Shown here piece by piece: positions 1-64,000 of a DNA stretch of 64,000 nt. Location of the stretch: positions 62,001 to 126,000 of the forward strand of contig CAMCXT010000002.1 of assembly GCA_945883545.1 (NCBI GenBank), written 5' to 3'. The first letter of the stretch is position 1. Every line of letters starts with the position of its first letter. Source of the stretch: Chitinophaga pinensis (GTDB lineage: Bacteria > Bacteroidota > Bacteroidia > M30B66). The position numbers and the translations under genes were made by a program. The notes under the pieces were generated by a model that saw only the letters and a list, made by a program, of their open reading frames with translations, was not told the origin of the DNA and did no database searches.

Positions 1-2355
1 AATCTTATCGGTCGCCTTGTAAATCAAACGCGCATCAAATACCCAGGCTCCATCGTTGTTTGCTTCACGGTAAGGCTTTAATCCTGGCTTAGGCTCTCCC
101 AAAATCGCCAAGAAATCGTCAAGATCTTCAAAAATCTTATCGATGTTCTGCATGTGGCTGTTGTAACGGCAGCTTCCTCCTAAGGTCCAAGCACCACGAG
201 AAAATTCCACATCAGCCTTAAACAAATGTTGGAAACGGTACTTCAACAAATAGCCTGTCGAATCAGACGATGACGTTGAATAGGTTACTGGCTCTCCTGC
301 ATAATTCACCGGATAAGGTTTGTTAGGCTGCAAAGCAATAGGCAAAGTGTACGTGTAACCGGTCAGAATCGATATCGTATTTTTTCCAATCATGCCCGTT
401 CCGGCAATCGATGCATCCCAACCGGTAACCTTGGTTTCACCAATGTTCAGCGACGCAAAGCCCAATCCGAATAGCAAATTTGGATCTAGTGGACCAAACT
501 TTCCGAAGTTAAATTCGATGTTGTCTTCAAAGCGTTGAATAAACCACACCAAATCTGCATATGCCTTGAAACCGCCAATTTTAAAACCTTGCTTCACACC
601 CACTTCAGCATTCCAAGAACTCTCCGATTTTAGGCTATCGTTCGGGTAAATCAAAATTGGTCCCACACGGGTTCTGATAAACTTCTCTGCAATTGTTGGG
701 AATCGGTAACCCTGCCCGAATGATGCTCGCAAGAAAGTGGCTTTATGCAACTGCAAATTCATCCCAGCACGAAAAACAGGTTTCCCTTCGGTGCTCACAG
801 TAACAGAATCGCCTTCGTTAAACCGCGGACTACTGATCGAAAAGTGTTCGTATCGACCACCGGCACTCAGCGTGAGTCGATCCCAAAAAGTACGCTCCAA
901 TTGTAAGTATGCTGCTACATTTCTGCTGCCTGAAGATGCCTTGGAATTTACTGTATCAGATAAATTTCCTTTGTATAAGTCTGATACTCCAAATGTGTAA
1001 GAATGCAAAACTCCGGCAGTAAACAAGGTTCCCTTTAAAAATCCTGAAGTAAAATTCTTTTGCGCTTGGTATTCATTGTACAACAAATCACTCTTGTTCG
1101 CTTGGTTATTGTCGTTGTTGTTGTTTAGATGGAAAAAGCGATTTCTCAATGTGTGTCTGAAACCCTTCTTTCCAATGTAGGTCACAAATGGATCTATGTA
1201 ATAAACACTCTGCAAGGTTAAGGTAACCGAACCTGGATATGACCGATACATTCCAGTATCTGCATTAAACCAAATCAACGTTCCTGTCGATCTAGATAAC
1301 ATCCCATTAAAGTTAACACCAAACGATAAGCCTTCTACTTTTTTGCTGCGGTATCTCAAGTTGGCGTTTATTCTCGCACGGTTCTCAAATTCTCCTCGTT
1401 GCTCTGCAAATAGATTGAAGGTGGTATCAGAAATATCAACCGGTGAAGCTGCTTTAAATCCATTGTCGTTGTAGAAGTTTCCTCCAACAACCAAGTCCAA
1501 GTTCCCCACCTTGCGCGAATGGAAGAAGTTTACACCCGTGTACGTTGGATTGTTATCGCCCCAATAAATTGCGTCTTTGTTTCTCGGATTGTTGTATACA
1601 CCCGAAAAAACGTTCACTTTCGTTTGTGGCTTGTCGCGCGGATAAGCAGTTCTAATATTCAGCACACCACTTAAAGCAGCCGAACCGTAAAGCACCGACG
1701 ATGCGCCTTTGATCACCTCAACCTGCTCGATGTTTTCAACCGGAATAAAGCCCCAGCTTGGTCGTCCTGCATCGCCAGAAAGCAATGGTAAATCATCTAC
1801 CAAAATCATCACACGGCTTCCTGCGCCAAAGCTGTATCCGCTTCCGCTGCGTATTTGAGGTTCATTGTCAACTATACTCACACCCGGAACCTGCTGCAAT
1901 GCATTGTCGATTGATGTGGTATTCTTGTTTTCAATGATATTCGGCTTGAGCACTTCCAAACTCACGGTGAGTCGCTCAATGTTCTGCTCATATTTCCCTG
2001 CAGTGGTTACAAATGTGGCCAACTCTTTCGAGTCGCTTTCGAGGGAGATGTTCACGGTAAGTTGATCTCCAGGCTTAATTTCAATAGGCTTTTCAATGGT
2101 TTTGTAACCAATCTGACGATAAACCACCGTTCGCAAACCCGGCATTACACTTAATTTATAGCTGCCATTGATATCGGTAATAATACCAGATGTTTCGGCC
2201 CCTACAACATACACTGCAACGGCGGGCAACAACTCTCCGTTTGCATTTTTTACCACCCCAGAAATCTGCGCTCTCTCCACTTGTGCAACAACCGATTGTG
2301 CACAAAAAAGAAAATAAAGCAACCAAATGGAATTAAAAATACGATTTGTCAACAT
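1..2355 (-). CDS. TonB-dependent outer-membrane receptor, C-terminus cut by window edge
   Basis: An open frame runs from an ATG at 2355 to the left edge, giving 785 codons without a stop, so the C-terminal part of the barrel lies outside the window. The N-terminus is a signal peptide ending near ...SVVAQ. A carboxypeptidase-D-regulatory-like beta-sandwich follows (about residues 27-110, with motif ISGVVKNANGELLPAV), then a plug domain (about 120-230, with QQVPGVSIVDN, RVMILVDDLPLL and VEVIKGASSVLYG), then repeated aromatic-rich beta strands. This is the usual plan of Bacteroidota TonB-dependent receptors that take up siderophores, vitamins or other ligands across the outer membrane. The ligand cannot be inferred: there is no SusD partner on this side. 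It is transcribed divergently from dprA, with 54 bp between them. Confidence 0.93.
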   Translation of the reverse strand, partial: MLTNRIFNSIWLLYFLFCAQSVVAQVERAQISGVVKNANGELLPAVAVYVVGAETSGIITDINGSYKLSVMPGLRTVVYRQIGYKTIEKPIEIKPGDQLTVNISLESDSKELATFVTTAGKYEQNIERLTVSLEVLKPNIIENKNTTSIDNALQQVPGVSIVDNEPQIRSGSGYSFGAGSRVMILVDDLPLLSGDAGRPSWGFIPVENIEQVEVIKGASSVLYGSAALSGVLNIRTAYPRDKPQTKVNVFSGVYNNPRNKDAIYWGDNNPTYTGVNFFHSRKVGNLDLVVGGNFYNDNGFKAASPVDISDTTFNLFAEQRGEFENRARINANLRYRSKKVEGLSFGVNFNGMLSRSTGTLIWFNADTGMYRSYPGSVTLTLQSVYYIDPFVTYIGKKGFRHTLRNRFFHLNNNNDNNQANKSDLLYNEYQAQKNFTSGFLKGTLFTAGVLHSYTFGVSDLYKGNLSDTVNSKASSGSRNVAAYLQLERTFWDRLTLSAGGRYEHFSISSPRFNEGDSVTVSTEGKPVFRAGMNLQLHKATFLRASFGQGYRFPTIAEKFIRTRVGPILIYPNDSLKSESSWNAEVGVKQGFKIGGFKAYADLVWFIQRFEDNIEFNFGKFGPLDPNLLFGLGFASLNIGETKVTGWDASIAGTGMIGKNTISILTGYTYTLPIALQPNKPYPVNYAGEPVTYSTSSSDSTGYLLKYRFQHLFKADVEFSRGAWTLGGSCRYNSHMQNIDKIFEDLDDFLAILGEPKPGLKPYREANNDGAWVFDARLIYKATDKI

Positions 2356-2409
2356 ATTCAATGCCTGCGTTCTTGATTTGTAACTTGCAATGTACAAAAT
2401 CTTCAATGC

Positions 2410-3516
2410 GTGCAGTCATCCGACGAACTTATTCATACCATCGCTTTGTCATTATTGCCAGGCGTTGGGCACATTACAGCCAGAAAAATTATACAAACTT
2501 CAGGTACAGCTTCCGAGTTTTTCAGGGAGTTAAAAAAAGGCAGTTTCAAAGAGTTCAAGCAACGCTGGTTGAGTAACAGCAGTGTTCTAGAAACTTACCT
2601 ACGAGCCGAACGCGAGCTAGAAAGTATCCAAAAGCACCAAATCAATTGCCTTACACTAAACGATCCCGAATATCCTCGTCGATTAAATGCTTGCGACGAT
2701 GGCCCAGTGGTGTTGTATACACGCGGAGAAATGGACTTGAACGCACCTCGTTATGTCGCATTGGTAGGAACACGCAAAGCAACACCTTATGGAATAAGAG
2801 CAACTGAGGAATTAATTAAACAGCTCGAACTTCATCAGTGCACCTTAATCAGCGGACTGGCTTACGGTATCGATACAGCAGCGCATAGAGGAGCTCGTGA
2901 CGCTGGTATTCAAAACATTGCAGCCTTGGCTCATGGGCTCGATCGCGTTTATCCTATTTCCAATAAAAACCTTGCTCGTGCAATGGAGAGTTTCGGCGGT
3001 TTGGTAAGCGACTTCCCTACTGGAACGAAGCCCGATCGTGTCAATTTTCCCATCCGGAATCGAATCATTGCAGGACTCGCAGATGCTGTAGTTGTCGTTG
3101 AGGCCGCCTCAACCGGCGGAGCGCTCATAACTGCCGATATTGCTACATCTTATCATCGAGATGTATTTGCAGTTCCAGGACGAGTTACCGACGACTATTC
3201 GAATGGCTGTAACCTGCTCATCCGAAACAACCGCGCTGCTATCTTAACTGCTGCAAAAGATTTATCATGGCACTTGGGTTGGAAAACATCAACCAAACAA
3301 GCCGTACCTGTTCAAACAAAGATTCAGATCGACTTAACCGACAACGAAGAATTACTGCTCAAATTGGTCCGACAAGGCGTTCAGGAACTAGATCAAATTC
3401 TTCGAAATACCGATATGCCGATCAATCATGTCACTGCAAGTCTACTTTCTTTAGAGTTTAAAGGAATGATCAAAGCCCTTCCGGGGAAAACTTGGCAGAT
3501 GACAGGAAACGGGTAA
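2410..3516 (+). CDS. dprA: DNA-processing protein DprA
   Basis: A 368-residue protein that loads RecA on incoming single-stranded DNA during natural transformation. An N-terminal helix-hairpin-helix/SAM-like part contains LLPGVGHITARKI (about 15-27). The Rossmann-like DprA core follows, with VALVGTRKATPYG (116-128), SGLAYGIDTAAHRGA (148-162), the ssDNA-binding RVNFPIRNRIIAGL stretch (about 210-223) and EAASTGGALITA. The C-terminus (about 305-368) looks like the winged-helix domain seen in many DprA proteins. The start is a GTG at 2410, because no in-frame ATG lies between it and the upstream stop at 2374. An ATG at 2406 is in another frame. The gene converges with the ABC-F gene, with a 3-bp gap. 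Confidence 0.95.
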   Translation: MQSSDELIHTIALSLLPGVGHITARKIIQTSGTASEFFRELKKGSFKEFKQRWLSNSSVLETYLRAERELESIQKHQINCLTLNDPEYPRRLNACDDGPVVLYTRGEMDLNAPRYVALVGTRKATPYGIRATEELIKQLELHQCTLISGLAYGIDTAAHRGARDAGIQNIAALAHGLDRVYPISNKNLARAMESFGGLVSDFPTGTKPDRVNFPIRNRIIAGLADAVVVVEAASTGGALITADIATSYHRDVFAVPGRVTDDYSNGCNLLIRNNRAAILTAAKDLSWHLGWKTSTKQAVPVQTKIQIDLTDNEELLLKLVRQGVQELDQILRNTDMPINHVTASLLSLEFKGMIKALPGKTWQMTGNG

Positions 3517-3519
3517 CGA

Positions 3520-5457
3520 TTATTTCGAAAGCTCTTCTTGCCGTTCGATCATCTGTTCCCATTGAGCAACCAAGTCGTCGAGCTCCTTCTTGCGAAGTTC
3601 GTGTGCCTTGAGAAGCTTTTGTGCCTCTTCTGGCTTGGCATACACTTCCGGATCTGCCAATTGGTTTTCAAGCTCTGCAACGGCATTTTCAAGCTCCGAA
3701 ATCTTTGTTTCGGTGTTGCGAATCTTGTTTTGCAATTGCTTCAATTCCTTGTCGTTGTTCGGATTTCTCTGTTCAACAACCTTTTCTTGTTGCTTCTTTT
3801 CTTGCTGAACAACTTTTTCTGCCTTTACCTGCTCTAGCTGTTTCAGTGTGTCGAGCTTCCGGCTTTGCAAGAATTCGAAAATTCCACCTGGGAATTCTTT
3901 GATCTTTCCTTCTTTAAACTCAACCACTTTGTTACACAACCCATCCAAGAACTCCCTATCGTGCGAAACGAGAATCATGGTTCCGTTGTACTGTTGCAGC
4001 GCCGACTTCAAAATGTCTTTCGACCGCATGTCGAGGTGATTGGTTGGCTCATCGAGCACCAATAAGTTAACCGGTTCGAGCAACAATCTAGCAAGCGACA
4101 AGCGTCCTTTTTCTCCACCAGAAAGCACCTGAACTTTTTTATCTACCGTTTCGCCACTAAACAAGAATGAACCAAGAATATTACGCAGCTGCATCGTTGT
4201 AACATTGCGCGCTACGCTTTCAAGTGTTTCCAGCACAGACGCTTTAGGATCAAGCAATTCTGCCTGGTTTTGAGCGAAGTATCCCAAGTTTACGTTGTGC
4301 CCAAGCTCAACTTTCCCTTCATGGTCAAGATTTCCAGTAATGATCTTCGAAAGTGTCGTTTTTCCTTCTCCATTTCTTCCAACAAAGGCAATTTTATCGC
4401 CTCGTTCAACCATTAAGTCCAATCCTTTCAGGATCTGCTTTTGTCCAAAACTCTTCTTTACACCTTCTGCGGTTACCACAACTTTCCCAGACCTTGGAGC
4501 ATCAGGAAATCGGAAGTGCATAGATGCATTATCTTCCTGCTCCACTTCTATTCGCTCTACTTTATCTAGTTGTTTGATTCTTGATTGCACTTGTACTGCT
4601 TTGGAAGCCTTTGCCCGAAAACGATCTATGAATTTCTCTGTATCATCAATCATTTTCTTTTGATTCATGTAAGCAGCCATTTGCTGGTCGCGACGTTCTT
4701 TTCTCAAAACAACGTACCTGCTGTATGATGCTTTATAATCCTCGATTTTACCTAAAGTGATTTCAATGGTTCTGATAGTAACCGCATCCAAAAACGCTCG
4801 GTCGTGCGATACCAAAACCACAGCGCCAGGATAAGTTGACAGGAAGCTTTCTAACCACTGTATCGATTCAATATCCAAGTGGTTGGTAGGCTCATCGAGT
4901 AAAACGGCATCTGGCATTTGAAGTAGAATCTTGGCCAACTCAACACGCATCTTCCAACCACCCGAAAACTCATCCATCAACCGATGCAAATCGGAATGAG
5001 AAAATCCCAATCCCAACAAAATCTTCTCTGTTTCACCATCGATGCTTCCAGTTCCCAAGAGCGACAAACGCTGTCCAACTTCATTCAATCGTTCAATGAT
5101 TGCATGGTAGGCTTCAGATTCATAGTCGGTGCGCTCTTCAAGCTGCTTACTCAAATCATTGAGTTCACTTTCTAGCTCGAGCACTTCTTTAAAGGCTGTT
5201 TTGGCTTCTTCAAAGATTGTTCTGCCCGATGCATGTTTCATTTCCTGGGGCAGATATCCAATCCGATAACCATTGGGCACCGAAATAGAACCTTTGGTTG
5301 GCTCTTGCATCCGAGCAATGATTTTCAACAAAGTCGACTTTCCTGCACCGTTTTTTCCGGTCAAGCCTACCTTATCTCGCGGTTGAATCATGAATGAGAT
5401 GTCCTCAAAAAGAGGTTTGCCGCCAAATAAAACCGATAAATTTCCTACTGTGATCAT
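3520..5457 (-). CDS. ABC-F family ribosome-associated ATPase
   Basis: A 645-residue protein with two ABC ATPase cassettes and no membrane segments, so it is a soluble ABC-F protein rather than a transporter. Walker A motifs are at about 34-42 (GKNGAGKST) and 360-367 (GRNGEGKT). Signature motifs are near 165 (SGGWKMR) and 446 (SGGEKGR). Walker B motifs are near 186 (LLDEPTNHLD) and 466 (LVLDEPTNHLD). Between the cassettes (about 240-310) lies the charged helical linker (P-site tRNA interaction motif region in this family). The last roughly 100 residues form a Lys/Glu/Gln-rich coiled coil as in Uup/YdiF-like members. ABC-F proteins act on ribosomes in translation rescue or antibiotic protection. 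Which subfamily this is cannot be fixed by eye. No adjacent resistance gene suggests the latter role. Confidence 0.93.
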   Translation of the reverse strand: MITVGNLSVLFGGKPLFEDISFMIQPRDKVGLTGKNGAGKSTLLKIIARMQEPTKGSISVPNGYRIGYLPQEMKHASGRTIFEEAKTAFKEVLELESELNDLSKQLEERTDYESEAYHAIIERLNEVGQRLSLLGTGSIDGETEKILLGLGFSHSDLHRLMDEFSGGWKMRVELAKILLQMPDAVLLDEPTNHLDIESIQWLESFLSTYPGAVVLVSHDRAFLDAVTIRTIEITLGKIEDYKASYSRYVVLRKERRDQQMAAYMNQKKMIDDTEKFIDRFRAKASKAVQVQSRIKQLDKVERIEVEQEDNASMHFRFPDAPRSGKVVVTAEGVKKSFGQKQILKGLDLMVERGDKIAFVGRNGEGKTTLSKIITGNLDHEGKVELGHNVNLGYFAQNQAELLDPKASVLETLESVARNVTTMQLRNILGSFLFSGETVDKKVQVLSGGEKGRLSLARLLLEPVNLLVLDEPTNHLDMRSKDILKSALQQYNGTMILVSHDREFLDGLCNKVVEFKEGKIKEFPGGIFEFLQSRKLDTLKQLEQVKAEKVVQQEKKQQEKVVEQRNPNNDKELKQLQNKIRNTETKISELENAVAELENQLADPEVYAKPEEAQKLLKAHELRKKELDDLVAQWEQMIERQEELSK

Positions 5458-5547
5458 TGAACGGCAAAGGTAATCCGCTTATGCAGCTTTTTTACTACGA
5501 TTTTTCGAATAGTGACAGAAATCACGAAATGCCTCAAATGTTCGTTT

Positions 5548-5555
5548 TACATTTG
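5548..5555 (+). promoter_or_regulatory. Putative -7 promoter element of the DUF983 gene
   Basis: TACATTTG matches the Bacteroidota -7 consensus TAnnTTTG exactly and lies 17 nt before the ATG at 5573. I see no convincing TTG at the usual -33 distance, so this is only a probable promoter. Confidence 0.4.
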
Positions 5556-5572
5556 CATAAATTCCCAATCCA

Positions 5573-5998
5573 ATGTCATTCCAATCAACCAAATTTTACT
5601 CGGTCGTTTCTCAAACTTGCCCACGTTGTCATCAAGGACCATTGTTCGTTAACAAGAATCCTTACAAAATGGAAAACTGGGACAAGATGCACGCCGACTG
5701 CCCTGTTTGCAACCTTCACTTTGAAAGAGAGCCAGGCTTTTTTCAAGGATCCATGTATGTTTCATATGGACTTGGAGTGGCGCTAAGCGTTGCCGTTGTT
5801 ATGGTGAATTTTATGTTTGGCTTCGATCCTATAAGATATTTCATCACCAACACGGTTGCTTTATTTGGCCTGGCTCCGTTGTTGTTTCGTTGGTCGCGAG
5901 CGATTTATCTTAATGTCTTCGTGGCTTTCGATCCGAGTTCCCAAAGATCGAAAGGTCAGAGTGCTTCCGACTCTATGATCAGCCATCCTAGCGCTTGA
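5573..5998 (+). CDS. DUF983 family membrane protein
   Basis: A 141-residue protein. The N-terminal half has two CxxC pairs typical of a zinc-ribbon (CPRCHQG near residue 15 and CPVCNLHFEREPGFFQGSMY near 44). Two hydrophobic segments follow (about 66-88 and 94-112). The ExxPGFFxGxMYVSY motif is characteristic of DUF983, a family of small bacterial membrane proteins of unknown function common in Bacteroidota and Alphaproteobacteria. The last 43 bases overlap the 3' end of the convergent NAD(P)-binding protein gene. The final roughly 15 Ser/Lys-rich residues may be poorly conserved. Confidence 0.85.
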   Translation: MSFQSTKFYSVVSQTCPRCHQGPLFVNKNPYKMENWDKMHADCPVCNLHFEREPGFFQGSMYVSYGLGVALSVAVVMVNFMFGFDPIRYFITNTVALFGLAPLLFRWSRAIYLNVFVAFDPSSQRSKGQSASDSMISHPSA

Positions 5999-6591
5999 TT
6001 TTTTGCCGCACGAATCATGGCTTCTGCCACTTTTTCAACATGAACGGCGCGGTATCTTTTTAATTTTCCAATCATAATAGGCCGCAGCAACTGCATAAAG
6101 AACAAGCCGATCTTTTCTCCTAAGCGGAATTCCTTCCTTGGTCCAGCAAGGATCGATGGCCTGACAGAACACTTCGAAGAAATTTTAGATTGCCGCAGAT
6201 ACTCTTCTGCCTCTCCTTTACAACTTAAATAAAAATTGTCCGATCGAACGTTGGCGCCAAGAGAAGACTGCAATACAAAGCTATTGGCTTGATACTTTTC
6301 AGCTATTGAGATTAATTGCTTTGGCAGAATAACATCAACCTTGCGGAACGCTTGCTTACTTCCAGCCTTTTTTATAGTTGTACCTAAGCAACAAAAGAAG
6401 TAGTCTGGCCTTTCTGGTAATTCTATAGTAGAGAAATCATCAGAAAAAACAATCTCCTGAAGCTTTTCAGAAGCAATTCCTGTTGTTTTACGAACCAATG
6501 CATATACAGTATGAAACTGCGGATCTTGCAACAGATTGTTGAGCAAAAATGAGCCAGTAAGCCCCGTGGCTCCTGCTACGCATGCTACCAT
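5956..6591 (-). CDS. NAD(P)-binding Rossmann-fold protein (HTATIP2/TIP30-like atypical SDR)
   Basis: A 211-residue protein starting with VACVAGATGLTGSFLL, the GxxGxxG dinucleotide-binding loop of an extended or atypical short-chain dehydrogenase. The middle has DYFFCCLGTT, and SSLGAN followed by FYLSCKGEAE, which supplies the SDR-type Ser and YxxxK residues. The C-terminus RVHVEKVAEAMIRAA-like segment (RAVHVEKVAEAM) resembles the TIP30/HTATIP2 and YbjT-type oxidoreductases. The substrate is unknown. Its start codon overlaps the stop of the upstream beta-barrel gene by one base (TAATG), which suggests coupled translation. Confidence 0.85.
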   Translation of the reverse strand: MVACVAGATGLTGSFLLNNLLQDPQFHTVYALVRKTTGIASEKLQEIVFSDDFSTIELPERPDYFFCCLGTTIKKAGSKQAFRKVDVILPKQLISIAEKYQANSFVLQSSLGANVRSDNFYLSCKGEAEEYLRQSKISSKCSVRPSILAGPRKEFRLGEKIGLFFMQLLRPIMIGKLKRYRAVHVEKVAEAMIRAAKNQALGWLIIESEAL

Positions 6592-7349
6592 TAGTTTTTC
6601 TTCAACATTTTCACGTAATACTTGTACCCTCTGTTACGGTTGGAGTAATACTTGTTGAACTTGTAAATTCCCATTATGTGCGCACCTGCCCAAAATCTTT
6701 TGGTAGGTGAATAACCAATCAATTCGTTGTTGTTTAAACGGATATCTGAAAAAGTATAACCAGTACGAAATGTACCGATCATAGCAAACGACTCCGTGAA
6801 ATTGTAAAAACAGCCTATGCCAATAACTCCTGAATAAGTGATTGCTCGAAAATCATGTTTTGAAAGAACTGGATAGTTCGGATTGTCGATTCTGCTTTCT
6901 TCTGCTACAATGTTGGCATTCCGGAGAAAAGAAATTTGCGGCCCTATATCTAATGTGAAACCTTGGTGGTGACTTGGGCAAAAATTAAAAAGCAAAGGAA
7001 CGTCAAGGTAATCTAGTCTTGTTCTGAACCGATAAAATACTTCAGGATTAGCGGCCCCTGATCCAGGATAAACCTTGTAGGATTGACCAATTCTTGAAAA
7101 GTTCAGTTCAGTTTTGATTCCGTACAATTTTCGATAATAGTAACCACCATAATCAAAGTAATAAGCCCCCATCAATCCTCCGCCCATTGCGCCAGAAAAC
7201 ACGTAAACGGAGTCATCGCCTACGAATTCTACATCCTTATTAAACAAATAGTTGTTGTAATAAGAAAGCCCTCCACCTAAGTGCAAAGTTTGTGCACTAA
7301 GAATAGATGATTCTGCAAAGAAAAATAGAAGGCAAATGATTTTTCTCAT
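6591..7349 (-). CDS. Outer-membrane beta-barrel protein (PorT-like), function unknown
   Basis: A 252-residue protein with a signal peptide (MRKIICLLFFFAESSILSAQ), then alternating strands rich in Tyr, Gly and Phe with turns such as GGGLMGAYYFDYGGYYY and GIKTELNFSRIGQSYKVYP. Two hallmarks fit the eight-stranded outer-membrane beta-barrel family common in Bacteroidota: the LDVPLLFNFCP segment and the GPQISFLRNA segment. No enzymatic motif is visible. It is the first gene of a two-gene unit with the NAD(P)-binding protein. Confidence 0.8.
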   Translation of the reverse strand: MRKIICLLFFFAESSILSAQTLHLGGGLSYYNNYLFNKDVEFVGDDSVYVFSGAMGGGLMGAYYFDYGGYYYRKLYGIKTELNFSRIGQSYKVYPGSGAANPEVFYRFRTRLDYLDVPLLFNFCPSHHQGFTLDIGPQISFLRNANIVAEESRIDNPNYPVLSKHDFRAITYSGVIGIGCFYNFTESFAMIGTFRTGYTFSDIRLNNNELIGYSPTKRFWAGAHIMGIYKFNKYYSNRNRGYKYYVKMLKKN

Positions 7350-7415
7350 AGTGGGTTTTGCTAACTTACAAAAAAAGAAGGTCTAATGCACGATTCAGTC
7401 ACCACTATTTAAACG

Positions 7416-7450
7416 AAAAAAGCCCCTGAGGTAAGATTCAGGAGCTTTTT
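7416..7450 (-). terminator. Rho-independent terminator after groEL
   Basis: Inverted repeat AAAAAGCCCCTGA ... TCAGGAGCTTTTT with one internal mismatch and a short loop, directly after the groEL stop. On the minus strand the hairpin is followed by a U-run. The symmetric A/T tails mean it could also work on the other strand. Confidence 0.8.
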
Positions 7451-7466
7451 GTCGGAAATTATTCAA

Positions 7467-9113
<1,647 letters not shown>

Positions 9114-9127
9114 TTAAGTTTTGTGAA

Positions 9128-9406
9128 TTAAAGAATTGCAAAAATGTCCGACTCACGCATGATTAAATACTCCTTGTTATTGAAAGAGATTTCAGTCCCT
9201 GCGTATTTCCCGTAAAGCACTTCATCTCCAACTTTTACTGTAAGTGGCTCATCTACTTTACCATTTCCTACTGCCACGATTCTGCCACGTTGCGGCTTTT
9301 CTTTAGCGGTATCCGGAATGATTATTCCTCCTGCTGTTTTTTCTTCTGCAGCAGCAGCTTCAACAAGTACCCGATCCTGAAGAGGACGAATAGTTACATC
9401 TGACAT
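9128..9406 (-). CDS. groS: Co-chaperonin GroES (Hsp10)
   Basis: A 92-residue protein beginning [18 protein letters not shown], the standard GroES start. It has the mobile loop [17 protein letters not shown], the roof-loop region, and a terminal [14 protein letters not shown]. The open frame extends 51 codons further upstream to 9559, but that extension is unlike GroES and runs through the preceding terminator, so the ATG at 9406 is the start. It caps the GroEL cavity. It has its own upstream region with a promoter-like element and an inverted repeat at 9436-9460. Confidence 0.97.
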
Positions 9407-9435
9407 ATAGCTTGTGTTTTTAGTGTTAAACAAAT

Positions 9436-9460
9436 TGTTCGCGCAATCGATTAGCGAACA
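9436..9460. promoter_or_regulatory. Inverted repeat in the groES leader, possible operator
   Basis: TGTTCGC, an 11-nt spacer with ATCGAT inside it, then GCGAACA: perfect 7-bp arms. It overlaps the proposed -7 element of the groES promoter, the position expected for a repressor site. It is not the CIRCE/HrcA sequence (TTAGCACTC-N9-GAGTGCTAA). The binding protein is unknown. Confidence 0.45.
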
Positions 9461-9485
9461 GTATGCCACCCATAATTTGCAGCAA
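9456..9485 (-). promoter_or_regulatory. Putative groES-groEL promoter
   Basis: On the minus strand TTG (9485-9483) is followed after 19 nt by TACTGTTC (9463-9456). The last element matches TAnnTTTG only partly (two differences), but the spacing equals that of the much better miaB promoter. The segment lies after the secG terminator, so groESL needs a promoter of its own near here. Confidence 0.35.
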
Positions 9486-9531
9486 ATTGTTGTAGTTTTT
9501 GTCAGTCGCCCTGACGAATTAAAATAAAAAA

Positions 9532-9555
9532 GCCAGACTGTTCTGACAGTCTGGC
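9532..9555 (-). terminator. Rho-independent terminator of the miaB-secG operon
   Basis: Perfect 9-bp arms GCCAGACTG and CAGTCTGGC with a 6-nt loop, followed on the minus strand by a run of U (A-run at 9525-9531 on the plus strand). It lies 26 bp after the secG stop and separates this operon from groESL. Confidence 0.9.
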
Positions 9556-9581
9556 GCAAATATGCTTTATGTGGCTACTTG

Positions 9582-9926
9582 TTAATTAGCAGGCGCTGGT
9601 GCAGGTGTTGCAACTGGTGCAGGTGCGGGCGCTGGAGCGGCAGGTGCAGCACCGCCTTCTTCGGCTTTCTTGGTAGAAATCGTTTCTACACTGCCCTCAG
9701 TGCCTTTTGTGTTAATTGCAGTTGATGCAAGGCAAAGCACGATTAGAACACCAGCAAGCGTCCATGTGGCTTTTTCAAGAAAGTCGGTTGTTTTTCTAAC
9801 GCCCATTACTTGGTTGCTAGATGAAAATGTCGATGAAAGACCGCCCCCTTTTGAATTCTGAACCAAAACGATCAGCACTAGGAGAATGCAGGTAATTAGG
9901 ATGAGTATGGAAACTAAGTATGACAT
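9582..9926 (-). CDS. secG: Preprotein translocase subunit SecG
   Basis: A 114-residue inner-membrane protein with two transmembrane helices (about 4-22 and 55-72) joined by the SecG signature loop [21 protein letters not shown]. It is the accessory subunit of the SecYEG channel. After the second helix comes a tail of about 40 residues ending in a Pro-Ala repeat ([17 protein letters not shown]), longer and more low-complexity than the family minimum. It is the last gene of the miaB-activator-lptE-TPR-secG run, 6 bp after its neighbour, and is followed by a strong terminator. Confidence 0.95.
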
Positions 9927-9932
9927 GGCGTT

Positions 9933-10859
9933 TTAGGAAGGATTTTCCAAGTTTTCTATAAGGGCGGCAAAGTAACTGTTTTTTTCGGGATATAACAAAC
10001 TTAATTTCATATAGATCCGAATTGCCCTTTGATGATCGCCTTGGGCAGCATAAATTTTTGCTAAGGTTTCTGATACCACATCATCGCGGTCTTCCACGCT
10101 TCGTCTTGCCATATCAACTGGAGAGAAAAATGAAGCTTTGGTCGGCTGCGATATCCTTGGCTCAGTTTCGATGAATTTATTGATAAGCGAATCTTCCACC
10201 GTTTTTACTGGTGATGTAATTTCTGGAGCCTTGCCACCTTCATTCATTAAATCGGCTGGCGTTGCTTCCACTTTATTTGAAATCGAACCCGAACGACTGC
10301 GTTTGAGCCAATCAGAGAAACTCAATTTTTCTGGCTCAATTGGAGGCTTTGACAAAGAATCAATGGCCGATACTGGCTCCAAGATAATGGGCAGCTCTTC
10401 GACCTGATCGAAAGATTCCGGCTCAGGGATAATCTCCAAAATTTCCAACCCAGCATCCAATGGAGCAGGATTGACATCTGACGTATCTTGCTCTATAAAT
10501 GTTGGTTCTGAAGGATTGGATTCAACTTGTGTTTCCGACTCTGCATCTGCCTGCTCTATTGCAATCGAAGCCAATTCTATTGGAGATTCAATGATTGACT
10601 CAATGTTAGGGCTTTGTGCCTTTACAATTTGTCCTTCAACGATTTTCCAGAGTAATTTTCGATCGCCAGCATGCAAAGCCGCATCTTTCAGTTCTTCTTG
10701 GAAAGCAATATCGTCGGCACATTTCAGTGCTCTAACCAACATTGTTCGTGCAGATTGAAAGTATGGATATCTAGCCAAAACATCCTTCAGGCCAACAATG
10801 TCTGAAGCATTGAGCTTTGAATAATCTGATGCTCGATCTAGAAATTCGTTCCGGTTCAT
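9933..10859 (-). CDS. TPR-like protein of the lptE-secG operon, function unknown
   Basis: A 308-residue acidic protein. The N-terminal roughly 80 residues are helical (YPYFQSARTMLVRALKC, DAALHAGDRKLLWKIV). The middle, about 85-210, is Glu/Pro/Ser/Ile-rich and probably disordered. The C-terminus has one clear TPR-like helix pair (SETLAKIYAAQGDHQRAIRIYMKLSLLYPEK). No signal peptide is evident, so it is probably cytoplasmic or membrane-peripheral. From experience of Bacteroidota genomes, a protein of this kind often sits between lptE and secG. Its start overlaps the lptE stop (TAATG). A role in envelope biogenesis is only inferred from the neighbours. Confidence 0.8.
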   Translation of the reverse strand: MNRNEFLDRASDYSKLNASDIVGLKDVLARYPYFQSARTMLVRALKCADDIAFQEELKDAALHAGDRKLLWKIVEGQIVKAQSPNIESIIESPIELASIAIEQADAESETQVESNPSEPTFIEQDTSDVNPAPLDAGLEILEIIPEPESFDQVEELPIILEPVSAIDSLSKPPIEPEKLSFSDWLKRSRSGSISNKVEATPADLMNEGGKAPEITSPVKTVEDSLINKFIETEPRISQPTKASFFSPVDMARRSVEDRDDVVSETLAKIYAAQGDHQRAIRIYMKLSLLYPEKNSYFAALIENLENPS

Positions 10860-11350
10860 TACCAGTTAATCAATGCCTTGTTGAATATATCTTGAGCCAG
10901 TTGTTGGTTGATCTCGCGAATCAGATCTGCCTCTACCGACACCAAATTCGCACTCGATGGAAAATCGGCAAAACGCGAAAAACTCTGTTCGAAATCTTTT
11001 TCAGCGTCTTTGGTATTAGTAAATATCACATTTACCGTAATGGTAAGCCTATTTGAAGCAGCCGAATTGTTTCCAATCCCAACCGGCGAAACACGGTAAT
11101 CGGTTATCGCACCTTCAATTCTTAAATCCCCGTTTTTGGCTGTAAGCTCTAAGCGACTTTGTGTTTGGAAAAAATTTCTTAGGTCCTCAGTGAACGACTG
11201 ACTTAGTGTTGGCTGAACCAAACTTGCATTGTTTGGGAAAAACAAAATGCTGATCGACTTCGCATTGCCTGCATCTCCCGCGTTAAGCGAGATTCTACAT
11301 GATGCCAATGCTACAGCTATCGTTAATAAAAGGAGGAATTTTCTCATCAT
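10859..11350 (-). CDS. lptE: LptE-family LPS-assembly lipoprotein
   Basis: A 163-residue lipoprotein. The signal peptide ends in a lipobox (VALASC, Cys about 18). The mature part has the LptE-like order SISILFFPNNASLVQPTLSQSFTEDLRNFF, then GDLRIEGAITDYRVSPV and a C-terminal amphipathic helix QQLAQDIFNKALINW. LptE plugs the LptD barrel and helps place LPS in the outer leaflet of the outer membrane. In Bacteroidota it is typically found beside a sigma-54 activator and secG, as here. Spacing is 3 bp from the upstream gene and 1-base overlap with the downstream gene. Confidence 0.88.
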   Translation of the reverse strand: MMRKFLLLLTIAVALASCRISLNAGDAGNAKSISILFFPNNASLVQPTLSQSFTEDLRNFFQTQSRLELTAKNGDLRIEGAITDYRVSPVGIGNNSAASNRLTITVNVIFTNTKDAEKDFEQSFSRFADFPSSANLVSVEADLIREINQQLAQDIFNKALINW

Positions 11351-11353
11351 CGA

Positions 11354-12610
11354 TTAAAGCGTAATTCCGTACTCTTTTATTTTTCGGTACAAGGTTCTTT
11401 CTGAAATGCCCAATTCGCTTGATGCGTTTTTCCTTCGGCCTCGATACTTTTCCAGCGCCTTAATTATTAGTTCCTTCTCACGATCTTCCAAAGAAAGGCT
11501 TTCTTCTTCCACTACTTCATGGTCGGTAACTGTAGTGCCATGCACAGGAGTAATGTAAGGAACAGGGTTCGTCACTATTGGAGCAGGATTCACAACCTGT
11601 GTTGAATACATTTGATTCTGCTGAATCTCTTGTTGAATCTGACTAAAAAACTGCGCATTGTCTTCTCTAAAATGCGCATCGGCTGGCTGACCTTTCATAA
11701 GTTCTGCCATGATTTTTTTCATCTCCATCATATCGCGTTTCATATCGAACAATACTTTGTACAATATTTCTCGCTCCGAAAACTCAGCTGATTGATCTTG
11801 TCGCGCCACTGCTGGAAGCATGCTTCCCGGTTGACCCGGCAAATAGCGCATCAAAGTATCAACATGCACTTGGCGCTCATTCTCTATAATTGAGATTTGC
11901 TCTGTTACATTTTTTAACTGACGAACATTTCCAGGCCATCGGTAGCTCATTAATAGCTGAATGGCTTGCTCATCTAGGCGAATGGATGGCATTCTGTATT
12001 TCTCCGCAAAATCAGATGCGAACTTTCTAAACAACAACGCAATATCATTCCCGCGTTCCCGCAATGCAGGAATCACAATTGGAACCGTGTTTAAACGGTA
12101 ATATAAGTCTTCCCTAAAACGGCCTTTTGAAATCGCTTCAGGAATATTCACATTGGTAGCAGCAACAATACGAACATCGGTTTTGAGCACTTTTGATGCG
12201 CCAACTTTAATGAATTCGCCACTTTCCAAAACACGAAGCAAACGAACTTGAGTTTGAAGCGGGAGTTCGGCCACTTCATCTAAAAAAATTGTTCCGCCAT
12301 TGGCCACTTCGAAGTAGCCTTTTCGGGCTTCGTTTGCACCAGTGAACGATCCTTTTTCATGGCCAAAAAGCTCCGAATCTATTGTTCCTTCCGGAATCGC
12401 ACCGCAGTTTACAGCAATAATACTCCCGTGCTTCCTAGTGGAATAGCTGTGGATGAGCTTCGAAAAAACTTCCTTTCCCGTTCCACTTTCTCCCGTAATC
12501 AAAACGGTTAGATCTGTAGGTGCAACACGCCAAGCTGTATCGATAGCGCGATCGAGCGTTGGAGATGTGCCAATAATCCCGAACCTGTTCTTAATGTCTA
12601 TTAAGTTCAT
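11354..12610 (-). CDS. Sigma-54-dependent transcriptional activator without a sensor domain
   Basis: A 418-residue bacterial enhancer-binding protein. The AAA+ domain begins almost at the N-terminus: Walker A GESGTGKE at 40-47, the sigma-54 contact loop as GSFTGA (87-92, Ser for the usual Ala), Walker B GGTIFLDEV near 110, and WPGNVRQL near 220. A variable linker with a Met/Lys-rich helix and a Pro/Val-rich part follows (about 270-370), then a Fis-type helix-turn-helix (about 378-415, NASSELGISERTLYRKI). There is no receiver, GAF or PAS domain, so its input is unknown; it may be controlled by level or by a partner. It sits between miaB and lptE with gaps of 5 and 3 bp. Confidence 0.93.
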   Translation of the reverse strand: MNLIDIKNRFGIIGTSPTLDRAIDTAWRVAPTDLTVLITGESGTGKEVFSKLIHSYSTRKHGSIIAVNCGAIPEGTIDSELFGHEKGSFTGANEARKGYFEVANGGTIFLDEVAELPLQTQVRLLRVLESGEFIKVGASKVLKTDVRIVAATNVNIPEAISKGRFREDLYYRLNTVPIVIPALRERGNDIALLFRKFASDFAEKYRMPSIRLDEQAIQLLMSYRWPGNVRQLKNVTEQISIIENERQVHVDTLMRYLPGQPGSMLPAVARQDQSAEFSEREILYKVLFDMKRDMMEMKKIMAELMKGQPADAHFREDNAQFFSQIQQEIQQNQMYSTQVVNPAPIVTNPVPYITPVHGTTVTDHEVVEEESLSLEDREKELIIKALEKYRGRRKNASSELGISERTLYRKIKEYGITL

Positions 12611-12615
12611 CCTTC

Positions 12616-14079
12616 TTAGGAATTATAGGCTTGAACCAAACGAACAGCCTTGCCCATTAATGTTGCTGAGGTACTCGATTCTATAAGCACTTCAACAATG
12701 TCTCCTGCTTGATAATCTTCTCTTGGAAATACAACCACTTTGTTTTGGGAGTTTCGGCCGGAAAAGTCTTCAACAGATCGCTTTGAGGTGTTTTCGACAA
12801 GAACTTCGAAAACTTTACCGATGTCTTTTGCGTTGCTTTCTCTAGACAAGCGGTTTTGTGTTGCGATCACTTCATTTAGCCTTCGAATCTTAACATCCGC
12901 AGGAATATCGTCTTCATATTTTCTTTCAGCAAGAGTTTTGGGGCGTTCCGAATAAAAGAACATGTAGGCAAAGTCATACTTCACTTCATTCATCAAACTC
13001 AAAGTGTCCTGATGCTCTTCTTCTGTTTCTGAACAAAAACCAGTAATGATATCCGTCGAAATGCCACATGTTGGAATAATTCTGCGGATTGCATCCACCC
13101 TTCCTAAATACCATTCACGGGAGTAGCCGCGGTTCATCATTTCTAGAACGCGAGAATTGCCCGATTGCACAGGAAGATGTATGTAATTGCAAATGTTGTC
13201 GTACTTCGCCATCGTTTCCAAAACGGCATCTGTCATGTCTTTCGGATGCGACGTTGAAAAACGGATCCTCATCTTCGGCACGGCTAAAGCAACCAGTTCG
13301 AGCAACTGAGCAAAGTTTACTGCCTTATCAAGTTCTTCGCTAGAGTAAATCTCTTTTTTCAAACCACCACCCGAATAAAGATAAGAGTCGACGTTTTGAC
13401 CCAATAAGGTGATTTCACGGTATCCATTTTCCCAAAGATCCTTTGCTTCGTTGATGATCGTTTCTGGATCTCGGCTTCTTTCTCTTCCTCGCGTGAAAGG
13501 CACCACACAAAACGAACACATATTGTCGCAGCCACGAGTGATCGATATAAATGCTGTAATTCCATTACTGCCTAGTCGAACAGGAGTAATGTCTGCATAA
13601 GTCTCTTCTTTAGAAAGTAATACATTGATGGCTCTTTGACCATCTTCGGCCGTACGAAGCAAAACAGGAAGATCACGATACGCATCAGGCCCAACAACAA
13701 TATCAACCAACTTCTCTTCTTCAAGTAATTTAGACTTGAGTCTTTCGGCCATACAGCCCAAAATCCCAATCACTGTATCAGGATTGTTTTTCTTCACTCG
13801 GTTAAACTCGGTAAGCCTTTTTCTAACCTTTTGTTCAGCATTTTCGCGAATTGCACAAGTGTTTACAAGAATTACATCTGCTTCATCTATGTTCTTAGTT
13901 GTAACAAATCCTTCATTTTTCAAAATTGAAGCAACAACTTCACTGTCTGCAAAATTCATTTGGCACCCGTAGCTTTCCAAAAACAGTTTCCGCTGTCCCG
14001 AAATTCCGCCTGGTGCATTTTCTGGAAACGCTTCTCCTTGGCGACCTACATCGATGACTTTTTCTATGTTATCTAACAT
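12616..14079 (-). CDS. miaB: tRNA-2-methylthio-N6-dimethylallyladenosine synthase MiaB
   Basis: A 487-residue radical-SAM methylthiotransferase modifying A37 of tRNAs that read UNN codons. The N-terminal MTTase domain carries its three Fe-S cysteines ([32 protein letters not shown]). The radical SAM cluster motif is CDNMCSFC, followed by [12 protein letters not shown]. The C-terminus is a TRAM domain. I start it at the ATG at 14079. An in-frame ATG at 14112 exists, but a near-perfect promoter (14100-14129) overlaps that codon, so it would not be inside the transcript; the shorter protein also matches the usual N-terminus. It is the first gene of the miaB-secG operon. Confidence 0.95.
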
Positions 14080-14099
14080 GTGATTTTTTATAGCGTCTG

Positions 14100-14129
14100 C
14101 AAAAGTATGCATTTGTAGCTGTCTGACAA
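14100..14129 (-). promoter_or_regulatory. Promoter of the miaB operon
   Basis: On the minus strand TTG (14129-14127), 19 nt, then TACTTTTG (14107-14100). This is an exact match to the Bacteroidota vegetative promoter TTG-N19ish-TAnnTTTG. The miaB ATG at 14079 lies 20 nt further on. It drives miaB, the activator, lptE, the TPR-like gene and secG. Confidence 0.7.
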
Positions 14130-14268
14130 AATGGCACAGCTTACATTCGGGCTGTTGAAAAAAATTTGATGCTTTAGCATCAATACATATTAATGTAAAG
14201 ATAAATTTGGAATCGGTCGATTAGTTTGTTTTTCTTTGCCGCCAATCAACCAATACCTCGATAGCATC

Positions 14269-16641
14269 ATGGCAAAAAAATCTGATACTGCAACATCACC
14301 CAGAAACCTGGTAATTGTTGAGTCACCGGCGAAAGCCAAAACCATCGAAGGCTACCTCGGAAGCGACTATCTCGTGAAGTCGAGTTATGGCCACATTCGC
14401 GATTTGAACAAGTCGGACCTTTGTATCGACATTGAAAACGGGTACAAGCCACAGTATACAGTACCTGCCGATAAAAAAGATTTGGTTGAGGAACTCCGCA
14501 GATTATCGAGCAAAGCAGAAGTTGTTTGGCTCGCTTCCGATGAGGACCGCGAAGGAGAAGCGATTTCATGGCACATTTTCGATGAACTAAATTTGCCTGT
14601 TGAAAAAACCAGAAGGATCGTATTTCACGAAATTACCAAGCCTGCAATCCTGAAAGCCATCGAAACGCCAAGACAAATCGATATCAATTTGGTTGATGCG
14701 CAACAAGCTCGTCGTGTATTGGATCGTTTGGTTGGTTACGAACTATCTCCCGTTTTATGGAAAAAAGTTAAGCCATCACTTTCTGCAGGTCGTGTTCAAT
14801 CGGTGGCTGTTCGGTTGTTGGTTGAGAGAGAAAGAGATATTCAGAACTTTAAATCCGAGTCTTCATTCCGTATTGTTGCTTTACTTGAAGTTGAACAAGG
14901 TGGAAAAAGACACATCATTAAGGCTGTTCTTCCAAAGAAACTAGCGACAAGGCCCGAGGCTGAAGCGTTTCTACAAACTTGTCAAAATGCACGTTTTTCG
15001 ATTGGAAGCGTTGAGAAAAAACCTGCTAAACGCACTCCATCTGCACCATTCACAACATCCACCTTGCAGCAGGAAGCTTCTCGTAAACTTGGGTATTCTG
15101 TAAGTCAAACCATGGTTTTGGCGCAAAAATTATACGAAGCGGGGAAGATCACCTACATGAGAACAGATAGCGTGAATCTGTCTGAAACGGCACTCGACGC
15201 TACAAAAGCACAAATCGATTCCCAGTTCGGCCCTCGTTACCACAAGCAAAGAAAGTTTGCCAACAAGAGCAAAGGAGCGCAGGAGGCTCACGAGGCCATT
15301 CGTCCAACCTACATGGAAAACCTTAGTGCTGGCGGAGACAACCAAGAGAAAAAACTATACGAACTGATTTGGAAAAGAACCATCACCAGTCAAATGGCCG
15401 ATGCGGAACTTGAAAAAACAGTTATCAAAATCAATATCTCTGGCACGCCTGAGCAGCTTGAAGCACAAGGAGAAGTAATCGTTTTCGACGGTTTCTTGCG
15501 AGTATACTCAGAATCTAAAGACGATGGCGACGTAAGCATCGACGAAAGTGAAGATTCGGGCTTGTTGCCAGCTGTAGAAACTGGACAAGCGGCGGCGCTG
15601 CAGGAATTAACCGCAACGCAAAAGTTTGCCTCCTCACCTCCAAGATATACTGAAGCTTCTTTAGTGAAGAAGTTAGAAGAGCTCGGTATTGGACGTCCTT
15701 CAACATACGCTCCAACAATCTCTACCATCCAAAAGAGAAACTACGTGGTCAAAGAAGATCGCGATGGAACGAAGCGGATGTATGATGTACTGACGTTAAA
15801 AAACCATCAAATTCGTGATGAAGTTAAGTCGGAAATCACTGGTGCTGAGAAGAATAAGCTTTTTCCAACCGATATTGGATCGGTGGTGAATGATTTCTTG
15901 ACAGAACATTTCGATCAAATCCTTGATTATCACTTTACTGCGAAGGTTGAGAAGGAGTTTGATGAGATTGCAGAAGGCTTGAAAAATTGGTCGAACATGA
16001 TCGACTCTTTTTACAAGCCCTTTCATGTAACCGTTAACAAGACCTTAGAGGAGTCGGAAAGAGCAACTGGATCCAGAATGCTGGGAACAGAGCCTACTGG
16101 CGGGAAAAATGTATATGTGAGAATTGGTCGTTACGGACCTCTAGCGCAAATCGGGGAAACTGAAGACGAGGACAAAAAATTCGCAAATCTCCGCAAGGGT
16201 ATGCGTTTAGAAACTATCACTTTAGAAGAAGCGCTTGATTTATTTAAGCTACCAAGAAGTGTTGGTGCTTTCGAAGAAAAAGAAATGGTAATCGGTATCG
16301 GTCGATTTGGGCCTTATATTCGTCACAACAGTGCCTTTTATTCATTAGGTAAAGAAGACGATCCGATGACAGTAACCAGCGATCGTGCTGTAGAAATCAT
16401 CGAAAATAAGCGCGAAGCGGATGCGAAAAAGGTCATCGCCAAATTCGATACAGATCCTATAATCTCTGTATTAAATGGCCGCTTTGGTCCTTACATCACC
16501 AAAGGGAAAGACAATTATAAAATCCCTAAAGACCGCGACCCTCAAACACTTACGCTAGAAGACTGTGAGAAAATTATTGAAACAGTTGGAGTGGCTAAGC
16601 CTACGAGAAAGCCAACAAGAGGGGCAACAAAAAAGAAATAA
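14269..16641 (+). CDS. topA: DNA topoisomerase I
   Basis: A type IA topoisomerase of 790 residues that relaxes negative supercoils. The TOPRIM domain is at the N-terminus (LVIVESPAKAKTIEGYLG, then WLASDEDREGEAISWH). The catalytic Tyr is residue 296 in KITYMRTDSVNLS. The C-terminus lacks the Cys4 zinc fingers of the E. coli enzyme and instead has three topoisomerase C-terminal repeats (GRYGPLAQIG, GRFGPYIRHN, GRFGPYITKGKDNY) and a Lys-rich end. The start MAKKS at 14269 is chosen over a TTG 33 bp upstream because the A-rich leader and protein family favour it. The next gene starts 9 bp later, so they are probably co-transcribed. Confidence 0.97.
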   Translation: MAKKSDTATSPRNLVIVESPAKAKTIEGYLGSDYLVKSSYGHIRDLNKSDLCIDIENGYKPQYTVPADKKDLVEELRRLSSKAEVVWLASDEDREGEAISWHIFDELNLPVEKTRRIVFHEITKPAILKAIETPRQIDINLVDAQQARRVLDRLVGYELSPVLWKKVKPSLSAGRVQSVAVRLLVERERDIQNFKSESSFRIVALLEVEQGGKRHIIKAVLPKKLATRPEAEAFLQTCQNARFSIGSVEKKPAKRTPSAPFTTSTLQQEASRKLGYSVSQTMVLAQKLYEAGKITYMRTDSVNLSETALDATKAQIDSQFGPRYHKQRKFANKSKGAQEAHEAIRPTYMENLSAGGDNQEKKLYELIWKRTITSQMADAELEKTVIKINISGTPEQLEAQGEVIVFDGFLRVYSESKDDGDVSIDESEDSGLLPAVETGQAAALQELTATQKFASSPPRYTEASLVKKLEELGIGRPSTYAPTISTIQKRNYVVKEDRDGTKRMYDVLTLKNHQIRDEVKSEITGAEKNKLFPTDIGSVVNDFLTEHFDQILDYHFTAKVEKEFDEIAEGLKNWSNMIDSFYKPFHVTVNKTLEESERATGSRMLGTEPTGGKNVYVRIGRYGPLAQIGETEDEDKKFANLRKGMRLETITLEEALDLFKLPRSVGAFEEKEMVIGIGRFGPYIRHNSAFYSLGKEDDPMTVTSDRAVEIIENKREADAKKVIAKFDTDPIISVLNGRFGPYITKGKDNYKIPKDRDPQTLTLEDCEKIIETVGVAKPTRKPTRGATKKK

Positions 16642-16650
16642 TCGGGCGAG

Positions 16651-17778
16651 ATGAATCTGCTTCAGTATTTTGATCAACAGCAACTTATAGAGCTAAAGGC
16701 GAACGATTGGCATCAACATACCATTGGTGCTCAAATTGAAATTTACAGTGTTGATCATTTTATTGGCAGCGATTTTCCTCAATTGGTGCTACTTTCGACT
16801 TGCGAACCAGGCGATGACGCTCATCTTTTCGATATTCGCTTGGCATTTTATAAGCTTTACTTCCCCGAAAATAGATTGCGCATTGCCGACATTGGTCACT
16901 ATGTAGGCACTCCAGATGAATTGGGCGAAGTGTTGCTCCGCATTAAAGAGTTTGGTTCGATTCCATTGGTAATTTCTCCTGAACAATCGGCATCTTATCA
17001 GTTGTATAATATGTATTGCCAGAGAGAGGAAACTGTAAACTTTGTCTCAATTGATGAAAGGCCAGACCTTGGAGAGCACAACGATTTGTGTGGAGAAGAC
17101 AATTGGCTTACTCATATTGTAGGGCATACTCCAAATTATCTTTTCAATTATTCTCTCATCGGGTTTCAGCAATATTTGTCGAACACCAACCAAGTGAATG
17201 CATTGCAAGATTTTCATTTTGACATGCTCCGCTTAGGACAAATCAGAAATTCAATTAGAATATCGGAACCTATTCTGCGAAATGCTGATTTTTTCAGTTT
17301 CGATCTCTCAGCAATTCGACATTCTGATTGCCCTAGCGCATTTAAAGCTGGTCCAAACGGGCTTTATGCTGAAGAGGCGTGTCAGATTATTCGTTATGCT
17401 GGATTAAGCAACAAGGTAAGTTCTGGAATTGTTTCAGGCTGGAATGCAGGCCTAAATGACCCCATTACACCTCAGCTAATTGCTCAGTTGATTTGGCATT
17501 TCATAGATGGACTATCGAATCGCACGCCAGACGGAAAGATTGGCAATGAGAACGAATACACTATTTACAAAGTAAGCTCAACCGAAGTTGAAGACGAACT
17601 AGCCTTTTTCAAGAACAATAGAAATGGAAGATGGTGGATGAATGTGCCTTCACATAACAGAAGCCATGGAAAACCCATCCGTTATCATATGGTTCCTTGC
17701 AATTATGAGGACTATCAACAGGCCATGAAAGGGGAAATTCCGGATACTTGGTGGAACACATACCAAAAGCTGTCCTAA
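16651..17778 (+). CDS. Arginase/formimidoylglutamase-fold protein, metal ligands largely lost
   Basis: A 375-residue protein with the ureohydrolase (arginase, agmatinase, formimidoylglutamase) layout. The usual binuclear-manganese motifs are altered. The GGDHS position reads ISPEQSAS, DAHxD reads IDERPD (His lost), and SFDxDxxDP reads SFDLSAIRHSD (second Asp lost). About half of the metal ligands are therefore absent, so arginase-type catalysis is unlikely in its standard form. Related Bacteroidota proteins are usually annotated as formimidoylglutamase. It lies 9 bp after topA and 142 bp before the T9SS operon. A structural or regulatory role is possible but unproven. Confidence 0.75.
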   Translation: MNLLQYFDQQQLIELKANDWHQHTIGAQIEIYSVDHFIGSDFPQLVLLSTCEPGDDAHLFDIRLAFYKLYFPENRLRIADIGHYVGTPDELGEVLLRIKEFGSIPLVISPEQSASYQLYNMYCQREETVNFVSIDERPDLGEHNDLCGEDNWLTHIVGHTPNYLFNYSLIGFQQYLSNTNQVNALQDFHFDMLRLGQIRNSIRISEPILRNADFFSFDLSAIRHSDCPSAFKAGPNGLYAEEACQIIRYAGLSNKVSSGIVSGWNAGLNDPITPQLIAQLIWHFIDGLSNRTPDGKIGNENEYTIYKVSSTEVEDELAFFKNNRNGRWWMNVPSHNRSHGKPIRYHMVPCNYEDYQQAMKGEIPDTWWNTYQKLS

Positions 17779-17850
17779 TTTATTTGTCTGAATATCAGAC
17801 TCATGAGCTTGGTATAGAAGAAATTATTAACCGTTTATTCACAATTTTAG

Positions 17851-17882
17851 TTGTAGATCCGAAATATATTTACGTATTTTAG
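17851..17882 (+). promoter_or_regulatory. Putative promoter of the T9SS/gliding operon
   Basis: TTG (17851-17853), 21 nt, then TATTTTAG (17875-17882), one base from TAnnTTTG. It lies 38 bp before the porP/sprF ATG at 17921 in a 142-bp gap. A short hairpin (GTCTGA-ATA-TCAGAC, 17786-17800) lies after the upstream gene but has no U-run. Confidence 0.45.
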
Positions 17883-17920
17883 CCTCCTTAATAGAATAAA
17901 ACCGATTCAACTATACCTAA

Positions 17921-18832
17921 ATGAAAATACGGTTTACCGTTGCCGCCCTGCTCTCACTTGCTTTTTCAGCGAACGCTCAGCAAGATCCTCAATTCAGTAT
18001 GAATATGTTTAATCGCATGGCCGTGAATGCCGGTTATGCTGGTACAACAGGTTCTATTTGCGGAACTGTCTTAGGAAGAAGTCAGTGGATTGGATTTGAA
18101 GGCGCACCAAGAACATTTGTATTAAATCTTGATGCTCCAGTTAATGCGCTTAAAGGAGGCTTAGGTCTTTCAATTATGAGCGACCAAATTGGTGTTGAAA
18201 ACACCGTTTATGCAAAATTGGCTTACTCTTATCACTATAAGCTGGGCGCTGGTATACTTGGCGGCGGACTTGACCTTGGCATTATGAGCAAAACTTTAAA
18301 TCAAGGTTTAAATCCTCTACAGCCGGGAGATCAAGCTATTCCTGACAAGCAAGTTTCGGCAACAGTATTTGATTTGGGTTTAGGTGCTTACTACACCACG
18401 CCAGATTTTTATGTGGGCTTATCAACAACACACCTACCACAATCAACGTTCAATATGGACTTGTACGAATACAAGTCTAGACGCCATTTATATCTAATGG
18501 CTGGTTACAATCTTCAGTTGCCGAATCCTGATTTTGTTTTAACGCCATCCTTATTTGTTAAAAATGCAGCAACAACACAATTAGACATCAACTGTAACGT
18601 TAAGTACAAAAGCCGCTACTTCGGCGGTTTATCCTACAGATTGCAAGATGCTATGGTGGTAATGGTTGGTGGCAATGTTTGGAAAGACCTACAAGTTGGT
18701 CTTGCTTACGATGTAAATACTTCCAAGTTAAATCCATATAACAATGGGACATTGGAAATCATGCTCAACTACTGCTTCAAGATAAAAATCGACAAGCCAC
18801 GTCAGATTTACAGAAACGTAAGATATCTGTAA
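17921..18832 (+). CDS. porP: PorP/SprF family type IX secretion membrane protein
   Basis: A 303-residue outer-membrane beta-barrel with a signal peptide (MKIRFTVAALLSLAFSANAQ). The mature start QDPQFSMNMFNRMAVNAGYAGTTGSICGTVLGRSQW is the hallmark of the PorP/SprF family: the QDPQFS motif, NPAYAG-like NAGYAG, and R.QW. These proteins anchor T9SS components or adhesin modules at the outer membrane. In Porphyromonas gingivalis porP directly precedes porK-L-M-N, the same order as here. The C-terminus has the usual MLNYCFKI strand. It is first in the operon; gldK follows after about 100 bp. Confidence 0.92.
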   Translation: MKIRFTVAALLSLAFSANAQQDPQFSMNMFNRMAVNAGYAGTTGSICGTVLGRSQWIGFEGAPRTFVLNLDAPVNALKGGLGLSIMSDQIGVENTVYAKLAYSYHYKLGAGILGGGLDLGIMSKTLNQGLNPLQPGDQAIPDKQVSATVFDLGLGAYYTTPDFYVGLSTTHLPQSTFNMDLYEYKSRRHLYLMAGYNLQLPNPDFVLTPSLFVKNAATTQLDINCNVKYKSRYFGGLSYRLQDAMVVMVGGNVWKDLQVGLAYDVNTSKLNPYNNGTLEIMLNYCFKIKIDKPRQIYRNVRYL

Positions 18833-18936
18833 TTTTTGTCTGTAACTGAGTTTACTCCCTTTCGTTTATACAACCTACAACAGGCCCCAACGATTGTTAT
18901 CTGTTTACGTTACAATCTCAAGAAACCCTGAACATT

Positions 18937-20265
18937 ATGACCAATCAAATGAAGAGTGGTGCATTTAGAATCCTTTGCTTAAGCATAAGCGTTTCAATGC
19001 TACTTAGTAGTTGCGGAAACGATGGCAACGGTTACCTAACCGGAGTTCAAGACCGCAAAAACTGGTTTCAAGAAGATCCTTTTGGAATGGTTTACATTCC
19101 TATGGGAAGCTTCAACATGGGCCCTAGCGACCAAGACGTCACGTTTGGCGTCACAGCGCAAAGTAAAACCGTGTCTCTACCAGCCTATTATATGGATCAG
19201 ACAGAGATCACTAACAATGAATATCGCCAATTTGTTAATTGGGTTCGAGATTCAATTGCTCGTCGTTTCTTAGGTGAAGTGGATGAAGAAACCTGGTTGA
19301 TTACAACCGATGAATTCGAGCAAGACTATCCTGTTCCAATACTTAATTGGGAAGAGCGTCTCAAATTTGACATGGATGACGAAGAGGTTCGTGAAGCTCT
19401 CGAACCAATGTTCCTTCCAGAAAACGAACGCTTCTATGGAAGAAAGGAATTCGATACACGTAAGTTTAACTACGACTTTTGGTGGATCGACTACCAAGCA
19501 GCTGCTCGCCGTGGAAACAGAGCGCAAGGCTTGAAAGACCGTTCGAAGTTCATCATCAAGGAAACTGTGAACGTTTACCCTGATACACTTGCTTGGATTC
19601 ACGATTTCACATACGCTTACAACGAGCCTCTTACAAACATGTATTTTTGGCACCCAGGCTATGATGACTATCCTGTTGTTGGTGTAACTTGGAAACAAGC
19701 ACGTGCATTCAGCATTTGGAGAACCAATCTTAGAAATGGTTACTTGTTTACAAACGAGGACTCTTACGAACAAAACTATCGACTTCCAACAGAATCTGAG
19801 TGGGAATACGCATCTCGCGGAGGATTGGATCTGAGTCCTTATCCTTGGGGTGGACCATACATTCGTAATAGTGTTGGTTGCTTCCTTGCCAATTTTAAGC
19901 CACTTAGAGGTAATTATATCGACGACGGTGGTTTAACTACACTTCGTGCCGACTCTTACAATCCGAATGGATATGGTCTTTATTGTATGGCCGGAAATGT
20001 GGCTGAGTGGACTAGCAACGCTTACGATGAGTCTGCTTACAATTTCTCGCACGACAATAGCCCTGATTATACTTACGAGGCACAGGCATCTGATCCTATC
20101 GCCCTTAAACGTAAGGTTATTAGAGGAGGCTCATGGAAAGACGTTTCTTATTTCCTACAAACAGGAACAAGAACCTACGAATACCAAGACACCGCTAAAT
20201 GCTACATTGGCTTCCGTTGCGTAGTCTCTTACATCGGACGGGACAAAAACGATATTGCTGAGTAA
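18937..20265 (+). CDS. gldK: T9SS ring lipoprotein GldK/PorK
   Basis: A 442-residue lipoprotein; lipobox LLSSC near residue 26. The rest is a formylglycine-generating-enzyme-like (SUMF1) fold: VYIPMGSFNMGPSDQD, then PAYYMDQTEITNNEYRQFVNW, PVVGVTWKQARAFSIWR, YRLPTESEWEYASRGG, GLYCMAGNVAEWTSNAY, IRGGSWKD and YIGFRCV. GldK/PorK and GldN/PorN form the periplasmic ring of the type IX secretion system at the outer membrane. Compared with a true FGE it has a large insertion (about 105-235) between the N-terminal strands and the Trp-rich core. An alternative start is the ATG at 18949. It is followed by gldL after 90 bp. Confidence 0.95.
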   Translation: MTNQMKSGAFRILCLSISVSMLLSSCGNDGNGYLTGVQDRKNWFQEDPFGMVYIPMGSFNMGPSDQDVTFGVTAQSKTVSLPAYYMDQTEITNNEYRQFVNWVRDSIARRFLGEVDEETWLITTDEFEQDYPVPILNWEERLKFDMDDEEVREALEPMFLPENERFYGRKEFDTRKFNYDFWWIDYQAAARRGNRAQGLKDRSKFIIKETVNVYPDTLAWIHDFTYAYNEPLTNMYFWHPGYDDYPVVGVTWKQARAFSIWRTNLRNGYLFTNEDSYEQNYRLPTESEWEYASRGGLDLSPYPWGGPYIRNSVGCFLANFKPLRGNYIDDGGLTTLRADSYNPNGYGLYCMAGNVAEWTSNAYDESAYNFSHDNSPDYTYEAQASDPIALKRKVIRGGSWKDVSYFLQTGTRTYEYQDTAKCYIGFRCVVSYIGRDKNDIAE

Positions 20266-20355
20266 TTTTCAATCAGCAATACCGTTTCTCTGAAGAATCC
20301 TTATTGAAACCAAACACACCAAATACTTCCACACACACACTTAACATCAAAAAAA

Positions 20356-21171
20356 ATGGCGAATTTTCTTGCAACGAAAAAAGGAAAAAGATTAATGGGC
20401 ATGGTCTACGGGATCGGTGCCGCTATCGTGATCGTAGGTGCATTATTTAAAATTCTTCACTGGCCGTTTGCAAATGAAATGCTTATGGTTGGTCTATTAA
20501 CAGAGGCAGCGATTTTCTTTATCTCCGCTTTTGAAAAACCACATGAAGATCCAGATTGGTCGCTTGTTTACCCTGAACTTGCAGGAATGCATGATGAAGG
20601 AGCTGGACATGGTCACGATAAAAAAGCAGTAAAATCGGGTAAATCTGATGGCGTTTCTCAGCAATTGGATAAAATGCTTGAAGAAGCTAAGATTGGTCCA
20701 GAGCTTCTTGAAAGTCTTGGTAATTCATTCAAAGCGCTTACAGACAACACATCTAAGCTTGCCGATATTACTGATGCATCAGTTGCGACCAACGAGTATG
20801 TGTCAAACATTAAAACTGCTTCTGATCGCGTAGGTACACTTGCTGATCATTATTTGAAAGCATCTGAGTCTTTAGACAGCATCACATTAACAAATTCTGA
20901 TGGTGCATCATACGGCGAACAATTGCAGAAAGTATCGAAAAACCTTTCTGAGTTGAACTCTGTTTATGAGCTTCAATTGCGCGGCGCAGAACAACATACT
21001 CAAGCTACAAAATCGTTCTATGACGGTATTGAGTCGTTGATGTCAAATCTTCAAGATTCTGTTTCTGATACTAAGAAATACAAGGAGGAAATGTCTCAAT
21101 TGACAACCAACTTGACGTCTCTGAACACAATCTATGGCAACATGTTGACTGCCATGAACATTAATCGTTAA
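20356..21171 (+). CDS. gldL: T9SS/gliding motor inner-membrane protein GldL/PorL
   Basis: A 271-residue protein. Two transmembrane helices fill the N-terminus (about 14-34 and 42-60, GMVYGIGAAIVIVGALFKILHW and MLMVGLLTEAAIFFISAF). A conserved Glu lies in the second (TEAA), the residue thought to take part in proton flow. The cytoplasmic part (about 95-271) is helical and coiled-coil-like. GldL forms a pentamer around a GldM dimer; this rotary motor powers T9SS and gliding by proton motive force. It sits 36 bp upstream of gldM. The leader before the ATG is A-rich and contains a CA-rich stretch. Confidence 0.96.
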   Translation: MANFLATKKGKRLMGMVYGIGAAIVIVGALFKILHWPFANEMLMVGLLTEAAIFFISAFEKPHEDPDWSLVYPELAGMHDEGAGHGHDKKAVKSGKSDGVSQQLDKMLEEAKIGPELLESLGNSFKALTDNTSKLADITDASVATNEYVSNIKTASDRVGTLADHYLKASESLDSITLTNSDGASYGEQLQKVSKNLSELNSVYELQLRGAEQHTQATKSFYDGIESLMSNLQDSVSDTKKYKEEMSQLTTNLTSLNTIYGNMLTAMNINR

Positions 21172-21207
21172 TTTCTTTTCCAACCCCAATACTAAAAGAC
21201 ATAAGAT

Positions 21208-22791
21208 ATGGCAGGTGGTAAGGAAACCCCGAGGCAGAAAATGATCGGGATGATGTACCTTGTACTTACGGCGCTTCTTGCGTTGAACGTATCCAAGGAA
21301 ATCCTCGATGCATTCGTAGTAGTAAACGACGGTCTAGTAAAAACAGACAAGAATTTTTCAACCAATAACGCGCTTCTTTATTCTTCTTTGGAGGCACAGC
21401 TAGCTAACGACCCAGTTCGTGCACGTAAAGCTGTTGACGACTCTAAAAAGCTTAAAAAATGGGCAACTGAACTTCACACCTTTATTACTGATATCAAAAC
21501 AGAATTAGTTGTTGCCGAAGATCAGGTTACTAAAGAAATCGCTGCTAGCAAAATCGACAGCTTAAGCACCGTTCAAAACAAAGACAAATACGACAATAGT
21601 ACCCGTATCATGTGCGGCGAAACGCCTGATGGGTCTGGCGGGAAAGCGCGTGAGCTGAAGAATAAAATCATCGAGTTTAAGAAAAACTTAATGGGTATTC
21701 TTCCTAGCGAAGAAGTAAGGAAAAAAACAAACCTTGGCCTTGCTACTGATGATCCACCAAAGAAAGGAACTGGAATTGAAACTTGGGAAACTCAAAAGTT
21801 TTATCACCTTCCAATCGCTGCACAAGTGGTTGTTTTGACTCAACTTCAAACAGAAATTCGCAATGCTGAAGGAACTGTATTGAATGAGTTGTTCAAATCA
21901 ATTGGCGCTCGTACCATTAAGGTCGACAAACTTGCTGCTCAGATGGTTCCATCGGCAAACGTTGTTGCGATTGGCGATGAATTTACGGCAAAGATCTTTG
22001 TAGCTGCATTGAACACTTCTTCTATTCCTGATGTAACAGTAAACGGAAGAGTTATCACTGAAGTTGACGAAAACGGTTTCGTGGTTTTCAAAGCACGCCC
22101 CAATGCTGAAGGGGAACAAAAAGTAAAAGCATCAGTGAAGTTCAAAAATGCTGATGGTGTTGATGAGGTTTCTGAAAAGGAATTCACTTACACTGCTGTT
22201 AAGCCAAATGCTGTTGTTTCTCCTACCAAAATGAACGTGTTCTATATTGGTGTTGACAACCCTGTTTCAATTTCAGTTGCAGGATCGGCTCCTGATAAAA
22301 TTGAGGCGAGCCTTACTGGTGCAACTGGATCTTTGACCCGCGTTAAAGGTGGTGATTTCATCGCGAAAGTTACTGCTGGCTCAAAGTGTACAATTCCGGT
22401 TAGCGTTAAGAAACTAGATGGCAAAGGAACTTCATCAATGGGTGCGCCAGAGTTTCGTATCAAACGTATTCCTGATCCAACGCCTATGTTGTTAGGAAAG
22501 CGTAATGGAGAAGCCATTTCACTTGGAGAATTAAAGTCTGCTGGATACATTTCTGCGGTTCTTGAAAACTTTGACTTCCAAGCAAACTTTAGTATCATGT
22601 CTTTTGAATTTGGTGCTAACATTGGCGGTATGTACAAAACAGCCCAAGTAAACGGTAACAAATTCGACGGAGCAGTATCTGCATTGTTGAATCAAGTTAA
22701 ACCTGGTGCTCGTATCTTCTTCTCTGATATCAAAGCAAAAGGTCCTGACGGTTCTACCCGTACATTGAATGCTTCATTCAAAATCAAGTAA
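21208..22791 (+). CDS. gldM: T9SS/gliding motor protein GldM/PorM
   Basis: A 527-residue protein with one N-terminal transmembrane helix (MIGMMYLVLTALLALNVSKEILDAFVVVND, about 12-35) carrying the family's PRQKMIGMMYLVLTALLALN signature. A long helical periplasmic domain follows (about 40-225), then three beta domains (GDEFTAKIFVAA about 253; NVFYIGVDNPVSISVAG about 345; then the C-terminal domain from about 420). GldM spans the periplasm and passes motor torque to the GldK/GldN ring. Its 3' end is close to gldN, separated by 22 bp from the preferred gldN start. Confidence 0.97.
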   Translation: MAGGKETPRQKMIGMMYLVLTALLALNVSKEILDAFVVVNDGLVKTDKNFSTNNALLYSSLEAQLANDPVRARKAVDDSKKLKKWATELHTFITDIKTELVVAEDQVTKEIAASKIDSLSTVQNKDKYDNSTRIMCGETPDGSGGKARELKNKIIEFKKNLMGILPSEEVRKKTNLGLATDDPPKKGTGIETWETQKFYHLPIAAQVVVLTQLQTEIRNAEGTVLNELFKSIGARTIKVDKLAAQMVPSANVVAIGDEFTAKIFVAALNTSSIPDVTVNGRVITEVDENGFVVFKARPNAEGEQKVKASVKFKNADGVDEVSEKEFTYTAVKPNAVVSPTKMNVFYIGVDNPVSISVAGSAPDKIEASLTGATGSLTRVKGGDFIAKVTAGSKCTIPVSVKKLDGKGTSSMGAPEFRIKRIPDPTPMLLGKRNGEAISLGELKSAGYISAVLENFDFQANFSIMSFEFGANIGGMYKTAQVNGNKFDGAVSALLNQVKPGARIFFSDIKAKGPDGSTRTLNASFKIK

Positions 22792-22813
22792 TCTTTTCAA
22801 AAAATCTGAAATC

Positions 22814-23656
22814 ATGAAACGCCTTATTTTATCAGTAGTGCTTCTTGTTGCGGCTTTGCCTAACTTAGATGCTCAGTCTGTACTTGACGATAAGGTTCAG
22901 GATGGCATTATCAAGAAGGAGCATATCCAGAACAGAAAGCCAATCCCATACACACCAATTCGCGAGGCGGATGTGATGTGGAAAAGAAGGGTTTGGCGTA
23001 TCATCGATCTCAGAGAAAAGATCAATCTTCCTCTTTATTATCCTCTCGGTAATGATGTAAATGGATTGAGAAGTTTAACAAATGTTATCTATAAGTCTGT
23101 TACGGAGGAGGTTTCTCTTCGTGTTTACAGCGGTGCCATTGACGACTTTTCTCAAGAAGTAACGCCTTCGGAAGTAAAAAAGATGACAGAAAAGAGTTAC
23201 GAAAAGGTAATTCCGAGTATGATGGATCCATCTATCGACACTACCATCATCGTTACTGAGTCATTTTCTCCGAACCGAGTTAAAAAATTCTTGATCAAAG
23301 AGGAATGGTTCTTCGATCGTCAACGTTCAGTGTTAGATGTTCGTATCCTTGGAATTTGTCCAATGTATGAGCAAGAAGACAAGGAAAAGGGCGACCAACC
23401 ATTGTTCTGGGTTTACTTCCCTGAAGCGAGAAAAGAATTTGCTAAGTATGATGTATTTAACCGCCAGAATCCACAAGAAAGAAGATCATTCGATGATATT
23501 TTCTGGAAACGACAGTTCAGCAGTTACATCATCAAAGAGGAAAATGTATATGACCGCTCCATCAATGAATACAAAAAAGGGATGGATGCGCTTTTAGAAT
23601 CAAACAGAATTAAGGACGAGATCATTACTTTCGAGCATGATCTTTGGGACTTCTAA
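22814..23656 (+). CDS. gldN: T9SS ring protein GldN/PorN
   Basis: A 280-residue secreted protein with a signal peptide (MKRLILSVVLLVAALPNLDAQ) and the GldN core: READVMWKRRVWRIIDLREKINLPLYYPL, FLIKEEWFFDRQRSVLDVRILGICP, FWVYFPEARKEFAKYDVFN and SFDDIFWKRQFSSYI. It binds GldK in the periplasmic ring. The frame could be opened 45 bp earlier inside gldM, but the ATG at 22814 gives a proper signal peptide. It is the last gene of the operon and is followed by a strong hairpin. Confidence 0.96.
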   Translation: MKRLILSVVLLVAALPNLDAQSVLDDKVQDGIIKKEHIQNRKPIPYTPIREADVMWKRRVWRIIDLREKINLPLYYPLGNDVNGLRSLTNVIYKSVTEEVSLRVYSGAIDDFSQEVTPSEVKKMTEKSYEKVIPSMMDPSIDTTIIVTESFSPNRVKKFLIKEEWFFDRQRSVLDVRILGICPMYEQEDKEKGDQPLFWVYFPEARKEFAKYDVFNRQNPQERRSFDDIFWKRQFSSYIIKEENVYDRSINEYKKGMDALLESNRIKDEIITFEHDLWDF

Positions 23657-23694
23657 AGATAATTCACTAGATTGTTTAACCTCCACGCTTACAT

Positions 23695-23727
23695 GAAAAA
23701 GCCCAGACAAATCGTCCGGGCTTTTTC
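23695..23727. terminator. Two-way rho-independent terminator between gldN and the guanylyltransferase gene
   Basis: GAAAAAGCCCAGAC, a 5-nt loop, GTCCGGGCTTTTTC: a 14-bp stem with one mismatch and A/T tails on both sides, between two convergent genes. It can end transcripts from both strands. Confidence 0.88.
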
Positions 23728-23776
23728 ATTTCTAGCTGTTTGGTTAATTGCCTCGTAGATGCAAATGGCGATTTAC

Positions 23777-24868
23777 TTAAATGTACTCCTCGCCTCTTTG
23801 AACTTTTACGTTACTAACCATCTGGCGAATTTCCTGCTCGTTGTCTTTTTTACAGATCAACAGAATGCCATCAGACTCTACAACAATATACCCATCTAAT
23901 CCCTGAACAACCACAAGCTTGTCATTGGGCACATTAACAATGCAGTTCTTCGTGTCGTATAACATAGCCTTACGGCCCACTACAGCGTTTTCGTTTGTGT
24001 CGTGTGTAGAATTCTCATAAAGAGATCCCCAGGTTCCTAAATCGCTCCATCCGAATTCGGAAGGGATTACATACACATTATCTGCCTTTTCAATAATCCC
24101 ATAATCGATAGAGATATTGGTGCACTGTGCATAGGCTTGTTCTAAAAATGCCTCTTCTGTTTCGGTATAATAGTTACCTGCACCATCCATAAAAACTTGA
24201 TGCATCTCTGGTAGGTATTTCTGGAAAGCATGCAACATCACCTTGGTTTTCGTGATAAATAGTCCAGAATTCCATAGAAACTCCCCTGAGCTTAAAAACG
24301 ACTTAGCCAAATCCGCATTAGGCTTTTCGGTAAATGTTTTTACTTTAAAAACTTCTAATTCGGAGTCTTCTTGAATGTATTGAATATAGCCATATCCAGT
24401 ATCTGGACGTGATGGCCTGATTCCTAGAGTAACGATAGCGGGATTTTGTTCTGAAAATGCAAAGCCCTTCATTACCTGATCTAGAAACGCCTCTTCCTTT
24501 AAGATAAGATGGTCGGACGGAGCAACTACAACATTGGCCTCTGGATTTTTACTGTCGATTTTACTTAATGCGTATGCGATACATGGCGCAGTGTTTCTTC
24601 TAGATGGCTCCAGAAGCACCTGTTGATCATGTATTCCAGGCAATTGATCCATTACCAATGATTTGTAAATCTTATTTGTAACAATGAGGATGTTCTCTTC
24701 CGGCATGATTTTGACAAACCTATCGAACGTTTGTTGTAAAAGCGTTCTGCCTGTTCCGAGAATATCGAGAAACTGTTTCGGTCTTTGTTGGCGACTTACA
24801 GGCCAAAAGCGTGTTCCCACGCCCCCTGCCATGATAACGCAGTAAAGGTTTTTGTTTTGTGTGTGCAT
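23777..24868 (-). CDS. manC: Mannose-1-phosphate guanylyltransferase
   Basis: A 363-residue nucleotidyltransferase that makes GDP-mannose from GTP and mannose-1-phosphate for polysaccharide or glycoprotein sugars. The N-terminal signature is VIMAGGVGTRFWPVSRQQRPKQF. PSDHLILKEEAF (about 110) and FTEKPNADLA, WNSGLF (about 200) and DYGIIEKADNVYVIPSEFGWSDLGTW follow. It ends near residue 363, so it is the short form without the phosphomannose isomerase cupin of bifunctional ManC. The ATG at 24868 is preferred over an upstream TTG at 24874. It lies 18 bp after the aminotransferase gene and may be co-transcribed with it. Confidence 0.93.
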   Translation of the reverse strand: MHTQNKNLYCVIMAGGVGTRFWPVSRQQRPKQFLDILGTGRTLLQQTFDRFVKIMPEENILIVTNKIYKSLVMDQLPGIHDQQVLLEPSRRNTAPCIAYALSKIDSKNPEANVVVAPSDHLILKEEAFLDQVMKGFAFSEQNPAIVTLGIRPSRPDTGYGYIQYIQEDSELEVFKVKTFTEKPNADLAKSFLSSGEFLWNSGLFITKTKVMLHAFQKYLPEMHQVFMDGAGNYYTETEEAFLEQAYAQCTNISIDYGIIEKADNVYVIPSEFGWSDLGTWGSLYENSTHDTNENAVVGRKAMLYDTKNCIVNVPNDKLVVVQGLDGYIVVESDGILLICKKDNEQEIRQMVSNVKVQRGEEYI

Positions 24869-24886
24869 GATCAATGTTGAGGCAAA

Positions 24887-26161
24887 TTAACGCAAAACGT
24901 TAAATGCCGATCTTAAACTATCAATAACCTCAGGGATTGAGTCTGCTTTGCATGTGCCAACCGAAAGCCTATACCAGCTAGAATCTTTGGATGCTCCAAA
25001 AGCATAAAATGGCACTATAGCAACACCTGCTTTATCGAGCAGATACTGAGTAACGTCGGCTGTTGTTTCTATCAATCGCCCCGACTCTGTTTGTTTTCCC
25101 CGTAAATCAATTTTCACGGTTAAATAAAGCGCTGCTTGCGGGGCAACGGCATCAACCGAATAGCCTTCTGCTTTAAGCTGCATGATGCCTTCGTAGAACG
25201 CATTCAATCGGCGCTGTAGCCTTTTGCGCAAGTTTCCAATGTACGACTGAACTTGATTTAAGTCAGATAGATAAGCTGCTGTTGCAACCTGTTCTGCCTT
25301 TGGTGCCCAAGCCCCAACGTGTCCAAGAATGCTTTTCATCTTGTCGATAATATGATTGGGGCCAAAAGCCCAACCCACTCGAACGCCCGTTGCCGCAAAG
25401 GCTTTTGACAAACCATCGATAAAAATCGTGTATGGTCGCAATTCTGGCACCAAGCTAACTGGATCCTCATGACGGGTTTCGCCATAAGTCAAGGTCCAAT
25501 AAATCTGATCGTACATTAAATAAAGCGGCTTGCTTCCTGGTGCACGACGAGAATTTTCTTCTAACACCAACTGTGCAATTTCGAGAAGACCTTCCTTCGT
25601 GAATGTTGTTCCTGTTGGATTTAGTGGTGAGCACAGAGCTAATAATGTAGCATCTGCCAAGTGCGGACGAAGTTCATCTGCCGTAGGCATAAAATTATTC
25701 TCCGCACTCGCTTCGATCATCACTTGATTGGCATGAGAAAGATGCGTGTAGTGATTGTTGTTCCAAGAAGGCACAGGGAACACAACCTTATCGCCTATAT
25801 CTACAAGCGTTTGAAAAAGCGCATAAATCAAGGGGCGAGCACCTCCGGCAACCAAGAATGCTTCTGCATCATAATCGAGCATTTGGTATTTTGAAATAAA
25901 TGCAGAAATTTTTTGGCGAAGCGATAAAATTCCGTTGGCTGCAGGATAATTGGTATGACCGGCCTTGTATGCTTCAATGATTTCATTAAGAAGCTCCTCG
26001 GGAATTGGAAAAATCGAAGGATCAAAATCGCCAATGGTGAAGTTCCAGATTTTTTCTCCTTGCTTTATCTTCTCATTAATCTCTCCCGCAAGTCGTATGA
26101 TTTCAGAACCTTGAAGAGATTCTGCCATTTTAGAAACCGGATGTATTACTTCTTCAACCAT
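24887..26161 (-). CDS. Class I/II pyridoxal-phosphate aminotransferase
   Basis: A 424-residue fold-type I aminotransferase (aspartate/aromatic aminotransferase group). It has NFTIGDFDPS and HTNYPAANGILSLR near the N-terminus, LCSPLNPTGTTF, MYDQIYWTLTYG, and the PLP lysine in FIDGLSKAFAATGVRVGWAFG (SKAFAATG). The C-terminus has WYRLSVGTC, where an R binds the substrate carboxylate. The start at 26161 (MVEEVIHPVSKMA) is chosen over one 81 bp upstream because that would overlap the SprT-like gene. The amino acid substrate cannot be set by eye. Confidence 0.9.
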   Translation of the reverse strand: MVEEVIHPVSKMAESLQGSEIIRLAGEINEKIKQGEKIWNFTIGDFDPSIFPIPEELLNEIIEAYKAGHTNYPAANGILSLRQKISAFISKYQMLDYDAEAFLVAGGARPLIYALFQTLVDIGDKVVFPVPSWNNNHYTHLSHANQVMIEASAENNFMPTADELRPHLADATLLALCSPLNPTGTTFTKEGLLEIAQLVLEENSRRAPGSKPLYLMYDQIYWTLTYGETRHEDPVSLVPELRPYTIFIDGLSKAFAATGVRVGWAFGPNHIIDKMKSILGHVGAWAPKAEQVATAAYLSDLNQVQSYIGNLRKRLQRRLNAFYEGIMQLKAEGYSVDAVAPQAALYLTVKIDLRGKQTESGRLIETTADVTQYLLDKAGVAIVPFYAFGASKDSSWYRLSVGTCKADSIPEVIDSLRSAFNVLR

Positions 26162-26195
26162 GACTTGACATTGAGGGTGCAAATTAACATAACTT

Positions 26196-26819
26196 TTATT
26201 CGACACTTGTGAGTATTTCCACCTCTGCCAAAGGATGAACAAGGTAAATTTTTTGCGTGTTAATTTCCTCGCACTTAAAATTCTTTCTTTGCTTAGGTCC
26301 TTTCTTGAAAATTCTACCCGAGCGTAATTTGAACAATGTGTTCTGTGGCAATTCTTCCAAAAAAATCACCGATTCTCCATCGTCATATAGTCGGAGTTTC
26401 TTCATGAGCTCAGGATCGCCACAGCTACTTGCCGCAGGATTGTCCATATAGTTCTGAAGCGTGTCAAGCATCTCTTTAGGAAAGATATCCTCCCTCAGAA
26501 AAGGTTTCATGTGAAGTGAGTAGTGCTCTTTCCACTCCTTTCCGTGAGGCTTCACTCTACTTCCAAACTGATTCCAATTGGTGAGATGCGCTATTTCATG
26601 CACCAAAGTGATTAGAAACGCATAGGGATTTAGATTGAAATTGATTGAAATCCGATGGCCGCGCGTTTTGCCCAAAATGGGCCTAAAATCTCCCAATTTG
26701 GTTGATCGGTCGCGTGTAATCGTTAAATGAAAACCATACTGGACGATCCACTCCACAATTTGTTCAACTGCCGGTTCGGGCAAATAACGAGAAAGAACAG
26801 AGGCATATTTCTCTTTCAT
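26196..26819 (-). CDS. SprT-like zinc metalloprotease-domain protein
   Basis: A 207-residue protein with the zincin motif LVHEIAHLTNW (HExxH, about residue 74-78) and a later His in KPHGKEWKEHY that fits the third zinc ligand, as in SprT-like proteins. The C-terminal part (about 130-207) is basic with Cys (NFKCEEIN) and may hold a zinc-ribbon-like or beta part. SprT-like domains in eukaryotes (Spartan) cut DNA-protein crosslinks. The bacterial role is poorly known. It is upstream of the aminotransferase gene by 34 bp and divergent from the four-helix membrane protein. Confidence 0.85.
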   Translation of the reverse strand: MKEKYASVLSRYLPEPAVEQIVEWIVQYGFHLTITRDRSTKLGDFRPILGKTRGHRISINFNLNPYAFLITLVHEIAHLTNWNQFGSRVKPHGKEWKEHYSLHMKPFLREDIFPKEMLDTLQNYMDNPAASSCGDPELMKKLRLYDDGESVIFLEELPQNTLFKLRSGRIFKKGPKQRKNFKCEEINTQKIYLVHPLAEVEILTSVE

Positions 26820-26913
26820 AGCCGAGCCAAAGATGCTTAAAAAAGATGCGGTTTTTAAAAAAAGAAATAAACAAAGCGAGGTAAAATATTGGCAGGTATT
26901 GTATGGATTTTCC

Positions 26914-26921
26914 TACTTTCG
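26914..26921 (+). promoter_or_regulatory. Putative -7 element of the next membrane protein gene
   Basis: TACTTTCG, one base from TAnnTTTG, with TTG at 26889-26891, 22 nt upstream. If used, the transcript starts after the ATG at 26903, which favours the start at 26945. Confidence 0.35.
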
Positions 26922-26944
26922 GCATCTCCAAATTTTTTCAACAT

Positions 26945-27541
26945 ATGCGGAAATACATTAACTCCGGCTTGTTTTCAGTTGTAATTCTTTTGTTTCTTCT
27001 TCCCTTTATTGAAGTAAGGTGCAACGACCAAGAAATAGTTCATGCTTCGGGAATGGCGATGGCGCTCAACTTGAAATTTGAAACCAATGAGGATGTCTTT
27101 GGTGGAATGGGGGGAATGATGAAGGACAATGATCAAATGACTTCGGCACTTGACAAGCAAAATAGAAAGCCTGATGTATTTGGCATTATCACCCTATTTA
27201 TCATGCTATTAGGAATTGCATTTCAGTTTATTCCTGTACTTCAAAAACCTTGGATTTCTGCTGTTTTAGCTGGTGTTGCTGTTTTAGCTCTAGTGCTCAT
27301 GTATTTGATTTACACAAGAGGTTGGGAAAAGAAGATGAATTCCGAAAGCGGTTCAGAAATGTTTGGGTATATGAAATTTACCCTTCACTTTGTTTATGGA
27401 TATTGGCTTGCTTTACTGGGTTGTATAGGGCTTTTAGCCTACAACATTTTTAACCAAATTCAAGACAATCGAGCGAAAGCGATTGCTGTATATTACCCCG
27501 TAACCAAGGATGAGGCTCCAGATATTATCGATAATTTCTAA
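26945..27541 (+). CDS. Four-helix membrane protein of unknown function
   Basis: A 198-residue protein; I do not recognise a family. There is a hydrophobic N-terminal helix (NSGLFSVVILLFLLPFIEVRC, possibly a signal anchor). A soluble loop of about 60 residues contains a Gly/Met-rich segment (GGMGGMMKDNDQM). Three further hydrophobic helices follow (DVFGIITLFIMLLGIAFQFI; ISAVLAGVAVLALVLMYLIY; FVYGYWLALLGCIGLLAYNIF) and a short cytosolic tail. An ATG at 26903 would add 14 residues. It has no obvious operon partner: it diverges from the SprT-like gene and converges on the NlpC/P60 gene directly. Confidence 0.7.
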   Translation: MRKYINSGLFSVVILLFLLPFIEVRCNDQEIVHASGMAMALNLKFETNEDVFGGMGGMMKDNDQMTSALDKQNRKPDVFGIITLFIMLLGIAFQFIPVLQKPWISAVLAGVAVLALVLMYLIYTRGWEKKMNSESGSEMFGYMKFTLHFVYGYWLALLGCIGLLAYNIFNQIQDNRAKAIAVYYPVTKDEAPDIIDNF

Positions 27542-28090
27542 TTATCTGTAGCTGCCAAATCCAGAAAAGGCTTTCGTGTAGTACGGTTCTGATAACCGGC
27601 TAACCACTACACCTCGTTTGGTAGAAGCGTGGATGAAAAAGTCTGGTGCCACATGCATGCCAACATGGGAGATCTTTTTTCCGTCTAACTTGAAAAAGTA
27701 CAAGTCGCCCTCTTTCAATTCGGCGGCATCTACTGGTTTTGATTTTTCTTTTTGTTGGGAAGATTGGTGAATGAGCTTGATTCCAAAAACCCTTTGGTAG
27801 ACAATCATAACGAATCCGGAACAATCGATGCCAGATCTATCTGTTCCTCCATATTTGTAAGGAGCGCCCAGCCAAGAAGCAATCTCTTCGTAGTAAGCCC
27901 GGTTTGATCCAGTGGGCAGTTCTATGCCTAATCTTTCTTCAAGGGCTGCTAATTCAGATTTTGTCGCTGGTTTCTTTTCGGTTGCTGTCTTTTTGCCTGT
28001 TCTACAGCCGAAAAGAGCTGCGGAAAGGAATGCCAAAAAGATCAGGTTTAATTTAAAATTTGATGGTGCTTTCTTGAAGCAGATATTCAT
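27542..28090 (-). CDS. NlpC/P60 family lipoprotein, cell-wall peptidase
   Basis: A 182-residue lipoprotein. A basic start and hydrophobic segment lead to lipobox AALFGC. The catalytic domain has the Cys motif YGGTDRSGIDCSGFVMIVYQ, the His motif ISHVGMHV and a polar residue in FFIHAS, giving the Cys-His-His-type triad of NlpC/P60 gamma-D-Glu-diamino-acid endopeptidases that cut peptidoglycan stems. The ATG at 28090 is chosen over a TTG at 28105. Even so, it overlaps the 3' end of the upstream MORN-type gene by 38 bp, which suggests translational coupling. Confidence 0.9.
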   Translation of the reverse strand: MNICFKKAPSNFKLNLIFLAFLSAALFGCRTGKKTATEKKPATKSELAALEERLGIELPTGSNRAYYEEIASWLGAPYKYGGTDRSGIDCSGFVMIVYQRVFGIKLIHQSSQQKEKSKPVDAAELKEGDLYFFKLDGKKISHVGMHVAPDFFIHASTKRGVVVSRLSEPYYTKAFSGFGSYR

Positions 28091-29615
28091 AATCAACAGG
28101 TTCAAATTCTGGCTTTATCTTAATGCCTTCGTAACCAATTTCGATTCCATCTCTGTATTCGATGGTTAGGTATAAAAGGCCATCTGCGTCATAGCTTCTC
28201 CAAATTCCAATTCGCTTTCCATCAACATACTTGCCTTCCCAAAACAATTTTCCATCGTAACGAAAGGCTTGGTGCCTTCCCTCGGCTTTGCCGTTTTTGA
28301 AAGATCCAACGAAGCTGGTTGTTCCATCTTTAAAAGCGTGGCGCCAGTCGCCATCCATAAGACCTAAAACAAATTTTCCGCGGATAGTGTGTTCTCCTTG
28401 CTTGAAAATCCAATTGCCTTCTCTTTCACCTTCAATAAACTCTCCGAAAGCAAGCGTATCGGCACTTTCTGAAAGCTCCAAAGAAAATCCATCTTCTGCT
28501 CCGTTGCGGTAATATTCTTCTTTGAGGACGCTTCCACTTTCATAGTACCATAGCCATTTCCCTTCAGGACGGCCTTTGTTAAATGCACCTTTCTGCTCAA
28601 GTTTTCCATTGAGATAATAAAACGACCATTGCGCATTTCTTTGATCATCAATATAATAACCTTCAGATTTTATCTCCTTGTTCGGGTAAAACTCCTTCCA
28701 CAATCCTTGCTTTCTGAAAGCAGAATCGAGCATGCCGGAAGAAATCAGAATGCCATTTGACCAATATTCGGCTTTGGAAGGTTTGCCGAAATCGTCGTAA
28801 AAAATTTGCTGTCCAGTAAGTTTGCCATCAGCTGTAAGCGGGCCGCTTCGCTTGATTGTTCCATTTGAAGCATATGATTTTCTGATTTCTGGAGGCTTTG
28901 CATCTTCGGCAGTCTGCTGCAAAATATCGTCGATATACCGTTCGATTTTTTGAAGATTTCCTCTTTGGTCGAATGTTTTTACATATCCATTCTTCAAGCC
29001 TGCTTGGTATGCCGTTTCTGATTTGATGGAGAAATCTTGATAAAGTTCTACCCAGTTTCCCGCTTTTCGATTCTGCTTATCGGTGCGATTCACAATTTTC
29101 CGTTGTACAAGGACGCCTTTTTTGTAATCCAATAGAGTGATCACATTTCCAGATGAGTCGCACTCAATGCCTCTGCCCTCCTCCTTTCCTAGTGAAAAAG
29201 GAATTGCCGTTTGAAGATTTGTGTTTGGATAAAACCTGCGGGAAAACCCATTTTTCAAATCGTCAATAAAAGCTTCCTCTGTGCTAATATTACCGTTCGA
29301 AGTATAATCACGGCGTAGCCCGGATTTTTTTCCGTTTTGATATTGAATGCTTGTTTTAAGCAAACCTTCTTCGTTGAAAAACTTCCACAAACTATCTGAA
29401 ATACCTGCCTTTTTATAGCCTTCAGATTTAATGGCTCCCGATTCATAGTAAGCTTTCCAAAGGCCATCGGGTTTTCCTTCTTTCATAAAGCCCTCACCGG
29501 ACTTTTTCCCTCCGGGGAATTTGAGAATTACATATCCGTTTTGAACTAGGCTGTCCTGTGCTGTTAATTGCACTGCAAAAAATATTGCAAAAAACAGGAA
29601 AAGCCTATTCATCAT
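28053..29615 (-). CDS. MORN-variant (YwqK-like) repeat protein, secreted
   Basis: A 520-residue protein with a signal peptide (MMNRLFLFFAIFFAVQLTAQ) followed by about twenty short repeats of the form YYxNGxLxxEGxYxNGKxxGxWxxY (for example GKPDGLWKAYYESGAIKSEG, FYYLNGKLEQKGAFNKG, DGKLFWEGKYVDGKRIGIW). These are MORN-type beta-hairpins as in the YwqK family. Proteins of this type are common in Bacteroidota; their role is unknown and the 'antitoxin' label in databases is doubtful. The ATG at 29615 follows the M16 peptidase stop by one base, so the two are probably co-translated. Confidence 0.88.
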   Translation of the reverse strand: MMNRLFLFFAIFFAVQLTAQDSLVQNGYVILKFPGGKKSGEGFMKEGKPDGLWKAYYESGAIKSEGYKKAGISDSLWKFFNEEGLLKTSIQYQNGKKSGLRRDYTSNGNISTEEAFIDDLKNGFSRRFYPNTNLQTAIPFSLGKEEGRGIECDSSGNVITLLDYKKGVLVQRKIVNRTDKQNRKAGNWVELYQDFSIKSETAYQAGLKNGYVKTFDQRGNLQKIERYIDDILQQTAEDAKPPEIRKSYASNGTIKRSGPLTADGKLTGQQIFYDDFGKPSKAEYWSNGILISSGMLDSAFRKQGLWKEFYPNKEIKSEGYYIDDQRNAQWSFYYLNGKLEQKGAFNKGRPEGKWLWYYESGSVLKEEYYRNGAEDGFSLELSESADTLAFGEFIEGEREGNWIFKQGEHTIRGKFVLGLMDGDWRHAFKDGTTSFVGSFKNGKAEGRHQAFRYDGKLFWEGKYVDGKRIGIWRSYDADGLLYLTIEYRDGIEIGYEGIKIKPEFEPVDYEYLLQESTIKF

Positions 29616-29616
29616 G

Positions 29617-32541
29617 TTAATAACCAAAGATTTTTTTAGACTTCAAGATCGTTACTTCACCATATTTCTTGAGCGTCTCTTTTGGAATTTTCTTGGACGA
29701 TCCTACTACAGTAATAACGAATTTACCTTGGGCAAAAGTACTTGTATGAAAATCGCTCACATCTTTGATCGTTAAGCTATTTAGTTGCGGATAAATGATT
29801 TTACGCGTGTCCTTTTCTAACCCTTGTCGTTTCAAGGCGAGATAGGTAGGCGCAATATCACCAGCCATGGTTCTATCAGATACCATTTGACTTTTCAGTG
29901 CAGAAAGAGAAGCATTGAAAAGACTTTCTGACTCAGGCATTTTCAGAATCAACTGATTCATTGCAAGCATGGCTGAATCTAATTTATCGGCTTGGGTACC
30001 TATGTAGGCTCCAGCCATTGAAGGCATATCCTTAAATCTCGGGAAATTGAAATAGCCATAACTAGAATAAGCAAGTGCTTTTGATTCACGTATTTCTTGA
30101 AATACAACTGATGACATCCCTCCTCCAAAATATTCATTAAACAATGCAGATTTTGCTAGTCTTGTAGTATCGAGTGGGCCGTGTTTGGCTAACCAAGTGA
30201 TCTCGGCCTGGACCATGTTGAAATCGGTAAAATACACCTGTTTGCCACTTTGTTCTTTAATTACAAATTGCTTTGCTGTTGGCACTTCAAGACTTGGCAT
30301 TAACGGCTTGTGATATTTCGTTAATAACCTCTTTAATTCTGATTCTTCCAAGGTGCCATAATAAGATACAGCATGTTTATAGCTTGTTAGCTTGTTGATA
30401 AGCTCTGTTAATTCAGAAACTGATAGTTTTTTTAGTTGTTTCTCTGAAAGATTAAATCTTGTTGGATTTTCTTCGCCATACAAAGCGAAATCATTTAAGG
30501 CTTTTCGAATGTATTGCTGATTAAATTTAGCATTCTTCCTGGCTTGAAGTTGATCTGCAATAAGCTGTTTCAACACGCTTTCGGTTGGTTGAACTTTTGA
30601 CAAAATGTGCTCAATCGTTGAAAGTGCTCTTTCGAAAGACTGTTCGGGTCCGCTAATCTCTATAACAGTTACACGATCATTTGTGATAACATTGTAGTCG
30701 CATGCAAGATTAAAGAACTCAATACCAACTCCTTCTGGACTTAGATTGGCTGTACCTGAAAGCTTCATTAATTCGATTGCGATTGGAAGTCTGAGATCGT
30801 TCAGTCTTCCCATTTCAAAAGTATAGCGCAGTTTGAACAGTTTATTTTCGTTGTTTTTCACCTGAAGTAAATCAACACCTGGAAGCAGTTCAGACTTAAA
30901 AATATCTTTATTGAAATCCAAAAATTGGGGCGTAATTGGTTTAGATACATCATCAAAAATATCTTTTGCAAACCTTGAATTGTCTTTTCTATTTACTTCA
31001 ACAGGTGTGATTTCTGGTTTAACAATTTTCTCCGTAGGCAATTCTGCCACTTGTTCCTTCATCACTACTGTGAAGTCGTTTTTAAAATTGTTTCTTACAA
31101 AAAGAACCAAATCACTTTTGCTGATTTTTCTGAGTTTCTCTTTACTCAAAACAGCATCAGCGAGGGTTAAATCTTTCACAAATAGATTTACCAAACTGAA
31201 TGCTCTTCCTGCATTGGATTCCATTTCTTCCAACTCATCTTTTTCAAGATTCAGCAAAATAGACTTCAAGAGTTTTTCATCAAACTTCCCTTTTTTCAAA
31301 GAGTCAATTTGTGCTGTTAACAAGGTTTTTACTTCATCAAGTGTTTGATTTTCTGAAGGTTCTCCCATAAAAAACAGAACAGAATAATCATGCATTTGAA
31401 TTATATCGCCATCAGCACTGAGTAGCTTTTGTTTTTTAATGAGATTCTGTTCAAATAAACCAGCATATTCGTTCACTAAAAGTTCTTGAATAGCAATTAA
31501 ATAAGGTAAATTTTCACTGGTACTTTTCGGTAGTCGATAACCAACGAAAACACTTGGTTCTTGAAGGCCTTTTATCTTAATGATTTCAGCAGTTGTATCC
31601 ACCACTTCTTCAGGAAAACGAAGCGGTTTAATTGGTTTGTTCTCAAAAGATTTAAAGGCGTTATCAACCTTAATAATCATATCATCAGGATCAAAGTTTC
31701 CGGCCAATATAATTCCCATATTGTTAGGAACATAGTACCTGTCGAAATACTCATGAATTGCTTTCAATGAAGGATTTTTCAGATGTTCAATCGTTCCAAT
31801 GGTCGTTTGAGTTCCATAACTATGGTTTTTAAACAATGAAGCCATTGCAGCTTCAAACATCCTATCAAAATCAGAATCTAAAGAAATATTTTTCTCTTCA
31901 TAAACTGCTTCCAATTCGGTGTGAAACAAACGAAGAACCGGCTTTCTGAACCTTTCTGATTCTATCTTTAGCCAAGAATCAATTTGATTTGAAGGGATTT
32001 CGTTGATATAAACAGTTTCATCAAACGAAGTATATGCATTGGTGCCCTTTGCGCCAATATGTTGCATCATTTTATCATATTCATTAGCTATTGCGAGTTT
32101 TGCTGCTATCCCTGATATTGAATCTATTTCGTTATAAATACGCTTTCTTTTCTTTTCATCCTTAGTCTTATTGTAATCTTCATAGAGTTCGGCAATCTTG
32201 TCAAGAAATATCTTTTCTCTATCGTATTGTCGGGTTCCAAATTTATCGGTTCCCTTAAATAGCATATGCTCTAAGTAATGCGCTAAACCAGTATTGTCTT
32301 TTGGATCATGCTTGCTTCCAGCCTTGATTGCAATGCAAGTATAGATTTTCGGAGCAGTTCTATTCACTGTCATAAAAACCGATAATCCATTTTTTAATAC
32401 GTATTTTCTTGTTTTAAGGAGATCACCCTCAACAGTTTCATACGTGTAACTATTGGAAGAATCTTTATTGACCTTCCCAATTTGTGCATTCAACACATAT
32501 CCAATAGCTGTAAAAACAACAGCGAGTATTAACTTTCTCAT
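29617..32541 (-). CDS. M16 family zinc metallopeptidase (insulinase/pitrilysin-like)
   Basis: A 974-residue protein with a signal peptide (MRKLILAVVFTAIGYVLNAQ), so periplasmic or outer-membrane associated. The inverted zinc motif HxxEH is LAHYLEHMLFKGT (about 88-92), with a later Glu in the ELEAVYEEKN segment as third ligand. A second, catalytically inactive M16-like half starts near residue 540 (LDFNKDIFKSELLPGVDLL). This two-domain layout resembles pitrilysin-type peptidases that degrade peptides. I prefer the ATG at 32541, which gives a clean signal peptide. It follows nadA by 20 bp and precedes the MORN-type gene. The codon composition is more AT-rich than the neighbours by eye. Confidence 0.93.
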   Translation of the reverse strand: MRKLILAVVFTAIGYVLNAQIGKVNKDSSNSYTYETVEGDLLKTRKYVLKNGLSVFMTVNRTAPKIYTCIAIKAGSKHDPKDNTGLAHYLEHMLFKGTDKFGTRQYDREKIFLDKIAELYEDYNKTKDEKKRKRIYNEIDSISGIAAKLAIANEYDKMMQHIGAKGTNAYTSFDETVYINEIPSNQIDSWLKIESERFRKPVLRLFHTELEAVYEEKNISLDSDFDRMFEAAMASLFKNHSYGTQTTIGTIEHLKNPSLKAIHEYFDRYYVPNNMGIILAGNFDPDDMIIKVDNAFKSFENKPIKPLRFPEEVVDTTAEIIKIKGLQEPSVFVGYRLPKSTSENLPYLIAIQELLVNEYAGLFEQNLIKKQKLLSADGDIIQMHDYSVLFFMGEPSENQTLDEVKTLLTAQIDSLKKGKFDEKLLKSILLNLEKDELEEMESNAGRAFSLVNLFVKDLTLADAVLSKEKLRKISKSDLVLFVRNNFKNDFTVVMKEQVAELPTEKIVKPEITPVEVNRKDNSRFAKDIFDDVSKPITPQFLDFNKDIFKSELLPGVDLLQVKNNENKLFKLRYTFEMGRLNDLRLPIAIELMKLSGTANLSPEGVGIEFFNLACDYNVITNDRVTVIEISGPEQSFERALSTIEHILSKVQPTESVLKQLIADQLQARKNAKFNQQYIRKALNDFALYGEENPTRFNLSEKQLKKLSVSELTELINKLTSYKHAVSYYGTLEESELKRLLTKYHKPLMPSLEVPTAKQFVIKEQSGKQVYFTDFNMVQAEITWLAKHGPLDTTRLAKSALFNEYFGGGMSSVVFQEIRESKALAYSSYGYFNFPRFKDMPSMAGAYIGTQADKLDSAMLAMNQLILKMPESESLFNASLSALKSQMVSDRTMAGDIAPTYLALKRQGLEKDTRKIIYPQLNSLTIKDVSDFHTSTFAQGKFVITVVGSSKKIPKETLKKYGEVTILKSKKIFGY

Positions 32542-32561
32542 TTTCAATTCAAGGTTTAACA

Positions 32562-33536
32562 TCAAAGTCCAAGTTTTGCCGAAATATCGAGCATTCTTCT
32601 AATTGATCTTTCAGCAGGAATGCGAATAGCTTCTTCTACATCAATTGAAGGTTCTTCGTTTTTCATGCATAGATAGATCTTTTCTAAAGTATTTAGTTTC
32701 ATGTGCGGACAATCGTTGCAAGCACAATTGTTTTCAGGGGGTGCAGGAATGAACGTTTTTTCCGGCGAATCTTTCACCATCTGGTATAAGATTCCGCTTT
32801 CGGTAGCTACAATAAAAGTTGTAGCTGGATTGTTTTTCGAAAACTTTAAAAGCGCAGTAGTTGACCCAATAAAATTTGCAAGTTCTAAAACAGGAGTTTC
32901 GCATTCAGGATGTGCTATCACTAATGCACTTGGATAACGCTCTTTGAGTTTGATGATTTTTTCTCTGGAGAAGATTTCATGCACCATGCAAGCACCATCC
33001 CACAGCACCATTTCTCTTCCAGTTTTTTGCATGACATAACGACCAAGGTTCTTGTCTGGTGCAAAAATGATCTTTTCATCGGCTGGTAAACTCTGCACAA
33101 TTTGTACAGCATTAGAAGAAGTACAAACAATATCGGTAATAGCCTTAATTGCTGCAGTGCAATTGATATAAGAAATAACTGTATGGTCAGGATGTTGGTC
33201 GCAGAATGCTTTAAATTGATCCGGAGGACAGCTGTCGGCCAAAGAACAACCAGCACGCAAGTCGGGGATTACTACTTTTTTGGAAGGACTTAGTATTTTT
33301 GCTGTCTCGGCCATGAAATGCACTCCAGCAAAAACAATCATATCGGCATTTGTGCTTGCTGCTTGCTGCGAAAGACCTAGGCTATCGCCAATATAGTCGG
33401 CAATGTCTTGAATATCAGAATCTTGATAATAATGAGCTAAAATTATTGCGTTCTTTTCTTCTTTGAGGCGTTTGATTTCTTCGAAGAGATCCAAACCTGC
33501 TGTTTCGTTTCGAAAAGTTGCAGTTGGTTTAAACAT
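32562..33536 (-). CDS. nadA: Quinolinate synthase A
   Basis: A 324-residue enzyme condensing iminoaspartate with dihydroxyacetone phosphate to quinolinate in de novo NAD synthesis. Family hallmarks: [53 protein letters not shown]-like [25 protein letters not shown] and [16 protein letters not shown]. The three [4Fe-4S] Cys are the ones in AGCSLADSC (first), CTSSN-flanking and CNDCPHM. The start MFKPTATF at 33536 is used; the frame is open further upstream but that part is unlike NadA. No nadB or nadC is in the window. Confidence 0.96.
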
Positions 33537-34036
33537 ATATAAATACTTTTTAAAAAAAGGTTTAAAAGAAAAGGTAGTATTTAATAAGCGTGTTAGTACT
33601 GTGTGAAAAAAGTTAACGCTCTTTTTGCAATTGATGAAATCCACCATTTGCAAACACAAAATTAACAGTTAGTTTTTGATTAAGGCTTTGATTTGCATAT
33701 TTATCTATGCTTATTAACAAACTACTGAAAACGTTTTCAGATGAAAAATTCTCATCTTGTTCGAGCACTTTTTCTGTTAAGAGAATGTTATCAGAATGCT
33801 TAATCACTGTTATAGATTTTGCTTGACTTATATACATTAACTTTATAAGGAGCATAAAATCTATGTAAATCAAGAAAACTTTATTGCTACTTTTCCATAT
33901 TGATTAACAATTATTAACAAGAAAAGTGTGTGTAAAATTATTTGTGAGCACCTGATACTCAGGACTCGAAAAAGTTGACAAAATTTGCAGGGCTAATCAT
34001 TTTAAACTAAGAGACATTCTCAAAAACAGCATCTTC
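33537..34036. other. 500-bp divergent intergenic region, nadA / rpiB
   Basis: AT-rich stretch between nadA (-) and rpiB (+). It holds the doubtful small reading frame at 33613-33855, several A/T runs and regulatory room for both genes. I see no clear hairpin terminator, RNA gene or riboswitch-like conserved core. Confidence 0.5.
33613..33855 (-). CDS. Possible small protein upstream of nadA, uncertain
   Basis: An open frame of 80 codons from an ATG at 33855 (another ATG at 33837), ending 77 bp before nadA. Its protein has a hydrophobic start ([20 protein letters not shown]) and an ordinary mixed composition afterwards. I recognise no family, see no convincing promoter, and the reading frame could be chance in an AT-rich intergenic stretch. 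Confidence 0.3.
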
Positions 34037-34465
34037 ATGAAAATTGCCATTGCTGCCGATCACGCAGGCTTCGAACTTAAAGTACAACTTCTCCCGTTTC
34101 TTCATCAACTTGGCTTATCTACTGAAGATTTAGGATCCCACTCTTTGGATAGTATGGATTACCCAGATGTAGCTCATCCTTTGGCTGCTCAAGTAGAATC
34201 TAGCGAAGCAGAATTTGGTGTATTGATCTGTGGTAGTGCTAATGGAGTAGCAATGGCAGCCAATAAGCATCAAGGAATTCGAGCAGCAATTTGTTGGAAT
34301 ACTGAAATTGCGTCTCTTGCTCGTCAGCACAACAATGCAAATGTTTTGTGTCTTCCTGCTCGCTTTATATCTGTTGAAGAAGCCTTTCAAATCACCAAAA
34401 CTTTCTTGGATACTGAATTTGAAGGAGGTCGTCATCAGCGTAGGGTTGATAAGATTGGTTGCTGA
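34037..34465 (+). CDS. rpiB: Ribose-5-phosphate isomerase B
   Basis: A 142-residue RpiB/LacA/LacB-family sugar-phosphate isomerase of the non-oxidative pentose phosphate pathway. The N-terminus IAIAADHAGFELK has the conserved Asp-His, SMDYPDVAHPLA follows, and the active-site Cys lies in LICGSANGVAMAANKHQGIRAA (the usual CGTGxGMxIAANK with SANGV instead of TGIGM). The C-terminus has CLPARFIS and EGGRHQRRVDKI. The ATG at 34037 fits the family start. It is followed after 72 bp by the DUF4175 gene. Confidence 0.95.
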   Translation: MKIAIAADHAGFELKVQLLPFLHQLGLSTEDLGSHSLDSMDYPDVAHPLAAQVESSEAEFGVLICGSANGVAMAANKHQGIRAAICWNTEIASLARQHNNANVLCLPARFISVEEAFQITKTFLDTEFEGGRHQRRVDKIGC

Positions 34466-34537
34466 TTGAACTTTTTTATCAGTTAAGTTGTATCAAAAAC
34501 AGCGTATTTTCGTTATTCGTATACATAATAATCATAG

Positions 34538-37500
34538 ATGAGGGGTTCTTCGTATTCGGTTTTACTACTAAAACTGGATGAGTTTATTCGTAAGTACTAC
34601 AAAAATCAACTCATCCGCGGTGCCATATACACTGTAGGAGTGGTTGCTGTATTTTACCTGTTTTCTGCACTGGTAGAGTACTTTGGACAATTAAGTTCGG
34701 TAGGAAGAGCCATCTTGTTTTACTCTTTTGTTCTGCTCACCTTATCAATTTTGGTGAAATTTATTTTTCAGCCTTTGGCAGGATTGTTAAAGCTCGGAAA
34801 AGTCATATCACATGAAACTGCGGCACAAATAATAGGTCAACACTTCACTGATGTAAAAGATAAGTTGATCAATACGCTTCAGCTTCACCAACAATTAGAA
34901 CAAAGAAATTTCAATGAAGACTTAATACTTGCAAGTATTGATCAGAAAATTGTTGAACTCAAACCCGTTCCATTTACTTCAGCAGTAGATCTTCGTCAGA
35001 ACTTAAGATATGCTCGATGGGCGATGATTCCGTTGGCGGTGATCATTGTTCTTCTTCTCTGGATTCCATCATTGTTGACAGAAAGTTCAAGAAGAATTAT
35101 TGCTTATGACCAAGTTTTCGAACCTGTTGCGCCATTTTCTTTTAAGATTGTTAACTCAAAATTAGAAACACCTGCACAACAAGACTATGAACTTCAAGTA
35201 AAGACAACAGGATCGGAAATTCCTGATCAAGTTTTTATTGATATAGAAGGAAATAAGTTTCGTTTGAACAAGGCAGATAAGCTTAATTTCAACTACACTT
35301 TCAGAAATGTGCAGCGGAATATTTCATTTCGTTTTTATGCAGATGGGTTTTATTCTAAACCTTATGAATTAAAATCACTTCCAAACCCATTACTCAATGG
35401 ATTTAGTGTAGCTCTTGATTATCCTGCTTACACAGGAAAAAAGGATGAAACTATTTCCAATGCTGGAGACTTAATCATTCCCACTGGTACAAAAGTTACA
35501 TGGAATCTTAAGACATCCAATACGGACAAACTTCAATTGGCATTTCAAGATTCTGTAATCAGTGCAGAAAATTCTGGAAAGGATCAATATACGTTTACGT
35601 CGGTTTTTAAAAAGGACAATCGTTATAGAATCAGAACCTCAAATCAATTCTTACAAGGAAAAGATCAGGTCGAATATGCTCTCTCTGTTACACAAGATGA
35701 GTATCCTAACATTACAGTAGAAGAAAAGTCAGATTCAATTGCCTCTTCTGTTCTTTATTTCAAAGGAGATATGGAAGATGATTATGGGTTTTCTGCTTTG
35801 AAGTTTTCGTTTATTAGGAAGAATGGTAACGAAGTAGTACTTCAGAAATCTAGTGATGTTCCATTCAATAGAAACTTCATTCGGAATGTTTTCTTCTGGA
35901 CTGTGAATTTCTCTGAACTTCAACTTAATCCGGGTGAAGAAGTTGAGTACTGGTTTGAAGTATGGGACAATGATGGAGTGAATGGAGCTAAGTCAGCACG
36001 CTCGAATCGTCGATTGTTTAAAGCCCCAACACTGGATGAAATTTATAAGCAGCAAGACGAGAAGAATACTGATATAAAAACTGATCTGAAGGAAATAATT
36101 AAAGATAGTAAGCAACTGCAAAAAGAGTTGGATGACCTGAATAAGCGGATGCTAGAGAAGAAAGAATTGAGCTGGCAGGATAAAAAGAAAGCGCAGGAAT
36201 TAATTGATAAGCAACAGCAATTAAAGCAACAGATTGAGAACCTAAAAAAGGAAAATCAACTCAATAACCAACAAAAAGAGGAATTCCGTCAAAGCGATGA
36301 GAATATACTTGAAAAACAGAAACAACTGGAGAACTTGTTTGAACAGATTCTCAGTGAGGAAATGAAGGAAAAACTCAAGCAGCTGGAAGAGTTGATGAAG
36401 AACCTTGATAAGGAAAAGCTTCGCGATGCTGTTGAGAAAATGAAGCAAGACAATAAGGATATAGAGAAAGAACTTGATCGATCCTTAGAATTGTTTAAGC
36501 AGCTTGAATTGGAGCAAAAAATGAATGCCGCTATCGATAAGCTCGATCAAATGCAAAAGAAGCAAGAAGCACTTGCCGAAAAATCGGAGCAAAAGGGAGC
36601 AAACGAACAAGAAATTAAGAAGGAACAAGATCAGCTCAATAAAGAATTCGATGATTTCCGAAAGGAAATGGATGATGTAGAAAAGAAGAACAGCCAGTTG
36701 GAAGAGCCTATGAATTTAGGCGATAACGATAAGCAAGAGCAAGACATCCAACAAGACATGCAGAACTCCTCCGAGGAACTTCAGCAAAAGAAAGGATCAA
36801 AGGCGTCTAAATCTCAAAAAAGCGCATCCTCAAAAATGCAGCAGATGAAGGATAAGATGCAGCAACAAATGGAAGCATCAGAAGGCGAAAGTTTAGAAGA
36901 GGATGTTTCAAAAATCAGAGAGATCCTTGAGAATCTTCTGCAGCTTTCCTTTGACCAAGAGAAGTTGATGAAGCAACTACAAAAAACGAATCCAGCGAAT
37001 CCTTTGTACACCGGAATTACAGCCGAGCAAAAGCGCTTGAAAGACAATGCCGTTGCTATTGAAGACTCTCTTTTTGCTTTGAGTAAACGTGTAGCTCAAT
37101 TAGAATCTTTTATCAATAGAGAAATCAGCAAAATCAACAATGAGCTAGACAAATCGGTAGAATATCTTGCTGAGCGTCAAGTTGGGCAAGCTGCTTCTCG
37201 TCAGCAAACAGCCATGACATCAATCAATAACCTTGCTTTGATGTTATCAGAAGTTTCCGATCAAATGCAGAAGCAATTGGCGCAGCAACAACAGCAGCAA
37301 AAGCAAGGAAATGGATCGTGCAAAAAGCCAGGAAATAACAAAAAACCGGGTCAAGGAAAGCCTTCCATGAGTACAATGCGCCAACTTCAACAGCAGCTAA
37401 ATGAGCAAATGCAACAGATGAAGGAAGGCATGGGAAAACCAGGTCAAGGCAAAGAAGGTAAGCAAGGAAGTGAGCAATTGGCAAGAATGGCAGCCCAGCA

Positions 37501-37891
37501 AGAGGCATTGAGAAATCAATTGCAAAAAATGATGAACGAAATGATCAAAGAGGGAGACGGAGGAAACGCAGGCAATTTGAGGAATATCCTCAATAAAATG
37601 GAACAAACAGAAACGGAGATTGTAAATAAAAAGCTAAGTTTGGAGACGATGAAGCGCCAACAGGATATATTAACGCGTTTGTTGGAGGCTGAAAAAGCAG
37701 AGCGAGAAAGAGAATTGGATACAAAAAGAGAGTCTAATGAGAATAAAGCTGATTATAGACGTAACATTCTTGAATTCAATCAGTATAACAAGCTTATGAA
37801 TCAGGAAGCAGAATTATTAAAAACTTTGCCCCCTTCATTGAAACCCTTTTACAAAAACCTCGTAAAGGAGTACTTTAACACCACCAATTAA
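34538..37891 (+). CDS. DUF4175 family large membrane protein
   Basis: A 1117-residue protein with three N-terminal transmembrane helices (about 27-48, 58-77, 157-176). A beta-rich extracytoplasmic region (about 185-495) contains Ig-like parts such as GFSVALDYPAYTGKKDE and EEVEYWFEVWDNDGVNGAKSARS. From about 505 to the end the protein is mostly charged coiled coil (Lys/Glu/Gln), then Gln/Gly/Lys-rich low complexity (SCKKPGNNKKPGQGKP) and a terminal helix. This is the plan of DUF4175-type proteins in Bacteroidota and Alphaproteobacteria, whose function is unknown. The size and coiled coil suggest a structural or scaffolding role in the envelope. Three helices would put the coiled coil on the opposite side from the N-terminus. 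Confidence 0.88.
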   Translation: MRGSSYSVLLLKLDEFIRKYYKNQLIRGAIYTVGVVAVFYLFSALVEYFGQLSSVGRAILFYSFVLLTLSILVKFIFQPLAGLLKLGKVISHETAAQIIGQHFTDVKDKLINTLQLHQQLEQRNFNEDLILASIDQKIVELKPVPFTSAVDLRQNLRYARWAMIPLAVIIVLLLWIPSLLTESSRRIIAYDQVFEPVAPFSFKIVNSKLETPAQQDYELQVKTTGSEIPDQVFIDIEGNKFRLNKADKLNFNYTFRNVQRNISFRFYADGFYSKPYELKSLPNPLLNGFSVALDYPAYTGKKDETISNAGDLIIPTGTKVTWNLKTSNTDKLQLAFQDSVISAENSGKDQYTFTSVFKKDNRYRIRTSNQFLQGKDQVEYALSVTQDEYPNITVEEKSDSIASSVLYFKGDMEDDYGFSALKFSFIRKNGNEVVLQKSSDVPFNRNFIRNVFFWTVNFSELQLNPGEEVEYWFEVWDNDGVNGAKSARSNRRLFKAPTLDEIYKQQDEKNTDIKTDLKEIIKDSKQLQKELDDLNKRMLEKKELSWQDKKKAQELIDKQQQLKQQIENLKKENQLNNQQKEEFRQSDENILEKQKQLENLFEQILSEEMKEKLKQLEELMKNLDKEKLRDAVEKMKQDNKDIEKELDRSLELFKQLELEQKMNAAIDKLDQMQKKQEALAEKSEQKGANEQEIKKEQDQLNKEFDDFRKEMDDVEKKNSQLEEPMNLGDNDKQEQDIQQDMQNSSEELQQKKGSKASKSQKSASSKMQQMKDKMQQQMEASEGESLEEDVSKIREILENLLQLSFDQEKLMKQLQKTNPANPLYTGITAEQKRLKDNAVAIEDSLFALSKRVAQLESFINREISKINNELDKSVEYLAERQVGQAASRQQTAMTSINNLALMLSEVSDQMQKQLAQQQQQQKQGNGSCKKPGNNKKPGQGKPSMSTMRQLQQQLNEQMQQMKEGMGKPGQGKEGKQGSEQLARMAAQQEALRNQLQKMMNEMIKEGDGGNAGNLRNILNKMEQTETEIVNKKLSLETMKRQQDILTRLLEAEKAERERELDTKRESNENKADYRRNILEFNQYNKLMNQEAELLKTLPPSLKPFYKNLVKEYFNTTN

Positions 37892-37902
37892 GTTTGCTAC
37901 GC

Positions 37903-38319
37903 ATGATGATAACCGAGACCCGATCTGTAAGTTTTCCCTCTGTGAAAGAGAATATCGCCCTTGTAGGCAAATACGTAGATGAGATATGTGAGTTCTATAA
38001 TATCGGAGACGAAAATTATGGGAACATCCTGATTGCGGTAACAGAAGCTGTTTCAAATGCCATTTATCATGGAAACCGTTTGAATCCTGATAAGGATGTT
38101 CGTTTCCATTATGAAACCAAAGAAAACAACCTATGTTTCGTGATTGAAGATGAAGGCCGTGGATACAACCCTGAAACATTGCCAGACCCAACCGATCCTG
38201 AGAATGTTGAGAGTCCTAATGGACGTGGTGTTTTTCTAATGCGTAAGCTAACCGATGATATTCGATTCGAGAATGAGGGCAAGCGCGTTGAACTTTATTT
38301 CAGAATCGTAAATCAATAG
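37903..38319 (+). CDS. HATPase anti-sigma-factor-like ATP-binding protein
   Basis: A 138-residue GHKL-fold single-domain protein of the RsbW/SpoIIAB type. The N-box is AVTEAVSNAIYHGNR (about 45-58), the G1 box is IEDEGRGYNP, and the G2 box is NGRGVFLMRKLTDD. Such proteins bind ATP and usually hold a sigma factor or an anti-anti-sigma (STAS) protein. No sigma-B-like, STAS or PP2C gene is visible next to it. The start is ATG at 37903 (or 37906) rather than a TTG at 37894. It ends with a TAG that is in frame with the downstream ybeY reading frame (see the finding on ybeY). Confidence 0.88.
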   Translation: MMITETRSVSFPSVKENIALVGKYVDEICEFYNIGDENYGNILIAVTEAVSNAIYHGNRLNPDKDVRFHYETKENNLCFVIEDEGRGYNPETLPDPTDPENVESPNGRGVFLMRKLTDDIRFENEGKRVELYFRIVNQ

Positions 38320-38322
38320 GCC

Positions 38323-38754
38323 CTGATAACATTTCATCTGCAGGACATTTCATTTCGCCTGCAACATAAGCTACTGATCCGTAATTGGATTAAAGAGGTC
38401 GCCCGGTCTGAATCTAAACAGACGGGCGATCTCGTTTTTATATTCTGTAGTGATGAATTCCTGCTCAATATGAACAAGGAATACCTTCAACACGATTATT
38501 ACACAGATATCATCACATTCGATTATTCAGAAAATGAAAGAGTTGCTGGTGAAATGTATATTAGCCACGATCGTGTTTTAGACAACGCTAAAAATTTGAA
38601 TATTAGTGAATTAGATGAATTACACCGTGTAATCATACATGGTGTTCTTCATTTATGTGGATACAAAGACAAAACGAAAAAAGACGAGATTTTGATGCGT
38701 TTGGCCGAGGACAAAGCTTTGAAAATGCGACCTTTGCCGTTGCTCGGATTGTAA
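38323..38754 (+). CDS. ybeY: Endoribonuclease/rRNA maturation factor YbeY, apparent CTG start
   Basis: A conserved YbeY of 143 residues if read from the CTG at 38323. Translating from it gives MITFHLQDISFRLQ and a full N-terminal half; the first ATG is only at 38470 (residue 50), too late for the fold. Hallmarks: FCSDEFLLNMNKEYLQHDYYTDIITFDY, and the metal site HGVLHLCGYKD. H106 and H110 are present and the usual third His is D116, as I recall for Bacteroidota YbeY. Only CTG (38323), ATA (38326) and CTG (38338) can serve as start codons between the upstream stop and the domain. YbeY takes part in 16S rRNA 3'-end processing and ribosome quality control. It is 3 bp after the HATPase gene. Confidence 0.9.
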   Translation: MITFHLQDISFRLQHKLLIRNWIKEVARSESKQTGDLVFIFCSDEFLLNMNKEYLQHDYYTDIITFDYSENERVAGEMYISHDRVLDNAKNLNISELDELHRVIIHGVLHLCGYKDKTKKDEILMRLAEDKALKMRPLPLLGL

Positions 38755-38766
38755 CTACTTCTTGAT

Positions 38767-38774
38767 TACTTTTG
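38767..38774 (+). promoter_or_regulatory. Putative -7 element of the mnmG promoter
   Basis: TACTTTTG, an exact TAnnTTTG match, identical to the miaB -7 element, 41 bp before the mnmG ATG and just after the ybeY stop. A TTG lies 15 nt upstream (38749-38751), a little close for -33. Confidence 0.45.
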
Positions 38775-38793
38775 CAGCGATTTATAAGTGATT

Positions 38794-38809
38794 TGTTTCA
38801 CGTGGAACA
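38794..38809 (+). promoter_or_regulatory. parS-like centromere site 1
   Basis: TGTTTCACGTGGAACA: one base from the classical ParB site TGTTTCACGTGAAACA. It lies 6 bp before the mnmG ATG. parS sites bind ParB and load SMC/condensin and ParA systems near the replication origin in many bacteria. Its position beside mnmG (gidA) matches the classic location of parS near oriC. Confidence 0.8.
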
Positions 38810-38815
38810 CAAGCT

Positions 38816-40684
38816 ATGTTCAAAGAATATGATGTGATTGTTGTTGGCGCAGGTCATGCCGGTTGCGAAGCTGCTGCTGCTGCTGCCAACATGGGATCAT
38901 CTGTGTTGTTGGTTACAATGAACATGATGACTATCGGACAGATGTCTTGCAATCCCGCCATGGGAGGAATTGCCAAAGGACAGATCGTTCGTGAGATAGA
39001 TGCTTTAGGAGGTTATTCGGGCATTATTTCCGACAAGTCGGCGATACAATTCAAAATGCTCAATCTGTCGAAAGGGCCAGCGATGTGGAGCCCTCGTGCA
39101 CAGAACGATAGAAATCGATTTGCCGAAGAATGGAGAATGACACTGGAAGGCATTTCGAACCTTGATTTTTTCCAGGACATGGTCTCGGGATTAATCATTC
39201 AAGGAAATAAAATTACAGGAGTTAAGGTTGGTTTAGGAATAGAAATTAGAGCCAAAGCTGTTGTTTTAACCAATGGCACTTTCCTCAATGGGCTCATTCA
39301 TATAGGCGAAAAGAATTTTGGTGGAGGTCGCGCAGCGGAAAGAGCAGCAACTGGTATAACAGAGCAATTGGTTGATTTAGGATTTCAATCAGGAAGAATG
39401 AAAACGGGTACTCCACCAAGATTGGATGGTAGGTCTTTGGATTATTCGAAGATGGAAATTCAGCCGGGAGATGTAATCCCAGGGAAGTTTTCATATACCG
39501 ACACTCCCCTACTTTCAAAGCAACTTCCTTGTTGGATGACCTACACTTCAGGTGAAGTTCATGACACACTGCGAAAAGGATTTGATAAAAGTCCGATGTT
39601 TAGTGGTCGTATTCAAGGTCTAGGACCAAGATATTGTCCATCTATCGAAGACAAGATTGATCGTTTTGCCGACAAGGAAAGGCACCAGCTTTTTGTAGAG
39701 CCTGAAGGATGGAATACAGTTGAAGTATATGTAAATGGATTTTCAACATCTCTACCTGAAGAGATACAGTTTGAGGCATTGAAGAAAGTTGCTGGGTTCG
39801 AAAACGTAAAGATGTTTCGTCCTGGTTACGCGATCGAGTACGATTACTTTCCGCCTGAACAGCTTCAGTTAACTTTAGAAACCAAATTAGTTCAGAATCT
39901 TTATTTTGCTGGGCAGATAAATGGAACTACTGGTTATGAAGAGGCTGCTGGTCAAGGCTTGATGGCAGGTATTAATGCGCATTTAAAGATTCGTGGTGAG
40001 GCTCCTTTTATTTTGTCGAGGTCGGAAGCTTATATTGGTGTTTTGATCGATGACTTAGTAACAAAAGGAACAGAGGAGCCATATCGGATGTTCACCTCAA
40101 GAGCTGAATACCGGATTTTACTGCGACAAGATAACGCCGATTTTAGGTTGACTGAGCGATCGTTCAATATCGGGTTAGCGAAAAAGGATCGCTTAGATGC
40201 AGTTAAAGAAAAGTACATGCGTGTCGACGAGGCTGTTAAGCACTTGAAGAACGCTAGTGCAGATCCGAATGAGTTGAACCCTTATCTAGAGGCGCAACAA
40301 TCACCAGGAGTAACACAAAGGGTTAAGTATTCGGGAATAGTTGCAAGGCCGCAGGTTTCACTTATTGCAATGAAAAATGCTTTGCCATCTTTAAAGGATC
40401 ACTTTGAAGAACGCAATATTGATGACAATGATCTCACGCTCGCTGAGATCCAGATGAAGTATGAAGGTTACATAAAAAAGGAGCAAGAAGTAGCCGACAA
40501 ACTTGGTAGATTGGAGCACATTGAGCTTCACGCGAACTTTGATTATTCTGCTCTAAAATCTCTATCAACCGAAGCAAGACAAAAGTTATCTGCAATCAAA
40601 CCAAGGAACATCGGTCAAGCATCTCGCATCAGCGGCGTGTCTCCTTCCGATATTTCGGTGTTGATGGTTTATCTTGGTCGCTGA
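38816..40684 (+). CDS. mnmG: tRNA uridine-5-carboxymethylaminomethyl modification enzyme MnmG
   Basis: A 622-residue FAD protein that acts with MnmE to make (c)mnm5U34 in tRNA. The dinucleotide site is [21 protein letters not shown] (about 6-22). Family blocks: [146 protein letters not shown] and the C-terminal helical part with [14 protein letters not shown]-like [18 protein letters not shown]. It is between two parS-like sites, 6 bp after the first and 1 bp before the second. Confidence 0.98.
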
Positions 40685-40685
40685 T

Positions 40686-40701
40686 TGTTTCACGTGGAAC
40701 C
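40686..40701 (+). promoter_or_regulatory. parS-like centromere site 2
   Basis: TGTTTCACGTGGAACC, identical to site 1 except its last base, directly between the mnmG stop and the ATG of the next gene (40703). Same orientation as site 1, 1.9 kb away. Confidence 0.72.
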
Positions 40702-40702
40702 C

Positions 40703-41578
40703 ATGTTCAAAATCTCTCATTGTCCGGTTTGTTCCGGAGCCGAATTCAAGGGTTATTTAACCTGCAAAGACTACACTGTTTCTCAAAAGGAATTTGAGAT
40801 TGTACAATGTAAGTCGTGTGATTTTGTGTTCACAGACCCTCGTCCAGAGAACACAGACCTTGGTGAATATTATAAATCTGACGCTTATATTTCGCATAGC
40901 GATAGTTCCGCAGGGATTGTAAACAAGCTCTACAAAATTGCGAGGAGCTTTACTTTGAAAAGCAAATATGCCCTTGTGAAATCGTTTGCTGAGCAGAAAG
41001 GCTTATTAGATATTGGTTGCGGAACAGGAGCATTTTTGAATTACTGTGCACACAAAGATTTAGTGGTTGATGGCGTTGAGCCGGATGAAGATGCCAGAAA
41101 ATTCGTTCAAAACAACCATGGAATTTTGGTTCATGAAGAAGACCAATTAAAGAAATGGGAGGCACAGAAATTTTCTGCCATTACGATGTGGCATGTGTTG
41201 GAACACGTTCCAGATTTGAACGAAAGGATTCAGGAATTAAAGAACCTTCTAGACAATAACGGAAGGCTCTTCGTTGCCGTTCCAAACTATACTTCTGGAG
41301 ACGCAAATCGTTATGGGAAATATTGGGCCGCTTACGATGTGCCAAGACATTTGTGGCACTTTAGCCCAAAATCGATCCGAACACTATTCAACAAACATGG
41401 TTTTGTGCTCGAGAGAACATTGCCCATGAAACTGGATTCGTTTTATGTTTCGATGTTGAGCGAAAAGTACAAGAACGGCTCGCCTAGATTTTTGTCGGCT
41501 GTGTGGAGTGGACTAAAGTCAAATTTGGCAGCGGGAGACGATAAATGGTCGAGCCAAATTTACGTCTTTAAGAAATAG
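40703..41578 (+). CDS. Class I SAM-dependent methyltransferase with N-terminal zinc ribbon
   Basis: A 291-residue protein. Two Cys pairs at the N-terminus (CPVCSG and CKSCDFVFTDPRPE) form a probable zinc ribbon. The methyltransferase motif I is LLDIGCGTGAFLNYC (about 108), followed by GVEPDEDAR (motif II acidic end), and WHVLEHVPDLNERIQELKNLL (motif IV region). Methyltransf_11/23-type fold. The C-terminal part has PRHLWHFSPKSIRTLFNKHGF. The start is the ATG at 40703; an in-frame TTG at 40685 would place the parS site inside the coding part. The substrate is unknown (sugars and small molecules are common in the family). Confidence 0.9.
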   Translation: MFKISHCPVCSGAEFKGYLTCKDYTVSQKEFEIVQCKSCDFVFTDPRPENTDLGEYYKSDAYISHSDSSAGIVNKLYKIARSFTLKSKYALVKSFAEQKGLLDIGCGTGAFLNYCAHKDLVVDGVEPDEDARKFVQNNHGILVHEEDQLKKWEAQKFSAITMWHVLEHVPDLNERIQELKNLLDNNGRLFVAVPNYTSGDANRYGKYWAAYDVPRHLWHFSPKSIRTLFNKHGFVLERTLPMKLDSFYVSMLSEKYKNGSPRFLSAVWSGLKSNLAAGDDKWSSQIYVFKK

Positions 41579-41702
41579 GCCGTTTTTAAGCGATTTAAGC
41601 GAGCGAACCCTGCTTTTGGGCTAAGTATATTCTGCGCCCTGTTTTATGCGATTTGTGAGAACCTAAAAACAGCAGGCATCAAGCCCTTGTAAATACTGAG
41701 AT

Positions 41703-42161
41703 ATGCGTGTTTGGAAAGCAAAATGGTTGATGAATTTGTATCCTCCACTCCTTGTGAACAGAATTTCTGTGAAGCGAATCAGCAGCGACTATAAATTGGT
41801 AGACGTTCGTGTGAAGAAATCCATATTGAATCGAAATCTTCAGAAATCGATTTTTGGAGGAACCATTTTTTCAGCAGCCGACCCATTTCATGCCTTGATG
41901 TATTGGCAGATTTTTAAAATGCGAGGAGTGAGTTGTGAGGCATGGCTTAAACGCGCAGAAATACAATACCTCAAACCTGCAAATTCCGATCTTCGCTTAA
42001 TGTTCGAAATTTCAGACGATGATATCGAAACAGTTAATTCACAATTAGAAGAAAGAGGTAAGGCAGAAATGGTTCATGAAACTGCCATTTTGAACAATAA
42101 AAATGAGACAGTTGCATTTGTTCGAAGCACAATATCATTGAAGAAAAAGTCTTCAGTTTAG
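41703..42161 (+). CDS. DUF4442 (hot-dog fold thioesterase-like) protein
   Basis: A 152-residue protein. It has MNLYPPLLVNRISVKRISSDYKLVDVRVKKS, FGGTIFSAADPFHALMYWQIF (the conserved FGGTxFSxADPxH segment of DUF4442) and KRAEIQYLKPANSDLRLMFEISD, as in the PaaI/YiiD-type thioesterase superfamily. It probably acts on acyl-CoA-like substrates, but this is inference from the fold. The 124-bp gap upstream holds no clear promoter; a GC-rich imperfect inverted repeat is visible but has no U-run. Confidence 0.85.
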   Translation: MRVWKAKWLMNLYPPLLVNRISVKRISSDYKLVDVRVKKSILNRNLQKSIFGGTIFSAADPFHALMYWQIFKMRGVSCEAWLKRAEIQYLKPANSDLRLMFEISDDDIETVNSQLEERGKAEMVHETAILNNKNETVAFVRSTISLKKKSSV

Positions 42162-42182
42162 CCAATTGCAAAAAGATGAATT

Positions 42183-43676
42183 TTAATTAAATGAATAAAT
42201 AGAATATTCGTCTCTATTCCACAAACTAGCCCTCAAAATATAGGATTTTTGATAATCTGAAATTGATTTATAAACACAACTAGCGCCTTGTTCAATAGGC
42301 CAATTTGTGAAATGGTCCCAGACCAAAATATATTCTTTTTTAGCACGCGGATTTTGAGCGATTAATTGTTCGGTATTGTGATAAAAGCGCATGGATATAT
42401 TTTCATTTCTAAAGAATCTGAATTCATAGTAATGTGCCATAACATAGCCAATGTCATAAGGACAATACACGGTAATCTTTCCTTTTTCGTGAGATATAGC
42501 ATTTAATTTTCTGAAAGTATTTAAATCTGGTGAAGCATAAGAAATGCTTGTGGCAATTGATTTAATTCCTAACGATATAAACAATACAACAATTAACCCC
42601 TTTTTTAGTGCATCTGAATAATAGTCCAATTGTTTATTCAGCCAATTCTCGGGAATTAATTGAACGATTATAATTGGCAATAAATAAAACACAGGGAATA
42701 GAAAACGAATTTCTTTGTGCCCAATTAAGCTGTGAAGGAAAACAAAAGAAAAAAACAACCAAAAGAATTGACTTTTCTTAAGCTTTATTATTGCAATTAA
42801 ACACAGTCCAATTAATAATATTCCGAATGGAAATCCGAACCAATTCTGGCTTTGAATAATGTAGTCGTACCAAGGTGAAATGCCGAACATGTCTTCGGAT
42901 TTCAACAATGTTTCACGGAAATAATTGAGAGGAGGAAAAGTGAAAGTATCGTATAACCAAAGGTCTGTAAAAATGGAGAGCAATAAAATGACACATCCAC
43001 CTGCAATTATGGGTAATGAATATTTTATATTGTTTCGCTGGTAATAAACTAGCCAAACAAACAAGGCCATGGCAACGATGCCTATTTGAAAGCGCGATTC
43101 GAATGCCAAGCCCCAGCATATTCCTGATAAAACAAGCGACTTAATTCCGGTAGATTGTATTGATGTTCCACGATGAAACATGAAATACAAAGCATAGATC
43201 ATGAATATCCCTGACCAGTTTTCAGATGAAAATCTTGCATGAAGAAATGGCAAGAACCAAAGGAAATTCAAGAAGAAGGAGATCAGGTTGCGTTGTTTCG
43301 CATTTTCAAAAAGAGAATCAGCTAATTTTCTAATCGCAATCATTGAAATAAAACCAAGGATTAACGATAATAATCTCAACATATCTGAGATCCAAAATGG
43401 CTCAATATTGTCAAACAGTAAAAGGCTAAGCTTTCCGAAACAAAATGCAATGCATGGCTGTAATCCTGGGCGCAATTGAGCTGGAAATTCCCAAGCTAAA
43501 CTATCGTAGGTACAAAGGTTTAACTTGTATCCTGCAAATTCTAAGATCTGAAAATGCTCATCTCCATGCTGATATCCAGTGCAATAAAAAAACGCAAGAA
43601 CATGCAAAAACAATCCAAAAATCCAGAATGGTTTTTCGATAGAATTAAGTGATTTCCACCAGCGCAATAGGATCAT
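42183..43676 (-). CDS. GT22-type mannosyltransferase-like membrane protein
   Basis: A 497-residue polytopic protein with about nine to eleven hydrophobic segments. The N-terminus has FYCTGYQHGDEHFQILEFAGYKL. The HxDE motif and its place after the first helix fit the family GT22 (Alg9/PigB-like dolichol- or lipid-linked mannosyltransferases). PAQLRPGLQP, SENWSGIFMIY, LVLSGICWGLAFESRFQIG and IGHKEIRFLFPVFYLLPI match Alg9-like blocks. It is last in a run of three genes (766-residue membrane protein, thiamine-binding-like protein, this one) that is AT-rich by eye compared with neighbours. The sugar acceptor is unknown. Confidence 0.85.
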   Translation of the reverse strand: MILLRWWKSLNSIEKPFWIFGLFLHVLAFFYCTGYQHGDEHFQILEFAGYKLNLCTYDSLAWEFPAQLRPGLQPCIAFCFGKLSLLLFDNIEPFWISDMLRLLSLILGFISMIAIRKLADSLFENAKQRNLISFFLNFLWFLPFLHARFSSENWSGIFMIYALYFMFHRGTSIQSTGIKSLVLSGICWGLAFESRFQIGIVAMALFVWLVYYQRNNIKYSLPIIAGGCVILLLSIFTDLWLYDTFTFPPLNYFRETLLKSEDMFGISPWYDYIIQSQNWFGFPFGILLIGLCLIAIIKLKKSQFFWLFFSFVFLHSLIGHKEIRFLFPVFYLLPIIIVQLIPENWLNKQLDYYSDALKKGLIVVLFISLGIKSIATSISYASPDLNTFRKLNAISHEKGKITVYCPYDIGYVMAHYYEFRFFRNENISMRFYHNTEQLIAQNPRAKKEYILVWDHFTNWPIEQGASCVYKSISDYQKSYILRASLWNRDEYSIYSFN

Positions 43677-43677
43677 T

Positions 43678-43983
43678 TTATTTGAATTTTCTTGTTTTGT
43701 CCTGCCCTACCACACTTTTGCCATTTGATATTTGGAATTTAACATTTATCAAGGCGTCTTCAACTGCTTCTTTTTTTAATTGATTTCTCAAGTTTGTTAG
43801 TAACGACATGATTTCTTCCCAACTGCCATCAACGTTGGTTTCAAATGCAGAAACAGAATGTTTTAGTCCGCTTTTTTGAATGATTTCAATGGATCTGTCT
43901 ATGATTTCCATCGCAGCCGCAGATTTTTCCAGTGGAACAATTTGAATTGCCGCGTTCATGATTTGATTGGTTTCTTTTTCCAT
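43678..43983 (-). CDS. Thiamine-binding family protein (MTH1187/YqgV-like)
   Basis: A 101-residue protein of the MTH1187/thiamine-binding fold (ferredoxin-like tetramer): MNAAIQIVPLEKS, AMEIIDRSIEIIQKSGLKHSVSAFETNVDGSWEEIMSLL and DALINVKFQISNGKSVVGQDKTRKF. These small cytosolic proteins bind thiamine or related pyrimidines; their real role is unsettled. It is placed between two sugar-transfer-type membrane protein genes with 3-bp and 1-bp gaps, so it must be co-transcribed with them. That context is odd for a thiamine gene. Confidence 0.8.
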   Translation of the reverse strand: MEKETNQIMNAAIQIVPLEKSAAAMEIIDRSIEIIQKSGLKHSVSAFETNVDGSWEEIMSLLTNLRNQLKKEAVEDALINVKFQISNGKSVVGQDKTRKFK

Positions 43984-43986
43984 GTT

Positions 43987-46287
43987 TTAATTAGGCTTCA
44001 CAATTAAATGGCCATTAAAATGCATGATAGAATCATTTTTCCAGACAAAAATACTTCGATAATCTTTGTTTACAGGCCGAATAATTAAATGGTCGACTTC
44101 TATTGGATGGTTAATGTATCCATCTCGCTTAAACATAATATCGTATGACGCTTCGGGCTCTTGGCCCCAGAAATGGACTTCTACCAATGACCAATCGCCA
44201 AAAATATTGGTGCTTTGGTTAGGAGATATAGTTCCAGTAATCCAGGTTTTTTCGTTGTTGTAATTCTTTTCAATAAAGCAATAACCAGAAAGCTGGTCTT
44301 GTCCGGAATTTGGCCCTGCATTGTTTATCCACATGGATAGGATGTATTCTTGGTCCTTTTGTAAACGACCTTTTTCTATTGAATGTAAAACAGAATATAC
44401 ACCGCCCTCAATTTGCTTTGAAGATTTACTTAACAGCCCAGTATGATTTCCATTCTCGAAGTTTTCATAGATTATTTCATTGGGATTCGCTAAGTTTTCA
44501 GTTTGTTGAATTGCTTTTTTCCAAGTTTCTAATCGCTCATCGTGGAACAATTCGTCTTTAGAAATTTCAAACAATAAAAATGACTTTGATTCGAACACTG
44601 GTTTGGCTCGTGCTATAATTTTTATCTCTTCGCTCGTAACGCTTGTTTTGTTTACTGCCAATAAGAACGGTCTTGGATCTTTTATATCGTTTTTAAGAGG
44701 TTTTGTGTAGAAGCCCAAGCCTGTTATTTGCATCATTTTTTTACTGTCGGAAACGCTTGTTCGACTTAAAAAAGAGGCCATAATTGGCATTTTTAAATGG
44801 AACGACAATAATTTTGAAAGCCTGTAAATGCTATCATTGGCTGTTTTTCCATAATTGTCGGATCCTATGTAATAGTAAGGAAGTGGAATGATTGCTTGAT
44901 ATTTTTCGGAATTAATTGAATTTAATGGTGCTTTAATCTCATTTGGCAGTTGTTTAAAATCAAAATAGTTCCTGTATTTGTTTGCGTTTTGCTGAATTTC
45001 GGAATGGTATTCTGTACTTTCCCAAACTGGTATTGAAAGAAACAAGAATGGAATTAGAAATTTCGAAACCAATCTGGGATGATTATTTTTACTTAAATAT
45101 TCTTGCATTTTAAAGGTTGCAATAATACCAATGATGAAATAAAATATCCATGCAAATCGGCCAATTGCTCTGAATTGTTTAATAAATTGGAAGTACTCTA
45201 GGAATTTTTCTAGTTTCCACCAAAATGGAAATAACATCGAAAAAAGCAGGCTTAATGAACCAATCCAAAGTAAATAAAGGAGGACTGGATGATTGATTAT
45301 TGGTTGATTTTTATGTTTAATTCTACGAAAAATGGCTTGAATGAAAAGGCCAACAGTTGTTAAAAATGATATGATCCCCACATAAGAAATTCCTTCTATT
45401 TGTGGATCAATTGTTGGGAAAATGCCTTTAATGAAATCTGCAATCGGACCTCTTTTAGGCATAAAAACAGACGAGAAGGACGCGTGAAGCTCATAAATTC
45501 CCCACGGATTGTTGGTTCTTCCTGTATGGTTATCGGTAATTATTAGAAATAAATAGAAAAAAATAAATGCAAATGAACCAACAGCAAACAATTTAATTCC
45601 TTGGTTTCTTTGTTCTCTGTTAAACATCATAACTACTCCAATTCCTGAAGTTAGGATTAAAGACATCATGCCTAAATATGCATGAATTGAAAACCAGAAA
45701 AGGGTATTTAAAAATAGAAGAATTAGGCTTTTTCTTTTCTCTTCATTTTGGAAAAACTTTAGAATTAGATAAATGCTCAACGGAATACAGAAACTGTAGG
45801 ATAAAGCTAAGTGTCCCGTTAAACGGAATGTTTGCGGAGACAGCATCATTAATCCAACAGCAGAAGCGGTTGCAAGATTTTGGTTTATTTGAAGATTTCG
45901 AAAAATTCTGTAAAGAATAAGCGCTGCAAGAATTGGGGAAATCAGTAAAACGACATTCAAAATGCCGATACAATTTTCAGCAAAAAAAGGATGAATAGCA
46001 CTTAATAGTTTCAGCAAAAAAGCGAGTAATGGATGGCAGTCTGTGTAAAGGATGTGTTCGCCAAATGGATAATTCATCCCAGAAAACTCTGTTGAAAGAG
46101 CATTGTTCTGAATGTACCAAGCATACGTGTAGTAATTCTTTAATCCATCGCCAGAGCCATTCAATAAAAAGCTTTGTGGATGAAGCAATAGGGTACCATA
46201 AAAATAAATGATTAGTACCGAAGAAATCAGTATAACCGGTCCATTTTCCTTTAAGAACCTCTTGAATAAGTCGAGAAAATTCTTCAT
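43987..46287 (-). CDS. Large polytopic membrane protein with C-terminal sugar-binding-like domain (glycosyltransferase-like)
   Basis: A 766-residue protein. The first roughly 420 residues hold about eleven transmembrane helices. An early periplasmic loop has LLNGSGDGLKNYYTYAWYIQNNALSTEFSGMNYPFGEHILYTDCHPL, typical of a GT-C type sugar-transfer protein (Asp in GDGLKN and His in TDCHP as candidate catalytic residues). The soluble C-terminus (about 570-766) has a jelly-roll look: YENFENGNHTGLL, EYILSMWINNAG and WSLVEVHFWGQEPEASYDIMFKRDG. I cannot name its donor or acceptor; a polyprenyl-phosphate sugar donor is likely. First gene of the three-gene run. Confidence 0.7.
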   Translation of the reverse strand: MKNFLDLFKRFLKENGPVILISSVLIIYFYGTLLLHPQSFLLNGSGDGLKNYYTYAWYIQNNALSTEFSGMNYPFGEHILYTDCHPLLAFLLKLLSAIHPFFAENCIGILNVVLLISPILAALILYRIFRNLQINQNLATASAVGLMMLSPQTFRLTGHLALSYSFCIPLSIYLILKFFQNEEKRKSLILLFLNTLFWFSIHAYLGMMSLILTSGIGVVMMFNREQRNQGIKLFAVGSFAFIFFYLFLIITDNHTGRTNNPWGIYELHASFSSVFMPKRGPIADFIKGIFPTIDPQIEGISYVGIISFLTTVGLFIQAIFRRIKHKNQPIINHPVLLYLLWIGSLSLLFSMLFPFWWKLEKFLEYFQFIKQFRAIGRFAWIFYFIIGIIATFKMQEYLSKNNHPRLVSKFLIPFLFLSIPVWESTEYHSEIQQNANKYRNYFDFKQLPNEIKAPLNSINSEKYQAIIPLPYYYIGSDNYGKTANDSIYRLSKLLSFHLKMPIMASFLSRTSVSDSKKMMQITGLGFYTKPLKNDIKDPRPFLLAVNKTSVTSEEIKIIARAKPVFESKSFLLFEISKDELFHDERLETWKKAIQQTENLANPNEIIYENFENGNHTGLLSKSSKQIEGGVYSVLHSIEKGRLQKDQEYILSMWINNAGPNSGQDQLSGYCFIEKNYNNEKTWITGTISPNQSTNIFGDWSLVEVHFWGQEPEASYDIMFKRDGYINHPIEVDHLIIRPVNKDYRSIFVWKNDSIMHFNGHLIVKPN

Positions 46288-46305
46288 TTTATGAAATCCG
46301 AATCC

Positions 46306-46647
46306 TTACAGCTGTCGGATCGCTTCTTCATCGAAGCCGATAATAAGACCTTTGGGTGTTTCGATGATTGGGCGACGAATGAGGCTGGTATTGTTGGCCA
46401 TTACATGGATAGCGTTGTTATCGTCTCCGATGTTGTCGCGCACATCTTGTGGAAGTTTTTTCCACGTTAGGCCTTGTTTATTGATAAATCTTTCGCGGTT
46501 TTCCATTTGAAACCATGATTTGATTTTATCTTCCGAAATGCCCAATTTTTTATAATCGTGAAATTCGTATTCAACTCCATTTTCAAGTAGTGCGTCGAAA
46601 GCCTTCTGCATGGTGTTGCAATTCTTAATTCCGTATATAGTTACCAT
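46306..46647 (-). CDS. ArsC/Spx-family (YffB-like) thioredoxin-fold protein
   Basis: A 113-residue protein. IYGIKNCNTMQKAFDAL starts it with the single active-site Cys (residue 10), not a CxxC pair. EYEFHDYKKLGISEDKIKSWF follows; NKQGLTWKKLP is typical. The C-terminus has NTSLIRRPIIETPKGLIIGFDEEAI, with the Arg-Arg-Pro loop of the family. It is most like YffB (a glutathione-using reductase relative) rather than a true arsenate reductase or Gram-positive Spx. It lies 18 bp upstream of the polytopic glycosyltransferase-like gene. Confidence 0.9.
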   Translation of the reverse strand: MVTIYGIKNCNTMQKAFDALLENGVEYEFHDYKKLGISEDKIKSWFQMENRERFINKQGLTWKKLPQDVRDNIGDDNNAIHVMANNTSLIRRPIIETPKGLIIGFDEEAIRQL

Positions 46648-46662
46648 AGTACAAGAATAAAA

Positions 46663-46687
46663 AAACCCGGACGATTTGCCCGGGTTT
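46663..46687 (-). terminator. Rho-independent terminator after the acyl-CoA dehydrogenase gene
   Basis: AAACCCGG, a 9-nt loop region, CCGGGTTT with U-run on the minus strand, 20 bp after the stop of the glutaryl-CoA dehydrogenase-like gene. Confidence 0.85.
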
Positions 46688-46706
46688 AAAACAGATTGTT
46701 GTTATT

Positions 46707-47885
46707 TTATTTGAAGGCATTTTCGCCAGTGATATCCATACCCGTGATAAGCAGGTGAATGTCGTGGGTTCCTTCGTAAGTAATAACAGACTCAAGGTTC
46801 ATCATATGGCGCATAATTGGATATTCTCCAGTGATTCCCATGCCCCCGTGGATTTGGCGTGCTTCACGTGCGATTTCAATGGCCATATTGACATTGTTTC
46901 TTTTAGCCATTGAGATTTGCCCAGGTGTTGCACGGTCTTCATTTCTTAAAACTCCAAGTCTCCAACAAAGCAGTTGAGCTTTGGTGATTTCGGTAATCAT
47001 TTCTGCTAGTTTCTTTTGTTGAAGCTGGAAACCTGCTAGTGGTTTGCCGAATTGAACGCGTTCTTTAGAGTAACGTAATGCAGAATCGTAGCAATCCATT
47101 GCAGCACCAATTACACCCCAAGCGATTCCGTAACGTGCAGAATTTAAGCAGCCGAGCGGCCCTTTTAACCCTTCCACATTTGGAAGAAGATTTTCTTTAG
47201 GAACACGAACGTTATCGAACACCAATTCGCCTGTTGCAGAAGCGCGAAGAGACCATTTGTCGTGCGTTTCAGGGGTTGTGAATCCTTCCATGCCACGTTC
47301 TACTATGATTCCGCGGATTTTACCTTCGTCGTTTTTTGCCCAAACCACTGCGATATCGGCAAAAGGAGCATTTGAAATCCACATTTTAGCACCATTCAAA
47401 AGATAGTGATCTCCTTTGTCTTTGATATTAGTGATCATGCTTCCTGGATCTGACCCCGAATCTGGCTCGGTGAGGCCGAAGCATCCCATCAATTCTCCAG
47501 TTGCTAATTTGGGAAGGTATTTACGGCGTTGTTCTTCAGAACCGTATTTGTAAATTGGATACATTACCAATGAACTTTGAACGGATGCAGTAGAGCGGAT
47601 GCCGCTATCACCTCGTTCAATTTCTTGCATGATCAAACCGTATGTAATTTGATCAAGGCCTTGGCCGCCATATTCTACGGGAATATATGGACCGAATGCG
47701 CCAATTTCTGCAAGCCCTTTTAACAAGTGTTTCGGGAATTCTGCACGTTGAGCGTAGTCTTCGATAATTGGAGTTACTTCTTGTTTAACCCATGCCCGCA
47801 CAGTGTCGCGGATGAGTTTTTGTTCATCTGTCAGTAGATCATCAATCTGATAATAGTCGTGACCCTGAAACCTGTCTTTACTCAT
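46707..47885 (-). CDS. gcdH: Glutaryl-CoA dehydrogenase-like acyl-CoA dehydrogenase
   Basis: A 392-residue FAD enzyme. It follows glutaryl-CoA dehydrogenase block by block: IERGDSGIRSTASVQSSLVMYPIYKYGSEEQRRKYLPKLATGE, GCFGLTEPDSGSDPGSM, KMWISNAPFADIAVVWAKND, FQLQQKKLAEMITEI, and QIHGGMGITGEYPIMRHMMNLESVITYEGTHDIHLLITGMDITG with the catalytic Glu in YEGT. This enzyme converts glutaryl-CoA to crotonyl-CoA in lysine and tryptophan breakdown. Assignment within the ACAD family is by sequence pattern only. It is monocistronic: own upstream gap and terminator. Confidence 0.9.
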   Translation of the reverse strand: MSKDRFQGHDYYQIDDLLTDEQKLIRDTVRAWVKQEVTPIIEDYAQRAEFPKHLLKGLAEIGAFGPYIPVEYGGQGLDQITYGLIMQEIERGDSGIRSTASVQSSLVMYPIYKYGSEEQRRKYLPKLATGELMGCFGLTEPDSGSDPGSMITNIKDKGDHYLLNGAKMWISNAPFADIAVVWAKNDEGKIRGIIVERGMEGFTTPETHDKWSLRASATGELVFDNVRVPKENLLPNVEGLKGPLGCLNSARYGIAWGVIGAAMDCYDSALRYSKERVQFGKPLAGFQLQQKKLAEMITEITKAQLLCWRLGVLRNEDRATPGQISMAKRNNVNMAIEIAREARQIHGGMGITGEYPIMRHMMNLESVITYEGTHDIHLLITGMDITGENAFK

Positions 47886-48053
47886 AATTGCTTGTTTTTT
47901 GACGCGGCAAAAATAGCCAATTCATTTGTTTGAAACATCCTGAAAGCATGATTGTTTCATTTCGGATGGAAACTTTTGTCATTTCAAAGATTAATTTTAT
48001 TTGACAGTCTTTATTTGACGGCATTTTCAAGCATGATCATAAAATTTCATTCT

Positions 48054-48061
48054 TAACTTTG
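48054..48061 (+). promoter_or_regulatory. Putative -7 element of the dps promoter
   Basis: TAACTTTG, exact TAnnTTTG, 20 bp before the ATG at 48082. No TTG at proper -33 distance is evident, which might mean activator dependence. Confidence 0.4.
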
Positions 48062-48081
48062 ATTGTTATAACCAACAAAAA

Positions 48082-48621
48082 ATGTCAACTAAAAAATCAA
48101 ATACAGCGAAGGTTTCGATAAAATCTTCTGTCAGAAAAACAGTGTCGAGAAAAGTTACATCGATTGGCTTAGACCATACCCAATCGATGGAACTTACAGA
48201 GAAGCTCAACGATCTTTTGGCGAACTATCAAATTTTTTACATGAATGTTCGCGGTTTTCATTGGAACATTAAGGGCGAAAAGTTCTTTGAGCTCCATTTA
48301 AAATTCGAAGAATTGTACAACAATCTGGTGCTCAAAATTGATGAAGTTGCGGAACGTATTTTAACACTTGGGCAAACACCATTGCATGGATACGACGATT
48401 ATTTGTCGACCGCTGTGGTAAAGCCGACCAAAAACATAAGCGAAGGGAAAAAAGCCGTTCAATCTATTTTAGATGCTTTTAAGGTGCTTATAACTAAGCA
48501 GCGTGTTTTGTTGGATTTATCGGATGTAGCAGATGACGAAGGAACAAATGCGATGATGAGCGATTACATTCGTGAGCAGGAAAAGCTTGTGTGGATGTAT
48601 TCATCATGGATGGGAAATTAA
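48082..48621 (+). CDS. dps: Dps-family DNA-protecting ferritin-like protein
   Basis: A 179-residue protein. A basic Lys/Ser/Arg-rich tail of about 30 residues (TKKSNTAKVSIKSSVRKTVSRKV) likely binds DNA. The four-helix ferroxidase fold follows: NVRGFHWNIKGEKFFELHLKFEELYNNLVLKIDEVAERILTLG, with the Dps dimer-interface ferroxidase His in GFHWN and the Asp/Glu in KIDEVAER. Dps oxidises iron with hydrogen peroxide, stores it and compacts DNA in stress. The domain sequence (YMNVRGFHWN...GYDDYL) is typical. It stands alone between two gene blocks. Confidence 0.94.
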   Translation: MSTKKSNTAKVSIKSSVRKTVSRKVTSIGLDHTQSMELTEKLNDLLANYQIFYMNVRGFHWNIKGEKFFELHLKFEELYNNLVLKIDEVAERILTLGQTPLHGYDDYLSTAVVKPTKNISEGKKAVQSILDAFKVLITKQRVLLDLSDVADDEGTNAMMSDYIREQEKLVWMYSSWMGN

Positions 48622-48687
48622 AATCTTCTTTAGTACTGGTTTAATTTGGAGTATTCAATAATGATATTTTCCGCATAAGATTTCCTA

Positions 48688-48695
48688 TATATTTG
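48688..48695 (+). promoter_or_regulatory. Putative -7 element of the kbl promoter
   Basis: TATATTTG, exact TAnnTTTG, 23 bp before the kbl ATG at 48719. No convincing -33 TTG. Confidence 0.35.
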
Positions 48696-48718
48696 GCTCG
48701 TTTCTAAAATCATTTTTA

Positions 48719-49909
48719 ATGTACGGAGAATTTCAAAAATTTCTGCAGGATGAGCTTGCTGCTATTGACGAGGCTGGGCTTTTCAAAAAAGAAAGAATCA
48801 TTATCAACCCTCAGGGTGCCGATATTCAGGTAAGTGGCGGACAAGAAGTAACCAATTTTTGTGCGAACAATTACCTTGGATTGTCGTCGCATCCAGCAGT
48901 AATTGAAGCTGCCCACAAAGCTCTAGAAACGCATGGTTTCGGGATGAGCAGTGTTCGCTTCATCTGTGGAACACAAGACATTCATAAAGAATTAGAACGG
49001 AAACTGTCTGAATTCCTCGGCACTGAAGACACAATTTTATATGCTGCTGCATTTGATGCCAATGGTGGCGTTTTTGAGCCGCTTTTCGGAGCTGAAGATG
49101 CCATCATTTCGGATTCACTAAACCATGCTTCCATTATCGATGGTGTGCGTCTTTGCAAGGCTGTTCGTTATCGTTATGAGAATAACAACATGGCTGATCT
49201 TGAGGCAAAGTTGATCGAGTCGCAAGCCCAAAGATTTAGAGTAATTGTTACTGATGGTGTTTTCTCCATGGATGGTTACATCGCACAATTGGATAAAATT
49301 GTGGAACTCGCCGAAAAATACAATGCCTTAATAATGGTTGATGATTGTCATTCAACGGGGTTTTTAGGTAAAACAGGAAGAGGAACGGCCGAACATTGCG
49401 GTGTGATGGGCAAAATCGACATCATTACTGGCACACTCGGCAAGGCACTCGGTGGCGCCATGGGCGGATTTACTTCAGGAAAAAAGGAAATCATCGACAT
49501 GCTTCGTCAGCGTTCGAGACCTTACTTGTTTTCGAATTCTTTGGCGCCGTCGATCGTTGGAGCAGGTATAGCGGTGGTAGATTTATTGAATTCAACCACT
49601 GAACTTCGCGATAAATTGATGGAAAACACAACTTATTTCAGAGCAAAAATGAAAGAAGCTGGATTTGACATTAAAGAAGGAATTCATCCAATTTGCCCGG
49701 TTATGCTTTATGATGCCCGTTTAAGTCAGGTGTTTTCTGAGAAGCTTCTTGAAGAAGGCATTTATGTTATTGGGTTTTATTATCCAGTAGTGCCGAAAGG
49801 CCAAGCAAGGATTCGAGTGCAGATTTCTGCCGCGCACGAAAGGCATCATCTCGACAAGGCTATATCGGCATTTATCAAAGTGGGCAAGGAGCTCGGCGTA
49901 ATTTCTTAA
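48719..49909 (+). CDS. kbl: Glycine C-acetyltransferase (2-amino-3-ketobutyrate CoA ligase)
   Basis: A 396-residue PLP enzyme of the alpha-oxoamine synthase family. Family blocks: [95 protein letters not shown] (cofactor Asp and His), the PLP Lys in [23 protein letters not shown], and [13 protein letters not shown]. It splits 2-amino-3-ketobutyrate with CoA to glycine and acetyl-CoA in threonine degradation. KBL over BioF/SPT is supported by the overall match, but a related activity remains possible because tdh is not in the window. It is followed by a beta-barrel gene after 19 bp. Confidence 0.93.
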
Positions 49910-49928
49910 CAACCTCCAATAAAAGTAT

Positions 49929-50657
49929 ATGAAAGCGAAACTATTGATTTTGTCGTTGGCTCTTGCTTTAAATAGCATAGCCCAAGTAGGAGAAGAAAAA
50001 ACAGAATACAAGAAAAGCTACATGGCATCGGCATCAGAGTTCATTCTCTCGATGGGTAACCTTGGTAACGTTAAGATTTATGCTCCAGAATCAACCGGCG
50101 GATTAACGATATCAGATAAAAAAGCATCTCCTGTTCCTCGTTTTTCAGCATTTTTTCATTTCACTCAGCAAATGCATTATAATTTTTCGAGTGGATTTGG
50201 AATTTACACGGGATTGGGCATGAGAAATATTGGGCTGATTAACAACCTAAACGATACAATTCGTGTGAAACATCGGGCCTATGGGATTTCGGTGCCTTTG
50301 GCCTTCAAAATCGGAAACATGGGAAAGAAATCCTATTTTGCTTTAGGTGCAGAAGCAGAATATATGTTTCACTTTAAGCAAAAGGTTTTTGTAGGAGAGG
50401 GTAGGGGAGTTAAGCAAAATAAAACATCCGAATGGTTCTCCAATCGTGTAAATGGCTTTAATCCAAGTGTTTTTGTAGAGATGAATTTTGGCAGAGGAAG
50501 TTACATCCGAGTGAAGTATTATCTGATGGATTTTTTGAATGCCAATGCAAGACAAGGTATCAATGTAAGCGGACAAGATCTAAGCTTTACGTCCGATAGT
50601 AGTCAACTTTTTGCCGTTTCTTTTGGCAAGGTGGTGAGCAAAAAGAAGAAGCAATAA
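49929..50657 (+). CDS. Outer-membrane beta-barrel protein, function unknown
   Basis: A 242-residue protein with a signal peptide (MKAKLLILSLALALNSIAQ). It has Gly/Tyr/Phe-rich strands (FHFTQQMHYNFSSGFGIYTGLGMRNIGLI, RAYGISVPLAFKIGN, YFALGAEAEYMFHFKQK, NPSVFVEMNFGRGSYIRVKYYLMDF) typical of the PorT/OmpW-like eight-stranded barrels. No substrate can be inferred. It closes a two-gene unit with kbl; a terminator follows. Confidence 0.78.
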   Translation: MKAKLLILSLALALNSIAQVGEEKTEYKKSYMASASEFILSMGNLGNVKIYAPESTGGLTISDKKASPVPRFSAFFHFTQQMHYNFSSGFGIYTGLGMRNIGLINNLNDTIRVKHRAYGISVPLAFKIGNMGKKSYFALGAEAEYMFHFKQKVFVGEGRGVKQNKTSEWFSNRVNGFNPSVFVEMNFGRGSYIRVKYYLMDFLNANARQGINVSGQDLSFTSDSSQLFAVSFGKVVSKKKKQ

Positions 50658-50678
50658 AGGCTACAGAAATTGATTATG

Positions 50679-50710
50679 AAGCGCTGAAGACTTTGTTTTT
50701 CAGCGCTTTT
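50679..50710 (+). terminator. Rho-independent terminator after the beta-barrel gene
   Basis: AAGCGCTGAA, 10-nt loop, TTCAGCGCTT then a T-run: perfect 10-bp stem on the plus strand, 21 bp after the stop. Confidence 0.9.
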
Positions 50711-50837
50711 TGTTTTGATGTCGGTAGACTTAGGCTACTTATTCCCAACTTGCTCATCGTTGTTGTTTAAAGTCAGGAGGCTTTAATTACTTATATCCAC
50801 AAGACTCCTTCTGAAGTCTTGAAATAGCGGCAATTAA

Positions 50838-50872
50838 AAAACCCTGCAAAAGGCTAGCTTCTGCAGGGTTTT
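50838..50872 (-). terminator. Rho-independent terminator after the lysyl oxidase-like gene
   Basis: AAAACCCTGCA, 13-nt loop, TGCAGGGTTTT with U-run on the minus strand, 17 bp after the stop of the secreted lysyl oxidase-like gene. The stretch 50711-50837 between the two terminators has no gene I can see. Confidence 0.88.
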
Positions 50873-50889
50873 AAAAGTGTTTGTATCTT

Positions 50890-53277
50890 TTAGTTATTGA
50901 TGACCAACTTCTTTGTGATTAAGCCTTTTTCAGTAACAAGGTTCACCAAATAAATTCCGCTAGCAAGATCGTTAGTTGGGAACGTGATGCGTTCCTTATC
51001 AACTTGTTGAAGCGTTTTAGTGAAAAGCACTTGGCCTTGAGCGTTCATCAAACTTACCGTAGCATCAAGTGTTTCGAATAAGTTGAGTTCGATATTTACT
51101 TCTGTTGTAGCAGGATTCGGGATGAGAGCAAAGTAATTCTGCTTGTCATAATTCCTTAAACCAGTAACGTCATATTCCCAACACTGACCTCCAATAACGG
51201 TTGTAGTTGTTGTCATCATAGCGCTTACTACATCTACGATTCTATCGATGCAAATCGTGTCGCTAGATAATTCGTAGTAATGTACACGCAAGATTGTTGT
51301 TGGCTCGTAGTACTTACGAATCATTGAATCTTGGTATGAAATACCGATCACTTTGTTTCCACCAAGAACGAATTCTGGTTGAATTGGATATTCTACAGGA
51401 TCAGCTAAGTTCTCAACATCCCAAATGTAAACACCGCTCAATTCAAATTCGTAAGCAGTAACGCGTGTTGAAGGATTGGTGATTCCGATGTCTACAAACT
51501 TCTCACTAAAATCAACATTCATGATTTCCAGTGTAACAGTATCTGCTGCATTCAAGGAGCCTCCTGGGAAGTTACAGTGGTCGTGTGGTGCATTTCCGGT
51601 ATGCGCATGGGTTGAGCCATAATTTACGCAACTTGAAATCAAAGCAGCATCATAAACGCTAATTCTATTGTCTTGGTTAATGTCGTTGCAGGCAGTTGCT
51701 AAAATATCATTGCCTAGGATTTCATCTACATAGGTGTGAGAGTCGTTCAAATCTTGGTAACCGTTCACATTCAAGTCGCCCATGATACGTGTTCCGGCGC
51801 AGTTTCCTTCGCAATCCAATTGTGCAGAACCAAAAACTTCACCTGAGCAATCTGTGTATGCAGGACAATCGTCTAACACTTCAATCGTTCGGTTTCCATT
51901 GGCATCTCTTCCAAGGTAAACGCAAACCTGCGCCCAGTTGTTGGCGTGAGAAAGTTCGATACGTCCAAGTGCATCTGCGGCATTGTCCCAGTTTACGCGA
52001 ACCACCATGGTATAACGACCAGTGTCGATTTCTGTAATATCCATCCACTGACAATCGAGCCCAGACCCATAAATATCCCCGCATTGGCGGGAAATACCCA
52101 TATTGGCACAGCCGTATTGCGCATTTCCACCATCTCCACATTCAAGATCGAGTACGCAAAAACCGTTTTTGAAACCAACCGGAATTGCTTGACCTTGTTG
52201 ATCGTACATAATGTATTCAGCATAACCTTCGTAGTGCCAGTGGCCGTGGCAGTTGCCCCAAGAAAACTGTGTAGGTTGAGCTGTAGGAGAACCGATGTAA
52301 TAATCGGCAGTTCCGATATTCTTGATGTGTGTCGTGAAACGAATAATATCGCGTGTACCAAAACCGGTTAAACAGCCTTCTACAACTTGGCAATTGGTTG
52401 CATTGATAGTTGCTAAGTAGATTGATGTTTTGATGGTGTTTTCTAGAACGATTAAGTCGGGACGGCCGTCTGGACAAAGTGGATTTCCTTCGTAGTAACA
52501 AACATCATCGACAGTAGCGATAGGATTGAAGTTACAAGCAGTTGGATCCATGCAACCTGAAACAGGGCCATTGTAGCTCAGCGACCAGTTAATCGCTCCT
52601 GTGCAGCTTTCAGAAGCATCGCCAATACGGATATAATACGAAACGCCAGCTTCCATAAGAGCATTTACACGTGCTTGTTGCCCGCATCCACCGCTGTTAT
52701 CGTCATAGTAAATGGTTCCTTCGTTAGAGTTTGTAACAAGTAAACCAGCACAGTGGTCGTACACCCAGATTTTTGTATCGCAGGTATTGTTTCCACAAGT
52801 GGAGATGAAGTACATCCCAGTTGAATCGGGAGTGAATTCGTACCAAGTATTTCGTGCTGGAGCGGTGAATTGTCCTGGAATAGCTGTGAGTGCAGAGTTG
52901 CAGTCTTGACCTGGAGGGCAATTAAACTGCACCGTTTGACCAGTTCCGTAGTTTCCTCCGGTTGCTACAGTATCGCCAGCAAGCACAATGTAGAAAGAGC
53001 CATTTCCATATTGGCAGCATATACCATCACCCGCTGAGTCGTTGATTTGAAATGTGAGGCAATTTTGCGGAGCCACACATAGCGTTGTGCCAGAAGATGT
53101 TCCTGATGCCAATTGCGTGCTTCCTGAAGACAACGTCCAAGAAGTTTCTTGAGGATATTGGTCTGGATTGATGATTACCTGAACAGAAAGTTCTCCTGCG
53201 GGACACTGAGCAGAAACCAAATATGGCATCGTAAAGCCCAGTAAAATCAGACAAATCTTGTGTAGAGATGTTTTCAA
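50890..53277 (-). CDS. Secreted lysyl oxidase-like protein with T9SS sorting domain
   Basis: A 795-residue exported protein with a signal peptide (to about residue 23). A beta-rich, Cys-rich N-terminal part (24-240) follows, then a GCMDPTACNFNP segment (241-252). A lysyl oxidase domain (about 270-456) has three copper His in CHGHWH (344, 346, 348), K370 in GFKNGFC and Y403 in DIYGSGLDCQW. These match the Lys-Tyr pair that forms the LTQ cofactor in animal LOX. A dockerin-like EF-hand pair lies at about 498-553 (DLNVNGYQDLND, DINQDNRISVYD). The last roughly 80 residues (from YFALIPNPATTEVNIEL) are a type A T9SS C-terminal domain. It would be secreted by the machinery encoded at 17.9-23.7 kb. 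Confidence 0.92.
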   Translation of the reverse strand: MKTSLHKICLILLGFTMPYLVSAQCPAGELSVQVIINPDQYPQETSWTLSSGSTQLASGTSSGTTLCVAPQNCLTFQINDSAGDGICCQYGNGSFYIVLAGDTVATGGNYGTGQTVQFNCPPGQDCNSALTAIPGQFTAPARNTWYEFTPDSTGMYFISTCGNNTCDTKIWVYDHCAGLLVTNSNEGTIYYDDNSGGCGQQARVNALMEAGVSYYIRIGDASESCTGAINWSLSYNGPVSGCMDPTACNFNPIATVDDVCYYEGNPLCPDGRPDLIVLENTIKTSIYLATINATNCQVVEGCLTGFGTRDIIRFTTHIKNIGTADYYIGSPTAQPTQFSWGNCHGHWHYEGYAEYIMYDQQGQAIPVGFKNGFCVLDLECGDGGNAQYGCANMGISRQCGDIYGSGLDCQWMDITEIDTGRYTMVVRVNWDNAADALGRIELSHANNWAQVCVYLGRDANGNRTIEVLDDCPAYTDCSGEVFGSAQLDCEGNCAGTRIMGDLNVNGYQDLNDSHTYVDEILGNDILATACNDINQDNRISVYDAALISSCVNYGSTHAHTGNAPHDHCNFPGGSLNAADTVTLEIMNVDFSEKFVDIGITNPSTRVTAYEFELSGVYIWDVENLADPVEYPIQPEFVLGGNKVIGISYQDSMIRKYYEPTTILRVHYYELSSDTICIDRIVDVVSAMMTTTTTVIGGQCWEYDVTGLRNYDKQNYFALIPNPATTEVNIELNLFETLDATVSLMNAQGQVLFTKTLQQVDKERITFPTNDLASGIYLVNLVTEKGLITKKLVINN

Positions 53278-53346
53278 ACTATTGAAGGTTAAGTTTTAAA
53301 TGGAATTTCACAAAAGTGGAATCCAAAGTTACGGAAATTTTTTTAA

Positions 53347-53450
53347 CCCCGGACTTAAGTCCGGGGCTACATGACATAATAGTCCGGGGAAGCGGGTCAT
53401 AAGTCTGTGGCTGCAGGAACATAAGACCAAAGGCGGCCTGATGACTTTTA
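53347..53450. repeat. REP-like palindrome with degenerate tandem copies
   Basis: A perfect 20-bp palindrome (arms CCCCGGACTT and AAGTCCGGGG, 53347-53366) starts a run of related units that begin with AGTC or AGAC at about 53358, 53381, 53402 and 53424. Their shared form is AGTCCGGGGCT..CAT(A)A and they decay from first to last. They lie between the lysyl oxidase-like gene start and the aldo/keto reductase stop on the minus strand. Confidence 0.65.
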
Positions 53451-53451
53451 G

Positions 53452-54429
53452 CTAGAATCCCGCTAAAACCGGTTTGTTGTCAAGAATTAACTCGATTTCT
53501 TGGTTTAATTCTGGAATGATGAGGTGAATTTTTTCGAGCGATTGAATGTTGTCGAGCAGGTGGTTTTTCTTCGACGCACCCAAAATTACCGTACTCACAT
53601 GAGGGTTTTTCAAGCACCAAGCAATCGCCAATTGAGGCAAAGTGATGCCAGTGTCTTTGGCTAGTTTTTCCAGCTTTCGTGTTTTGTCGAGGTTCGATTC
53701 GGTGAGCACTTTTTCTTTGAGCCATTCGAGTCCATCGATGCCGAGGCGCGTGTCGGTTGGGAAGCCGTTGTTGTATTTTCCTGAGAGAATGCCCGATGCC
53801 AATGGCGACCAAATGGTAGACCCATAACCCAGTTCATCGAAAACGCGTTTGTATTCTAGCTCGAAACGGTAACGGTGAAGCATGTTGTACTGTGGTTGCT
53901 CCATGGTTGGAGGAATGAGGTGCTCGCGGCGTGCGATGGCAAAAGCCTCTGTAATTTCTTGAGCGCTCCACTCAGAAGTTCCCCAATACAAGATTTTGCC
54001 TTGGCGAATCAGATCATTCATTGCCCAAACCGTTTCTTCGATTGGGGTTTCAGGATCTGGACGATGGCAAAACAACAGATCTAAATAATCCAATTGGAAA
54101 CGCTTCAGCGCAGCTTCACAGCCTTCCATGATGTGTTTTCTCGACAATCCAGTTTGGTTGGGCTTGTCGCCTCCCCAGAAAAGTTTGCTAGATACCACGT
54201 AGGTTTGGCGGTTCCATTGCACTTTTTTGAGGATGTTGCCCATCACGATTTCACTTTTTCCACGTGCGTAGATTTCGGCATTGTCGAAAAAATTGATCCC
54301 GCTGTCGTATGCGGTGATCATGAGTTCTTCGGCGACATCGTCGGAAATTTGCTTCCCGAATGTGAGCCAAGAACCAAGAGAAAGGGCAGAAACTTTAAGG
54401 CCAGAACGGCCCAAACGACGATATTCCAT
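53452..54429 (-). CDS. Aldo/keto reductase (potassium-channel beta-subunit/YghZ-like)
   Basis: A 325-residue TIM-barrel NADPH oxidoreductase. It has MEYRRLGRSGLKVSALSLGSWLTFG, then YDSGINFFDNAEIYARGKSE with catalytic Asp and Tyr, VVSSKLFWGG (Lys), DYLDLLFCHRPDPETPIEETVWAMNDLIRQGKILYWGTSEW (catalytic His) and LAIAWCLKNPHVSTVILGASKKNHL near the C-terminus (NADPH site). The close pattern is to the YghZ/Kv-beta group. The physiological substrate is unknown. The start ATG at 54429 is convincing. It is divergent from korA. Confidence 0.93.
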   Translation of the reverse strand: MEYRRLGRSGLKVSALSLGSWLTFGKQISDDVAEELMITAYDSGINFFDNAEIYARGKSEIVMGNILKKVQWNRQTYVVSSKLFWGGDKPNQTGLSRKHIMEGCEAALKRFQLDYLDLLFCHRPDPETPIEETVWAMNDLIRQGKILYWGTSEWSAQEITEAFAIARREHLIPPTMEQPQYNMLHRYRFELEYKRVFDELGYGSTIWSPLASGILSGKYNNGFPTDTRLGIDGLEWLKEKVLTESNLDKTRKLEKLAKDTGITLPQLAIAWCLKNPHVSTVILGASKKNHLLDNIQSLEKIHLIIPELNQEIELILDNKPVLAGF

Positions 54430-54616
54430 AGGGTAGGGGAGTGCTAAAAAATTGGAACCTGAAAAGTAGGATAAATTCGATCAGGAAACGGAATTTTATG
54501 GGGATTGTTTAGCAGAGACAAGGATTAGAGCACGGTTTAGACCATTTAAAATTCTTGCGCACATGGAGATAGACGAATGAATTGGCAGAAATCTATGCCG
54601 AGGTGAATTTTCTCTT

Positions 54617-54624
54617 TACCTTTG
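54617..54624 (+). promoter_or_regulatory. Putative -7 element of the korAB promoter
   Basis: TACCTTTG, exact TAnnTTTG, 35 bp before the korA ATG at 54660. Because it lies inside a longer open frame (from a TTG at 54582), it argues for the shorter korA start. Confidence 0.45.
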
Positions 54625-54659
54625 GCCAACTTTTTACAGCGTTTGCTGTTCTTTTCAAG

Positions 54660-56501
54660 ATGGAAAACACTACCCTCCACGCCACGGAAGCCACGATTCT
54701 GTTCGCAGGCGATTCCGGCGACGGGATTCAACTCGCTGGTGATCAGTTCACCAATACTACAGCCCTTCACGGGAACGACCTCAGTACATTTCCGAATTTC
54801 CCTGCAGAAATCCGCGCCCCACAAGGAACACTTGCAGGTGTTTCTGGATTTCAGATAAAATTTGGTAGTACCGAAATTTACACGCCGGGCGACCATTGCG
54901 ATATGCTTGTGGTGATGAATGCTGCTGCGCTGAAGGCTAACTTGAAGCAACTGAAGGCTGGTGGAATCATCATCGCCAATACCGAAGGATTTGATCCCAA
55001 AAATCTCCGATTGGCGAAATATCCAGATGGCGTTAATCCGATCGAAGACGGCAGCTTGGATGCGTTCAGATTGTTCAAGATTGATGTAACCAAAATGACC
55101 AAGGCAACGCTCGATGGCAGCGGCTTGGGCACCAAGGAAATTGATCGTACAAAAAATATGTTCGTATTGGGATTCATCTATTGGATCTACAACCGTTCGC
55201 TTGAAACCACGATAAAATTCATCGAGCAGAAGTTCGGAAAGCGTCCTGAAATCGTTGATGCCAACGTGAAAACCCTTAAAGCGGGTTATCACTATGGAGA
55301 AACCAGCGAAACCTTCATGCAACGCGTTGAGGTGAAAGCTGCACAAATTGCTCCTGGTAACTACCGAAACATCAATGGAAACCCAGCAACAGCTTATGGT
55401 TTGATTGCTGCAGCACAAAAATCAGGGTTGCCACTTTTCTTAGGATCTTATCCAATTACACCAGCTTCCGACATCCTGCACGAATTATCACGACACAAGA
55501 ATTTTGGTGTTCGTACCTTCCAAGCAGAGGATGAAATAGCAGCGATTACTTCGGCAATAGGTGCTGCATTTGGTGGATCTCTGGCGATTACCACTTCTTC
55601 GGGTCCTGGTATCGCCTTAAAAACGGAAGCCATCGGATTGGCGATCATGCTTGAATTGCCTTTGGTGATCATCAATGTACAGCGCGGCGGTCCATCAACC
55701 GGATTGCCAACAAAAACTGAGCAGGCGGATCTTCTTCAGGCTGTTTATGGCCGAAATGGTGAAGCGCCACTTCCTGTAATTGCTGCACAAAGTCCGGGAG
55801 ATTGTTTCTATGCAGTGTACGAAGCTTGTCGCATTGCTATTGAGCATAGCACTCCTGTGTTTTTCCTCAGTGATGGGTATCTTGCAAATGGTGCAGAACC
55901 TTGGCAGTATCCTGTTTCTGCAGATTTGAAGCCGATCAAGGCTGTATTCGCAGAAGCTTTGCCAGAAGGAGAGAAATTTCTACCCTACAAACGCGATGAA
56001 AAATTGGCGCGCAAATGGGCTGTGCCTGGCGTGAAAGGCCTTGAGCACCGTATCGGTGGATTGGAAAAAGAGCACGAAACAGGGAACATCAGTTATGATC
56101 CCGACAACCACGAGTTTATGGTGAAGTTGCGTGCCGAAAAAGTGGAGCGCATCGCAGATTATATTCCTGATCAACAAATCGACCAAGGGCCTTCGAAAGG
56201 GAAATTGTTGGTGATTGGTTGGGGTTCTACTTATGGAGCTATCAAAACTGCTGTAAAAGCGGCGTTGGAAGCGGGTCATAGCGTTGCGCATGCACATATT
56301 CGTTACATGAATCCATTCCCAAAAAACTTGGGTGAATTGATGAAGCAATACGATTATGTGTTGGTTCCAGAGATGAACAATGGCCAATTGGTGCGGATGC
56401 TTCGCGATAAGTATCTCGTTCCTGCAGAAGGATTTAACAAGATTAAAGGCATTCCGTTTACATCAACGGAGTTGCTCGAAAAAATTAAAACACTCGCCTA
56501 A
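54660..56501 (+). CDS. korA: 2-oxoacid:ferredoxin oxidoreductase, fused gamma-alpha subunit
   Basis: A 613-residue subunit of a 2-oxoglutarate-type ferredoxin oxidoreductase. The gamma domain is at the N-terminus ([43 protein letters not shown]). The alpha (pyrimidine-binding) domain follows: [58 protein letters not shown] and [18 protein letters not shown]. Paired with KorB it links 2-oxoacid decarboxylation to ferredoxin reduction, in the TCA cycle or its reverse. The start at [11 protein letters not shown] (54660) avoids an extra 26 residues and fits a -7 element lying upstream of it. It sits 2 bp before korB. Confidence 0.93.
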
Positions 56502-56503
56502 GC

Positions 56504-57538
56504 ATGAGCACGGTTGTAAACGATATTCCTGCATTTACCGCAAAAGATCTGGTTACTGACCAGGAAGTACGCTGGTGTCCTGGCTGCGGCGATTATTCGA
56601 TCCTGAAACAAGTTCAAACTGTTATTCCAGAATTGGGATTGAAACGTGAAGAGATAGTTTTCATCTCTGGAATCGGTTGTTCTTCGCGCTTTCCATACTA
56701 CATGGAGACGTATGGGATGCACTCTATACATGGAAGAGCTACAGCGATTGCTTCGGGCTTGAAAATTACCCGTCCTGAATTAAGTGTTTGGATTATTACC
56801 GGCGACGGCGATTCGCTTTCGATCGGCGGGAATCACTTCATACACTTGTTGCGTCGAAATATCGATGTGAATATTCTGTTGTTCAACAACGAGATTTACG
56901 GACTCACAAAGGGTCAATACTCTCCAACATCGGAGCTTGGAAAGGTTACCAAATCAACTCCCATGGGATCGGTGGATCATCCATTCAATCCTTTGGCACT
57001 TGTTTTAGGTGCAGAAGGAACTTTTGTTGCCCGTTCGATGGACCGCGATCCGATTCATTTGAGAACAGTGCTGAAACGCGCAAACGCACACAAAGGGGCA
57101 TCTTTGGTCGAGATCTATCAAAACTGCAACGTGTTTAATGATGGCGCTTTTGAGGTATTCACTGAGAAGTCGAGCAAGGCTGATGAAACGTTGTTCATCG
57201 AGCATGGCCAGCCGTTGGTTTTTGGAGCACAAAAAGACAAAGGAATTTTGATTGATGGCTTCACTCCGAGAGTGGTATCAATGAATGATGTTTCTGCGAA
57301 TGACCTTTGGATTCATGATGAAACCGATCGTGTAAAGGCAGGAATTCTGACCCGTTTCTTTGATGATCCTAAGAATGGACCGCATTTTCCTCGCCCATTT
57401 GGGGTGTTTTATGCAGAAGATCGTTTCACATACGAAACAGCATTGAAAAAGCAGCTTGAAGATGCCATTACGGCAAAAGGCGCAGGAGATTTAGATGCCC
57501 TGCTTCGCGGTAGCAATACTTGGCAAGTAAAAGGCTAG
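56504..57538 (+). CDS. korB: 2-oxoacid:ferredoxin oxidoreductase beta subunit
   Basis: A 344-residue TPP-binding beta subunit. [17 protein letters not shown] has the conserved Cys pair, [36 protein letters not shown] follows, and the TPP motif is [44 protein letters not shown]. The substrate is more likely 2-oxoglutarate than pyruvate on overall pattern, but that is an inference. No separate ferredoxin-like delta subunit is in the operon; the CPGC cysteines bind the Fe-S cluster in the family. It converges on gldH (8-bp gap). Confidence 0.94.
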
Positions 57539-57545
57539 GTAGAAG

Positions 57546-58025
57546 TTATTCGGGCTGGTATTTTTCGATGCGCATACCAACTTCCATAATCATAGGAAGT
57601 TCAGGGGTTTGCATCGCCTGGTAAACGCTGAATTCGTATTTGCCTTTCATCGGGAAACGAAGGTTCCTTTTGAACATGATTTGGCTGTCCCAAATATCGC
57701 CGAGTCCGGAACCAGTCCATTTGCCATTTTGGTCTTGTAGAACAAGCTCAATGGTGTCTTGAGCCGATTTCCCATTGGGGAATTTCGTTTTCATGAACAC
57801 ATACAAATTGCTGTATTGATAGCCTTCTGCATGTCGGATGTTGAGGTAAAAGTTGTTCCCTTCAGTTGTGTCAGCGATATCCACTGTAAAGGTTACTGGT
57901 GTGGTTGATTTCCACACATTGTTTTCGATGGCGGTATTGTCTTCAAAAATGCGCGACTGATCACAGCTGCCCAGAAACAGAACAGCAAACAAGCTTAAAA
58001 TCAGGAGGTTAATCTTTCTTTTCAC
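57546..58025 (-). CDS. gldH: Gliding motility lipoprotein GldH
   Basis: A 159-residue lipoprotein with lipobox LFLGSC (Cys about 21) and the GldH core: NNVWKSTTPVTFTVDIADTTEGNNFYLNIRHAEGYQYSNLYVFMKTKFPNG, GKWTGSGLGDIWDSQIMFKRNLRFPMKGKYEFSVYQAM. In Flavobacterium johnsoniae gldH is needed for gliding. Here it lies 34 kb away from gldKLMN. Its start overlaps the last 17 bases of ricT, so the two are probably co-translated, as in many Bacteroidota. Confidence 0.93.
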   Translation of the reverse strand: MKRKINLLILSLFAVLFLGSCDQSRIFEDNTAIENNVWKSTTPVTFTVDIADTTEGNNFYLNIRHAEGYQYSNLYVFMKTKFPNGKSAQDTIELVLQDQNGKWTGSGLGDIWDSQIMFKRNLRFPMKGKYEFSVYQAMQTPELPMIMEVGMRIEKYQPE

Positions 58026-59547
58026 TGTTTGGATTGGGGTTCTGAGGTGGACGGTTCGGCCTGTTTCTTCTTTGCTGATTTCGGTTAGGATTGTTTCCTA
58101 CCTTATTGTCATCAGCTTGATTTTGTGGTCGAGGTTGCTGGTTTTGAGGGCGGTTAGGATTGTTTCCAGTTTGTGGAGTTGAATTGTTTTCAGTAGCACC
58201 GCCTTGATTTTGAGGGCGCGGTTGAGGTGGACGGTTTTGTTGCTTGTTGGCATCCGGTTTATTTTCCCCTTGAACCCGTGGTTGCTGCGGACGATTCGGA
58301 TTTTGTTGCGGCCTTTGCTGTTGCTGCGGTCTCTGTTGCTGCTGCGCTTGAGGAGGTCGCTGTTGTTGAACAGGGCGATTTTCTGCAGTTGTGGTAGTAC
58401 TTAATTCACCTTCAGGACGGTTGCCCGGTTTTTTCTTTTTCTTCTTTTTGTTTTTCTTGCTAGCATCAAAGCGAGTGAGGCTGTCTTGACCAACAACATT
58501 TTCGTAGTCGGGATCTTTTGCTACTTCAACTATGTCCTTTTTGCCGAGAAGTGCTTCGGGTTTTTCGCCGGCTTTATTTAAGGCGATGATTTCCTTCACA
58601 CGGCTAACAGGAACGGCGATAAAGTTGCCGAGATCTTCGAAATAGGCGTAAAACATGACACCTCTGAAGATGTCGGTTTTTTGATGAACAGCGTTTCCTT
58701 TGAGTGTTTCTAGTTTTACGTTCGACTCTGGGAAATCCTTTATAGCATCGAGATACGAATCAAGTTCGTAGTTGAGGCAGCACTTCAGTTTTCCGCACTG
58801 GCCGGCAAGCTTCTGTGGGTTGAGCGATAGTTGTTGGTAACGCGCGGCACTGGTGTTTACCGATCTGAAATCGCGCAGCCAAGTTGAGCAGCAAAGCTCA
58901 CGACCGCAGGATCCAATTCCGCCGAGGCGGGCACTTTCTTGACGAGAGCCAATCTGGCGCATCTCAACACGGATGCGGAATTCATCAGCCAAGTGGCGAA
59001 TGAGTTCACGGAAATCTACACGTTCGTCGGAGGTATAATAAAAGATTGCTTTAGTGCCGTCGCCTTGGTATTCTACGTCGCTGATTTTCATGTTCAGCTT
59101 CAGTTCTGTAGCCATGGCTCTGGCGCGAAGCATTGTGGGATTTTCGCGATCAACAGATTGTTGCCATTTTTCGATGTCGGCAGGACGGGCTTTTCGGTAA
59201 ACAGCTTTGATGCCGGAATCGTCTTGAACGCTCAGCTTTTTCATCTGAAGTCGGACCAATTCGCCGGTCATTGACACCATGCCGAGATCGTGTCCTGGGG
59301 AGGCTTCAACCGCCACAGCATCGCCAACGGCTAAACCTGAAACATCGCCAATTTTGAAGAATTCTTTGCGGGAATTTTTGAATCGAACTTCCACGATGTC
59401 GCAAGCGGGCATTCCAGCGGGTTGTTCCATATTGGACAACCAGTCGAACACCGGTAATTTTGAACATCCTCCTACGCCACAAGCCCCGTTATTGTTACAT
59501 CCGGCAGGTAATCCACCACGTCCGGAAGAGCAGCTACTACATCCCAT
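58009..59547 (-). CDS. ricT: RicT/PSP1-domain iron-sulfur protein with long low-complexity tail
   Basis: A 512-residue protein. It has a Cys-rich N-terminus (MGCSSCSSGRGGLPAGC, then GACGVGGCSK), the PSP1 domain (about 50-330) with IVEVRFKNSRKEFF, FYYTSDERVDFRELIRHLADEFRIRVEMRQIGSRQESARLGGIGSCGRELCCSTWL and GQCGKLKCCLNYELDSY, then a tail of about 145 residues rich in Pro, Gln, Asn, Arg and a Lys run. PSP1/RicT proteins bind Fe-S and in Bacillus act in the Ric complex on RNA processing. The tail looks disordered and could bind RNA or partners. It is upstream of gldH. Confidence 0.9.
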   Translation of the reverse strand: MGCSSCSSGRGGLPAGCNNNGACGVGGCSKLPVFDWLSNMEQPAGMPACDIVEVRFKNSRKEFFKIGDVSGLAVGDAVAVEASPGHDLGMVSMTGELVRLQMKKLSVQDDSGIKAVYRKARPADIEKWQQSVDRENPTMLRARAMATELKLNMKISDVEYQGDGTKAIFYYTSDERVDFRELIRHLADEFRIRVEMRQIGSRQESARLGGIGSCGRELCCSTWLRDFRSVNTSAARYQQLSLNPQKLAGQCGKLKCCLNYELDSYLDAIKDFPESNVKLETLKGNAVHQKTDIFRGVMFYAYFEDLGNFIAVPVSRVKEIIALNKAGEKPEALLGKKDIVEVAKDPDYENVVGQDSLTRFDASKKNKKKKKKKPGNRPEGELSTTTTAENRPVQQQRPPQAQQQQRPQQQQRPQQNPNRPQQPRVQGENKPDANKQQNRPPQPRPQNQGGATENNSTPQTGNNPNRPQNQQPRPQNQADDNKVGNNPNRNQQRRNRPNRPPQNPNPNSEKKD

Positions 59548-59575
59548 TCTATTTCTTGATCGCTATATGTAAACA

Positions 59576-59617
59576 GTTGATGCTGGTACGAAAACGCGAT
59601 TGGTTTTACGCATCAAC
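59576..59617 (-). promoter_or_regulatory. 5'-UTR hairpin before ricT
   Basis: Perfect 8-bp arms GTTGATGC (59576-59583) and GCATCAAC (59610-59617) enclose AAAAC/GTTTT and GT/AC pairs, giving a long imperfect hairpin. It ends 29 nt before the ricT ATG at 59547. On the minus strand a TAGATTTG (-7 type, plus-strand 59625-59632) lies just upstream, so the hairpin would be in the leader RNA. Confidence 0.4.
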
Positions 59618-59675
59618 CGACACGCAAATCTAAAGAATAAAACTTCAAAATAATCCGACCCTTGCAGATGCAGAA

Positions 59676-60821
59676 TCAAGCATTCGTTTTTGCGAATTTT
59701 TCTTTTCTAAAAACGTCTGAAATCAGGATGCAGCAATCGAAGAAGATGATTTTCCCGTGTCCATTTCGTTCGATGTGCAATATGGCATCGTTCACGTAAG
59801 TGCTGATTTCGGCGTAGTTGCCGGGATGGAAGAAGCGGGCAAATTTATCGAGGAAACCGTTTTCTTTGTCGGTTAGTCGGTTCAGTGATGGCTGATGGTT
59901 TTTCAAGACCGTTTGACGAATCATGAATAAGCCGTACGTGAGGAAACCTTTCTGCCACTCTCTTCCTTTTTTGTGGAAGCTATCCGACTGGGCGATGAGT
60001 TCGGTGATGTTGTATTGGTAGCAGGCGAGCATCCAATTTCGAAAAAGATCGAGTTGTTCGTCGGATTCGTCTTGGTTTTCGAGCAGCCATTTCGCCAAAG
60101 AAACATTTCCCTCGGCGATCTCTGAAACCTTTCGAGCGGCCTCTGCAGTTGAATCAACCAATCTGTGGATGACCTCTGCACATTCTTCGATAGAATACGC
60201 TTCAATTTTTTGAAGTTGTGCTCTTGAAAGAATGGTGCTCAACAAATCTTGAGGCTTTTCGGAAACAAGAATGATGAGGGTTTTATCAGAAGGTTCTTCA
60301 AGCGACTTTAGGAGACGGTTGGCCGTTTCCACATTCATGAATTCGGGCAGCCAGATGATGAAGAACTTGTAGCCATCTTCCACCGAAACCATGCTAAGCT
60401 GCCGAATGATTTCGGATGCTTCTTCAACATAAATTTTAGGCTGCTTGTTGCCAGCGTTGATGTAATCGAGCCAATTGTCCACACCCATGTATGGGTTGCC
60501 CAGTAAGCAATCGCGAAATTCGGTGATCAATTCGTTTGAAACGCCTTTGCTTTTTGTGTTTTCCTTGATCATCGGAAAAGACAGATGCAAATCAGGATGG
60601 ACCAATTTGGTTATTTTGATGCATGACGAGCACTTCCCGCAGGAGTCGGTTGGAGTGGGAGCTGCGCAGGCAAGGTATTGCACATAGGCAAGTGCTAGCG
60701 GAAGGGCTCCACATCCTTCAGGCCCCGCAAAAAGCCGTGTATGTGCAACTCGACCTTCGGAGGCATTGGAGATTAATTTTTTCTTGATGGCTTCGTGGCC
60801 AACTACTGCGCTAAACTGCAT
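59676..60821 (-). CDS. holB: DNA polymerase III delta-prime-like clamp-loader subunit
   Basis: A 381-residue protein. It begins MQFSAVVGHEAIKKKLISNASEGRVAHTRLFAGPEGCGALPLALAYVQYL, with a degenerate P-loop (GPEGCGALPL, no Lys), as in delta-prime. CGKCSSCIKI is the Zn module. HPDLHLSFPMI, EEASEIIRQLSMVS, IIWLPEFMNVETANRLLKSLEEPSDKTLIILVSEKPQDLLSTILSRAQLQKI is the AAA+ sensor region. The frame is open for 33 more codons upstream, but that stretch is encoded by the intergenic repeat at 60847-60890 and is not part of the family, so the ATG at 60821 is chosen. It is followed by ricT after 128 bp. Confidence 0.94.
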   Translation of the reverse strand: MQFSAVVGHEAIKKKLISNASEGRVAHTRLFAGPEGCGALPLALAYVQYLACAAPTPTDSCGKCSSCIKITKLVHPDLHLSFPMIKENTKSKGVSNELITEFRDCLLGNPYMGVDNWLDYINAGNKQPKIYVEEASEIIRQLSMVSVEDGYKFFIIWLPEFMNVETANRLLKSLEEPSDKTLIILVSEKPQDLLSTILSRAQLQKIEAYSIEECAEVIHRLVDSTAEAARKVSEIAEGNVSLAKWLLENQDESDEQLDLFRNWMLACYQYNITELIAQSDSFHKKGREWQKGFLTYGLFMIRQTVLKNHQPSLNRLTDKENGFLDKFARFFHPGNYAEISTYVNDAILHIERNGHGKIIFFDCCILISDVFRKEKFAKTNA

Positions 60822-60846
60822 GCGACGAAGGTAAGGAATAAATTTT

Positions 60847-61200
60847 ACCTCTCTCCCTAACCCTCTCTCCACGGGCGAGAGGGGATTGATCTCGAATTCT
60901 TTGGGCATTTGATTTAACACATGATTTTCATTGTTTCCGTGTTGTCCATTATTACCGAGATGCTGTTCCCTCTCCTGCGGAGAGGGCTAGGGAGAGGTTA
61001 GCGGATTCACCTCTCTCCCTAACCCTCTCTCCGCAGGAGAGAGGGGATTGATCGCGAATTCTCTGATCATTTGATTCTAAGTAAGGTTTTCAGTTTTACC
61101 TTGATGCTCAGATTAAGCACAAGACTATTCCCTCTTCTGTGGAGAGGGCTAGGGAGAGGTTAGCGGATTTACCTCTCTCCACGGGCGAGAAGGGATTGAT
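60847..61200. repeat. 162-bp-period tandem repeat with large hairpins
   Basis: Unit 1 is 60847-61008, unit 2 is 61009-61170, unit 3 is a partial of 30 bp (61171-61200). Each unit starts with a 44-bp ACCTCTCTCCCTAACCC...-type block (60847-60890, 61009-61052; a shortened form at 61171-61200), then a middle part that is diverged except for GAATTC and CATTTGATT, and ends with an inverted form of the same block (60968-61008, 61130-61170). B1 next to A2 (60968-61046) can fold into a hairpin with arms of more than 30 nt. Lies in the 441-bp divergent gap between holB (-) and the M23 peptidase gene (+). Confidence 0.8.
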
Positions 61201-61262
61201 TGCGAACGCCGTGTGTTTTTATTTTACAGTGTGATTGCCGATTTATTCCGAAATTGCCGCCG

Positions 61263-62141
61263 GTGGAAAAGAAAAAAGAGACAGCCATTCAACGCATCCT
61301 TCAAAACCTTCGGTTCAAGTATCGACTGGTGGTGATGAACGAGGAAACATATGAGGAACGCTATTCCTTGAAGCTTTCTCAGTTGAATCTTTTTACTGCC
61401 ATTGGGCTAATTGCCATCGCATTGATCCTCCTTACTACTTGGGTTATTGCGTTTACCCCACTTCGAGAGTATATTCCGGGATATTCGAGTGATGTGAACA
61501 TGCGCAGAAATCTCATCGAGTTGGCTTCGAAAGTTGATTCACTTGAAAAAGACGCAACCGACAAGAAGCTATTGTTAGAAAATATCCGCAATGTAATTAC
61601 AGGAAACACCCGCAACAGCAAGCCTGAAGCAAGAGGTGGAGAGAAGACGCAGGCCAAGAATGTTCGGCTTACGCCTTCCGATGAAGAAGCAAAGTTTCGT
61701 AAGGACGTTGATGAGGCAGATCGCTACGATATCAATGCACAACTGTCAAACACGCGCTTAAGCCAAATCAGCAACTATTACTTTTTTCCACCTTTGAAAG
61801 GAAAGCTAACCACTGTGTTTAATCCATCTGAGCGCCACTACGGTATCGACATCGTTGCGCCTAGAAATGAATCGGTGAAAGCAACCTTGGATGGCACGGT
61901 GATTTTTGCCGGTTGGACTTCTGAATTTGGACATGTAATTTACATTCAACACAGCAACAACCTGGTTTCAGTTTATGAGCACAATGCTGTTTTGTTGAAG
62001 AAGGAAGGGCAAACGGTAAAGGCTGGAGAAGCCATTGCCATTACTGGAAATTCGGGCGAATTGAGCACTTCTCCGCACTTGCATTTTGAACTTTGGTTCG
62101 ATGGGAATCCTGTAGATCCAAGAGAATTGATGGTGTTTTAA
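61263..62141 (+). CDS. M23 family peptidoglycan metallopeptidase, membrane-anchored
   Basis: A 292-residue protein with a GTG start at 61263 (MEKKKETAIQRILQNL...), N-terminal cytoplasmic part, one transmembrane helix (about 42-64, LFTAIGLIAIALILLTTWVIAF), a short coiled linker (KVDSLEKDATDKKLLLENI) and a C-terminal LytM/M23 domain (from about 180). HYGIDIVAP gives the His and Asp, and PHLHFELW gives the HxH of the zinc site; NTIYIQH-like VIYIQHSNNLVSVYEH is present. All ligands are present, so it is probably active on cross-bridges. A longer reading from a TTG at 61200 overlaps repeat DNA and is not accepted. Confidence 0.9.
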   Translation: MEKKKETAIQRILQNLRFKYRLVVMNEETYEERYSLKLSQLNLFTAIGLIAIALILLTTWVIAFTPLREYIPGYSSDVNMRRNLIELASKVDSLEKDATDKKLLLENIRNVITGNTRNSKPEARGGEKTQAKNVRLTPSDEEAKFRKDVDEADRYDINAQLSNTRLSQISNYYFFPPLKGKLTTVFNPSERHYGIDIVAPRNESVKATLDGTVIFAGWTSEFGHVIYIQHSNNLVSVYEHNAVLLKKEGQTVKAGEAIAITGNSGELSTSPHLHFELWFDGNPVDPRELMVF

Positions 62142-62230
62142 AGGATCGCCAGAAATTGTTTAGGGTAGTTTTTCTTTGGCGAAAAATGTTCTTTAGCTCT
62201 TCTGATAAACAGTAATTTTGAAGCCGAATT

Positions 62231-63742
62231 ATGGGAATTAAATCAATACTTGCTAAACCGATTGCAGCTTTCATTGCATCGAAGGTGAAAAAATGGAGCC
62301 TAAATCCATTTGAAACACAGCGCAATGTTTTTCAAGAACTCATTCGAAAAGGCAAAAACACACAATTCGGAAAGGACCATCATTTTGATCAGGTCCGAAC
62401 ATATGAAGATTTTAAAAAACATGTGCCCGTTAGAGATTACGAGGGCCTTAAGTCTTATATCGATAGAGTTACAAAGGGAGAAAAGGATATTCTTTGGCCA
62501 GGCAAGCCGATTTATTTCTGTAAAACATCTGGCACAACCTCAGGCACGAAGTACATTCCGATAACAAGCGATTCAATCCACAACCACATCGAATCGGCCC
62601 GAAATGCCCTGTTGCTTTATATTCACGAAACCGGAAATTCTAAATTTTTAGATGGCAATTTGATTTTTCTTTCCGGAAGTCCGGTGTTAAGTGAAATTGG
62701 TGGTATTCCATTAGGGCGATTAAGTGGCATTGTGAATCACCATGTTCCGGGCTATCTGCGCAGAAACCAGCTTCCTAGCTACGAAACGAATTGTATTGAA
62801 GATTGGGAAACCAAGGTGCGCAAAATTGCGGATGAAACGATCACCAAACCCATGTCGCTGATCAGCGGAATCCCTTCTTGGGTGCAGATGTATTTTGAAA
62901 TCCTGCAGGAAAAAACAGGAGGGAAAGACATCAAAGAAATCTTCCCGGAATTTTCGGTGTTTGTGTATGGAGGCGTAAACTATGAACCTTATCGTTCGCG
63001 CTTCGAAAAGCTAATTGGCAAAAAGATCGATTCTGTGGAGTTGTTTCCTGCGTCTGAAGGCTTCTTTGCTTACCAAGACAAACAACCTTCAGAAGGCTTG
63101 TTGTTGATTTTAGATTCAGGAATTTTCTACGAATTCATCCCTGCAGATTCATTCTTTGATGAAAATCCAACGCGCCTCAGTTTGGAGGAAGTGGAACTCG
63201 GTGTGAATTACGCCTTAATCTTGAGCAACAACGCTGGTTTGTGGGCATACAACATCGGCGACACTGTGAAATTCGTCTCCAAGAATCCTTACCGAATTGT
63301 TGTAAGTGGACGAATCAAGCATTTCACATCCGCCTTTGGCGAACACGTTATTGCTGAAGAAGTTGAACAGGCATTGAAGGAAGCATCCTTGGGTGAGAAT
63401 GTGGAGATTGTAGAGTTTACAGTCGCGCCGCAAGTAACACCTGATTCTGGCTTGCCTTACCATGAATGGTTTGTGGAGTTTAACCAGAAGCCATCCGATC
63501 CGGAAAGGTTCCGCAGCAAAATCGACAAAGCGCTTCAAGACCGGAACATTTATTACAAAGACCTGATCAAAGGGAACGTTCTGCAGCCGTTGGTTATCAG
63601 AAGTTTAGAGAAGGATTCTTTTGTGAAGTACATGAAATCACAAGGGAAATTGGGTGGTCAGAACAAGGTTCCCCGTTTGAGTAACGACCGAAAAATAGCC
63701 GAAGTGCTCAACGATTTCACCACCGAAAGTTGGGGCAATTAA
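62231..63742 (+). CDS. GH3 auxin-responsive-promoter family protein
   Basis: A 503-residue protein of the GH3 family (acyl-adenylating enzymes related to firefly luciferase). The N-terminus has FELIRKGKNTQFGKDH-like FQELIRKGKNTQFGKDHHF and FKKHVPVRDYEGLKSYIDRV. The ATP-binding P-loop-like motif is FCKTSGTTSGTKYIPIT. YGGVNYEPYRSRFEKL, ELFPASEGFFAYQD and LWAYNIGDTVKFVSKNPYRIVVSGRIKHFTSAFGEHV are the usual C-terminal blocks. In plants GH3 proteins join amino acids to hormones; in Bacteroidota the substrates are unknown. TAATTTTG, an exact -7 type motif, ends 10 bp before the ATG. It is an independent gene 89 bp after the M23 peptidase. Confidence 0.9.
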   Translation: MGIKSILAKPIAAFIASKVKKWSLNPFETQRNVFQELIRKGKNTQFGKDHHFDQVRTYEDFKKHVPVRDYEGLKSYIDRVTKGEKDILWPGKPIYFCKTSGTTSGTKYIPITSDSIHNHIESARNALLLYIHETGNSKFLDGNLIFLSGSPVLSEIGGIPLGRLSGIVNHHVPGYLRRNQLPSYETNCIEDWETKVRKIADETITKPMSLISGIPSWVQMYFEILQEKTGGKDIKEIFPEFSVFVYGGVNYEPYRSRFEKLIGKKIDSVELFPASEGFFAYQDKQPSEGLLLILDSGIFYEFIPADSFFDENPTRLSLEEVELGVNYALILSNNAGLWAYNIGDTVKFVSKNPYRIVVSGRIKHFTSAFGEHVIAEEVEQALKEASLGENVEIVEFTVAPQVTPDSGLPYHEWFVEFNQKPSDPERFRSKIDKALQDRNIYYKDLIKGNVLQPLVIRSLEKDSFVKYMKSQGKLGGQNKVPRLSNDRKIAEVLNDFTTESWGN

Positions 63743-63807
63743 TTTTGGCACTTTCCTTGCAAAGCGCCGCCGGCTGGAATTGACATTTCAGATTAATTTA
63801 AATCACT

Positions 63808-64000
63808 ATGAGATTTACACGATTCTTTATCGCATTGTTATTGCCTTTGGCAATGGTTTCCTGCGCCGAGGAAGATCTGCCAGAAGAAGAAACTGATCCT
63901 CGAATCAAATTCACCGGCAACTGGACGGTTTCAGAAGAAACAGCAGGAGTCGCTTCAGGAACCTATCCATCTACTATCATTCTCGACACAGCAAATACTA
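63808..64000 (+). CDS. Lipoprotein, cut by right window edge
   Basis: Start ATG at 63808; 64 codons are visible with no stop. The signal peptide MRFTRFFIALLLPLAMVSC has a lipobox (AMVSC). The mature start is acidic (AEEDLPEEETDPRIKFTGNWTVSEE), with IKFTGNWTVSE like a small lipocalin-type or other beta-barrel lipoprotein of Bacteroidota. No family can be given from this fragment. Confidence 0.75.
   Translation, partial: MRFTRFFIALLLPLAMVSCAEEDLPEEETDPRIKFTGNWTVSEETAGVASGTYPSTIILDTANT

Follow-up and report, generated by a model that had tools for sequence, protein, structure and literature searches.

Where does translation of ybeY begin when the expected N-terminus of the protein carries no canonical start codon? 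The question was raised by a first-pass annotation of a 64,000-nucleotide stretch of Chitinophaga pinensis DNA (the window, to which all coordinates refer), where the gene follows closely on the stop codon of an HATPase gene. The features of the locus are the following.

Plus strand, listed ahead of the HATPase gene: DUF4175 protein gene
37894..38319, plus strand: RsbW-like HATPase gene (serine kinase/anti-sigma type; HATPase_c_2, 1.8e-25), upstream of ybeY
38317..38325, plus strand: TAG-GCC-CTG junction, with the HATPase stop, a 3-nt spacer and the predicted ybeY start codon
38323..38325, plus strand: predicted ybeY start codon CTG (CTG or TTG across nine family genomes)
38323..38754, plus strand: ybeY, rRNA maturation RNase of 143 aa (Pfam, TIGR00043, AlphaFold, Foldseek)
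38326..38469, plus strand: ybeY codons 2-49, ahead of the first ATG; they encode beta1-alpha1-beta2 of the fold and show strong purifying selection
38470..38472, plus strand: first in-frame ATG of ybeY (Met50), a residue not conserved in the family
38816..40684, plus strand: mnmG (gidA), downstream of ybeY

Reading frame and surroundings of ybeY

The HATPase gene, with start candidates at TTG 37894 or ATG 37903/37906, ends in a TAG that is in frame with ybeY. The junction reads GTA AAT CAA TAG (38317-38319) GCC CTG (38323-38325) ATA ACA TTT, and the frame remains open to the TAA at 38752-38754. Between the TAG and codon 50 (38470), no ATG, GTG or TTG occurs in this frame, the best start on offer being the CTG at 38323; its upstream region is AT-rich (AAATCAATAG), without a Shine-Dalgarno (SD) sequence. 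The reading of the frame thus confirms that ybeY has no ATG at its real start and that the first one lies at residue 50, as had been claimed.

In addition, a near-palindromic 14-mer, GTTTCACGTGGAAC, flanks mnmG on both sides (38795-38808 and 40687-40700), and these are its only two copies in the whole 3.15-Mb genome. Seven of the eight relatives have a matching site (GTTYCACGTGRAAC) close to ybeY/mnmG; the remaining one is represented by a short locus (L012). The 14-mer is, we presume, close to the ParB site parS.

Identity and N-terminus of YbeY

The protein read from the CTG matches Pfam YbeY (1.8e-24, residues 14-134) and passes the curated cut-offs of both family models, scoring 86.5 with PF02130 (cut-off 25) and 90.7 bits with TIGR00043 (cut-off 45), versus 74.3 bits with the latter when read from the ATG at 38470. 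The metal-site motif HGxxH is present as HGVLH (residues 106-110) and is invariant in the family. The third metal ligand is an Asp (residue 116, 38668-38670) and not a His as in E. coli; this His is a variable feature, not demanded by the YbeY family models. Since Asp occupies the site in all 110 Bacteroidota ybeY genes where the motif was found, family and outgroups alike, it represents a phylum-wide variant of the third ligand.

Given that codon 50 is the first canonical start, ybeY could be a pseudogene, or the real protein could begin at Met50. Against this, codons 2-49 show a dN of 0.04 and a dS of 0.67 in comparison with the nearest relative (G002, 81% identical), and Met50 is replaced by Ile or Ala in three family members, and YbeY proteins of the family with ~50% identity can be aligned starting with residue 1. 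AlphaFold modelled the protein read from the CTG with a pLDDT of 94.3; a start at Met50 would remove beta1 (residues 2-7), alpha1 (16-29) and beta2 (33-42) of this model. Foldseek matched the model to the solved structures of YbeY from Aquifex, S. aureus and E. coli (1oz9, 7y7o and 1xm5; TM 0.72-0.77). From the aligned sequences, the N-terminus read from the CTG is the real one, and the probability of a pseudogene or of a Met50 start is practically nil. The earlier placement of the true N-terminus 5' of the first ATG therefore holds, based on the substitution pattern, the lack of conservation of Met50 and the completeness of the fold.

Start codon across the family

The family set comprised nine genomes with ybeY (that of the window and eight relatives), all draft assemblies of apparently uncultured bacteria. 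In a tenth family genome (73% complete) no match to ybeY was found, and the loci L035 and L073 were left out of the counts because their records duplicate the assemblies G006 and G005. The homologous first codon is CTG in seven genomes and TTG in two, never ATG or GTG, so that a start other than ATG, GTG or TTG is kept across the lineage. This codon always lies exactly 9 nt 5' of an invariant Phe codon, TTT (9/9), despite an identity of only ~50% for most of the proteins. Further 5', back to the previous in-frame stop, the frame contains no ATG, GTG or TTG in any member. Of the Leu codons in these genomes, 8-9% are CTG and 32-39% are CTG or TTG; as such a minority, the two would not be expected at this position in all nine genomes if it were an ordinary internal Leu codon. 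In a concatenated HATPase-YbeY-MnmG tree the family holds together (support 100), with the two TTG members on separate branches, which makes CTG the most parsimonious ancestral state.

The eight further genomes rule out a sequencing error at the start, a doubt voiced when the CTG was first put forward; the site is never ATG or GTG in them (it is TTG in two), and in no relative does ybeY begin at the position of the 38470 ATG. On this comparative evidence, which we regard as strong, CUG is very probably the start codon of ybeY, and the proposal of CTG initiation just after the TAG gains support from the CTG or TTG found at the homologous codon in 9/9 genomes.

Initiation could instead take place at the next codon (ATA in the window genome), with the CTG left untranslated. 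Codon 2 is ATA, ATC or ATT in eight of the nine members, and infC starts at ATA in these genomes. However, in the relative L005 codon 2 is GTA, not a usual start, which makes ATA unlikely in this role, and Ile at codon 2 is a common YbeY feature that is also seen in outgroups starting further upstream. Moreover, a strong SD precedes the infC ATA and none precedes ybeY, two members have the ordinary start TTG one codon earlier, and the NTG invariance at that position would be left without explanation. We thus consider an ATA start very unlikely. From the candidates first listed (CTG, ATA and CTG), the CTG at 38323 is retained as the start and the ATA at codon 2 is not.

infC and initiator tRNA

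In the window genome, infC begins AGGAGGAACCAAGCC-ATA-GC (locus L116, G000:C44), and all ten family genomes retain this ATA (loci L113-L122), in nearly every case behind an AGGAGG-like SD. A conserved infC AUA behind a strong SD is unusual for Bacteroidota and, judging from the sequences, would imply autoregulation by IF3. A second, divergent infC, whose start is also apparently ATA, was found in G004:C31 (L112), possibly reflecting assembly contamination. Outside the family, a pattern search for infC starts gave matches only at non-infC places.

An initiator-type anticodon stem-loop (GGGCTCAnAACCC search) was found with the anticodon CAT in six of ten genomes and with CAG in none, one extra match, in G004, having CAA. 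As the stem-loop search gave no CAG anticodon, a special CUG-reading initiator tRNA was rejected as an explanation, and an ordinary fMet-tRNA must be assumed.

The HATPase-ybeY junction

The spacer between the HATPase stop and the ybeY start measures 3 nt in the window, 3 in L003, 9 in L005, 4 in L006, 4 in L007, 2 in L008, 8 in L012, 1 in L013 and 9 in L019. The start codon is therefore within 9 nt of the upstream stop in 9/9 genomes, the proximity that characterizes a translationally coupled pair. The two genes share a frame in only four of the nine, the spacers covering all three frames. It had been noted that the TAG lies in the frame of ybeY and that rare readthrough would yield an HATPase-YbeY fusion; the first point stands for the window genome, but not across the family. 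If readthrough of the HATPase stop were the sole source of YbeY, the in-frame TAG of the window genome would be accounted for; the starts spread over all three frames by the 1-9 nt spacers would not, and eight of the nine genomes have TAA as the stop, TAG being confined to that of the window. A conserved fusion mechanism is thus contradicted by the spacer frames, the fusion is not supported, and readthrough as the sole source of YbeY is highly improbable. Instead, the conservation of closeness but not of frame fits termination-reinitiation, and the distance alone would suggest translational coupling of the HATPase gene and ybeY.

No GGAGG-like run was detected within 20 nt upstream of the start at any of the nine junctions. 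For the junction alignment, RNAalifold returned four weak pairs without compensatory change (-0.24 kcal/mol); a structured regulatory RNA was rejected on this result, which indicates no conserved structure.

Outgroups and rarity of such starts

In a set of 99 ybeY genes from other Bacteroidota, the start codon was ATG in 86, GTG in seven and TTG in five, one not being resolved by the script. Non-ATG starts account for 8/20 cases in which an HATPase gene ends within 60 nt and for 5/79 otherwise (Fisher p 5e-4, not corrected for phylogeny); the GTG or TTG starts with an HATPase end at most 60 nt away are those of loci L004, L014, L036, L039, L088, L091, L093 and L106. This excess suggests that the limiting of ybeY at this junction may be wider than the family, with CUG as its extreme form.

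To place ybeY among other genes, ~0.83 Mb of the window genome was screened against ~1.83 Mb of G006 and G008, giving 279 reciprocal ortholog pairs (at least 40% identity). Of the genes that are clearly real, ybeY and infC alone lacked a canonical start in both partners. Inspection by eye assigned every other candidate on the list either to antisense shadow ORFs or to alignments extending a few codons beyond an ATG that both partners share. A lineage-wide tolerance of CUG was thus not seen among these pairs.

A count cited in PMC9845219 puts CUG starts at 20 ORFs across 69 genomes, and our literature search retrieved no report of one for ybeY. Only two of 61,358 AUG starts had changed to CUG, and between close genomes ancestral GUG and UUG had turned into AUG in 4% and 1.7%, respectively (PMC5622118). 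With a CUG start, GUS was not detectable in E. coli or chloroplasts (PMC9845219), so YbeY output may be very low, or another context may be needed.

Proposed mechanism

Ribosomes finishing the HATPase gene would most likely re-initiate at the CUG a few bases on, with the ordinary fMet-tRNA. From the near-cognate first base and the absent SD, initiation at this codon is predicted to be inefficient and sensitive to IF3, and YbeY would then be made at a low and tunable level, linked to translation of the HATPase gene. The absence of an SD is usual in the phylum (PMC6847099). IF3 represses both non-canonical starts (PMC5472188) and SD-less re-initiation (PMC2268962), so the ybeY site should be doubly sensitive, and YbeY output probably depends on IF3. 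Re-initiation, low output and IF3 sensitivity are what we infer from the position and conservation of the start and the tight junction; taken as a whole, the statement that weak CUG re-initiation behind the HATPase stop gives a low, tunable and IF3-sensitive output appears reasonably likely to us.

The conservation of a non-AUG start suggests that the cells may deliberately hold YbeY production low or adjustable. Alternatively, the weak start could have arisen by accident, with a single fixation in the ancestor of the family, and have persisted without any regulatory role because re-initiation yields YbeY in sufficient amounts. The frequent non-ATG starts of outgroup ybeY genes next to an HATPase gene (8/20) would agree with a junction that tolerates weak starts. 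Nevertheless, a single base restores AUG, a change that is generally favoured (PMC5622118), and nine divergent genomes with zero AUG point to selection against it. We consider such an accident unlikely, while giving it real weight.

More speculatively, the CUG could make YbeY synthesis a read-out of initiation stringency, in a circuit with the AUA-started infC through start-codon discrimination: shifts in the 30S pool or in IF3 loading would shift re-initiation at the CUG and, with it, the level of YbeY, a 30S 3'-end maturation factor. In E. coli without ybeY, more IF3 is found on 30S subunits (PMC5101352), which would lower the use of CUG, a sign opposite to that of a homeostatic loop. Such a circuit is, in our view, doubtful.

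Few start codons are rarer in bacteria than CUG, yet a divergent family has retained it in a ribosome-biogenesis gene that is nearly universal. The locus could thus serve as a natural test case for start selection by Bacteroidota ribosomes, in a phylum without SD sequences, and for the tuning by IF3 of genes besides its own. It is also a warning that, in this lineage, gene-calling programs will truncate YbeY by its first 49 residues or miss the gene altogether; the risk of a truncated gene call, pointed out from the window alone, is real.

Comparison with known systems

The closest parallel is infC, with its AUU/AUC/AUA starts and IF3 autoregulation in E. coli, Streptomyces and S. aureus. As in ybeY, a non-canonical start is conserved, and the two genes are alike in their 30S/initiation function and in a start one base off AUG, which would be weak by design. 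However, YbeY, unlike IF3, does not itself read start codons, and the infC of this family combines AUA with a strong SD (AGGAGG), whereas ybeY has a CUG, no SD and a position behind the stop of another gene. The GUC start of sigR in Streptomyces, repressed by IF3 (PMC5472188), is similarly a very rare start kept in a lineage and overlooked by gene callers, and the proposal that it keeps the protein below its operon partner is a further likeness to ybeY. In contrast, the sigR start lies behind an extensive SD (AGGAGGTG) and was experimentally tested, while ybeY is known here from sequence and has its weak codon in the downstream gene. In Staphylococcus, ccpN (AUA) and cvfC1 (AUU) also have conserved non-canonical starts, with reporters yielding ~10% of AUG (PMC13009471); these are other codons and genes, and have an extended SD, unlike ybeY. 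The strong or extended SD that compensates for the start codon in infC, sigR and ccpN, albeit not strictly defining, is thus absent at ybeY in all nine junctions. Termination-reinitiation, in turn, is known from M13 V/VII (PMC2268962) and from overlapping gene pairs (PMC6728339), where the start is near the upstream stop as in ybeY, and SD-less re-initiation at M13 V/VII is sensitive to IF3 (PMC2268962); the cases studied use AUG, often overlapping the stop, whereas ybeY has a CUG behind it. Judged from these sequences, the conserved CUG start of ybeY would be a fresh case beside the known infC AUU, sigR GUC and ccpN AUA.

Follow-up and report, generated by a model that had tools for sequence, protein, structure and literature searches.

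The window, by which we mean the whole stretch of 64,000 nucleotides that was analysed, carries mnmG (gidA) on its forward strand at 38816..40684. The gene encodes 622 amino acids and is recognized by Pfam GIDA (530 bits) and TIGR00136. It is followed by a gene for a SAM-dependent methyltransferase (40703..41578, forward strand; Pfam Methyltransf_23, from the ORF list) and preceded by ybeY (38323..38754, forward strand; Pfam YbeY, with an in-frame extension). The start of ybeY is probably a CTG: no ATG, GTG or TTG start covers the conserved N-terminus, the reading frame suggests CTG, and several relatives have CTG or TTG at the matching position. Between ybeY and mnmG lies TACTTTTG (38767..38774, forward strand), a Bacteroidota-type -7 element (TAnnTTTG) and the putative promoter of mnmG.

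Two palindromes bracket mnmG. Site 1, TGTTTCACGTGGAACA, was found by motif search at 38794..38809 on the forward strand, 19 nt from TACTTTTG, and is separated from the mnmG ATG (38816) by a spacer of 6 nt. Site 2, TGTTTCACGTGGAACC, occupies 40686..40701 on the forward strand. It starts one base past the mnmG stop (40684) and ends one base ahead of the methyltransferase ATG (40703), so that 16 of the 18 nt between the two genes are taken up by it. An alternative, longer methyltransferase ORF with a TTG start at 40685 would run through this site. The preliminary description of this DNA had placed a 16-mer at each boundary of mnmG, and both are where it put them. Against the 16-bp parS palindrome TGTTNCACGTGNAACA the two sites have 0 and 1 mismatch. 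The statement that they are one base off TGTTNCACGTGAAACA is right for site 1 (1 mismatch) and wrong for site 2 (2 mismatches), and their shared orientation has little meaning since they are near-palindromes.

The preliminary description also reported no further copy in the window and proposed a search of the whole genome. The 16-mer is not scattered: the only matches to TGTTNCACGTGNAACA with up to 1 mismatch in the entire assembly (3.15 Mb in 119 contigs, 93% complete) are the two copies at mnmG, and a reversed-pattern control gave no match in the assembly at the same threshold. Base composition predicts 0.014 exact and 0.58 one-mismatch occurrences genome-wide, so two sites around one gene are not the product of chance. 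Relaxing the search to 3 mismatches gives 6 matches in the window, with both near-palindromes counted once per strand, where 0.65 are expected; none of the shuffles gets 6.

Conservation of the sites at mnmG

Sister genomes had been suggested as a check on the sites, and all 4 of the other genomes of the genus have both at the same two places. Site 1 is kept in position in 8 genomes of the family, and the place of site 2 is filled in same-family genomes by TTTCACGTGRAA or TTCCACGTGAAA. Two further members of the family, G007 and G008, also have both sites, and G006 has the upstream one together with a downstream site carrying two mismatches.

The association extends well beyond the family. Among 80 mnmG loci of related Bacteroidota, 61 have a site no more than 150 bp away (up to 2 mismatches); 37 have it upstream, 36 downstream and 12 on both sides. 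Of 5,514 control windows lying over 3 kb from mnmG, 5 contain a site. When the genomes with listed gene and site coordinates are tabulated, a non-random sample of 40, a site lies within 200 bp of mnmG in 38 and the gene is bracketed in 15. The low-contig genomes that were searched all have at least one site (up to 1 mismatch) within 200 bp of mnmG (14/14). At the level of the phylum, a compound pattern of parS closely followed by the mnmG nucleotide-binding motif matches 108 of 396 genomes and 27 of 172 genera, and since this pattern sees only upstream placement and particular codons, 108/396 is a lower bound. Its reversed control matched none of the phylum genomes. The compound-pattern matches are mostly in one family outside the class, where the upstream placement is present and patchy.

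Some departures from this regularity should be recorded. Certain mnmG-flanking variants have a CACATG core instead of CACGTG (G058 at C1:642558 and 644444; G089 at C1:1443817), possibly through altered ParB specificity or decay of the site. None of the Saprospiraceae has a site at mnmG. In several of the Saprospiraceae and similar loci (L237-L244), parS-like sites occur away from the gene, frequently where two convergent genes meet; a shared relocation of parS to a single position in this group is not borne out, since the neighbouring genes vary by genome. The relative G042 carries seven perfect sites in a regular array with a spacing of about 99 bp (C24:13202-13810), and a ParB family search of that genome gave no match.

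Sites of this kind are themselves known; those described here are real, ordinary and well conserved, and they are useful as a landmark of the origin. We found no paper stating a link between parS and mnmG in a literature search whose coverage stopped short of the parS survey of Livny et al. 2007, and the regularity may be unreported so far.

A probable chromosomal parS near the likely replication origin

We believe that the two 16-mers are very probably the chromosomal parS, the bacterial centromere, of this Bacteroidota genome, as judged from sequence, and that they lie near its likely origin. The preliminary description had already called them parS. The identification is supported by a single genome-wide cluster of few sites, an adjacent ParA and ParB with parS-type residues (R173 and G201), proximity to the skew origin and conservation in sister genomes.

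The protein side of the system is in place. An absence of ParB would have counted against the preliminary description, but the genome search finds a single ParB above the family cut-off (TIGR00180). Its gene lies on contig C6 with parA adjoining it in the same orientation, and Pfam recognizes all three ParB domains in the protein (N-terminal, HTH and dimerisation). In an alignment with solved chains of ParB, Spo0J and Noc, it has R, Y, K and G at positions 173, 179, 184 and 201. R173 and G201 contact parS, whereas Noc has Q173 and R201 instead, and K or R occurs at 184 in about 28% of ParBs (PMC7383237). These residues predict a ParB that recognizes parS rather than the Noc site.

In the scheme that we favour, ParB would load at the two sites, close into a CTP-dependent clamp as known for the family, and slide to neighbouring DNA. 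ParA would move the resulting complex, giving early segregation of the newly copied origin region. The sites probably sit in the gaps around mnmG because this is an ancestral origin-region gene to which parS stayed linked; dnaA and parAB would have moved off in several relatives. gidA is among the classical origin genes (PMC2099444). A distance from the sites to dnaA and parAB had been proposed as a further check; both are encoded, but on a contig other than that of mnmG.

The system resembles the ParABS systems of Bacillus (Spo0J), Caulobacter and Pseudomonas in its 16-bp palindrome with few near-origin copies, in encoding both ParA and ParB, and in the parS-type residues of its ParB. It differs from them in having two sites only, each in a short gap at an end of mnmG, in the location of parAB and dnaA on another contig, and in its lack of a detected canonical Smc. 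The best match to the Smc profile TIGR02168 in the 93% complete assembly scores 30 bits against a cut-off of 567, and 19 of 20 relatives also fall below the cut-off, with G010 alone passing. The profile is that of canonical Smc, as distinct from distant condensins such as MksB and MukB. Given this result, another complex may take over the loading step that usually involves Smc, or the step may be missing. It is important to realize that a ParB-parS system apparently working without canonical Smc makes the organisation of chromosome arms in this phylum a testable question.

The preliminary description took the locus to be origin-proximal, and the GC skew supports this. With 30-kb flanks the strongest skew change on the contig falls at 33.0-33.2 kb of the window, about 6 kb to the left of site 1; narrowing the flanks to 20 kb puts the best break at 32.6 kb, but positions 14 and 20 kb then score almost as well. 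A position near the replication origin, about 5 kb from the likely oriC, is thus supported, the origin being that indicated by skew. The skew profiles of relatives are a sampled and incomplete set, in which the sign changes at or near mnmG in G043, G080, G089, G067 and G058, and noisily in G081; in G029 and G064 the skew is too weak to be informative. The closed genome G048 disagrees: its main skew break, at about 2.2 Mb, is distant from its dnaA, mnmG and parS at 0-18 kb (mnmG and parS at 16-18 kb). When skew is averaged up to 10 kb from mnmG across 52 relatives, no consistent left/right switch emerges, so at this scale oriC does not keep a fixed offset from the gene.

The distance from mnmG to dnaA is about 427 kb in G043 and about 309 kb in G089, and that to parB about 733 kb and 671 kb. 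Thus dnaA, a gene often used to orient draft genomes, lies 0.3-0.4 Mb from mnmG and from the skew origin in these two. A parS beside mnmG is a simple landmark of the origin region in most of the Bacteroidota genomes examined. This agrees with Hi-C maps of gut bacteria including a Bacteroides (PMC10197239), in which parS clusters lie at ori; that work warns that dnaA is no reliable marker of it and remarks that its Bacteroides has no recognised condensin, in keeping with the Smc result above. Its passages on this point do not name mnmG/gidA as an anchor, and the present lineage is one known from sequence.

We also offer a new and concrete candidate for oriC, the divergent gap between nadA and an rpiB-like gene (33540..34036, no strand assigned). 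It is AT-rich and contains TTAACA and TTATTMACA repeats. Its right edge is the rpiB-like gene itself (34037..34465, forward strand), an ORF with conserved synteny that was named by eye from its sequence. No other 500 bp of the window is as poor in GC, and nowhere else in the window is TTAACA so densely clustered; the gap also adjoins the skew break and lies 4.8 kb from parS. In eight genomes of the family the gap is about 440-580 bp long and contains 38 TTAACA against 7.9 expected under a Markov model and 9 TTATTMACA against 0.4, but the motif was discovered in the same data, so the candidate is a lead and not proof. TTATTCACA, a form of the E. coli-type DnaA box, apparently matches the gap element in two relatives. 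Canonical DnaA boxes (TTATCCACA) with 1 mismatch are no more frequent in the window than expected (16 found, 15.8 expected).

Other functions for the palindromes

Could the sites be kept at mnmG for the sake of the genes beside them? The preliminary description suggested that ParB silences or insulates mnmG. This is unsupported: in many relatives just one side of the gene has a site, which weakens the insulation idea, and the Saprospiraceae have none at the gene. Transcription of mnmG may be affected mildly and locally. A broader proposal is that parS is kept because bound ParB regulates mnmG or the next gene, as a roadblock or repressor at the start of transcription, either beside segregation or in its place. 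TAnnTTTG precedes the upstream site by 5-21 nt in all 8 same-family genomes, so ParB would lie near the transcription start, and the intergenic parS3 and parS4 of P. aeruginosa repress their neighbours (reviewed in PMC7022226). However, placement differs by lineage, being upstream, downstream or both, and TAnnTTTG precedes mnmG about equally often with an upstream parS (19/33) as without one (28/46). Gaps at gene boundaries are also where non-coding sites can fit anyway. We consider regulation of this kind unlikely. It is quite improbable, in our opinion, that function and not only history holds parS at the mnmG boundary across the Bacteroidota, and that ParB just after the transcription start tunes mnmG, linking tRNA modification with segregation of the origin in chromosomes without canonical Smc.

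The CACGTG core is common to several regulators and not unique to parS. The palindromes might then be operators of another regulator, or sites of the Noc type, and some relatives do show the CACATG variants in the same place. We regard this as very unlikely. Over 14 bp the sites match GTTYCACGTGRAAC, which is the parS consensus, and the site preferred by Noc differs from it at two positions per half. Each genome also has its sites almost entirely at a single place, which in most of the informative genomes is close to the skew origin. Noc and its site, NBS, do share a protein family and a related palindrome with the present system, but Noc is defined by Q173, K179, K184 and R201 where the protein here reads R-Y-K-G, and both the specificity residues and the site are of the ParB/parS type.

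That the palindrome folds as an RNA hairpin in the leader of mnmG is the least credible of these suggestions, and we reject it. The isolated 16-mer can make a 6-bp stem (-3.4 kcal/mol), but the would-be loop, ACGT, is its best-conserved part: the central ACGT of the CACGTG core is present in 98 of 107 sites near mnmG in a search that required the half-sites alone. The sites also occur 3' of mnmG, and shuffled versions of the leader fold as well as the leader itself (z 0.53). A free loop would vary whereas this core is conserved, and there is no excess folding; the palindrome is therefore a DNA site.
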